DNA of 32,180 bases from a virus. This document shows positions 1 through 32,180 of the stretch, piece after piece. A program made the translations under genes and the position numbers. The DNA lies in IMG/VR virus record IMGVR_UViG_3300038760_000042, positions 1 through 32,180 of that record. The stretch is one strand, 5' to 3'. Below the pieces are notes generated by a model. The model ran no database searches. It saw only the letters and a list, made by a program, of their open reading frames with translations, and was not told the DNA's origin. Position 1 is the first letter of the stretch. Each line of letters starts with the position of its first letter.

Positions 1-252
1 GGTGCAAAAGATTCTCTCATATATTACCAACTCTTGCTTAGTGTCGTCTGTGTAACCTTTTAAAGTGTAAAATCTGTCTTCAATTAAGTCTATTACAACC
101 TCAATATTAACATAGTAACCTTGATTAATAGCGTTAACCATTAAACTTATCAATGTATCACTTTTATCCCCTTCAATCTCAATATAACCCAACTCCCCAT
201 TAGGCACTAAGCTAATTGTTTGATATAAATCCGTTTGCTTTAAAATTATCAT
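1..252 (-). CDS. Small structural-region protein, N-terminal part (gene split by contig ends)
   Basis: The gene starts at ATG 252 and runs off the left end. Continuing from 32180 it stops at 32004, giving a 109-residue protein. The junction codon is ACC on one side and ACT on the other, both Thr. The sequence opens MIILKQTDLYQTISLVPNGE and ends in a segment containing ERIFCTNQ, a pattern I associate with small proteins of Bacteroidetes phage structural clusters. It lies 1 nt before the portal start and is the first gene behind a late-type promoter, which implies a late virion-assembly role. The function is not established. Confidence 0.7.
   Translation of the reverse strand, partial: MIILKQTDLYQTISLVPNGELGYIEIEGDKSDTLISLMVNAINQGYYVNIEVVIDLIEDRFYTLKGYTDDTKQELVIYERIFCT
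2..99. repeat. Terminal direct repeat, left copy
   Basis: Bases 2-99 are identical to 32083-32180 (98 bp); base 1 (g) differs from base 32082 (a). The repeat lies inside a gene whose frame runs through the joined ends without interruption. This is what a circular or circularly permuted phage genome gives when an assembler duplicates one k-mer length at the ends. A genuine short terminal redundancy cannot be excluded from sequence alone. Confidence 0.9.
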
Positions 253-261
253 CTCATTTAT

Positions 262-292
262 TATATAAACAAAAAAAAGGCAACTACGTTAA
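262..292 (-). promoter_or_regulatory. Predicted late promoter (a)
   Basis: On the minus strand TTAAC is followed by exactly 17 bp and then GTTTATATAA, the late motif seen at five other sites. It lies just upstream of the 109-aa gene and would drive the portal, connector, receptor-binding, lysis and GIY-YIG genes. Its spacer contains the terminator of the previous unit, so termination and re-initiation share the same DNA. Confidence 0.65.
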
Positions 293-302
293 TAGCTGCC
301 TT
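271..302 (-). terminator. Rho-independent terminator after the capsid/tail-tube unit
   Basis: Minus strand: a 10-bp stem AAGGCAGCTA/TAGTTGCCTT (one G-T pair) with a 6-nt loop, running directly into an 8-T tract. It lies 20 bp after the stop of the second tail-tube-like gene. Confidence 0.85.
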
Positions 303-322
303 CTTAGTAAATTAAATTAAAA

Positions 323-859
323 TTATGGTTCAATACTTGATGCTTGCACATCAAAATCTTGTCCCGCTCCAATAGCACTTGATGCAATATATTGAGCAGA
401 AAACTCCTCCACTCCTGTTGCCACTAAATTATAACCATTCATAGCTCCAAGTGTATCCCCTGTTGCTGTTGAAATAGCCACATCCATACCATCAACTGCA
501 CCTAATAATCTAAAATTACCATTGTTATCTCTAACGATAATCTGTGCATTTGATTTTGCTAATGATTCAAATAAAGCTCTACTTTCTTTGTCTTGCTTAT
601 ATAAAGGAGCTGTAAAAGTTTGAGTGTAAAAACTTGTGTTGTTTTCCCTACTTACTTCTGCTGCTTCTTCAAGGGTAACCGCTCCCCTTACTTGTATTTT
701 CCAAACATCTTGCGATGCCGATAGTGCAGTTATTTCATTACTTGTTATTGTTGCTAAGTCCAAAAGCCCTTCTACATATTGCATGATGTAAAACTCTTTA
801 ACTCCACCCCAATTTGACTTACAAGCCATTTTTCTACCGTTTCCTATTAAACAACTCAT
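323..859 (-). CDS. Tail-tube-like structural protein, paralog 2
   Basis: 178 aa, paralogous to the gene just upstream. Shared landmarks are the MSCLI start, a GR..-CK..GG(V/I)K segment, VRG, KQD near residue 90, a NGNFRL block and a TG.-LG..N-Y--VAT block near residue 140. The size, beta-rich look and place after the major capsid protein suggest a tail tube or related virion protein, but this is an inference. Its ATG overlaps the upstream stop by one base (TAATG), so translation is probably coupled. A strong terminator follows. Confidence 0.65.
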   Translation of the reverse strand: MSCLIGNGRKMACKSNWGGVKEFYIMQYVEGLLDLATITSNEITALSASQDVWKIQVRGAVTLEEAAEVSRENNTSFYTQTFTAPLYKQDKESRALFESLAKSNAQIIVRDNNGNFRLLGAVDGMDVAISTATGDTLGAMNGYNLVATGVEEFSAQYIASSAIGAGQDFDVQASSIEP

Positions 860-1392
860 TATACATTTACGGTATTAGCTGAAATATCAAATCCACTTGG
901 ACTGTCAATTAAAGTGTTATTAATAAAGTATGCTGGATTCTTTTCCATTGATGTAGCGACAATGGTGTATGCGTTAGGATCTCCCAAGTTAACACCTGTT
1001 GAAGTAGATACAGTAGTTTCTGTTCCAAACTCAGTACCAATCAACCTAAAGTTTCCGTTATAATCTTCTATAATTGCGTGCGGTCTTCCATACGCTAATA
1101 ATTTTAAAACATTCTGTGATGCTGCATCTTGCTTATGTAAGGTAACATTTAACGTACCTGTCCAAAATGATGCTCCACCGTCTCCACCTTCATTGGCTTC
1201 CTCGAAGGATGCTTGACCCCCTCTTACTGCATATTTGTAAATGGTAATTGCACCCCCTGTTGAAGTAACAACATCATCAACAACAGTAATGTCATCAACC
1301 AAGTCTTCTATATTATTAAAGAAATAAACGTTTTTGATACCCCCTACATTCTTACAAGGTAACGTTCTTCCTTTATTTATTAAACAACTCAT
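859..1392 (-). CDS. Tail-tube-like structural protein, paralog 1
   Basis: 177 aa from ATG 1392. This start is chosen because it aligns the protein with the MSCLI start of its paralog; an upstream in-frame start at 1428 would add 12 residues that the paralog lacks. It carries the same blocks (CKN-GGIK near residue 14, KQD, NGNFRLIG, a late VATS segment). Two tandem copies could mean a major tube protein plus a minor or regulatory version, or a recent duplication. It follows the capsid gene across a probable terminator or attenuator hairpin. Confidence 0.65.
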   Translation of the reverse strand: MSCLINKGRTLPCKNVGGIKNVYFFNNIEDLVDDITVVDDVVTSTGGAITIYKYAVRGGQASFEEANEGGDGGASFWTGTLNVTLHKQDAASQNVLKLLAYGRPHAIIEDYNGNFRLIGTEFGTETTVSTSTGVNLGDPNAYTIVATSMEKNPAYFINNTLIDSPSGFDISANTVNV

Positions 1393-1410
1393 ATTTTTAT
1401 TTTTTAGGTT

Positions 1411-1447
1411 AAAAAAAAGGGAGCACACCTAAGCGCAACCCCCCCTC
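1411..1447 (-). terminator. Possible terminator/attenuator after the capsid gene
   Basis: The minus strand shows a G-rich arm, an inner GCGC/GTGC pairing, a CTCCC arm and then an 8-T run. The stem is imperfect. It sits between the capsid gene and the tail-tube pair, where partial termination would raise capsid output relative to tube output. Confidence 0.45.
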
Positions 1448-1460
1448 AATTTAGTTATTA

Positions 1461-2366
1461 CTATACTGTTGCGTATAACACTATATCTTCTGATATACCA
1501 TATTGAACCCCTCCTGTCATTTTCATAATGATTCGGATATTATCAGAACCATCTAAATCAGACATATCTAAAACCTTAGCCATTTGCGTATCAGATAATA
1601 AACCTGTTCCGAAATGTAAGTTGTCTTTTTGAGCTACTAACATAGTGTTATCCGACATTCCATCTACCATTACAATTTTCGTGTTATTGAAAAATAATAC
1701 ATCAATCATTTGGTTGTTGTACTTGTCAACATATCCGTCAGAACCTAAAGCTGTAATGTAAGCTCTAAACACGTTAGCTGCTGCGTAAATTGTTAAATCC
1801 TCTTTACCAAACAATCTATTCGGAACCGCATCAATTGCTTTTTGTAATTCAGCTTTAACATTTGCAGGCGTTACCGCTGTACCTAACACATCAATAACAT
1901 TTGCATCTGCTTTTGCTAAAGTTTCAAAACCATCAAACTCTCCAGCGTTGGTAGATACACCTTGCCAAATATTAGTTTCTATTTTTTGTGCTGTTTTAGC
2001 CGCTACATATCCAAGTACATAATCTTGAAATGATTTAGGCATATCTCTATGAGCTGAAGGGTTAGCTTCAATTGCTTGCCAAGATTTTACGAACTGCGAT
2101 TTACATAAAGATAGGTTTACAGATAACTCTTTTGGCTCGATTATGCGCTCCGTAAGTGTCAAAGTTGAAGTAGCATCGAAATCACACGAAGCATCCTTTA
2201 AAATATCGTCTAAATCTACTCTTTGAATAACCTCTTTAAAGATTACATTTGACATTACATTTACTAATCCTTTGCTAAGTGTCGAACCCGCTAATAATGC
2301 AGGACTAATATATTTACCCGCAAACTCTCCCGCGTAAGTTGTTGTAATATTTGTTGTTGTTGCCAT
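1461..2366 (-). CDS. Major capsid protein
   Basis: 301 aa. It lies directly after the acidic scaffold-like gene, the usual position for the capsid gene. The sequence has a flexible Thr-rich N terminus, a long central alpha/beta region and a compact C-terminal region ending near YGISEDIVLYATV, consistent with an HK97-fold capsid subunit of about 300 residues. No catalytic motif is visible. The shell is expected to be processed or chaperoned by the XkdF-like protease and acidic protein upstream. The call rests on size, position and overall look. Confidence 0.75.
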   Translation of the reverse strand: MATTTNITTTYAGEFAGKYISPALLAGSTLSKGLVNVMSNVIFKEVIQRVDLDDILKDASCDFDATSTLTLTERIIEPKELSVNLSLCKSQFVKSWQAIEANPSAHRDMPKSFQDYVLGYVAAKTAQKIETNIWQGVSTNAGEFDGFETLAKADANVIDVLGTAVTPANVKAELQKAIDAVPNRLFGKEDLTIYAAANVFRAYITALGSDGYVDKYNNQMIDVLFFNNTKIVMVDGMSDNTMLVAQKDNLHFGTGLLSDTQMAKVLDMSDLDGSDNIRIIMKMTGGVQYGISEDIVLYATV

Positions 2367-2379
2367 TTTTTTACTCTAT

Positions 2380-2940
2380 TTAATTATTATTAATCATTGA
2401 TTGAACTCTTTCCGCTATTGTCATTTTTTTAAAGTTGACTTTCTCCACTTCTTTTTTTACTAATTTTTCGGGACTATGAGTTAAAGGTTGTACTTCTTCA
2501 CTCATTTTAACCTCTTCGACTTCTGTTGATTCCGCTTTAACCTCTTCCGCTACAACTTCTGCACTCATTTCGGTATTACCCTCTAATGCTTTAATCCTTG
2601 AAGATAGTTCTGCAATCATTTCCAACAAAGCATCCGTGTCGCTCTTAACATCCGCTTCCGCTTCTACTTCGACAGACTCCTCTACCTCCTCTTCTTTAAC
2701 CTCATCACTTACAGAAGCAATCACCCCCTCTTTTTCTACCCTTAAAACTTTACCGTCGTACTTATATTCCCCAACAGGAAGAGCTACTTTTTCGCCTTCC
2801 TCTGAAACAATAAATACTTCATTATCCGCTTCAAATGCTTCCGCTTCGATTTGTGTTCCATCTTCTAATTTTTGTTTAGCAAATGCAACCTCCATACCTA
2901 ACAGCTTTTTGATAGCGTCAATTTTACTTGTTGATTTCAT
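2380..2940 (-). CDS. Acidic scaffold-like head-assembly protein
   Basis: 186 aa. The N-terminal part (residues 1-75) contains an EDGT-IEAEAFEA element and the segment EGEKVALPVGEY, as in small proteins beside capsid genes of other Bacteroidetes phages. The middle is extremely Glu/Val-rich (about residues 80-150) and contains a leucine-heptad stretch (ALLEMIAELSSRIKALEG) that should form a coiled coil. The C terminus is basic. This fits an internal scaffolding protein that is removed during maturation. It is the first gene after late promoter (b) only if the 70-aa gene upstream has its own promoter; the motif overlaps the gap between them. Confidence 0.6.
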   Translation of the reverse strand: MKSTSKIDAIKKLLGMEVAFAKQKLEDGTQIEAEAFEADNEVFIVSEEGEKVALPVGEYKYDGKVLRVEKEGVIASVSDEVKEEEVEESVEVEAEADVKSDTDALLEMIAELSSRIKALEGNTEMSAEVVAEEVKAESTEVEEVKMSEEVQPLTHSPEKLVKKEVEKVNFKKMTIAERVQSMINNN

Positions 2941-2977
2941 ATATTAATTAATTTAGTTTCCCGCAGGACATTATACA

Positions 2978-3008
2978 TTATAAACCTATTTACTTGCTTA
3001 CTGTTAAG
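2978..3008 (-). promoter_or_regulatory. Predicted late promoter (b)
   Basis: Minus strand CTTAAC, then exactly 17 bp, then GTTTATAA at 2978-2985. It lies about 38 bp upstream of the scaffold ATG and would drive the scaffold, capsid and tail-tube genes. Confidence 0.65.
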
Positions 3009-3016
3009 TTTTTGCA

Positions 3017-3229
3017 TTAAATAGTTCTACCGTTATTCGTATTAACGTAATTTACTGACGTTTGAGAGCTTTTAACGTCATTAACTTGCGTTAACACATC
3101 TTCACTATTAGGGTTGCTTAAATCAGTTGTATTTGTACTTGTTAAATTACCGACCCCCTCACATTTACCCTTACAGTCATTACATTTTTTTGAATACTTC
3201 TTTGTTTTCTTACAATACTTTGCTTTCAT
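3017..3229 (-). CDS. Small Cys/Lys-rich protein
   Basis: 70 aa. The N terminus packs four Cys into the first 25 residues (Cys6, 16, 19, 23) among many Lys, in a CNDCKGKC arrangement that could bind metal. The remainder is polar and rich in Asn, Thr and Ser. It starts immediately after the 157-aa gene stop and sits within the head-gene cluster, so it is probably co-expressed late. I do not recognise the family. Confidence 0.5.
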   Translation of the reverse strand: MKAKYCKKTKKYSKKCNDCKGKCEGVGNLTSTNTTDLSNPNSEDVLTQVNDVKSSQTSVNYVNTNNGRTI

Positions 3230-3703
3230 TTATATTAATTTACGCCATTTAAAAGGCAAGTTAACGGTTAGTCCGTTTAAAGCGTTTATAACAATTCTAT
3301 TTACTGTAAAACTGTTATTTACTACAATTGTCGGAAAGTAAAATTCGTTTAATACATTTACTGTTGGTGTCACATAAATAGTATCTCCTTCCGTTAACCT
3401 ATCATCAATAACATTAACTGTATTGTCAACACCATTAAAATTAGTTTCTCCCTCAATTATACCATCCTTTTGAAATTCTCCATTTAAATAATCAGCAACC
3501 TCTTGTGGTGTGCTACCGGCATCAACACCTTGTCCGTCTTGGTAGTCTTGATAATTAGCAAAAACTTCATAAGTTTCTGATTCCTCATATTTTATAGCTA
3601 TATCGTCACCAAAAACCTCAGCCACCAAATTACCATCTCTGAAATATCTTGATACAGTATCTATTACAACCGTATTTTTGTTTTCATCATAATATACCCT
3701 CAT
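3230..3703 (-). CDS. Head-cluster structural protein, unknown
   Basis: 157 aa, acidic, beta-strand-rich, with a short basic C terminus (PFKWRKLI). It contains no recognisable enzyme motif. It is separated by one base from the 225-aa gene and abuts the 70-aa gene, so the three form a tight group between the protease and the scaffold. Genes in this slot often encode decoration or fibre proteins of the capsid surface, which is a positional inference only. Confidence 0.5.
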   Translation of the reverse strand: MRVYYDENKNTVVIDTVSRYFRDGNLVAEVFGDDIAIKYEESETYEVFANYQDYQDGQGVDAGSTPQEVADYLNGEFQKDGIIEGETNFNGVDNTVNVIDDRLTEGDTIYVTPTVNVLNEFYFPTIVVNNSFTVNRIVINALNGLTVNLPFKWRKLI

Positions 3704-3704
3704 C

Positions 3705-4382
3705 TTACTTACCTTTATTTACGATTGATATTTGAAATTCAATATTGTAGATTTCTACATCTCCACCTACTGCTGTTATTTTTGGAACACCTCCGTTGTT
3801 GGTAAATTCAGCACCTGCATATCCATTTGAAACAATATTTAATGGATGCTCAACGCCCGCTCCTTTTGGGAACTCTTTAGTATCTGGAAATATTAAACCA
3901 TCAGGAAATAATGGTAATACAGCTTGTCCAATATCTAATGAGTATTCAACGTATGTAAATGCTGTCGAACCTTTAGCGAAAAACCTAAAACTCATTATCA
4001 TATAGTCGCCTTCCTTTAATGGTGTTATCTTGTTGCCAACCGCATCGTAAAGTCCTGTGCTATTCTTAGGTGTGTGGTTGTTTACAATTATATTACCGTT
4101 ATTAGTTAATATAGCGGTTGTATCTTTTGTAATTATTAAAGGATTTTGTTCTGTATAAAAGTTATCTCCCCAAGACTCCCATCCTAAATTATCTACACTA
4201 TCACTTGAATCCCCTAATTTAATACGCTTCCATACGTTGTCCTCTGCGTACCATAAACCCTTATTAATTCCATCGTTAACATAATGCATCGCACCGTTTT
4301 CTACGTTAATTAAATCATGATTATCGTCATTAATTTTATCAACTCTTACGTGATACGACGTGTCTTTTGTGAACCTTGCCAT
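3705..4382 (-). CDS. Possible capsid decoration or head-fibre protein
   Basis: 225 aa. The N-terminal ~60 residues look like a small adaptor with Trp (LWYAEDNVWKRIKLG). The C-terminal ~140 residues are rich in Gly, Asn and alternating hydrophobic positions, suggesting a jelly-roll or other beta-sandwich domain. Its place between the maturation protease and the scaffold suggests a surface-displayed virion protein. No homologous family is recognised with certainty. Confidence 0.45.
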   Translation of the reverse strand: MARFTKDTSYHVRVDKINDDNHDLINVENGAMHYVNDGINKGLWYAEDNVWKRIKLGDSSDSVDNLGWESWGDNFYTEQNPLIITKDTTAILTNNGNIIVNNHTPKNSTGLYDAVGNKITPLKEGDYMIMSFRFFAKGSTAFTYVEYSLDIGQAVLPLFPDGLIFPDTKEFPKGAGVEHPLNIVSNGYAGAEFTNNGGVPKITAVGGDVEIYNIEFQISIVNKGK

Positions 4383-4385
4383 ATC

Positions 4386-4970
4386 TTATTTTTTTAGGAT
4401 TTCAATTATTTCATTTAGTAGCTTGTCGGTGTTATCTTGTTCATCTTCGTTTAATTTTGGTTTTAAAAATCCTTCAATACTAAAACCTAAATAAGTTCCG
4501 TTTTTAACTTCGCTCCACACTTGTTCATTCTCAATTTTGTAGCTAATTACCCAACTACCTTTCGGAGCTTCTAAACCAAAAGCCACCGACTTGTCTAATT
4601 CAGGGTTATCAACAATCCAAGACTCAACAATGTAACAGTCTTTCACTCTCTTGTGATTATCGTGTTCTAAGTTAACGCTGTGTTGATTTTGATTTTTTAG
4701 ATACAATTGCGATACATTGCGAACCGTATCTTCGGACATAGTGACATAATACTCACCACCTTTATTTTTTCGAAAAATCTTCTTGTTCGGTATTAACGCA
4801 ACACCAACAACGATTCTCTTATCTTCATCAATGGTTTTAAATTCCACCTTATGCTCATTGAACGCAACAAAATTTGATTCCATAGCAGGAAACTCCACAA
4901 AGGCAATAGTATTAATACCACCATTTGCTTCATCTAATTCTAATTCAATTATTTCTAAATCTTTATCCAT
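4386..4970 (-). CDS. XkdF-like prohead maturation protease
   Basis: 194 aa. The pattern matches XkdF-type phage serine proteases: an EFPAM segment near residue 27, a VGVALIPNK strand near residue 55, HSVNLEHD with candidate catalytic His97 or His103, a SWVISYKI strand, and GFSIEGF with candidate Ser164. Such enzymes cleave scaffold and capsid precursors inside the prohead. It is the first gene of a unit starting at late promoter (c), ahead of the head proteins, scaffold and capsid. Catalytic residues are assigned from pattern only. Confidence 0.7.
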   Translation of the reverse strand: MDKDLEIIELELDEANGGINTIAFVEFPAMESNFVAFNEHKVEFKTIDEDKRIVVGVALIPNKKIFRKNKGGEYYVTMSEDTVRNVSQLYLKNQNQHSVNLEHDNHKRVKDCYIVESWIVDNPELDKSVAFGLEAPKGSWVISYKIENEQVWSEVKNGTYLGFSIEGFLKPKLNEDEQDNTDKLLNEIIEILKK

Positions 4971-4980
4971 CTTATTTATT

Positions 4981-5011
4981 TTATAAACACTATTAATCTA
5001 TTTTAGTTAAC
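4981..5011 (-). promoter_or_regulatory. Predicted late promoter (c)
   Basis: Minus strand GTTAAC, exactly 17 bp, then GTTTATAA at 4981-4988, ten bases before the protease ATG. The upstream half overlaps the stop codon of the tape measure gene. Confidence 0.7.
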
Positions 5012-7097
5012 CAAGAGATGATTCTGCTTCCACTTCCTTATTCCTGCTTGCAACCGCTTCAAGCTCTGAGCTAACAACAAACGCTTTTACAGTTGTATCT
5101 TCTCTTCTACCCAATACATCTGCCAATTGATTAGTTTCACTTTGACCAACTATATTAAAACTACTTTCTCTTGCTTGAACAGGTTGAGGTGATGATGAGG
5201 CACCATTTAATCCCGATGTACCTGTTACATTAGCTCCTAATGATTTAGTCTTACTAACTGCTCCTTTAATTGCACTAAAGATTCCAACTGCTTGTGCTGC
5301 ATACCCAATAATTAATGGTATGTTTTGTGGAAACCCTACTGCTGCTGTTTTAGCTGCACCTGTTGCATTCGCTAATGAAGCTTCTGCTACTGCTTTAGTA
5401 GACTTAAAAGATAACTGTTTAATATCCATTATCAGCTCCTTAGCCTGTAATATTTGTTTAGCAATTAACGCTGCCTTACCCGCTGCACTTTCTGCTCCAA
5501 ATAACCCGATTATACCGTTTGTAATCGCAACTTTATTCTCAAACTTCTTTTGGTCTAAAGCCAACTCAGCTTCACTGACCTCCCTTAACTTATCCGCTTT
5601 CTCTCGAGAGCTTAATGTTTCATCTTCGTTTAAGATACGCCTTCTCTCAGCTAATCTCTCTCTCTCTAATAAGAAGTCCTCCTCTTCTTTTTCAGTATCT
5701 AACAACGCTTTATTTAGCTTCTCCTCTTTAGTTTGCTCCTCTAACTGAATATCCGCTTGCCTAAACTCTTCTCGCTTATCCCGTAAAGCAATCTCAGCTT
5801 GTATCTTAGCTTCAGTACCCGCATTAGCATTGTCAATTATCCTTTGTAACCTTGCTTCCTCAATTGCTTGCTCTTCATCTTGAACTACCTTTAAAGCTTC
5901 TAAACTTGCTATCTTGTCCGTTAATTGTTCCGCATTAAACCTCTTGCTTTCAATTAAAGTTTTATTAATAGATTCCGCTTGAGCATTGTAAGCGTCTGTT
6001 TGTTCTTTAGTGACTCCTACATCACTTGTTTTTTGCTCTGACAATTTACCCGTAATATCACTTAATACACTTTGCCTATTGGTTAATGCTTCGGTTAAGG
6101 CTACTTGATTTTCAATGTTATCATTTACGCCTACCTGTGACTCTGCATAAGCAACCTGTGCATCTGCCTGCGCAATTAATGCTTTTTCTTGTTTAGCAAG
6201 TATCTTTTCTAACTTCTTTGATGCAGCACTCCGCTCTTTAAACGAAAGTGTCGTGTTATCTCTTATTTGTCTTTGTATCTCCGCTTCTTGCTCATACTTA
6301 GCTGCCAACTTACCTTGTTCAGCTGCTGCCAATTGTGCATTATTTTTAAGAGTAACCATTTGCTCAGCTCTAACTCTTGCGCTTTCTAAATCAACTTTAG
6401 ACAACTCCTCTGCTGCTGTTGTACCAATAGCTACAATCTCATTAATAGCCCCACCAACGTTTGCAACAATAGTTTTACCCGCTTCAATATTAGCTGTAAT
6501 GTTATCCTTAATAGTTTTACCAACCTCAGTTAAACTTGTTTGTAATTCAAGTATTTTTGCTTGGTCATTACCACCTAAAAAAGATTGTTCCCAAGCTAAT
6601 TGTGCACCTAAAACAACTGCCTTAATTGCTAAAAAACCATTTTGAACCGTATTCAAACCAATAGTAATTGCACCGCCAAGTACTGCTCCTAACTTTTCAA
6701 ACCCTCCTGTTGCTTTGTTTACATTTTCAACTGTATTTATTAAAGCTGTAACAATATCGCTTGTGACTATTGAAATAGTATTAAACACCTTGCTAACGGC
6801 ATTCATTACTTTTTGATTCTTAGAAGCTGCAACTGTTAGTGATGCAACACCTGCAACAATAAGTCCAATACCTGTTGCTTTTATCGCTGTTCCTAAACCT
6901 TTAAAACCATTCTTTAAAGTGTTAACAAGTCCGCTTGATTTCTTTGATGCAGTACCTAATTTATCAACATCTTTCGAACCCTTGTCGCCGACCTCTTTAG
7001 TTTCCTTTTTTAAATCTTGAACATCTTTAGTTAAATCCTCAATACTCTTCTCAGCACCTCCAGTATTAACCTTAATTTTAACCTCTATATCTTTCAT
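5007..7097 (-). CDS. Tail tape measure protein
   Basis: 696 aa. The N-terminal ~65 residues are Lys/Asp/Gly-rich, followed by a hydrophobic helix (about 70-92), Ala/Gly/Ile-rich segments to ~200, and a very long charged coiled coil (about 240-500). A second Ala-rich hydrophobic region (~560-615) precedes a Ser/Gly/Pro linker and a C-terminal beta segment. This is the classic tape-measure profile and sets tail length; at the usual ~0.15 nm per residue it would specify roughly 100 nm. Its ATG overlaps the stop of the upstream 46-aa gene (ATGA), giving translational coupling. Confidence 0.85.
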   Translation of the reverse strand: MKDIEVKIKVNTGGAEKSIEDLTKDVQDLKKETKEVGDKGSKDVDKLGTASKKSSGLVNTLKNGFKGLGTAIKATGIGLIVAGVASLTVAASKNQKVMNAVSKVFNTISIVTSDIVTALINTVENVNKATGGFEKLGAVLGGAITIGLNTVQNGFLAIKAVVLGAQLAWEQSFLGGNDQAKILELQTSLTEVGKTIKDNITANIEAGKTIVANVGGAINEIVAIGTTAAEELSKVDLESARVRAEQMVTLKNNAQLAAAEQGKLAAKYEQEAEIQRQIRDNTTLSFKERSAASKKLEKILAKQEKALIAQADAQVAYAESQVGVNDNIENQVALTEALTNRQSVLSDITGKLSEQKTSDVGVTKEQTDAYNAQAESINKTLIESKRFNAEQLTDKIASLEALKVVQDEEQAIEEARLQRIIDNANAGTEAKIQAEIALRDKREEFRQADIQLEEQTKEEKLNKALLDTEKEEEDFLLERERLAERRRILNEDETLSSREKADKLREVSEAELALDQKKFENKVAITNGIIGLFGAESAAGKAALIAKQILQAKELIMDIKQLSFKSTKAVAEASLANATGAAKTAAVGFPQNIPLIIGYAAQAVGIFSAIKGAVSKTKSLGANVTGTSGLNGASSSPQPVQARESSFNIVGQSETNQLADVLGRREDTTVKAFVVSSELEAVASRNKEVEAESSLG

Positions 7098-7234
7098 TTA
7101 GATTTCATTTTTCTAATTCTTCTTATTTGTTCAATACCCTTAGAAATAGTTAAGGGAAGTTCATTCTTACCCTTAGCTATTTCGATTATTTCTGACTTGC
7201 CAAAGTAGTCATATTGCCTTAATAATTTAAACAT
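7094..7234 (-). CDS. Small basic protein coupled to tape measure
   Basis: 46 aa (MFKLLRQYDYFGKSEIIEIA... ending KMKSK), rich in Lys, Arg and Ile. It fills the otherwise empty 180-bp gap before the tape measure gene. Its stop overlaps the tape measure start by the ATGA arrangement, and it begins 10 bp after late promoter (d). Position suggests a small tail-assembly factor. No family is recognised. Confidence 0.6.
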   Translation of the reverse strand: MFKLLRQYDYFGKSEIIEIAKGKNELPLTISKGIEQIRRIRKMKSK

Positions 7235-7244
7235 ATTATTTACT

Positions 7245-7275
7245 TTATAAACATTAATTTTGCTATTGCGTTATA
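7245..7275 (-). promoter_or_regulatory. Predicted late promoter (d)
   Basis: Minus strand TATAAC, exactly 17 bp, then GTTTATAA at 7245-7252. It drives the 46-aa gene and the tape measure gene. Confidence 0.65.
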
Positions 7276-9315
7276 TTAATTAAAGTTGTCAAAGTTGCTA
7301 ATCAGCGTTAACAAGCTCTTACCTGTTTTTAAATCACTCTCAATCTTTTCAATCCTATATTTTACATTACCAATTATAAATAAATCGTTAAGCTTATAGT
7401 TTAACAGTATTTTATATGGCAAGTAAGCGGTAAAACTTAATTTCCTTGTCCTTATATCATATAGTGATTCAATATAATCCTGATAATACTTATTAAATAA
7501 ACTATTGTAATTTGTTACCAATTCGTACTCGTCAATCTCTGCACCAAAGTTTAACGTATAATCACCGCCTTTAATTGAATTAGAAGGTCTTATGTAGGTT
7601 GGTACATCATTTAGAGCAAGTCCATCATCAAACCTTACATTCTCAGAAGCATCCTGTTTAATTGCGTAAAATAATAAAGGTGCGCCAAGTGTAGGTTCTT
7701 TTTTTTCATCAACAAACCAACCTGTCCCCATATCAGTTAAATCAGTATTAACGTCATCTGTAAGCCTTGTGAATAACATCTTCTCAAAAGGTACTTCCAA
7801 CTTGAACTTAGTACCATCATAAGGTAAAGTATCGTTACTATCAAACACTAAATTACCATATTCCTCGTTCACTATCTCACTCCTTTTCTTTGTTAAAAAA
7901 GTTTTTCCATCTTTAAAACCTAATGTAAGCTCACTATAAATAGCTGCCTTATCCACTTGATGAGATGAAGTATCAATATATTGCGTTATATCATACTCCC
8001 CTCCATCATTATAGAAGTCGGTTAATGTTTTAACCACTATAACACCTTCTTCGTTATAATAAGCAGTTAAGTTAAACAGCTTGAATATCCCTGTTAAAAA
8101 GTCTATAACCTTAATGTTAGGCATTTGAGTCCCAATATCTAATCTTAAATCAACATTAAAACCTCTAAGTTGATAAAAAGACACGAAATCTTGGGAATTT
8201 GTAGCAGCAAACGCTGTTGTAAAGTAGGCAACCGTTTCGGATTCAACCTTTAAAACTACATTGGTAGCACCATCAATTTCAGACTTAGCTAATAATAATG
8301 AATAATCACCTTTTAAACCATTAACTGCCTTTAATACTCTACCATCATCAGCATCCACCACAGACACGTTATATAAATCTGTATCAAATTCGGGGAATAC
8401 ATCGAACCTTATAGCTTTTACTGACGGTAATATCTCGTTAAGATTGTTTGGATTCCTTATCTCTTCACCACTATCTAATATAAAATCTCCTAATGTAACG
8501 GTTGTTACTGCTGATTCTAATAATTGATTAAGAGGACTCTTCTCTCTATGTAACCATATAAATAATTCACTGTAAGATTTATTACCAAAGTTAAAGAAAT
8601 CATCACTAAATTCTAATCCATATTTTAATTGTATCTTATCAATAATCCTTCTTACTTTAAGTGCAGGCTTTAAGCTCGTATATTTAATTCCGTAGTTCTT
8701 ATCATAGTTTAAATTACTCTTATACATATTAATCCTGTTAGAATCAAGTGTATCAATACCATCGTCAGAACTATAAAAATAATCTTTGTCTATACTAATT
8801 AAAGGATATATTAAATCTCCTGCCGTGTTTGGATTGAAGTTAGTTAACACTTGCCCATCTGCTAAATTATAACCATTAGTTAACCCTACCTTCACATCAC
8901 TTGGTGAATAAGGCATATCGTATTCTTCAAAGTTTAACTCATTTAATTTATCTTCTTTTAATATATCTTTTAACACGATAGTTTCGCCAAAAAAAATAGA
9001 CTTATAAGAAACGGGTTTGTTGTTCTTCATATTAACACCGTTTAACCTTAACTTTCCTTTCCTAAATGTTGCTCCGTTCAGTTTGATTTCCGCATCTACC
9101 TTGAACCGTGTGTCAAAACCGTTAGCAACATCTGTTCTATAAAAGTGATTAAACAGTTGATTATTAATTTTATTTGCAGGAAGCGTGAATTGCCTACTGA
9201 AATCTGTAAATACCTTCCCTATATCCTTAGCTTCTTGTATTGAAGATACTAATATTACAGAATCTTGGTCGGATATAACCGCCTTCTTGCCTTCTATATA
9301 TAAATCTAACTTCAT
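7276..9315 (-). CDS. Large tail-tip/baseplate-type protein
   Basis: 679 aa. The N-terminal region contains a FTDFSRQFTLPANKINNQLF segment (about residues 37-56) that I associate with a tail-structure family common in Bacteroidetes phages and prophages. The rest is a long mixed alpha/beta protein without enzyme motifs. Together with the adjoining 369-aa gene it probably forms the distal tail (hub or adaptor). In transcription order it comes before the tape measure gene, the opposite of the classical lambda or HK97 arrangement. It abuts the 369-aa gene with no gap. Confidence 0.6.
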   Translation of the reverse strand: MKLDLYIEGKKAVISDQDSVILVSSIQEAKDIGKVFTDFSRQFTLPANKINNQLFNHFYRTDVANGFDTRFKVDAEIKLNGATFRKGKLRLNGVNMKNNKPVSYKSIFFGETIVLKDILKEDKLNELNFEEYDMPYSPSDVKVGLTNGYNLADGQVLTNFNPNTAGDLIYPLISIDKDYFYSSDDGIDTLDSNRINMYKSNLNYDKNYGIKYTSLKPALKVRRIIDKIQLKYGLEFSDDFFNFGNKSYSELFIWLHREKSPLNQLLESAVTTVTLGDFILDSGEEIRNPNNLNEILPSVKAIRFDVFPEFDTDLYNVSVVDADDGRVLKAVNGLKGDYSLLLAKSEIDGATNVVLKVESETVAYFTTAFAATNSQDFVSFYQLRGFNVDLRLDIGTQMPNIKVIDFLTGIFKLFNLTAYYNEEGVIVVKTLTDFYNDGGEYDITQYIDTSSHQVDKAAIYSELTLGFKDGKTFLTKKRSEIVNEEYGNLVFDSNDTLPYDGTKFKLEVPFEKMLFTRLTDDVNTDLTDMGTGWFVDEKKEPTLGAPLLFYAIKQDASENVRFDDGLALNDVPTYIRPSNSIKGGDYTLNFGAEIDEYELVTNYNSLFNKYYQDYIESLYDIRTRKLSFTAYLPYKILLNYKLNDLFIIGNVKYRIEKIESDLKTGKSLLTLISNFDNFN

Positions 9316-10425
9316 TTATCTAACATTGTTTAATAATTCGTGCGCATAGTTGATATTGAATCTGTAATTGATTAACTTGTCATCTAATTTAGTCTTAAAG
9401 TTAAAACTACTGTTAGCAATTAATACGGGCATAACCCTCGTACCTTCTGTGATCCAAACTTGCTTACTCATTAATAATTCCTCAATAACTTCGTTGTATC
9501 TCTCGTCAACAAATCCTGTTGTTAATATTAAACTCTTTTGTGCAGTCTTATTCAAAATACTTGTTTGATGCTTGCAAGTGTTATAAGTTCCGTTATTAAT
9601 TATATTAGCATTGAACTTTTCCTCAGTTACTCTGATACTTGTTTGAGTAGCTTTAAAACACCAAAAGTCCTGCAACACTCCGTGCTTATTTACAAATGTT
9701 AATTTCTTTACATCGTATAAACATTCGCCAATATCTCTTACCTTAACTACTCTTATACTACCATCAATATCCTCAATGATAACTCTATCAACAGGCATAG
9801 TCGGGTAATCAGCTATAAAATTCTTAATACATTGATTATCTTCGAACATCCCGCCTTGTTCCTCTACATAATCGATATAAGATGTAATATCTAAACCCGT
9901 GTTACTAACATATTGAATTACCTCATCTGATTCACTTGTTGTCGATAATGCTTCAGAACTTACTTGGCTACCGTCATAAAGCATTGTAATATTCTTAGCT
10001 ACGTTCACATTAACAGGTAACACCAAAGCATTATCATCATATTTAATTATCAAGTCGTTTGTAATCATTAATCCATTCTCATTAATGTTGCCACCCTCTT
10101 CAAATGTATTATAACCGCCAACAGCACTATTAGAAACAATACTTCCAAAACTACCCTCAACCCCATTAATAGTGTTTTGTATCTGATAATCTACCCAAAC
10201 AACTTCTCCTTTATAGTTACCATCAAACTCAACATTAATAAAATCATCAATAAGCTCTGATATTTCAAAACTTATTTTATTAGATACCGCCGTACTATTT
10301 AATTGGTATGTTATATTGCCTCTGTCAGTTATCTTTGTTCCTGTGTATATGTATAAATTCAACCTACTACTTGTTAAATTTACCTCATCTACATTTATAA
10401 AAAAAGGACTTCTTGTATTAATCAT
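9316..10425 (-). CDS. Tail protein of Bacteroidetes 'RSPFFI' type
   Basis: 369 aa. It begins MINTRSPFFINV, a characteristic opening of a tail-protein family in Bacteroidetes phages, and is beta-rich throughout. It is adjacent on one side to the 679-aa tail protein and on the other, across 2 bp, to the gp10-like gene. It is likely a distal tail or baseplate component. The assignment rests on remembered family appearance and context. Confidence 0.55.
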   Translation of the reverse strand: MINTRSPFFINVDEVNLTSSRLNLYIYTGTKITDRGNITYQLNSTAVSNKISFEISELIDDFINVEFDGNYKGEVVWVDYQIQNTINGVEGSFGSIVSNSAVGGYNTFEEGGNINENGLMITNDLIIKYDDNALVLPVNVNVAKNITMLYDGSQVSSEALSTTSESDEVIQYVSNTGLDITSYIDYVEEQGGMFEDNQCIKNFIADYPTMPVDRVIIEDIDGSIRVVKVRDIGECLYDVKKLTFVNKHGVLQDFWCFKATQTSIRVTEEKFNANIINNGTYNTCKHQTSILNKTAQKSLILTTGFVDERYNEVIEELLMSKQVWITEGTRVMPVLIANSSFNFKTKLDDKLINYRFNINYAHELLNNVR

Positions 10426-10427
10426 AT

Positions 10428-10928
10428 TTATTCGTTTAAATTTTTATCTTCAATATCTTTTATTAATGCATCTAATATAACATCATCTAACTTTACCACC
10501 AACCTCTCATAAGGTTTTGTAAAAAAAAGAGAGGGTTTTATCCCATTCTGCCAAACTTTTCGACCAATTAAATAAGATAATGTTTTAACACCTCCTTTTT
10601 TAAATCGACCTTTAGAATCTCTTAATCTGATACCTCTCTTCTTTGCCCAATCCTTTACCCAACTCGTGTTAATAAATTTATTAGCTTTAAAACTGTATGG
10701 TGTTTGGTACTTTTTAAATACGCCGCTAACTCCCTCATCTTGAAACTTTCCATATTCGGGCATCTTAAATGTTATACCCGCACCATCATAAGTTGAGTCA
10801 ATTGTGTAATCTAAACCGTCATACAACTTGTTAGAAACATTCTTATCGTTCCGCGTAAGGTTTGACCTTGATTGTTTAACAACGTTCTTAGCTTCCTTCC
10901 GAAGAGCTTCTTCTAAGTTCTTTAACAT
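10428..10928 (-). CDS. HK97 gp10-like head-tail completion protein
   Basis: 166 aa. It has a basic helical N terminus, a central YGKFQDEGVSG segment (about residues 60-70), then GRFKKGG and a C-terminal helix, as in the gp10-like neck proteins of Bacteroidetes phages. It overlaps the upstream terminator-like gene by 7 bp. The protein is expected to act at the head-tail interface or in tail completion. Confidence 0.65.
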   Translation of the reverse strand: MLKNLEEALRKEAKNVVKQSRSNLTRNDKNVSNKLYDGLDYTIDSTYDGAGITFKMPEYGKFQDEGVSGVFKKYQTPYSFKANKFINTSWVKDWAKKRGIRLRDSKGRFKKGGVKTLSYLIGRKVWQNGIKPSLFFTKPYERLVVKLDDVILDALIKDIEDKNLNE

Positions 10929-11359
10929 ATCTCGTTAGCTACTTCAACATTAAACTGCACACTCCATCCCGCTAATAAATTATCAAACCTATCTTTAAAC
11001 GGTTCAATATTTGGTGTACCTCCTAATTGGAAGTCATAAGTGTTATCTTGAAATCTCTTTAATACGTTAGTTATTACAGGTAACAATGTATTCCATATGT
11101 ACATAGTATTATCATTGCCATAAATATTATCTATATTAGATTCTTTACTGATATCTACAATATCCATCACTAACAAATTAACACTATAAATCTGCGTTTC
11201 ATAATTGTGTATTACGTTATCAATCGATACGTGTGCTAATGGAAATATAGTTTGCTTATCTAAATCTAACTCAAATAAACTACCATAACTTACTTCATTT
11301 ATGAAAGGTGAACTATCAAGTTCTTCCTTTATTGTTTCAACCACCTTTAAAAAACTCAT
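10922..11359 (-). CDS. Tail terminator-like neck protein
   Basis: 145 aa, compact alpha/beta. It has an N-terminal helix, a strand with LAHVSIDNV, a YSVNLLVMDIVD strand and a final WSVQFNVEVAN strand, like the small terminator or neck proteins that cap siphophage tails. It lies between the frameshifted chaperone gene and the gp10-like gene. Overlap with its neighbour suggests coupled translation. Confidence 0.5.
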   Translation of the reverse strand: MSFLKVVETIKEELDSSPFINEVSYGSLFELDLDKQTIFPLAHVSIDNVIHNYETQIYSVNLLVMDIVDISKESNIDNIYGNDNTMYIWNTLLPVITNVLKRFQDNTYDFQLGGTPNIEPFKDRFDNLLAGWSVQFNVEVANEIC

Positions 11360-11360
11360 G

Positions 11361-12091
11361 CTATTTAATTTTTTCTTTTATCATTTGACTATCATACTTT
11401 GCTTTATCACTTAAATACGCTAAATGGTTTAGGCATTGATGTAAGGGTAATCTACCAACCTCTGCAAATCTAAGGACGTCTCCGTTAGAGAGCGCAACAA
11501 GTTCTTGATGACTATTCCATTTACTTGTGAATTGGCTTGAGCTACTAAGCCCATCTCCTTCTCCATCTCCTCCGCCAAATAATTCGGGATACATTTCAGT
11601 AATTCCTTGGTTAAATTGCAAAAAAAAACTAAGCAACTAAATGCAATCCCTAAAGGCATTTGTTTCATTTGCTCTGCTCTATCTAAATTTGTATACTCTT
11701 CAATCCTGTATTTGCCTAACACTTCCTGCTCAATTGGTCTATATATTACAGTCATTGCATTGTGCATCTGCTCCCAATCATTTATGAAGTAAGTTATATC
11801 TTTATTTTCCCCATAAGTAATATCATCAAAATTAGGGATTGCTCCGTACTTAACTCCATCCAATTCAAACTTAGTCAAGAAAGTGTTATGGTCTGCATCA
11901 AATATATCATTTAAGTGTGCTATAAGCATATCAAAATCCTTATCAGCAATTGCATAAAGACTATCTTTATTGAGTCCTAAGAAACATTCTAACATATCTT
12001 CATTAGTTGGATTCTCTACCCTCAAATAATTCTGATATTGACCCAACGTTAAGTCATTTAATGAAGTCGGTATTGATATTTTTACACTCAT
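11361..12091 (-). CDS. Tail assembly chaperone, -1 frameshift fusion product
   Basis: This is the predicted 243-aa product made when ribosomes slip back one base on the T9 run at 11620-11628. Residues 1-157 come from the zero frame and 86 residues from the -1 frame. The -1 extension has a Gly/Ser linker and then a segment with LSNGDVLRFAEVGRLPLHQC, which resembles a family of C-terminal tail-chaperone segments in Bacteroidetes phages. It is the functional analogue of lambda gpGT. The -1 frame has no plausible ATG of its own at its 5' end, which supports production by frameshifting. Confidence 0.65.
11429..12091 (-). CDS. Tail assembly chaperone, zero-frame product
   Basis: 220 aa from ATG 12091, beginning MSVKISIPTSLNDLTLGQYQ, a typical opening for Bacteroidetes phage tail-chaperone-like proteins. 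The zero frame stays open for 63 codons after the slip site, so about 190 bp is read in two frames. It is the first gene after late promoter (e), as expected for the gpG analogue that is needed in excess over the fusion form. Confidence 0.65.
   Translation of the reverse strand: MSVKISIPTSLNDLTLGQYQNYLRVENPTNEDMLECFLGLNKDSLYAIADKDFDMLIAHLNDIFDADHNTFLTKFELDGVKYGAIPNFDDITYGENKDITYFINDWEQMHNAMTVIYRPIEQEVLGKYRIEEYTNLDRAEQMKQMPLGIAFSCLVFFCNLTKELLKCIPNYLAEEMEKEMGLVAQANSQVNGIVIKNLLRSLTETSLDLQRLVDYPYINA
11618..11632 (-). promoter_or_regulatory. Programmed -1 frameshift site
   Basis: The minus strand reads TTA GTT TTT TTT TGC in the zero frame. It contains the slippery heptamer T-TTT-TTT, which allows tandem re-pairing one base back onto TTG CAA. 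Transcriptional slippage on the T9 run could give the same product. Confidence 0.65.
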
Positions 12092-12101
12092 ATATTTTAA
12101 T

Positions 12102-12132
12102 TTATAAACCTTAATTTGTCGTTATTGTTATT
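12102..12132 (-). promoter_or_regulatory. Predicted late promoter (e)
   Basis: Minus strand AATAAC, exactly 17 bp, then GTTTATAA at 12102-12109, ten bases before the chaperone ATG. Its upstream half overlaps the end of the large terminase gene. Confidence 0.65.
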
Positions 12133-13306
12133 AATAGTAAACAGCATACTTCCCTTTATTTGGATTCTCTAATACACTTACTAAGGCATATCTTGCAGCA
12201 TCAATACAATCATTATATTTGTCAATAGGTTTGTTTAGCTTTGTTCCATCTTTTGCTGTAGCCCAAGTGTACTTATTTAATTCAGCTATCAAGTTTAAAC
12301 TACTTGCCGTTACCCTAATCTTGTTTTGATTAATTAGATTAATTCCATACACAATACTGTCCTTCCCTTTTTTCACACCTGTTACGCTATGCCCTAATGA
12401 TTTTAATTCGGCAATACTTTTTGGTTCTGCACTATCACAATAAATCAAGTCTTTAATACCTAAGCTATCAATCTCTTGTGATATCTGCTTGTTAAGTATT
12501 CCTTTTTTGTAAAGCATTTCGTCAAAAATATACTCATCATTATATTTGTATAATCCAATAATAGTAGTAAAATCATTAGCAAACCCCCAATCCAAACCTA
12601 TTGAAATCAACCTTGCTTCATCTGGTAACTCATTAATAGGTGTCCAATCAGGGATGCATACACCTTCAAGTGAACCTATCTGACCGAGTCCGTACACTTT
12701 CCACCAATTTGCCCAATATGTAGATTTCTTTGCTTTATCCCTTGCTGATTCAATATCCGCAACAATTGTGTCGGGTAATGCTTCGTTATCAACGTAAGTC
12801 AATGTTAAGAACTCGCTATCTTCCTCCTCAAGCACCTCTGTATGCGCCCAAAATTCAGCAGTCGGGTTAAAATCAATCCATATCTCGCCACTTGTTCTAA
12901 TAGCTAATTGATTGTAAGATTCAAACGCTATATTGTTTGCTTCATTTATATATAAGATGTTACGTCTGGCACCTCTTAACTTATCTGGTTGATCAACACT
13001 AAAGAACTCTATAAAACTGCCATTTGAAAAGGTATATTTCATTGTGGATTTATTATACTGCACATCTCTAAACCTTTTCGTCATTATCATTATTTTAATA
13101 AAGTCTTTTAATGCTCCTCTCCTAAGATGCGGTACGCTTTCGGATACTACACTAATTTCAAGAAGTGGTGTTTTTATAGCTTTATCAATAAGGATAGGCA
13201 GTATACCAAACGTTTTACCCGCTGATGTTCCACCTTGAACAACTTTTTTTCTTGCAGTTAATCTGTATAATTTTCTTATTGCCGATGTTACTAAAAAACT
13301 ACTCAT
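12131..13306 (-). CDS. terL: Terminase large subunit
   Basis: 391 aa DNA-packaging motor with ATPase and nuclease domains. Walker A is QGGTSAGKT (residues 24-32) and Walker B is ILYINEA (117-123, Glu122). The RNase-H-like nuclease acidic triad is plausibly Asp239 (GLDWGFANDF), Asp291 (CDSAEP) and Asp369 (NDCIDAARYAL). Length and motif spacing suit a complete TerL. Its ATG overlaps the terminase small subunit gene by 8 bp. It docks on the portal, which in this genome lies about 12 kb away in transcription order. Confidence 0.95.
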   Translation of the reverse strand: MSSFLVTSAIRKLYRLTARKKVVQGGTSAGKTFGILPILIDKAIKTPLLEISVVSESVPHLRRGALKDFIKIMIMTKRFRDVQYNKSTMKYTFSNGSFIEFFSVDQPDKLRGARRNILYINEANNIAFESYNQLAIRTSGEIWIDFNPTAEFWAHTEVLEEEDSEFLTLTYVDNEALPDTIVADIESARDKAKKSTYWANWWKVYGLGQIGSLEGVCIPDWTPINELPDEARLISIGLDWGFANDFTTIIGLYKYNDEYIFDEMLYKKGILNKQISQEIDSLGIKDLIYCDSAEPKSIAELKSLGHSVTGVKKGKDSIVYGINLINQNKIRVTASSLNLIAELNKYTWATAKDGTKLNKPIDKYNDCIDAARYALVSVLENPNKGKYAVYY

Positions 13307-13577
13307 CTAAATTAAATAATGGTTGCTCAGTTATTGTTGTCTCTTGTCTTACATTTACCATTGGCTTACCATTGAAGTATTCAAAAAACATCTTAATAGC
13401 CCAAGATTCTCCGTCCTCCATTGATTCCTTTAGTTTAGCCAATGCAAGCGGCTCAAGTGGTGTCAACTTCTCTATTAAATTCTGTTCCTCTGCTTTACTT
13501 TTACGACCGCTTACTCCCTTAGCTCCTCTATTTAAGGAACGCCTGTCAATCGTTCCGTCTTTTTTTAATTTTGCCAT
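13299..13577 (-). CDS. terS: Terminase small subunit-like protein
   Basis: 92 aa. The basic N terminus (NRGAKGVSGRKSKAEE) is followed by LIEKLTPLEPLALAKLKESM and FFEYFNGKP, a layout seen in short TerS-like proteins that precede terminase large subunit genes in Bacteroidetes phages. It is directly upstream of and overlaps terL. It is expected to recognise the packaging start site and regulate TerL. It is the first gene behind late promoter (f). Confidence 0.7.
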   Translation of the reverse strand: MAKLKKDGTIDRRSLNRGAKGVSGRKSKAEEQNLIEKLTPLEPLALAKLKESMEDGESWAIKMFFEYFNGKPMVNVRQETTITEQPLFNLDE

Positions 13578-13615
13578 ATTACAAATTGTTTAAAATTATT
13601 ATCAATTACTTTATA

Positions 13616-13646
13616 TTATAAACAAAAAAGCCCCCATTAAGTTAAC
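13616..13646 (-). promoter_or_regulatory. Predicted late promoter (f)
   Basis: Minus strand GTTAAC (perfect), exactly 17 bp, then GTTTATAA at 13616-13623. It drives terS and terL. As at site (a), the spacer coincides with the terminator hairpin of the preceding unit. Confidence 0.7.
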
Positions 13647-13655
13647 AGGAGCTTT
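13624..13655 (-). terminator. Rho-independent terminator before the terminase genes
   Basis: Minus strand stem AAAGCTCC/GGGGGCTTT with one G-T pair, a 12-nt loop and a T6 run. It closes the sigma-factor block. Confidence 0.75.
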
Positions 13656-13681
13656 AAACAAACAATATAAAACAAAAAAAA

Positions 13682-13924
13682 CTAATCAATCATACTTTTC
13701 AACTTCTCTTCTGATTTGCAAACCTCACTTTTCAAAACTTCAATACTATATTCACAACCTTCTGCAAATTGTATTGCTCTTTTTAATCCGTGGATTGCTT
13801 CGTACTCCTCAAACATAAGAAACTCCTCTTCCAACTCTTCAATATATAATTTCTCCTCCTCCATAAACAATTCCAACGCTGCAATATACGAAACTTCAGA
13901 CCTAATATCAAACTGATTTACCAT
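13682..13924 (-). CDS. Small acidic helical protein
   Basis: 80 aa, Glu-rich (EEEKLYIEELEEEFLMFEEYE around residues 22-43), predicted mostly helical. It overlaps the end of the nuclease-like gene by 17 bp and is the last gene before the terminator, so it belongs to the sigma-factor transcription unit. No family is recognised. Confidence 0.55.
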   Translation of the reverse strand: MVNQFDIRSEVSYIAALELFMEEEKLYIEELEEEFLMFEEYEAIHGLKRAIQFAEGCEYSIEVLKSEVCKSEEKLKSMID

Positions 13925-14528
13925 ATTTAGTTGTTAACAATTCAACTGATTCTTTTATTAATTCGTGGGTATCTTTATCATAGTACAAATAGTAAGGAGT
14001 AACTCCTGTTTTTTGCTTATACTTTTCGTGCTTCTTTGCGTTCGATACCTTAGATTGTTGCAAACCTACATTGTATGGATTTTTAGACAAATACGTGTGC
14101 GGTTTAACCTGAATAGCCGTGTAATCATTAAACAGGTCAACTGAAAAACTAACATCCGTATCTTCATCTGTATAATCTAAATGCAAATCATATTTATCAG
14201 CTAAAAGTTTTTTAATATTATCCTCGGCTAAGGCGCCAAAAAAAGTATCCAACACAATTCGCTTATAAATATATTTTCTTACATCTTCAATATCAACTCC
14301 GAAATCCTCAACAATTCCTTCTAATATTTTATACAACTTAGCCTCTCCAAGACGCTCGTATATATATATCCCAAACCCCTCATAGTTTGGTTTTATAGCT
14401 GTTTTAAAATACTGCTTAACGTGCTCTGATACTCTACCTACACTACGAACAGTCAAACGCCTTCCTGCTGCTCTATTAATTAAATTAAACTTATGTTTGC
14501 TTAGTTGATGAATTGGTTTGATATCCAT
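13908..14528 (-). CDS. PD-(D/E)XK nuclease candidate, MjaI-like
   Basis: 206 aa. The centre holds SVDLFNDYTAIQVKPHTYL, in which Asp131 and Gln140-x-Lys142 fit the metal-binding and catalytic part of a PD-(D/E)XK nuclease with Gln in the (D/E) place. The IQVKPHTY block resembles the SIKPETY-type core of MjaI-family restriction endonucleases. Its start overlaps the upstream stop (TAATG). Because it lies with the sigma factor rather than the methyltransferases, it may serve host-DNA degradation or packaging rather than restriction. The assignment is tentative. Confidence 0.45.
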   Translation of the reverse strand: MDIKPIHQLSKHKFNLINRAAGRRLTVRSVGRVSEHVKQYFKTAIKPNYEGFGIYIYERLGEAKLYKILEGIVEDFGVDIEDVRKYIYKRIVLDTFFGALAEDNIKKLLADKYDLHLDYTDEDTDVSFSVDLFNDYTAIQVKPHTYLSKNPYNVGLQQSKVSNAKKHEKYKQKTGVTPYYLYYDKDTHELIKESVELLTTKYGKSV

Positions 14529-14980
14529 TAATAGTTTTTATATAGTTTAGTTAAGTCACCTATAACACTTTTAAAACAAGTTGAACAAGATGTTAATTGT
14601 TTATTTCTGTTGAAAACTCTATTGTATATAGCTAACATTTCTTTTTGCTGATTTGATGTAACTCTTGAAGTGTTTGAGTTAAAATAATCATGCAAGTAAA
14701 GATACTCATCATGCGTTATACATTCTGCTACTTTCTTCTTAAATAGATTATTCAACTTATCTTTACGCTCATCACATCCACAGTCAATATCTAATGCTTC
14801 CGATATAACCTCGACAGCTTTCTTTATTCCTGTTGCTTTAGTAATACCCTCCACAACATCTCCTAAGCCTTTTTTAGAGCTTTTAAGAGCTTTTAAACTT
14901 TCTTTAAGGTGTTTGTACTCCTTACTCCTTTTATCGCCCTTAAAGTCTCTTATTTGGCTTTCTAAATCTTTAATAGTCAT
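14528..14980 (-). CDS. Conserved Cys-motif phage protein
   Basis: 150 aa. It has a basic helical N terminus, KGLGDVVEGITKATGIKKAV (37-56), DCGCDERKDKL (66-76) with Cys67 and Cys69, and a C-terminal CSTC pair (Cys132, Cys135). The CxC plus CxxC set could bind zinc. I recall similar GLGD...CGCDERK proteins in Bacteroidetes phage genomes but know of no established function. It overlaps the sigma gene by 11 bp. Confidence 0.55.
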   Translation of the reverse strand: MTIKDLESQIRDFKGDKRSKEYKHLKESLKALKSSKKGLGDVVEGITKATGIKKAVEVISEALDIDCGCDERKDKLNNLFKKKVAECITHDEYLYLHDYFNSNTSRVTSNQQKEMLAIYNRVFNRNKQLTSCSTCFKSVIGDLTKLYKNY

Positions 14981-15494
14981 TTGTTATATTTTTATTAAAC
15001 CAATCCTTTAACTCTTCTTTTATAATTGCCTTAACTTTAGATACAGTTCCATGTAGTGATACGTGGCTTATATCGATCTGTTTAGCCATCGTACGAAAAC
15101 TCAGACCGCTATCTCTGTAAAGTCTAAACACTTCCGCATCATACCACTCAAGCCCATCCAAGACTTCCTCAATTTTTAAATGCAAATTATGTTGCTTATT
15201 GAGAAAAACTATACTATCTAAGTCTTGTTCAATTTCTGTTTCAGTTTCCGTATATCTGTTAAACTTAGATTCTTTGTTATAGTAATTAGCTACTTCACTT
15301 CGGATAGTAAGATACACATACCCATAGTTGATTTTATTGTTGACTATTATCTTGTCAAAAGTAGCATACTTGTGTAGCTTTACATATGTATTTTGTATAA
15401 TATCATCCGCATTGCTTAAAGTAGCACCTAAACTTAATGCGTGAGCAATCCACATTTTATTCTCTTTTGCCAAGATAGTTAAGAAGTCACTCAT
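14970..15494 (-). CDS. ECF-like RNA polymerase sigma factor
   Basis: 174 aa. The region-2-like part has ADDIIQNTYVKLHKY (about 29-43), the core-binding helix typical of sigma-70 family members. The region-4-like part (about 114-157) has LEWYDAEVFRLYRDSGLSFRTMAKQI plus a recognition-helix segment SHVSLHGTVSKVK. It has the two-domain size of ECF sigma factors. It lies between the early and late blocks, and six late units carry a common TAAC-N17-GTTTATA motif, so I infer it directs late transcription. Confidence 0.75.
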   Translation of the reverse strand: MSDFLTILAKENKMWIAHALSLGATLSNADDIIQNTYVKLHKYATFDKIIVNNKINYGYVYLTIRSEVANYYNKESKFNRYTETETEIEQDLDSIVFLNKQHNLHLKIEEVLDGLEWYDAEVFRLYRDSGLSFRTMAKQIDISHVSLHGTVSKVKAIIKEELKDWFNKNITNDY

Positions 15495-15516
15495 TCGGTT
15501 AATCTGTTTAGATGAT

Positions 15517-15542
15517 GCAATATACTATTTATTTTATAACAA
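15517..15542 (-). promoter_or_regulatory. Possible host-type promoter for the sigma gene
   Basis: Minus strand TTG, 15 bp, then TATATTGCATCATC. It resembles the TATATTTGCATCA core of the other early promoters, but one T is missing and the spacing is short. Confidence 0.3.
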
Positions 15543-15615
15543 GTAAAGATTTATTTGTTTTTTTTATTAAAAATATTCTATAATTTTTATCACTTAAAGA
15601 AATAACAAGTAGCCC

Positions 15616-15719
15616 TCTTATATATATATATGAAGCACCCCCTCTACAAGTACCGCCGTTCCTAAGAAAAGAGGTTACAAAAACGTGCCCAAAAAAAATT
15701 TGGGAAGAAATATGTAACC
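15616..15719. repeat. Boundary element, copy 1
   Basis: Plus-strand order: alternating TA run, TGAAGCACCCCCTCT, 27-bp spacer, then a 47-bp inverted repeat GGTTACA (15673-15679) to TGTAACC (15713-15719) with inner CCCAAA/TTTGGG. A second copy at 26281-26385 has the same order and the same 27-bp and 47-bp lengths. It begins 18 bp after the helicase stop. The gap 15495-15737 contains nothing else convincing apart from the sigma promoter region. Confidence 0.7.
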
Positions 15720-15737
15720 TTTTCAGTATACATATAC

Positions 15738-18023
15738 TTAACCTTCTTGACTCCATTTATGTAAGTCATTACTTAGACCTGCTTGCACCTCTAAAGACGC
15801 TCCTTCAATCTTAAACCAACCTTTTTTACCTAAAAAATCTAAATGATTTAAGTGAACTAAATTTGTACCGCTGTTAAATATTAAAATACTATCGTGCCTT
15901 CGGACAACTCCTTCATGCTCCCAAGAATCGTAAGCTTCCAACTTTAACTTAGAGATTAACTGTTTTTCATAAAAAGTCAAGAAGTTAAACAGGTTACCTC
16001 GATAATCTGATTCAAAAAAGTTATTAATCAAATAATCAACAACAACTTCATTAAAACCAAAGAATAAAAACCTATCTCTTGCCCTTGCTTTTTGAATCTT
16101 CTTAGGTGTCGCTTTCTTTTCATTATAAAAAAAGTTATTCAAAAACTTATTAATCTTTAACTTATTAACTTTATTGACTCCATAAATATCAGCAGGTAAA
16201 TCAAAACCACATAAAGAATATATGATTCTAATAAATGCTGCTTCAATATCAACCTCCGTAACACTTACGCTAAAATGTTCTGCAACCAATTTAAGTTCAT
16301 CAACTCCGATTTGAGTCAGCAGGTTGTAGTTTCTATTAACAACCCAATTAGGAGGAACGACAATATCTTCATTTACAAACATCTGTATTAAATTATACAA
16401 AACTTTTATTGATTTAACTTTAAAAACCTCCCTATAAGGCTTGGAATCAATCTTTCCGTACTTAGCAATACTTCTTTCGTTGTATGCTTTAACAAGTCCT
16501 TTAAGTAGCTTATTAAACCTCTTTTCGTCCGTTAGTAAATCCATACCCTCACGCTCCCTTAAGGTCAAACTTCTTTGTCCGTTGTAGTTTTTCCTTCTTA
16601 GGTACGTGTTAAAGTCCCTTAAATAATATTCGTCTTTAGCTTTCTCTTCAACTCTTAAAGTGTAATCCTTACCAAACAAGTCTAACCTACTAATCAAAAC
16701 CCCATTTTTCAACAACATAGATTCCTTAAATTCATCTTGTAATTTACTTACAGGAAGCAATGATTGTTGCTCGTTCAAATCCTTAATAGTTAATTTGCGA
16801 TTCTCTAAGAAGCTTTTAAACTTTTCTGATGGAAATGGTTTGTCATACTCTAATTGTTCCTTATATAAGCTTATTGCAACTTCATTTCGTTTGACTGAAA
16901 AACTTCCGTAATCATCCGAGCCCTCTCTTGTGTTTTGTGTAAAAATAACGTAGGGATGAAGTTTATAAAATTTACCATCCGCACCTTTAGATTGTTTCTG
17001 ATGAATACTGTAATCATCTCTTTCAATAAATCTATTAACCTCTTTGTCAATGTCCCTAAAAGAACTTCTAACATTAGCTAAGTCGGCTCGGCAATATTCA
17101 ATGTAAGCCGCTCCTCTTCTTGTTCTACTGATTGCTTGGTACAAATTAGAGATGTAAAAAGTTTCATAACCATTAGGTGATGCCCTATCTTCAAAAAAAT
17201 ATAGTGATGCATCTGTGTAATTAATATCATAACCTTCAAACGCTCTTGAGGATATTATTGTAAGCTTAGACTCGGGATTATGTTTAACCTCCATAAGTTC
17301 TACCAAACTGCTCATCAACCCGTTACCCACTATAAAATTTGCTTCTAATACGTGGGATTTGTTTTTTAGCTTATAAATTACCGTTTTGTTGTTAGTAGCG
17401 ACCACTACACTCCTACCTTCTTGAATATCCTTTTTAATGCGATTTAAGGCACTAAATCTGTTTTTAGATAAATGTATTGTTTGGCTCGGCAAAAGTTCGT
17501 TAGTGATATGGATATCTACCTTAGAATATAGATTAGGGCTTGCGGTAACACTTACTATTGCAGCTTTACCATAAAAAATAGATTCTAACTTGGAATAGAA
17601 ATCGATTAATCTGTATCTGAACAAGGACTGAATTTCAGTCGAGTGGCATTCATCATGCAGTACTTTATCAACTTTATGAGATATATTTTTTACAGCATCC
17701 TTTCTCAGTAGAAAACTATCAGCAACAAACATAAGGATATCAGCATCACTAAAGTCAGAATCTTGTGACTCCTTGTAAAAAAACTTGATACGATTATCTG
17801 TACCAAGTTCCCCTTTATTGTAAGCTTCTTGTTTATCCATCACAACCGCCTTATTAGGTGCAATCATAACATTAACCATTCCAATTTTTACGGGAAGCGT
17901 AAGGAACCCATAAGAGAAACCGTTACCCGTTTGCTGCTTGTTTACCCTGTTATGTTTGGATGCTGCAAAGCATTTTTGAATCAACTCCTGTGATAAGTAT
18001 TTTTGTTTGTTTGTTAGATTCAT
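15738..18023 (-). CDS. Divergent SF2-like replication helicase
   Basis: 761 aa. SF2 motifs are present: motif II DECH (124-127), motif III TASP (160-163), a motif V-like SSRAFEGYDI (258-267) and motif VI QAISRTRR (296-303). The Walker A position reads QQTGNGFSYG (30-39) and lacks the usual GK(S/T). The C-terminal ~450 residues are not recognised and may include primase- or origin-binding functions. It is the last and largest gene of the recombination/replication operon, so it is the likely replicative helicase or initiator. Confidence 0.65.
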   Translation of the reverse strand: MNLTNKQKYLSQELIQKCFAASKHNRVNKQQTGNGFSYGFLTLPVKIGMVNVMIAPNKAVVMDKQEAYNKGELGTDNRIKFFYKESQDSDFSDADILMFVADSFLLRKDAVKNISHKVDKVLHDECHSTEIQSLFRYRLIDFYSKLESIFYGKAAIVSVTASPNLYSKVDIHITNELLPSQTIHLSKNRFSALNRIKKDIQEGRSVVVATNNKTVIYKLKNKSHVLEANFIVGNGLMSSLVELMEVKHNPESKLTIISSRAFEGYDINYTDASLYFFEDRASPNGYETFYISNLYQAISRTRRGAAYIEYCRADLANVRSSFRDIDKEVNRFIERDDYSIHQKQSKGADGKFYKLHPYVIFTQNTREGSDDYGSFSVKRNEVAISLYKEQLEYDKPFPSEKFKSFLENRKLTIKDLNEQQSLLPVSKLQDEFKESMLLKNGVLISRLDLFGKDYTLRVEEKAKDEYYLRDFNTYLRRKNYNGQRSLTLREREGMDLLTDEKRFNKLLKGLVKAYNERSIAKYGKIDSKPYREVFKVKSIKVLYNLIQMFVNEDIVVPPNWVVNRNYNLLTQIGVDELKLVAEHFSVSVTEVDIEAAFIRIIYSLCGFDLPADIYGVNKVNKLKINKFLNNFFYNEKKATPKKIQKARARDRFLFFGFNEVVVDYLINNFFESDYRGNLFNFLTFYEKQLISKLKLEAYDSWEHEGVVRRHDSILIFNSGTNLVHLNHLDFLGKKGWFKIEGASLEVQAGLSNDLHKWSQEG

Positions 18024-18037
18024 TTTGCTTGTAAATA

Positions 18038-18232
18038 TTAATATTCCTTTTCCAACTCCCTTATTGCTCTTTTTAAGTAAAGTGCCTTATCTAAGGTTTC
18101 TTCGTATGCGTGTTGTAACCAACCTTTTAGATTTATATCTGTCCTATCAAGAGTAGTGTTGTACTTTTCAATACCTACTTCGCTTCTTAGTCTTAAATCC
18201 GTTCGAACCTCTGCCACTATTGTATCTTTCAA
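18038..18232 (-). CDS. Conserved small phage protein
   Basis: 64 aa, helical. The GIEKYNTTLDR and LKGWLQHAYEETLDKALYLKRA segments match a common small phage family I recall (GxxKYGxTL...WLQHxxEExxDxxxY). Its helix pattern resembles all-alpha NTP pyrophosphohydrolases, but it is too short for a confident enzyme call. The ATG overlaps the exonuclease stop by 4 bp. Confidence 0.55.
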   Translation of the reverse strand: MKDTIVAEVRTDLRLRSEVGIEKYNTTLDRTDINLKGWLQHAYEETLDKALYLKRAIRELEKEY

Positions 18233-18852
18233 AATTGTGCGTTTTTTTTAATTTGTTCAATAAATTCCCTTTTTATCTCAGAAGCTTCTGCAACTCTCTT
18301 CTCAATCAAAGCAATCATCTTCTCATCTCTTGGTACTTCAATTATATGATGCAATTCTTCACCCCTCTCTAAGTGGTAGTTAACAAAGTAGCTCTTCTCT
18401 GTTTTAGTTGCCAGCATCTGCATTTGCATTTGAGCGTAATATTTCGGATCAATAGCGGGCAAACCCTCCGCTACTATCTTAAAAAACTTGTTACGCCTTG
18501 GACATTTTATCTCCAAGTTAGAGTTGTCAGATACCAAACCATCAGGAGAGGCACCCGCATCTTCTCCAAAGGTATGGAATCCTGTTTCAATAGTTTCTAA
18601 AAAATCAGCTTCTTTTAACTCTTTAAATAGATTAAAAGCTAAAGGTTCAAGTGTAACACCCCTATCTATGTCAGCACTTTTTAACTCAATATCCTCTCTC
18701 CCATACAAAGTTTCAACAGCTTTCTCAAACGCAAAAGAATTGATACTTTGCTTAGTTCGAGCCAAACCACCTTTTCCGAGTAGTCTATGAATCTCAGAAG
18801 CTGTAAACCTCCCTTCTCTAATTTTAAACCACTCTTTACTTCTCTGCTCCAT
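18229..18852 (-). CDS. YqaJ-family recombination exonuclease
   Basis: 207 aa, lambda-exonuclease-type. Motifs: RSKEWFKIREGRFTAS at the N terminus, RGVTLEP (64-70) with Glu69, GASPDGL (100-106) with Asp104, and LEIKC (113-117) with Glu114 and Lys116, giving the D...ExK active site. It resects dsDNA ends for annealing-type recombination during replication. It overlaps the 163-aa partner gene by 17 bp. Length and motifs indicate an intact enzyme. Confidence 0.92.
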   Translation of the reverse strand: MEQRSKEWFKIREGRFTASEIHRLLGKGGLARTKQSINSFAFEKAVETLYGREDIELKSADIDRGVTLEPLAFNLFKELKEADFLETIETGFHTFGEDAGASPDGLVSDNSNLEIKCPRRNKFFKIVAEGLPAIDPKYYAQMQMQMLATKTEKSYFVNYHLERGEELHHIIEVPRDEKMIALIEKRVAEASEIKREFIEQIKKNAQF

Positions 18853-19327
18853 AATCTAAATATTTTTTCTCAATAGCTTTAGTGATTGAATAAGCTTTTT
18901 TAATTTGCTCAATTGTCGCTTTAGCAGCTTTAGCCTTCTCAAACTGCGCTTCTGTAAAACTTGGTTTAACCTTTTCTTTAGGTTGTAAAGGACTAATACG
19001 AACACCACCAACAACAGCTCCTTTCATTCTTACATTCCTGTCAATTGTAAGTTCAACTCTTGTGTCATTCCAATCCTCAACAAAAGAACTACCCTTATTG
19101 AATCTGCTTACAGTTTTCGAATTAGTAGAATTCAGCACTAACGGTTTAATATTTTCGTAAAAGTAAGCAATATTATAATCCCCTTTGCGACCTGCCACAA
19201 CAGTACCTATTTCCTGCTTTACTTCTCTAATGGTAAAACTTAAAGATTTCCCTTCTTCTAAAAACTCTTCTAAATCTGCTACTCCTAAATGATCGCTTTT
19301 AAATACTTTTCTATAATGTGTTTTCAT
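18836..19327 (-). CDS. Recombination-associated protein, unknown function
   Basis: 163 aa. It begins MKTHYRKVFKSDHLGVADLE and contains VAGRKGDYNIAYF, KPLVLN-TNSKTV and RVELTIDRNVRMKG, a pattern I recognise from genes beside YqaJ exonucleases in Bacteroidetes phages. The C terminus is a basic Ala-rich helix. The beta-rich core could be an OB-like fold, and the pairing suggests a single-strand-annealing or loading partner. Function is inferred from neighbourhood only. Confidence 0.6.
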   Translation of the reverse strand: MKTHYRKVFKSDHLGVADLEEFLEEGKSLSFTIREVKQEIGTVVAGRKGDYNIAYFYENIKPLVLNSTNSKTVSRFNKGSSFVEDWNDTRVELTIDRNVRMKGAVVGGVRISPLQPKEKVKPSFTEAQFEKAKAAKATIEQIKKAYSITKAIEKKYLDYGAEK

Positions 19328-19349
19328 AATTTATTAGTTTATAGTTTTA

Positions 19350-19493
19350 TTAGTTTATTATTGTTACCTCTGTGATTCCTTTGCTAACTACCATTAAGTT
19401 AGTTCCGTTGTACTTTTTTATTTTGTAGCCTTGATTAAATAATTCTTTTAATAACTGCGTTTGCTTAATTGTAAAGTTTTCTGGTAATATCAT
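19350..19493 (-). CDS. Small early protein, 47 aa
   Basis: ATG 19493 to TAA 19350: MILPENFTIKQTQLLKELF... ending KGITEVTIIN. It is soluble and mixed-charge, with an N-terminal helical part and C-terminal strands. It lies between the 59-aa gene and the 163-aa gene in the same orientation and is probably part of the operon starting at 19.7 kb. No family is recognised. Confidence 0.5.
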   Translation of the reverse strand: MILPENFTIKQTQLLKELFNQGYKIKKYNGTNLMVVSKGITEVTIIN

Positions 19494-19504
19494 TTTGTTT
19501 AGTT

Positions 19505-19684
19505 TTATATGTTATAAATTTCTTTTCCTACTTCTAAACCTCTGCAAAAAGAGTTAGTTTTTAAATTACACATAAGACTGTTTAGCTTGTTAAATAAATC
19601 CCTATCTTTAATTTGTAGTAATAATTTAGATTCCTCTAAAGATAACACTTCATTTTGCTTGTTTAATAATTCTAATTCCGTCAT
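19505..19684 (-). CDS. Small early protein, 59 aa
   Basis: ATG 19684 to TAA 19505: MTELELLNKQNEVLSLEESK... with two Cys in the second half and a helical N terminus. It is the first gene after the clear host-type promoter at 19.72 kb and has the A-rich leader (AACAATTAAAAC...) also seen before other early genes. This supports it as a real gene. Function unknown. Confidence 0.55.
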   Translation of the reverse strand: MTELELLNKQNEVLSLEESKLLLQIKDRDLFNKLNSLMCNLKTNSFCRGLEVGKEIYNI

Positions 19685-19715
19685 AATATTTTTGTTTTAA
19701 TTGTTATTCCTGATG

Positions 19716-19745
19716 CAAATATACAAAGCTTTTTGACTTAAACAA
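19716..19745 (-). promoter_or_regulatory. Bacteroidetes-type early promoter for the recombination/replication operon
   Basis: Minus strand TTG (19743-19745), 19 bp, then TATATTTG (19716-19723), matching the Bacteroidetes -33/-7 consensus TTG...TAnnTTTG. It stands 31 bp before ATG 19684. Confidence 0.75.
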
Positions 19746-19771
19746 GAAAAAAGTAAATAAATGTTTACTAT

Positions 19772-20500
19772 TTAACAAATATCTACTCTTTTACAGGCGA
19801 CGTCATAGTATTTAGGGTCTTGCTCTATCATTATATAATTTCGGTTTAGATTTTTTGCCCCAAGTCCAGTAGTTCCGCTACCACAAGTATTATCAAGTAT
19901 TAAATCTCCTTCATTACTGTAAGTTTTTATTAAATACTCAATTAATTCTAATGGCTTTTGTGTTGGGTGAATTATTCCGTGTTGGCTATTTACCACATTT
20001 ACCTTTTGCACACTTCTTGGGTATCGTGTTGTTTGCCCTCCGCTTATTATCTGCTCAAACTTCCCGTAATTTGTAGTTTCTTTTAATCTTCGCCCACTTG
20101 TATTACTTGGTTTGTGTCCTGTTGTTTTTTGTGGATTGTAGGTTGGTAGCTTCTTATAAAATACCAAGATATTTTCGTGGGCTTTCATTGGCATTTTTTT
20201 TGCGTTTAGGTGTCCGCTTGCTCTGTCTTTTTCCCAAATCCACTCGTATTTAAGTAACTTCAAATTACTTGCACCAAGCACCTTATCAAATGGCGTTTGA
20301 GCAAACAACAATATTGCACCATTATCTTTAATTACCCTTTCATATTCGCTCCACAACCTATCCAAATCGATAACACTATCCCATTTATTACGAGTGGTTC
20401 CATAAGGCAAATCGCAAAAAATCATATCAATACTTTTATCTTCTACGTGTTTAGGCATTAACTCTAAACAATCCCCTAAATATATTTCGTTTATCTTCAT
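19772..20500 (-). CDS. DNA methyltransferase, beta-class (array unit 6)
   Basis: 242 aa amino-methyltransferase. Motif IV is CDLPYG (29-34), and the SAM-binding motif I is DNTCGSGTTG (about 203-212), giving the IV-then-I order of beta-class N6-adenine or N4-cytosine enzymes. HPTQKPLELIEYLI precedes motif I, as in this family. It probably modifies phage DNA against host restriction. It is the last member of the hairpin-separated array and directly precedes the early promoter; no related hairpin was found after its stop. Confidence 0.85.
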   Translation of the reverse strand: MKINEIYLGDCLELMPKHVEDKSIDMIFCDLPYGTTRNKWDSVIDLDRLWSEYERVIKDNGAILLFAQTPFDKVLGASNLKLLKYEWIWEKDRASGHLNAKKMPMKAHENILVFYKKLPTYNPQKTTGHKPSNTSGRRLKETTNYGKFEQIISGGQTTRYPRSVQKVNVVNSQHGIIHPTQKPLELIEYLIKTYSNEGDLILDNTCGSGTTGLGAKNLNRNYIMIEQDPKYYDVACKRVDIC

Positions 20501-20527
20501 ATTTTATTCTTTTAATTCCGTAAAGCA

Positions 20528-20578
20528 GGTAACAACGTGTAAAGTGCATTAAAACGCACCTTATACAAACCGTTATAA
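20528..20578. repeat. attC-like hairpin A
   Basis: Plus strand: GGTAACAACGTGTA, inner GTGC/GCAC stem around CATTAAAACG, then TATACAAACCGTTATA. It is an imperfect inverted repeat with AAC and GTT cores and unpaired bases. It lies after the 217-aa methyltransferase stop and before the 242-aa methyltransferase start. Confidence 0.65.
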
Positions 20579-20582
20579 ACAA

Positions 20583-21236
20583 TTATTTTTTTGCCACCAA
20601 ACCTGTACGCTCACTCATAATCTCACAATATTTCGCATCTATATCGTACATTATAGAATCAAACCCTAAATCTTCTGCAACCTTTCCAGTTGTTCCACTT
20701 CCGCCAAAAGGGTCAATAATTAAATCGCCTTCATTTGCAGTTGTTCTAATAATCTTGTTAATTATTTCTTCGGGTATTTGGCAAGGGTGTTCTGTTTTTT
20801 CCTTGCTTACATTCTTAACTTGGTTTACATTCCACCAATCATAAAGTTTTGCACCTGTTTTTCCTTCTGCAATTCGTTTTATAATTCGTTTGTCTTTTAG
20901 GTTTTTATAAGGTTGTCTTACTTTTCTAAAATCAGGCTTACAACCCCACCAACTTATAATTCTGCTTTGCTTTCCTGTATTGCTATTATAAACCCAACAC
21001 ACAACTTGCTCACATTTTTCTTTAATCGCTTTAGGTAGCAAGTTAATAGTTTCTTCAGGGTAATGTATAATCACGCAAGGAGTAGGTATTTTAGAAAGAA
21101 GTTCAATATAATCTTCTTCATTCATTCTATCCTTGTATTGGTTATATGCGTAACCTTGATTATACGGTGGGTCTGTAATAGTCAAACCTTTTGGTATTTC
21201 ACAATCTCTAAAATCTTTGTTTATTATTTGTATCAT
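20583..21236 (-). CDS. DNA methyltransferase, beta-class (array unit 5)
   Basis: 217 aa. Motif IV is TDPPYNQGY (21-29) and motif I is DPFGGSGTTG (about 175-184), so it is another IV-then-I enzyme. It shares the methyltransferase fold but little sequence with its neighbours, so it is not a tandem duplicate. Short flanking inverted repeats (GTTA..., AAC..., TTATTTTTTT elements) bracket the gene. The likely role is self-protection of phage DNA. Target specificity cannot be read from sequence. Confidence 0.85.
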   Translation of the reverse strand: MIQIINKDFRDCEIPKGLTITDPPYNQGYAYNQYKDRMNEEDYIELLSKIPTPCVIIHYPEETINLLPKAIKEKCEQVVCWVYNSNTGKQSRIISWWGCKPDFRKVRQPYKNLKDKRIIKRIAEGKTGAKLYDWWNVNQVKNVSKEKTEHPCQIPEEIINKIIRTTANEGDLIIDPFGGSGTTGKVAEDLGFDSIMYDIDAKYCEIMSERTGLVAKK

Positions 21237-21285
21237 ATATTTTAATTTTTCAAATTAATTTTGCCAACGCTCTAAAAAAATAACA

Positions 21286-21347
21286 GTTACTAACAACGTG
21301 TATATTGCATAGCCTATCGGCATACGCACCATACACAATGCGTTACC
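21286..21347. repeat. attC-like hairpin B
   Basis: Plus strand: TAACAACGTGTATATTGCAT at 21291, a short loop, then ATACACAATGCGTTACC. It is an imperfect inverted repeat with bulges, and its outer AAC/GTT cores match hairpins A and C. Confidence 0.7.
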
Positions 21348-21369
21348 TGCAATAATTGTAAAAACCGCC
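21342..21369. repeat. Dam cassette terminal inverted repeat, 3' copy
   Basis: 28 bp starting GTTACCTGCAATAATTG and ending AAAAACCGCC. It is the reverse complement of 22113-22140 with 26 of 28 matches. Confidence 0.85.
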
Positions 21370-21371
21370 AC

Positions 21372-22076
21372 TCACTCATACATGAAAAGTTTTTCGGAAT
21401 TTATTTTATTTACTTTAGAATTTTTAGATATAGGTGTTTTTAATTCTTTTTCCCAAATACACTTAAAATCTCCTGGAGCATTATACTCAGAAATAAATAC
21501 TTTATGTCCTTCTTTTGCTTTATTTCTACACCATTGCCAAAAATCTAAATGGTTAAAATCGTCTTTGTAACCAGTTGTGTTTTCGTAAGGTGGGTCGCAA
21601 TAAATTAAACTGTTTTCAGGTATTTCTAAATCTTGGTAATTACTATGAATAAATTTAATACCTTTTATTTCTTTTTGTGTCTTTAAAGCGTTTCTATATC
21701 CCTCGCCAATTCTATCCCTGCCTTTACAAACTTTATCATTTACATTGCCAACAAAACCTCTTCCCCAAGTAGCACCAAAAGTAAAAAGTATTTCTATATA
21801 AGCTACTATGTGTTTTTCATATTTATCTGGGTTTTTTCTTACATCATTAAATAAATCTTTAGTAACATCTTTTATAGGTTTCCAACCTTTCTGCAACTCT
21901 TTTAATAAAGATATTAAGTATTCGTTGCTGTCAGCACCAATTCTATCACCTTTTACTTTATTTATAATATTACAACCACCTACAAAAGGCTCAACCCAAG
22001 TTTTATTGTTTCTGTGTTTAAGCATTAATGGTAATATTTCTTTTGCTATTCTATTTTTACTTCCTAAATATTTCAT
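21372..22076 (-). CDS. Dam-type N6-adenine DNA methyltransferase (array unit 4)
   Basis: About 234 aa from ATG 22076. This start places the family's N-terminal motif first (MKYLGSKNRIAKEI); an upstream extension would translate through the repeat sequence. Motif I is WVEPFVGGCN and motif IV is IYCDPPYENT, in the I-then-IV order of the alpha-class (D12/Dam). The gene is bracketed by near-perfect 28-bp inverted repeats and by hairpins B and C, the clearest mobile-cassette outline in the array. Confidence 0.85.
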   Translation of the reverse strand: MKYLGSKNRIAKEILPLMLKHRNNKTWVEPFVGGCNIINKVKGDRIGADSNEYLISLLKELQKGWKPIKDVTKDLFNDVRKNPDKYEKHIVAYIEILFTFGATWGRGFVGNVNDKVCKGRDRIGEGYRNALKTQKEIKGIKFIHSNYQDLEIPENSLIYCDPPYENTTGYKDDFNHLDFWQWCRNKAKEGHKVFISEYNAPGDFKCIWEKELKTPISKNSKVNKINSEKLFMYE

Positions 22077-22112
22077 ATTGTTTCGTGTTATTTGCCTTCC
22101 TAACGTCAGGCA

Positions 22113-22140
22113 GGCGGTTTTTACAATTACTACAGGTAAC
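22113..22140. repeat. Dam cassette terminal inverted repeat, 5' copy
   Basis: 28 bp starting GGCGGTTTTTACAATTACT and ending GGTAAC, the inverted partner of 21342-21369 with two mismatches. Confidence 0.85.
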
Positions 22141-22268
22141 AACGTATATAAAAAATTGTTAAGGAACATTATTTTTATTAGTTAAAGTCTTTATTTACAA
22201 TGGTTTATGTTTGTTAACGAACATTCACGCTTATTTAAGGAACAACTTTTCATATACAATTCGTTACC
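22135..22268. repeat. attC-like hairpin C (long form)
   Basis: The outer arms GGTAACAACGTATATAAAAA (22135-22154) and ACTTTTCATATACAATTCGT onward to TTACC (ending 22268) pair with bulges. The ~70-bp interior holds a 15-bp direct repeat, TTGTTAA(G/C)GAACATT, at 22156 and 22211. The total length of ~134 bp suggests a second, degenerate unit inside. Confidence 0.7.
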
Positions 22269-22273
22269 AACAA

Positions 22274-22909
22274 TTAAAAAAGGGTCAGTTGCTTTTTATA
22301 TTGGTTCAGTCTATTGCTTGCTTTTTGAAAGTACTCGCTATCAATTTCAAGTCCTACTAAATCAAACTTTAAGTCATAACAAGCTAACGCAATGCTTCCA
22401 CTTCCTAAATGTGTGTCAATTATTTTGTTTCCACTTTCGGCATAATTCATAAGTAGCCATTCATATAATGCTTTCGGTTTTTGTGTTGGGTGTATTTTAC
22501 CATTTGTATCTTCCCAATTAGAAGCACTTCCACACCAATGTTGTTTTCTAATCCTCATAGGCTTGTTAAAAGAAGTCCAAGCCATTTCACCATCAGCAAA
22601 ATCGCTTTCACCGTTGTTTTTATCCCATACAACCCAACACTTAGATGGTTTTAGTTCAAAATAATTGCCACCCCAAACAATTTGATTTTTAGATATTCTT
22701 TTAAGTTCATCAAAATATTCTTTATTAGGTGTGTTTTTATCCCAATCTTTTTTAGTCCATTTCTTTTTAGCATTATTACCCATTTGCATATTCCCTGCAT
22801 CAATTCCGTAAGGTGGGTCAACGATAGCCAAATCAAATTGTTTATCCTCGCATTGCTTCATATACAGCAAGCAATCTGTGTTCAGTAATTCTATATTAGG
22901 TTCTGTCAT
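22274..22909 (-). CDS. DNA methyltransferase, beta-class with clamp-binding-like tail (array unit 3)
   Basis: 211 aa. Motif IV is DPPYGID (31-37). HPTQKPKALYEWLL and the motif I region DTHLGSGSIALA lie in the C-terminal third, giving IV-then-I order. The protein ends QLTLF, close to the bacterial sliding-clamp-binding pentapeptide QL(S/D)LF, so it may ride the host beta clamp at replication forks. Both ends carry GTTACCAAC-type inverted repeats (22263-22282 and 22916-22935, about 17 of 20). Confidence 0.85.
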   Translation of the reverse strand: MTEPNIELLNTDCLLYMKQCEDKQFDLAIVDPPYGIDAGNMQMGNNAKKKWTKKDWDKNTPNKEYFDELKRISKNQIVWGGNYFELKPSKCWVVWDKNNGESDFADGEMAWTSFNKPMRIRKQHWCGSASNWEDTNGKIHPTQKPKALYEWLLMNYAESGNKIIDTHLGSGSIALACYDLKFDLVGLEIDSEYFQKASNRLNQYKKQLTLF

Positions 22910-22929
22910 AATTCATTTTTTTAAAAGTT

Positions 22930-22980
22930 GGTAACAATGTATAAAAAACATTAAAACGATTTTTTATACTATACGTTGTA
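22930..22980. repeat. attC-like hairpin D
   Basis: Plus strand: GGTAACAATGTATAAAAAA, loop CATTAAAACG, TTTTTTATAC, then TATACGTTGT. A strong 10-bp inner stem is flanked by AAC/GTT cores. The loop is identical to the loop of hairpin A, although the stems differ. Confidence 0.7.
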
Positions 22981-22986
22981 GTGCAT

Positions 22987-23214
22987 TTAAAAAATTGATT
23001 TAGCACGCTTTTTTACATTGTCTATGTATTGTTGTTTCTTATTGCATTTTTTCTTTAGTTTATTATACTTAGCTTCAATTTTCCTATATTCTTCGTGCCA
23101 ATGGCTTCTTTTTCTATCAGCGTCTAAATACTTTTGGTTTATCTCACTACTTTCTATCTTAGCCTCTAAGGCTTTTACTTGTCTTTTAAGGTTTTTAATT
23201 ATTTCGTCTTTCAT
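22987..23214 (-). CDS. Small coiled-coil protein (array unit 2)
   Basis: 75 aa from ATG 23214 (a GTG at 23229 lies inside the flanking repeat and is less likely). It is highly charged and helical, starting MKDEIIKNLKRQVKALEAKI, with leucine heptads indicating a coiled coil. It is bracketed by GTTGT(G/A)GTGC(G/A)TTT inverted repeats and by hairpins D and E. No family is recognised; it may be a passenger gene of the cassette. Confidence 0.5.
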   Translation of the reverse strand: MKDEIIKNLKRQVKALEAKIESSEINQKYLDADRKRSHWHEEYRKIEAKYNKLKKKCNKKQQYIDNVKKRAKSIF

Positions 23215-23227
23215 AAAAAAACGCACC

Positions 23228-23354
23228 ACAACAATATATAAAAATAATAGCCTGTTGTAGTGTCTTATTAGTGGCTATTACTCACTTATTAATTATTTAT
23301 TTAACTCAAATTTTGTGCTTGTTTACGGCTACTATTCTTATACTATCTCGTTGT
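23228..23354. repeat. attC-like hairpin E (long form)
   Basis: The outer arms ACAACAATATATAAAAATAA (from 23228) and GGCTACTATTCTTATACTAT plus CTCGTTGT (ending 23354) pair over about 26 positions with few mismatches. Inside, CACTACAACA near 23250 can also pair with TGTTGTGGTG at the edge, so two nested or adjacent sites may be fused here. The stretch 23230-23398 holds no gene. Confidence 0.65.
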
Positions 23355-23398
23355 AAACAATTAAAAAAGACATACAACACAGAATATAAATAATAAAA

Positions 23399-23587
23399 TT
23401 ACTTACGTTCTGCTACTAATTCCTCAATTTTAGCTCTACACTTTTTTAGTTTTTCCTCTAAAGACTCAAACATTGGTATATCACAATAAGGGTTTGCCAT
23501 CATTTCTAAAATTGATTTCTCAATTCTTTTAAAGTCTAATACTGTTTTCGGTGGTTCTATTATCATAATCGTAATTTTACTATTCAT
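23399..23587 (-). CDS. Small unknown protein (array unit 1)
   Basis: 62 aa, MNSKITIMIIEPPKTVLDFK..., with a short hydrophobic N-terminal strand and a charged helical C terminus containing two Cys. Upstream, a CTACAACA (23603-23610) resembles the arm cores of the array hairpins and may mark the array's outer edge. Hairpin E follows the gene. Function unknown. Confidence 0.45.
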   Translation of the reverse strand: MNSKITIMIIEPPKTVLDFKRIEKSILEMMANPYCDIPMFESLEEKLKKCRAKIEELVAERK

Positions 23588-23622
23588 ATTCTAATTCGTT
23601 AACTACAACAAGCTACATTTCA

Positions 23623-23889
23623 TCAATTTCTTTCTACTTCTACACAAACTACATTTCTAACTTCTTTGTTTAGTGCTTTTTTAATAATTTCTTCTAAGTC
23701 TTTAGGTGTGTAGTTAATCCAATGTGATACGATTTCTACTTTGTAAACTGCCGCCATAATTTTTTTGTTTTTGTTTTGTCTATTATACCCCTTACTCTCT
23801 TTTATCTTTGCCTCTAAATACGCTTTCCATTGTGATTGGAATTTTGTCTTCCTTTTTTCCGGCACGTATGCTGATTGTATGCAAATCAT
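23623..23889 (-). CDS. Small unknown protein, 88 aa
   Basis: ATG 23889 is 4 bp after the previous stop, in a TAATATTATG context like other early starts. An internal ATG at 23757 follows an A-rich AACAAAAACAAA leader and would give a 44-aa protein, MAAVYKVEIVSHWINYTPKD..., which by itself looks like a compact phage protein. The first 44 residues may therefore be a separate short product or an N-terminal extension. No function is recognised. Confidence 0.45.
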   Translation of the reverse strand: MICIQSAYVPEKRKTKFQSQWKAYLEAKIKESKGYNRQNKNKKIMAAVYKVEIVSHWINYTPKDLEEIIKKALNKEVRNVVCVEVERN

Positions 23890-23893
23890 AATA

Positions 23894-24325
23894 TTAATTG
23901 TTAGTTAAATTATATTCTTTTAATAGTTTGTCTACAAACTTTTCTATTCTGTTCGAATCTTGCTTAAAAACAATTTCGCACTTAATAAGAAACATCATAT
24001 TTGAAAAACCATTTTTTGAGATAAAATCGATCCCCTCCATTAAGTTACTAAGAACTTGATGCGTAACCTCGCTATCTGAATCAAAAACCTTGTCGAACTC
24101 CTTTTCTTCTGCTTTTAATAGCTCCTTTTGTAATAGTTTACTGTACTTTTTTATCTCGTGCTTATAGTACGGACTATTCATGTTCTTAAGCTCCTCTTGA
24201 TAGTGTAAAAGAACTTGCGATAATAATATTGATGAAGAGATAAGTTCAAAGTGTCTGCTCTCGTTAGATTCGTTTATCTTTTTAAATAATTCTTTTGTTG
24301 AATAGTTGTTTTCTGTTTTTATCAT
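23894..24325 (-). CDS. Unknown helical early protein
   Basis: 143 aa, mostly helical and charged. The central leucine-rich helices (LLSQVLLHYQEELKNM, KLLQKELLKAEEKEF) suggest a coiled coil. It is the first gene after the promoter/operator at 24.34-24.38 kb. No conserved family is recognised. Confidence 0.5.
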   Translation of the reverse strand: MIKTENNYSTKELFKKINESNESRHFELISSSILLSQVLLHYQEELKNMNSPYYKHEIKKYSKLLQKELLKAEEKEFDKVFDSDSEVTHQVLSNLMEGIDFISKNGFSNMMFLIKCEIVFKQDSNRIEKFVDKLLKEYNLTNN

Positions 24326-24340
24326 TTTGTTTGTTTTTGT

Positions 24341-24376
24341 TGATGCGAATATATAACTAATTAAGCATATATAGAT
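24341..24376 (-). promoter_or_regulatory. Early promoter/operator, duplicated sequence copy 2
   Basis: 33 of 36 bases match 25976-26011. The minus strand has an ATCTATATATGCTTAATT block followed by TATATTCG, a near-match to the -7 element TATATTTG. No TTG is present at -33, which hints at activation or repression through the conserved upstream block. Confidence 0.6.
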
Positions 24377-24380
24377 GTTT

Positions 24381-24539
24381 TTATTTATTTTTTTTTATAT
24401 GACTGTAAAACTTACACAAACAATCCTCATATCTTTTTTTTGCACTACTGTTTGCAAATGATGATTTGTTTAATCCAAAAAAGCCCGCTATGTCTTTATT
24501 GTTCAAGTCTAAATCTTTTTTTAACTCTTTTATATTCAT
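24381..24539 (-). CDS. Small helix-turn-helix protein
   Basis: 52 aa, ATG 24539 to TAA 24381, beginning MNIKELKKDLDLNNKDIAGF. The segment NKDIAGFFGLNKSSFANSSA reads as an HTH, with a recognition helix around NKSSFANSSAKKRYE. It lies between the DUF3127 gene and the duplicated operator at 24.34 kb, so it is a candidate regulator of that operator and its twin at 25.98 kb. The regulatory link is inference. Confidence 0.6.
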   Translation of the reverse strand: MNIKELKKDLDLNNKDIAGFFGLNKSSFANSSAKKRYEDCLCKFYSHIKKNK

Positions 24540-24550
24540 TTTATATTTTT

Positions 24551-24583
24551 TTAATAACGTTATCGCCGCAAACTTAATAACGT
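24551..24583. promoter_or_regulatory. Possible operator upstream of the HTH gene
   Basis: TTAATAACGT occurs twice in direct orientation, 23 bp start to start (24551 and 24574); the first lies in the palindrome ATAACGTTAT. It is placed 12-45 bp before the HTH start, where autoregulation would be expected. Nothing else is evident in 24540-24642. Confidence 0.3.
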
Positions 24584-24642
24584 AATATTGAGCAAGTGAA
24601 CTTATGCAGCACTCTAACCACTAACCCCTCAATTAGTAATTT

Positions 24643-24975
24643 TTAAAACGGTAAATCCTCTTTTTCTGTTACCACTTCTCCTATTGCAGGAATTTCACCA
24701 ACTCCTTTTGCAACTCTCCAGCCTTGAATTGAGTTAAAGTACTTAGCGACTCCTTCTGGATTAATCCATTCACGCCCCCTAAGATTTATACCAACTTCAA
24801 TACCATCTCCAACGCTGAACTCATTTAGCAAGTCGCATTTGTCTTGGACAAACTCAATTGATAAGTCCTGAGGATATTGCTCTCCTGTTGTTATTACTAA
24901 TTCTCTTTTTCTAAAACCACTCGCTCCAAAAGTTGCAGTTTCTCCGATTCTCTTAATTGTTCCTTGTACTTCCAT
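24643..24975 (-). CDS. DUF3127-type single-stranded DNA-binding-like protein
   Basis: 110 aa from ATG 24975, chosen because MEVQGTIKRIGETATFGASG is the family's usual start; an upstream start at 25023 would overlap the lipoprotein gene. Family-typical blocks are GFRKRELVITT, YPQDLSIEFVQDKCDLL, and NLRGREWINPEG with YFNSIQGW. The protein ends EKEDLPF, like the acidic tip of SSB proteins that recruits replication partners. It probably coats ssDNA in replication and recombination with the YqaJ exonuclease and helicase. Confidence 0.8.
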   Translation of the reverse strand: MEVQGTIKRIGETATFGASGFRKRELVITTGEQYPQDLSIEFVQDKCDLLNEFSVGDGIEVGINLRGREWINPEGVAKYFNSIQGWRVAKGVGEIPAIGEVVTEKEDLPF

Positions 24976-24989
24976 ATTTATATTTATAT

Positions 24990-25274
24990 TTAATTGATTA
25001 TTGAATTGTAAAAAGTTCCGCACTCTATATAAACAGTTTTATTATATAACTTATCTTCGTAAAGTGTTATGTCTGTGTAAAGTATTTCTTCTTCACAAAA
25101 TTCTGTTGGTATAATATATAGTCGATATATAACATCTTCACTTGTTAAATCTAAAAAAGGTTTATCAGTTAATGTTGTAATTTGTTCACACCCACAACCA
25201 ACTGTTTCAGCAGTATCCTCACATGAAGTAATAGTAAGAATAGTTATTAATAATAATATTTTAATTTTTTTCAT
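24990..25274 (-). CDS. Early-encoded lipoprotein
   Basis: 94 aa. A Lys-rich start, a hydrophobic stretch (ILLLITILTIT) and the lipobox ITSC with Cys18 predict a lipoprotein signal. The mature part is acidic with six further Cys, including CGC near residue 27. It is expressed with replication genes rather than lysis genes, so a superinfection-exclusion or receptor-masking role is possible. It resembles no lipoprotein I can name. Confidence 0.65.
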   Translation of the reverse strand: MKKIKILLLITILTITSCEDTAETVGCGCEQITTLTDKPFLDLTSEDVIYRLYIIPTEFCEEEILYTDITLYEDKLYNKTVYIECGTFYNSIIN

Positions 25275-25279
25275 AATAC

Positions 25280-25720
25280 TTAATTTAATTGGTTATTTAA
25301 TTGTTTTAACTCATCAAAGCTAAGATTTTTTAACTTAATTCTAAGAGTATTTAATAAGTTTATTTGTTCGATATCTTTTATCTCTTGTTTAGCTATATCC
25401 AAAACCCTATCTTTAAGTTTAAGAATTGTGTTTTTTACACCTCTGTCAAACTTTGACAAACCCTCTATTTGCTTAATTGCGTGAAGTACAGTGGCGTGTC
25501 CGTATGGCTCTCCTTTTTTATTAATAAAAATAGTACCTACATCTTGCATCGATATATTTAAGTTTCTATATATAAAATACATAGCAATCTGCCTTGCCAC
25601 AACAACCTGTCGCTTTCTTGTAGGTATTGTCAAGTCAACACTTAACTCTTCATTTATTAGCTTGATTATTAATTTAGATGCTTCAATCTTGTTATCTAAG
25701 TCTTTATTCTTTAAACACAT
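25280..25720 (-). CDS. DnaA domain-IV-like DNA-binding protein
   Basis: 146 aa. Residues ~34-86 match the DNA-binding domain of DnaA: RKRQVVVARQIAMYFIYRNL, SMQDVGTIF, then YGHATVLHAIKQI (compare the DHSTVLHA signature). There is no AAA+ ATPase domain. A helical N terminus and a leucine-rich C-terminal tail flank the domain. It may mark the phage origin or compete for host DnaA boxes. It is co-transcribed with the 75-aa gene and the SSB-like gene. Confidence 0.75.
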   Translation of the reverse strand: MCLKNKDLDNKIEASKLIIKLINEELSVDLTIPTRKRQVVVARQIAMYFIYRNLNISMQDVGTIFINKKGEPYGHATVLHAIKQIEGLSKFDRGVKNTILKLKDRVLDIAKQEIKDIEQINLLNTLRIKLKNLSFDELKQLNNQLN

Positions 25721-25722
25721 AA

Positions 25723-25950
25723 CTAATCATTTAAAGTTTCTAATATCAAATCTTTTACCTCATCAATATCATCTTCAAGAAATTCAAAAAAACAAGTTCC
25801 TTTGTGTTTTATTTCGTGTATATATTCAATATAAGAGGGAGCCCCCGGGTAACCCGAGCCATCCGAATAATATCTAACAGGTTCTTCGTATGGTTGGAAG
25901 TCAAATTCAATATCGAAATCAACACCTCTGTAATTTATTGTAGTTTGCAT
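25723..25950 (-). CDS. Conserved small early phage protein
   Basis: 75 aa, acidic. It starts MQTTINYRGVDFDIEFDFQP and contains YYSDGSGYPGAPSYIEYIHE, a Gly/Pro/Tyr segment I recall from small proteins of many phages with no assigned function. It is the first gene after the early promoter at 25.98 kb and lies 2 bp before the DnaA-like gene. The strong conservation of such proteins suggests an early host-interaction or regulatory role. Confidence 0.6.
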   Translation of the reverse strand: MQTTINYRGVDFDIEFDFQPYEEPVRYYSDGSGYPGAPSYIEYIHEIKHKGTCFFEFLEDDIDEVKDLILETLND

Positions 25951-25975
25951 AATATTTTGTTTTGTTTGTTATTGT

Positions 25976-26011
25976 TGATGCAAATATACAACCAATTAAG
26001 CATATATAGAT
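25976..26011 (-). promoter_or_regulatory. Early promoter/operator, duplicated sequence copy 1
   Basis: The minus strand has the TATATTTG -7 element (25981-25988) and an upstream ATCTATATATGCTTAATT block shared with 24341-24376. No -33 TTG is visible. It drives the 75-aa, DnaA-like, lipoprotein and SSB-like genes. Confidence 0.65.
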
Positions 26012-26046
26012 ACTTTTTTTAGTTTATTTTCAAAAGTTTTTTATAA

Positions 26047-26238
26047 TTAGCTGATTGTCACATAAATAAATATTAAAATAAATATTAATAAAAACACAAT
26101 AACAGCAAATAAACGCTTATTTAACGATTTAGATTGTTTTAGCTTAGCTTTATTATAAACATTCTCGCTCTTTAACCTGTTAATCTCTGTTTTAATTATC
26201 TTTACTTCCAACTCTCTTAAATGTTCCATTCTGTTCAT
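26047..26238 (-). CDS. Small membrane protein with coiled coil
   Basis: 63 aa (or 60 from the Met at residue 4). A charged helical N terminus (HLRELEVKIIKTEINRLKSE) leads into a C-terminal transmembrane segment (LFAVIVFLLIFILIFIYV). It is the first gene of the early block after boundary element copy 2. Topology suggests a cytosolic helical arm anchored in the inner membrane. Function unknown. Confidence 0.55.
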   Translation of the reverse strand: MNRMEHLRELEVKIIKTEINRLKSENVYNKAKLKQSKSLNKRLFAVIVFLLIFILIFIYVTIS

Positions 26239-26264
26239 AATTATATTGCTTTAATGTTTATGTA

Positions 26265-26311
26265 AAAAACAAAAGAGTCGCTTCTATATATATATATGAA
26301 CGACCCCCTCT
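26265..26311 (-). terminator. Terminator closing the lysis unit
   Basis: Minus strand: the AGAGGGGGTCGTTC arm, a TATATATA loop, GAAGCGACTCTTTT, then GTTTTTT. The arms pair with one bulged base and some G-T pairs. Confidence 0.6.
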
Positions 26312-26385
26312 GTATCTCTTGCTGTGACTGACTTTCTTGGTTACATTTTTCTTCCCAAAAAAATTCTCGGCACAAATATGTAACC
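26281..26385. repeat. Boundary element, copy 2
   Basis: Same plan as 15616-15719: TA run, TGAACGACCCCCTCT, 27-bp spacer, 47-bp inverted repeat GGTTACA (26339-26345) to TGTAACC (26379-26385). The arms inside the repeat (CTTCCC and CGGCAC) are exchanged relative to copy 1 (GTGCCC and GGGAAG). It begins 4 bp after the GIY-YIG stop. Confidence 0.7.
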
Positions 26386-26389
26386 TTTT

Positions 26390-26752
26390 TTAATGCTTAA
26401 AATGCTTATTATTTTTATTCAAAGCAAACTTAACATCCAATTTTCCCATAACGTCTTTTTCCATCGTTAATAGTAATTTTCTAAACGCTCCCTCAAACTT
26501 TTTTCCCTTTAATTTAGTTTCTCCTCTTGTTTTAGTTTTTGATAATAATTCAACTATTTCAAAAGTCCATTCACTTGGATCCGTGTCGTTCCATAAGCGC
26601 ATAAAAGCTGTCGAACTGTGGTTATTTAGTTTAAAATTACTGTAATGAGATTGCCACCGACTAAACACGTCAACACTCATTCCTATGTAATAGTATCCCG
26701 AATTATGCGTAATCTTATAAATTCCGCTTAACTTTATTTTATAATATGCCAT
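26390..26752 (-). CDS. GIY-YIG nuclease-domain protein
   Basis: 120 aa. GIYKITHNSGYYYIGMS (10-26) contains the GIY and YIG elements, followed by FSRWQSH with the expected Arg. The remaining ~80 residues, with a basic GKKFEGAFRKLL helix, have no recognised DNA-binding module. It may be a free-standing homing-type or DNA-processing endonuclease. It is the last gene of the lysis unit and overlaps the spanin gene by 14 bp. Confidence 0.8.
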   Translation of the reverse strand: MAYYKIKLSGIYKITHNSGYYYIGMSVDVFSRWQSHYSNFKLNNHSSTAFMRLWNDTDPSEWTFEIVELLSKTKTRGETKLKGKKFEGAFRKLLLTMEKDVMGKLDVKFALNKNNKHFKH

Positions 26753-27197
26753 TTATTTTTCTTTTAATTAAATACAAAGCTAAGATAATCAATAATATAT
26801 ATAATAAAGTATAATTTGTTCTCTTTACATCTTTATTTACCTTTTTATCAACTATCTTCTCATTAATATCCTTCTTAATAAATCCCTTTACAACACTATC
26901 AACCTTTTTAACTACTTTCTTTTCCTTTTTATATGTTGATACCACAATTTCTTTTGCGTTACTTAAAATCGTCTTATTACCCTTCTTGTCTATTATTATA
27001 AGAGGTTTATTATCAATTGGTATTATTTTAATTGATGTAGATGTTAAGTTTTCAATTAGCAACTCATTAGATGTTGTTTTAACGTCTTTTAAAGCTACTT
27101 CGACAGTTTCCCTGTTCACTTTATTAGTTTCTTTTATTACCTTCTTAGAGGAGGTACAAGAGCTTAATAGTAGTACTAATATAATTATCTGCTTCAT
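26739..27197 (-). CDS. Unimolecular spanin candidate
   Basis: 152 aa. The N terminus MKQIIILVLLLSSC has a lipobox ending at Cys14, for outer-membrane lipidation. The middle is Lys/Val-rich. The C terminus has a transmembrane segment (YTLLYILLIILALYLI, about 129-144) for the inner membrane. A lipoprotein plus C-terminal transmembrane helix in one chain is the u-spanin plan that fuses the two membranes at lysis. Its position right after the endolysin gene fits. Confidence 0.7.
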   Translation of the reverse strand: MKQIIILVLLLSSCTSSKKVIKETNKVNRETVEVALKDVKTTSNELLIENLTSTSIKIIPIDNKPLIIIDKKGNKTILSNAKEIVVSTYKKEKKVVKKVDSVVKGFIKKDINEKIVDKKVNKDVKRTNYTLLYILLIILALYLIKRKINGIL

Positions 27198-27257
27198 TAC
27201 GTATATCTTTAATTATCTGCTTCATTACAAATATCTTTAATTATCTGCTTCTGTTAT
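27183..27257. repeat. 28-bp tandem duplication at the endolysin-spanin junction
   Basis: AATTATCTGCTTCATTAC... is repeated at 27183 and 27211 (26 of 28 identical) with a partial third copy from 27239. The repeat carries the spanin start region, so a second ATGAAGCAGATAATTA lies upstream of the real start, in a dead-end frame. Confidence 0.8.
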
Positions 27258-27624
27258 CCCATCTGGCGATGGTTGTTCGAATATCTACGTGAACAAACGT
27301 ATTGTAAATTCCTATCGCTCCAATTCTTAGCTGTCCACTTGAAATAAGCTCCTCTAAGGTATTTGCAATCTCTTTTGGTGTTATCCCTTTAATTGCTATA
27401 TCTGCCGCTTTAGAAAGCGTGTGATGACTGTTAGCAACTCCACCAATAGCTTTGTTGTGGGTTTCACAGCGATAACCGCTATTTATTTTGATTGGTTTAC
27501 CAAAATAATCTCTAATAATCTGTAATTCCTTAGCAAGCTTTTTAATATTGTCTATATTTCCAATCTCACAATTTCTGCATCTGCACTCAAATTCTGAAAC
27601 ATTAAAATCCTTTGTTATTTGCAT
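27241..27624 (-). CDS. Peptidase M15 endolysin
   Basis: 127 aa zinc peptidase of the M15 type (D-Ala-D-Ala or L-Ala-D-Glu cleaving). Motifs are INSGYRC (47-53), SHHTLSKAAD (66-75) with ligands His68 and Asp75 (the usual Gly is Ser), and VHVDIR (111-116) with His112. Two N-terminal CxC/CxxC-like Cys may bind metal. There is no signal peptide, so release needs a holin. It lies within the holin-PAS-endolysin-spanin cluster. Confidence 0.85.
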   Translation of the reverse strand: MQITKDFNVSEFECRCRNCEIGNIDNIKKLAKELQIIRDYFGKPIKINSGYRCETHNKAIGGVANSHHTLSKAADIAIKGITPKEIANTLEELISSGQLRIGAIGIYNTFVHVDIRTTIARWDNRSR

Positions 27625-28235
27625 AGTTCCTCCCTTGTTTTTGCTGTGTTTAATACTATTCCTCCTACTCCAATAATTTCATTTCTATAAAACCTCGGAA
27701 ATTTTAAAACCTCTATAAATAATTTTCCATTTGCTAAATCTATTTCTTCTAAGTATCTACTTGAAATCCTATTAGTTACAATTAAATCATCATTTAATCT
27801 AAAAGAGTCGGCAACATCCTTTGACCACACGTTATAATCAGTCTTACCAAGGTAGTCGTGCATATTATAACCCCTTGGCTTTAAAAATAAATCCTCATAA
27901 TAATCATTTAGAAATAACACCTTACCTTCTGTATCCTTTAACCAAATTGGCAAAGGAACGTCTGTGTGCGACCCCTCCACCATAAGTATCTGCATTCTCA
28001 ATCCATGAATTTCCGCCGCCTGTCTTTGCTTATCTTCTCTTAGCTCTTCAATTATCTTTTCCATAGCAGCCATACGCTCTAATAAGTCTTTAGCAAAATC
28101 CTTGCGGTCATCTATAACTAACTTAAAATCTGTACTACTTTGCTTGCTCTTATTAGTTTTGTAGTTTATAAGAGTAGCTATCAAGCCACCACCCAAGAGA
28201 GTGGCGACTGACTGAATTATATCACTTGCCCCCAT
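27615..28235 (-). CDS. Membrane-anchored PAS-domain protein of the lysis cluster
   Basis: 206 aa. An N-terminal hydrophobic helix (VATLLGGGLIATLIN, about 10-24) is followed by a coiled coil (about 45-85). A PAS-like domain (about 93-200) follows: PIWLKDTEGKVLFLNDYYED, GKTDYNVW, FRLNDDLIVTN and a final VGGIVLNTAK. PAS domains bind small molecules or sense redox and energy state. It overlaps the endolysin gene by 10 bp and the holin-like gene by 1 bp, which suggests a role in lysis timing. Confidence 0.6.
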   Translation of the reverse strand: MGASDIIQSVATLLGGGLIATLINYKTNKSKQSSTDFKLVIDDRKDFAKDLLERMAAMEKIIEELREDKQRQAAEIHGLRMQILMVEGSHTDVPLPIWLKDTEGKVLFLNDYYEDLFLKPRGYNMHDYLGKTDYNVWSKDVADSFRLNDDLIVTNRISSRYLEEIDLANGKLFIEVLKFPRFYRNEIIGVGGIVLNTAKTREELCK

Positions 28236-28486
28236 TACTGAATAAAGTAAAAAATAACAGGCATAACACTAAACACGAAATCTTTAAAATCGACTGTTCC
28301 TTTTCTCATTAATCCGTCCCAGATAACTTCCTTTGCTGCTGCTATTAATACAGTAATAACAGTACTTTGTAAATCTGTAAAAAACAGCATTGAAATTGTA
28401 AATAGCACACTCCCACCGAAGAAGTGTGCTAATTTATCTTTAGGTATCTTTGTAAAAATATTTATTAATTCTTTTAACTTATCCAT
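28235..28486 (-). CDS. Holin candidate / small membrane protein
   Basis: 83 aa. Two to three hydrophobic segments (about 24-36, 41-52 and 68-82) surround the conserved-looking DKLAHFFGGS and AAAKEVIWDGLMRKGTVDFKD blocks, as in small phage membrane proteins near lysis genes. It sits between the receptor-binding and PAS-protein genes with one-base overlaps on both sides. Holin function is inferred from size, topology and position. Confidence 0.5.
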   Translation of the reverse strand: MDKLKELINIFTKIPKDKLAHFFGGSVLFTISMLFFTDLQSTVITVLIAAAKEVIWDGLMRKGTVDFKDFVFSVMPVIFYFIQ

Positions 28487-29622
28487 TATTTTGTTAACTC
28501 TTTAAATTCATTATCATCCAATCTTGTTGAATAGGTTAAAACTTTCTTGATACCATAACTACCGTTAACCGAACGACCGTCGATAGTTAAAACTCTTACT
28601 GGAGTATTATCAGTTCCCAACTCTCCAATTATACCGTTAATTGAAGATTGAAAAACACCGTCTTTCCACCTTACTGCAACTTTTTTAATATTTGAATCTA
28701 TAATATCACTTATTGAAGTGCCATTAGTTAATGTAACACCACTTTCTTTAGTACCACTAAACGATCTAAAAAAAATCCGAACCAATATTGAATAATTTGC
28801 TGACTTCAGTTGTATAAAACCATCATCCTTATCATTGCTTAACTCCCTTGTATCAATCTCTCCATAAAAAGTTCCCTCATCACCCTCAAAAGCTAATAAG
28901 GATGTTTCAGCAAGATCCCTACTTCTTGTGATAGTAGTACTAAGTGTAGGGATGTAACTTGTAGGCGCTACTTGTTCTTCAATTTGAAAACCGTAATACA
29001 ATACATCAGCCACCATTGGCGTAGAATCTAATTGACCAATTCCAACACCTATTGTTTGACTTCCAGTCGGCGTGTCATTTACAGTCCAACTAAACCTCTC
29101 CCACTCCTTGCCTACATTAGCGGAAAATACATTTCCCGCAAAAGTTTGCCTAATATCGTAAGACTCCTCAGTATTGCTTTTTAACCATATAGAGCAAGTC
29201 AATGTTCTAATAGTATTATTCTCAAAAACTCTTGTTAGTGTACTAAACGCACCGACAGTATTGTTTGTGTCTATTTGAGCCCTTGTAGCGTTCATCTTTC
29301 CCTCAGGACTAACCGCGTAATTAGGAGTTACTACTGGGACAACACCCCCCCCAAAATTATTTTTTAACCAATAAGTAAAATCATTAGAATAAGTCATTTC
29401 ATTAGTTGATTCTGATTCGAATAATATCGTGGGACAATCTTTAGTTGCCCAATTAATTCTTGGATGGTCAAATAAAGCGGGTACAATTATTCCGTCTTTA
29501 TTTATTTTAGTTGCAGTTGCTGGTCTATTAAAATACATTCTTGAACCTGTTGGTATGATTGGATATAAGTACGACGTATTCCAACCGCCCGGTAATATTG
29601 CTAATTTTGGTTTAGTTTTCAT
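28486..29622 (-). CDS. Receptor-binding / tail-fibre protein
   Basis: 378 aa. After a ~70-residue N terminus it has a carbohydrate-binding-like beta-sandwich: TILFESESTNEMTYSNDFTYW (about 64-84), AVSPEGKMNATRAQ and SYIPT...TRSRDL, a pattern frequent in phage fibre proteins. The C-terminal ~140 residues look like a second lectin- or laminin-G-like domain. It follows the portal and connector genes and precedes lysis. It is expected to bind host-surface glycans. Confidence 0.6.
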   Translation of the reverse strand: MKTKPKLAILPGGWNTSYLYPIIPTGSRMYFNRPATATKINKDGIIVPALFDHPRINWATKDCPTILFESESTNEMTYSNDFTYWLKNNFGGGVVPVVTPNYAVSPEGKMNATRAQIDTNNTVGAFSTLTRVFENNTIRTLTCSIWLKSNTEESYDIRQTFAGNVFSANVGKEWERFSWTVNDTPTGSQTIGVGIGQLDSTPMVADVLYYGFQIEEQVAPTSYIPTLSTTITRSRDLAETSLLAFEGDEGTFYGEIDTRELSNDKDDGFIQLKSANYSILVRIFFRSFSGTKESGVTLTNGTSISDIIDSNIKKVAVRWKDGVFQSSINGIIGELGTDNTPVRVLTIDGRSVNGSYGIKKVLTYSTRLDDNEFKELTK

Positions 29623-29710
29623 CTTTCTTTTGTTTACTTAAAAATATTTGTAATTTCTTTACATTAATCTGTTTAGGCTTGTAATATTTATTCTTCTTTA
29701 TAGTTGCCAT
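29612..29710 (-). CDS. 32-aa basic micro-protein
   Basis: ATG 29710 to TAA 29612: MATIKKNKYYKPKQINVKKL..., one third Lys. Its start overlaps the end of the connector gene, and its stop overlaps the ATG of the receptor-binding gene. It fills the only gap between them, an arrangement typical of coupled translation. It could be a real coupling peptide or chance. Function unknown. Confidence 0.4.
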   Translation of the reverse strand: MATIKKNKYYKPKQINVKKLQIFLSKQKKDEN

Positions 29711-30198
29711 CCTCCAAAATTATTTTCTTCTCTATCGGGTTTAATTTCCTCATTAATATTGGTTAAATATTCGGGAAAATCCCTATTATTATAACACAAA
29801 TAATCAACAAGTAAGTTGCTGTAATGCTGTGCAATAGTACGCTCCTTTTCAATTAAGAAATCTACCTCCTTTTTATCAACACTTTCACTTGTTTCTGATT
29901 GATGCTTGTATATACCACCATTAGCAACAGTGTACGCTAAGAATGGCAAGCTGTGTACTGCCGACCAATGTATTAGAGCAGGTTTAATATATTCCTCCAC
30001 CAATTCTTTGTAAGGCGTGGTTAAAGTGTTATCAATTATATCGTTTAATATTCTCTTGTACAATCTTGTACCTAACAAGCTTTGTATTTCAATATCTTGA
30101 GCTACATTTGCCCATTGGATTAATTTATCATCATCAACACTACCGTCGTAGATAGTGTGCGATTTTAAATCCTTCATCGTAATCATTATAGCTTTCAT
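29698..30198 (-). CDS. Head-tail connector (DUF6712-like)
   Basis: 166 aa, mostly helical: DDDKLIQWANVAQDIEIQSL, LLGTRLYKRILNDI, YKELVEEYIKPALIHWSAVH and a late FPEYLTN segment. The LLGTxLY...YIKPAL...FPEYL pattern matches a Bacteroidetes phage connector family that I associate with DUF6712. It lies 1 bp after the portal stop, as expected for the adaptor that docks under the portal. Confidence 0.6.
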   Translation of the reverse strand: MKAIMITMKDLKSHTIYDGSVDDDKLIQWANVAQDIEIQSLLGTRLYKRILNDIIDNTLTTPYKELVEEYIKPALIHWSAVHSLPFLAYTVANGGIYKHQSETSESVDKKEVDFLIEKERTIAQHYSNLLVDYLCYNNRDFPEYLTNINEEIKPDREENNFGGWQL

Positions 30199-30199
30199 A

Positions 30200-32002
30200 T
30201 TATCTCTTATTTACATAACCTTTATTTGGCATATCGTTAGGTGTCATACTTACTTCTTTTTCATTTACAGGGTTAAATCCTTGTTTTCTTGCTTTTCCTG
30301 TTGAAATTTTAGGAGCTAATGGACTTTTAACATCAATACCTGTTTCACTTCTAAAAGTAACCCTTCTCCACTTATGCTTACATTGAGCACCTCCTTTGTA
30401 TAACCAAATAGAATAAGTATCAGCACCTCCCTTACCTAAACCTTTGTTTACTGCCTTATTGCCCATTGCAATTATATCTTCTTTGCGATACAGTTTATTA
30501 GCATTCATCATTTTCTTACAAAAGGATCTCTCAGGCGTTGGATTACCTACGTATTTGTATCTCACTTTGTATTTAACACCCCTAACTTCCTTGTCTTGAC
30601 TTGACTTAGCATTTGGAACTGCTCTACCTGTTGAAACGAAGTTAATAACCTTATCCAGCATTGATAACTTAACCTCATTATCTAAAGATTTTAAAAATGC
30701 GTTCTCATCAGCTTCAATCTGTGATACAATTTCATCGTATTCATTTTCCAAATCATAGTCAACATCTTCTTCACTTACTAATTCCCAACCGTCCAAATCA
30801 TCGTCACACTTACTAATTAATTCATCAGTTAAGTCATCTTCAATTGATTCTTTATACATTTTAATACCTGTTTCTTCCTCTTTCTCTTCACCGTCAAGGA
30901 TAACATCAATATCAGTAAATTCAAGTGGGTCTAACGTTTTAAAATAAAGGTTTAAGCTAATCCCATTAACTGCTAATATATCTTCAATAGCATCTGTCAA
31001 CTCTTCTTGAAACGATTTAATAGTTATGTTTGAAAACATCAATTGAGCTGTCTTAATCTCGTCAGCGTTATTACCTAAGCCACTGTTACCTGTTTCAATA
31101 CCAATTAATTTACCACTTATTACTCGGTGTCCTATTTTAAGCTTGTTTTGACACTCCTCAGACAAATATTGATAGTGCGCCGCTGCATCTGTTAAAGGTA
31201 TATCATCAACGGTTGTTTTACTTTCTGCTGAATTGTTAAAACTTACAATAACTTTTTGACCTCTTGACCCTGTTAAATTAGATACAATACCGTTCTTTAT
31301 AGCTTCCCTTTTACTCTTATCATTAGGGATTCCATCATTAAAATTAACAACCTTAGTTCCGCTAAAATGGTTTAAAGCATCGTTAATCAGATAATCAGCA
31401 ATTTCTTCTTCTAAAACTGCATAAGGTAATGAGCCGACATAATCAACAGGACTGAAATAATCATATCCGGCAACATATTCTCTAACAATATAAACCTCGT
31501 TTCCTTTTGTTGTTGTTCCAAAAACAGGTATTTCTGTTTTCTTATCACTTGGTCTTGCTTCCGCCCAATTAGGATGGTACAACCAAGACTGCACAACCCC
31601 ATTATCATCTGCAAGCGTTGGTCTAAGCGTTTGCATTGGTATATGAGTTATTTTAGCAACCTTATTACCCTTGTAAGATACTTGTAAAGCAGCCATACCC
31701 ATTATTTTCCTATCAGCGACAACTCTTTTTAAGTCTTTTTTGGATAGTATTGATTTTAAAGCTGCATATTGCATTGGTTTTTTAGCACTATCGGTTGCGT
31801 CAAGTCCTTTACCATAAATTTGCTTAACTATTCCGTTAATTATAGCGTTGTTAGTTGTTGACCCAACATACCTATCAATTAAATACTTAAAATAGTTATT
31901 ATCTGCTCCATATTCTACAAAATTCTTATTCTTTACTTCTGTAATTGTAGGCGAAGTGTATTGTGATAACTCAATTATAAAGTTATTTTTATCCTCATTC
32001 AT
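30200..32002 (-). CDS. Portal protein with MuF-like C-terminal extension
   Basis: About 600 aa from ATG 32002 (an upstream TTG at 32011 overlaps the previous stop and is less likely). Residues 1-380 look like a portal: an N-terminal FVEYGADNNYFKYLIDRYVG wing, a helical stem region and GNSGLGNNADEIKTAQLMF. An acidic linker (~380-450) leads to a C-terminal domain with RYKYVGNPTPERSFCKKM, LYRKEDI and CKHKWRR, similar to minor-head (MuF-type) proteins. The fused tail would face the capsid interior. Confidence 0.75.
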   Translation of the reverse strand: MNEDKNNFIIELSQYTSPTITEVKNKNFVEYGADNNYFKYLIDRYVGSTTNNAIINGIVKQIYGKGLDATDSAKKPMQYAALKSILSKKDLKRVVADRKIMGMAALQVSYKGNKVAKITHIPMQTLRPTLADDNGVVQSWLYHPNWAEARPSDKKTEIPVFGTTTKGNEVYIVREYVAGYDYFSPVDYVGSLPYAVLEEEIADYLINDALNHFSGTKVVNFNDGIPNDKSKREAIKNGIVSNLTGSRGQKVIVSFNNSAESKTTVDDIPLTDAAAHYQYLSEECQNKLKIGHRVISGKLIGIETGNSGLGNNADEIKTAQLMFSNITIKSFQEELTDAIEDILAVNGISLNLYFKTLDPLEFTDIDVILDGEEKEEETGIKMYKESIEDDLTDELISKCDDDLDGWELVSEEDVDYDLENEYDEIVSQIEADENAFLKSLDNEVKLSMLDKVINFVSTGRAVPNAKSSQDKEVRGVKYKVRYKYVGNPTPERSFCKKMMNANKLYRKEDIIAMGNKAVNKGLGKGGADTYSIWLYKGGAQCKHKWRRVTFRSETGIDVKSPLAPKISTGKARKQGFNPVNEKEVSMTPNDMPNKGYVNKR

Positions 32003-32003
32003 A

Positions 32004-32180
32004 CTATTCAATTATTACGTATTCGTTGCTTGTAGCATTTTCCTTATAACTACCTTTATTTATGGTGTATTTTGATTGATTAGTGCAAAAGATTCTCTCA
32101 TATATTACCAACTCTTGCTTAGTGTCGTCTGTGTAACCTTTTAAAGTGTAAAATCTGTCTTCAATTAAGTCTATTACAAC
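32004..32180 (-). CDS. Small structural-region protein, C-terminal part (gene split by contig ends)
   Basis: This is the continuation of the gene that starts at 252. Residues 52-109 are encoded here, ending ...KENATSNEYVIIE with stop TAG at 32004-32006, 1 nt before the portal ATG. Residues 52-84 are also encoded by 1-99 because of the terminal repeat. Confidence 0.75.
   Translation of the reverse strand, partial: VVIDLIEDRFYTLKGYTDDTKQELVIYERIFCTNQSKYTINKGSYKENATSNEYVIIE
32083..32180. repeat. Terminal direct repeat, right copy
   Basis: Identical to 2-99. The unique genome is therefore about 32,082 bp. Confidence 0.9.

Follow-up and report, generated by a model that had tools for sequence, protein, structure and literature searches.

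The tailed phage of Flavobacteriia represented by the virus record IMGVR_UViG_3300038760_000042 (32,180 bases, analysed at full length and hereafter called the window) very probably has five integron-type cassettes arrayed without an integrase, with a cargo that is probably anti-restriction and that is most likely mobilised in trans by an enzyme of the host. Each cassette would be a single attC-type hairpin with one gene behind it, and the exchange point would lie in the AA|C core at the 5' side of the hairpin (G|TT on the other strand). With less assurance, we favour a wider picture, in which the Bacteroidota hold an overlooked and widespread integron lineage whose recombinase lacks the IntI-specific domain, while phages keep a separate pool of cassettes with the same attC family, inverted polarity and mainly counter-restriction genes, moved by the host enzyme.

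Genes and hairpins of the array

The tailed-phage genes of the window encode a terminase, a portal, tail proteins, a RecE/YqaJ exonuclease and a peptidase M15. On the minus strand, the stretch from 23609 to 19772 comprises four methyltransferase genes, preceded by a gene of 62 aa and a coiled-coil gene of 80 aa, with five hairpins, A to E, interspersed. The first-pass annotation had described six genes of one orientation and five related hairpins at this place. This is confirmed, and the five hairpins were recovered both by a motif scan and by a covariance model made from host sites only (R2). Its gene calls agree with Pfam, which assigns three of the array genes to N6_N4_Mtase and one to D12 (Dam-type); no Pfam family was found for the 80-aa coiled-coil gene or the 62-aa gene. 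The features are as follows.

23623..23889, minus strand: 88-aa gene flanking the array, common to the related phage contig IMGVR 3300038491_000032 (97% over 225 nt)
23399..23587, minus strand: 62-aa gene upstream of the array, with no preceding hairpin; in the related phage contig L239, another short gene takes this position behind a flank of 97% identity
22976..23350, minus strand: cassette 1, hairpin A (23231-23353) and the 80-aa coiled-coil gene (ORF 22987-23229); R2 45.1 bits; own-end pairing
22264..22975, minus strand: cassette 2, hairpin B (22934-22978) and an N6_N4 methyltransferase (22274-22909); R2 36.2 bits; PF01555, E 9e-16; 14 of 17 own-end positions paired
21343..22263, minus strand: cassette 3, hairpin C (22139-22266) and the Dam/D12 methyltransferase (ATG 22079, stop 21372); R2 41.1 bits; PF02086, E 4e-17
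20573..21342, minus strand: cassette 4, hairpin D (21293-21345) and an N6_N4 methyltransferase (20583-21236); R2 35.9 bits; PF01555, E 9e-29
19772..20572, minus strand: cassette 5, hairpin E (20532-20575) and an N6_N4 methyltransferase (19772-20500); R2 37.0 bits; PF01555, E 5e-33

The 62-aa gene, with no hairpin before it, probably belongs to the phage backbone and is probably not a cassette. The last methyltransferase is a cassette gene, with its hairpin upstream. The 3' R'' end of cassette 5 is missing in the window and is retained as GCAGGTAAC in contigs L189 and L246. No relatives of the 80-aa coiled-coil gene were found in viral contigs. With five sites in 2.8 kb, the locus can be classed as a CALIN (at least two attC within 4 kb, integrase gene absent). 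The absence of an integrase had been noted earlier, and no tyrosine recombinase was found among the ORFs scanned in the record; a host enzyme acting in trans is therefore the most likely agent. Elsewhere in the window, an MjaI-type restriction endonuclease domain (PF09568, E 7.6e-14) is present near the terminase gene at 13908-14528 (minus strand), and a weak GIY-YIG endonuclease domain (E 1e-4) at 26390-26752 (minus strand).

The hairpin family and the pairing of cassette ends

The hairpins share the motif AACG N3-5 GTATA ... TATAC(A/G)TT GTT. A strict regular expression for this motif found five sites over the 32 kb, all in the array and all on one strand, and R2 scored the five hairpins at 36-45 bits, with the next best match at 10 bits. 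The host alignment behind R2 was made with a phage-built model (R1), so the two models are not fully independent, while their sequences are; a MAFFT alignment that mixed short and long sites (A2) was left out of the models since its 5' arms were misplaced. The columns AACG and TTGT are invariant and the L stem covaries. The 20 phage sites have 38 compensatory cells and the 40 host sites 82, counts reached in 0 of 500 shuffles for each set. Plain minimum free energies on the coding strand are weakly better than those of shuffled sequences (z -0.6 to -1.9), so the case for the hairpins is made by covariation and homology across genomes and not by folding energy. Where attC has extrahelical bases on the L'' arm of the bottom strand, the predicted folds have bulges and mismatches in a pattern that is not constant. 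The sites have the structure of attC, namely an imperfect inverted repeat, AAC/GTT cores, an unpaired spacer between the R and L stems, and a variable loop. The attC heptamers RYYYAAC/GTTRRRY are absent, as the first-pass annotation had said of their outer bases: the cassettes of the window start with GTTGTGG, GTTACCA, GTTACCT, GTTAGTA and GTTACCT. The five hairpins are attC-type sites.

The same motif is found in the Polaribacter phages P12002L and P12002S, Tenacibaculum phage JQ, Cellulophaga phage phi13:2 and many IMG/VR contigs. When the strict pattern was run against 257 Gb of prokaryote genomes, it gave 88 stretches, nearly all from Bacteroidota by their titles. The few other titles, L418 (Sphingopyxis MAG), L400 (Trichodesmium bin), L452 (Lysobacterales MAG) and L398 (Proteobacteria MAG), may reflect either binning error or transfer.

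The segments between hairpins start with GTT and finish with AAC, and each segment has ends that are complementary to one another. Of the 720 possible assignments of ends to starts in the window, the true one gives the best pairing. Over all collected arrays (27 phage and 19 host segments), own ends pair better than permuted ends (0 of 2000 permutations); the two sides of one hairpin do not pair above background. Pairing of own ends that is absent across the hairpin is expected of cassettes that are former circles. In the circular form, the start of a cassette (GTTACC...) would pair with its end (...GGTAAC) and complete the R box. The array follows the integron rule that the R box is complete solely in the circular cassette, and extended self-pairing has been described in most cassettes (Bouvier et al. 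2009, PMC2727003). The Dam-type cassette 3 has a terminal inverted repeat of 28 nt and 93% identity (21342-21369 and 22113-22140). A second long end-to-end inverted repeat of a segment lies at 23381-23402 and 23571-23592; such end repeats reach 22-28 nt, well past the length of an R box.

Stems placed between genes of one direction could also be transcription terminators or RNA processing sites of a methyltransferase operon. This is very improbable, for a T run after the stem is not part of the conserved motif, the AAC...GTT cores are conserved, own ends pair, no Rfam match was found for the hairpins, and host and phage genes lie in opposite orientations at the same sites. The homology of the hairpins across genomes, which the earlier annotation had set against ordinary terminators, is present.

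Cassette unit and reshuffling in related phages

Among phage site pairs that share flanks, 112 share the downstream flank, 9 the upstream flank and 1 both. Since sharing of the downstream flank dominates, the unit is a hairpin with its downstream gene; the five hairpins therefore make five cassettes, and the last methyltransferase has no hairpin after it. The earlier unit, a gene with its downstream hairpin, was our first assumption and was dropped after tests of polarity and of the flanks. A hairpin and its gene can become separated, because hairpins are less conserved than the genes behind them (23% of pairs sharing the downstream flank have hairpins of at least 0.8 identity, against 8% in the background) and because, in contig L025, an 89% identical methyltransferase gene lies behind a different hairpin.

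Comparison of related phages, which the first-pass annotation had proposed as a check for a fixed order of genes and hairpins, revealed an order that is not fixed. The portal region of IMGVR 3300038491_000032 is 71% identical to that of the window phage and its left flank 97%; beyond this shared flank lies another short gene, and an E-type hairpin and the fifth methyltransferase come immediately after it. Hairpin E and the methyltransferase of cassette 5 are found behind a different gene in L239, and this methyltransferase lies behind other genes in L246 and L189, the latter with a D-type hairpin. A copy of cassette 4 with 89% identity in L025/L089 stops at 20572. Where upstream genes are related between contigs, their similarity stops within 1 nt of the AAC core in 7 of the 12 pairs of contigs; four of these 7 involve one and the same window cassette. 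No exact empty integration site was found. The same genes with other neighbours in related phages are the result of cassette shuffling.

How this shuffling proceeds at present can be read in a second way, in which the hairpins are of attC origin and phage recombinases now act on these short similar sequences by homologous recombination or single-strand annealing. In its favour, the phage has a gene for a YqaJ/RecE-type exonuclease, near-identical hairpin types recur and could anneal, and some genes stand behind different hairpins. We consider this reading possible and rather unlikely, as breakpoints in several pairs lie no more than 1 nt from the AAC core, sites hardly ever have both flanks in common, and the cassettes keep an own-end complementarity that annealing does not need. 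Under the preferred reading, the host enzyme would gain, lose and shuffle cassettes in trans during infection, and homologous recombination may help in their exchange. We infer both the catalysis by the host recombinase and its timing.

Host arrays, gene polarity and cargo

New covariance models and the genome search place the hairpins near a tyrosine recombinase in Bacteroidota, as the first-pass annotation had suggested looking for. Host genomes bearing the sites have a recombinase with strong similarity to IntI, and the larger host fragments are arrays, as with the ten same-strand sites of Gaetbulibacter sp. 4G1. In the first set of host loci with both an array and a recombinase, the array lies 3' of the recombinase on the opposite strand. 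A match to the recombinase at E<=1e-60 is present in 106 of 199 Flavobacteriaceae genomes. Sites were found in 20 of the 20 genomes checked that have the recombinase; among the best-scoring matches listed, the nearest site is within 10 kb of it in 12 of these genomes, always 3' of the gene and with the model strand opposite to it. Fourteen of 20 genomes with no match at this cut-off still have sites, so more distant versions of the recombinase probably exist; one such genome has more than 40 sites in 66 kb (G069:C14:147272-213568). Large same-strand arrays in Flavobacteriaceae chromosomes include L505, L503, L499 and this stretch of G069, beside the domain-less recombinase where one was located. 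Several recombinase genes lie at contig starts, as if the arrays broke the assemblies.

The catalytic residues R-K-H-R-H-Y of the host recombinase are all invariant in an alignment with IntI1. The additional domain that is specific to IntI, near patch III, is absent; about 40 residues are missing including this domain, and the gap between the matched parts is 69 residues in IntI4 versus 26 in the host recombinase, with two gaps relative to IntI1. The N-terminus is extended by about 90 aa. The TIGR02249 score is below cut-off, and the best NCBIfam family is NF040815 (XerA/integron integrase), with 212-221 bits against a cut-off of 220. Known XerA has a role in chromosome resolution; the host enzyme differs by its adjoining cassette arrays. 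Should this recombinase prove active in spite of the missing domain, the accepted view of what attC recombination requires will need revision. No close relatives of it adjoining attC were found in viral contigs; in one viral contig, L546, a 34% relative occurs together with sites.

We propose that the sites are a Bacteroidota attC family, which hosts would use in chromosomal arrays beside an IntI/XerA-like recombinase that lacks the IntI-specific domain. These arrays resemble bacterial integrons in their hairpin sites with AAC/GTT cores, their same-strand arrangement and cassette ends that are complementary in the circle. They differ from the attC and IntI of bacterial integrons in the core heptamers and in the missing domain and, unlike in the bacterial integron, the recombinase gene has the orientation of the cassettes, and the array lies 3' of it. 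Short palindromes dispersed over many genomes could also have been spread by a hairpin-targeting transposon family (IS200/IS605 or REP-type) or a miniature inverted-repeat element. We give this little credence, because the sites are asymmetric, occur about once per gene and form same-strand arrays adjoining a tyrosine recombinase, and because the variable part is the gene between sites. The earlier suggestion of a distinct system that came from the host, or that the host mobilises, stands in outline.

Gene direction relative to the sites differs between hosts and phages. In phages, 258 of 274 flanking genes run along the model strand, while at host loci 148 of 181 are opposite to it (45 of 47 beside the recombinase). 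A G after the AAC of R' marks the bottom strand of attC (Bouvier 2009, PMC2727003). In the hairpins, AAC is followed by an invariant G on one strand only, which is the phage coding strand, as for an attC bottom strand; the phage genes are therefore encoded on the bottom strand. Relative to attC, gene polarity is canonical in hosts and inverted in phages. The earlier description of an integron-like array is upheld by the own-end pairing, the reshuffling in phages and the host arrays beside a recombinase; its unit of a gene and downstream hairpin does not hold, given the inverted polarity. One relative orientation would be selected if, as we guess, phages have both a fixed strand that folds during replication and a fixed direction of transcription. 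The inverted polarity is a marker that separates phage from host cassettes and can be used for tracing.

The 110 phage cassette genes have domain matches to N6_N4_Mtase (24), MT-A70 (9), D12 (7), Mom (6) and C5 methylase (3). DNA-modification domain matches number 49 in these genes versus 1 in 100 controls taken from the same contigs, or about 45% of the phage pool versus 1% of controls, where the figures are domain counts in which small overlaps are possible. No DNA methyltransferase is among the 25 commonest families of 105 host cassette genes, and no phage cassette protein matched a host cassette protein at 1e-4. Phages thus seem to trade anti-restriction genes within a pool of their own, apart from the sampled host pool. 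The methyltransferase cargo has probably been selected because it would protect phage DNA from host restriction, a benefit that we infer.

Integrase-less attC arrays with methyltransferases have been reported in phages, including Polaribacter phage P12002L (Qi et al. 2023, PMC9892861), so a phage array of this kind has a precedent and is not new in principle. P12002L has two methyltransferases, and its P12002L_attC2 is active with IntI1 (PMC9892861). The window likewise has attC-type sites and methyltransferase cassettes in a flavobacterial phage, and its Dam-type cassette has 74% DNA identity to a P12002L cassette over 21291-22150; the window array is a larger relative of the P12002L array. 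P12002L was published with two attC of divergent directions, whereas our model places four sites there, all on one strand, and the genes have an inverted orientation with respect to attC. Beyond this precedent are the Flavobacteriaceae arrays with a domain-less recombinase and the inverted polarity, neither of which was found in the open-access literature searched, and a phage pool that is rich in DNA modification and has no proteins detectably in common with the sampled host pool. No Flavobacteriales integrons were found in that literature, an absence that is not proof, and Salinibacter ruber was the only named Bacteroidetes genome with a complete integron in a 2022 survey of complete genomes (PMC9024848). 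Isolated reports of phage attC sites thereby become a testable system, in which methyltransferases would be traded as cassettes with a host-carried recombinase, and the same sites expose Flavobacteriaceae cassette arrays with tens of sites. In the fetched stretches, the model matches about 6-8 sites each in P12002S, JQ and phi13:2; with P12002L included (L004, L005, L006 and L008), the cultured phages have about 4-8 sites each, more than published for P12002L.
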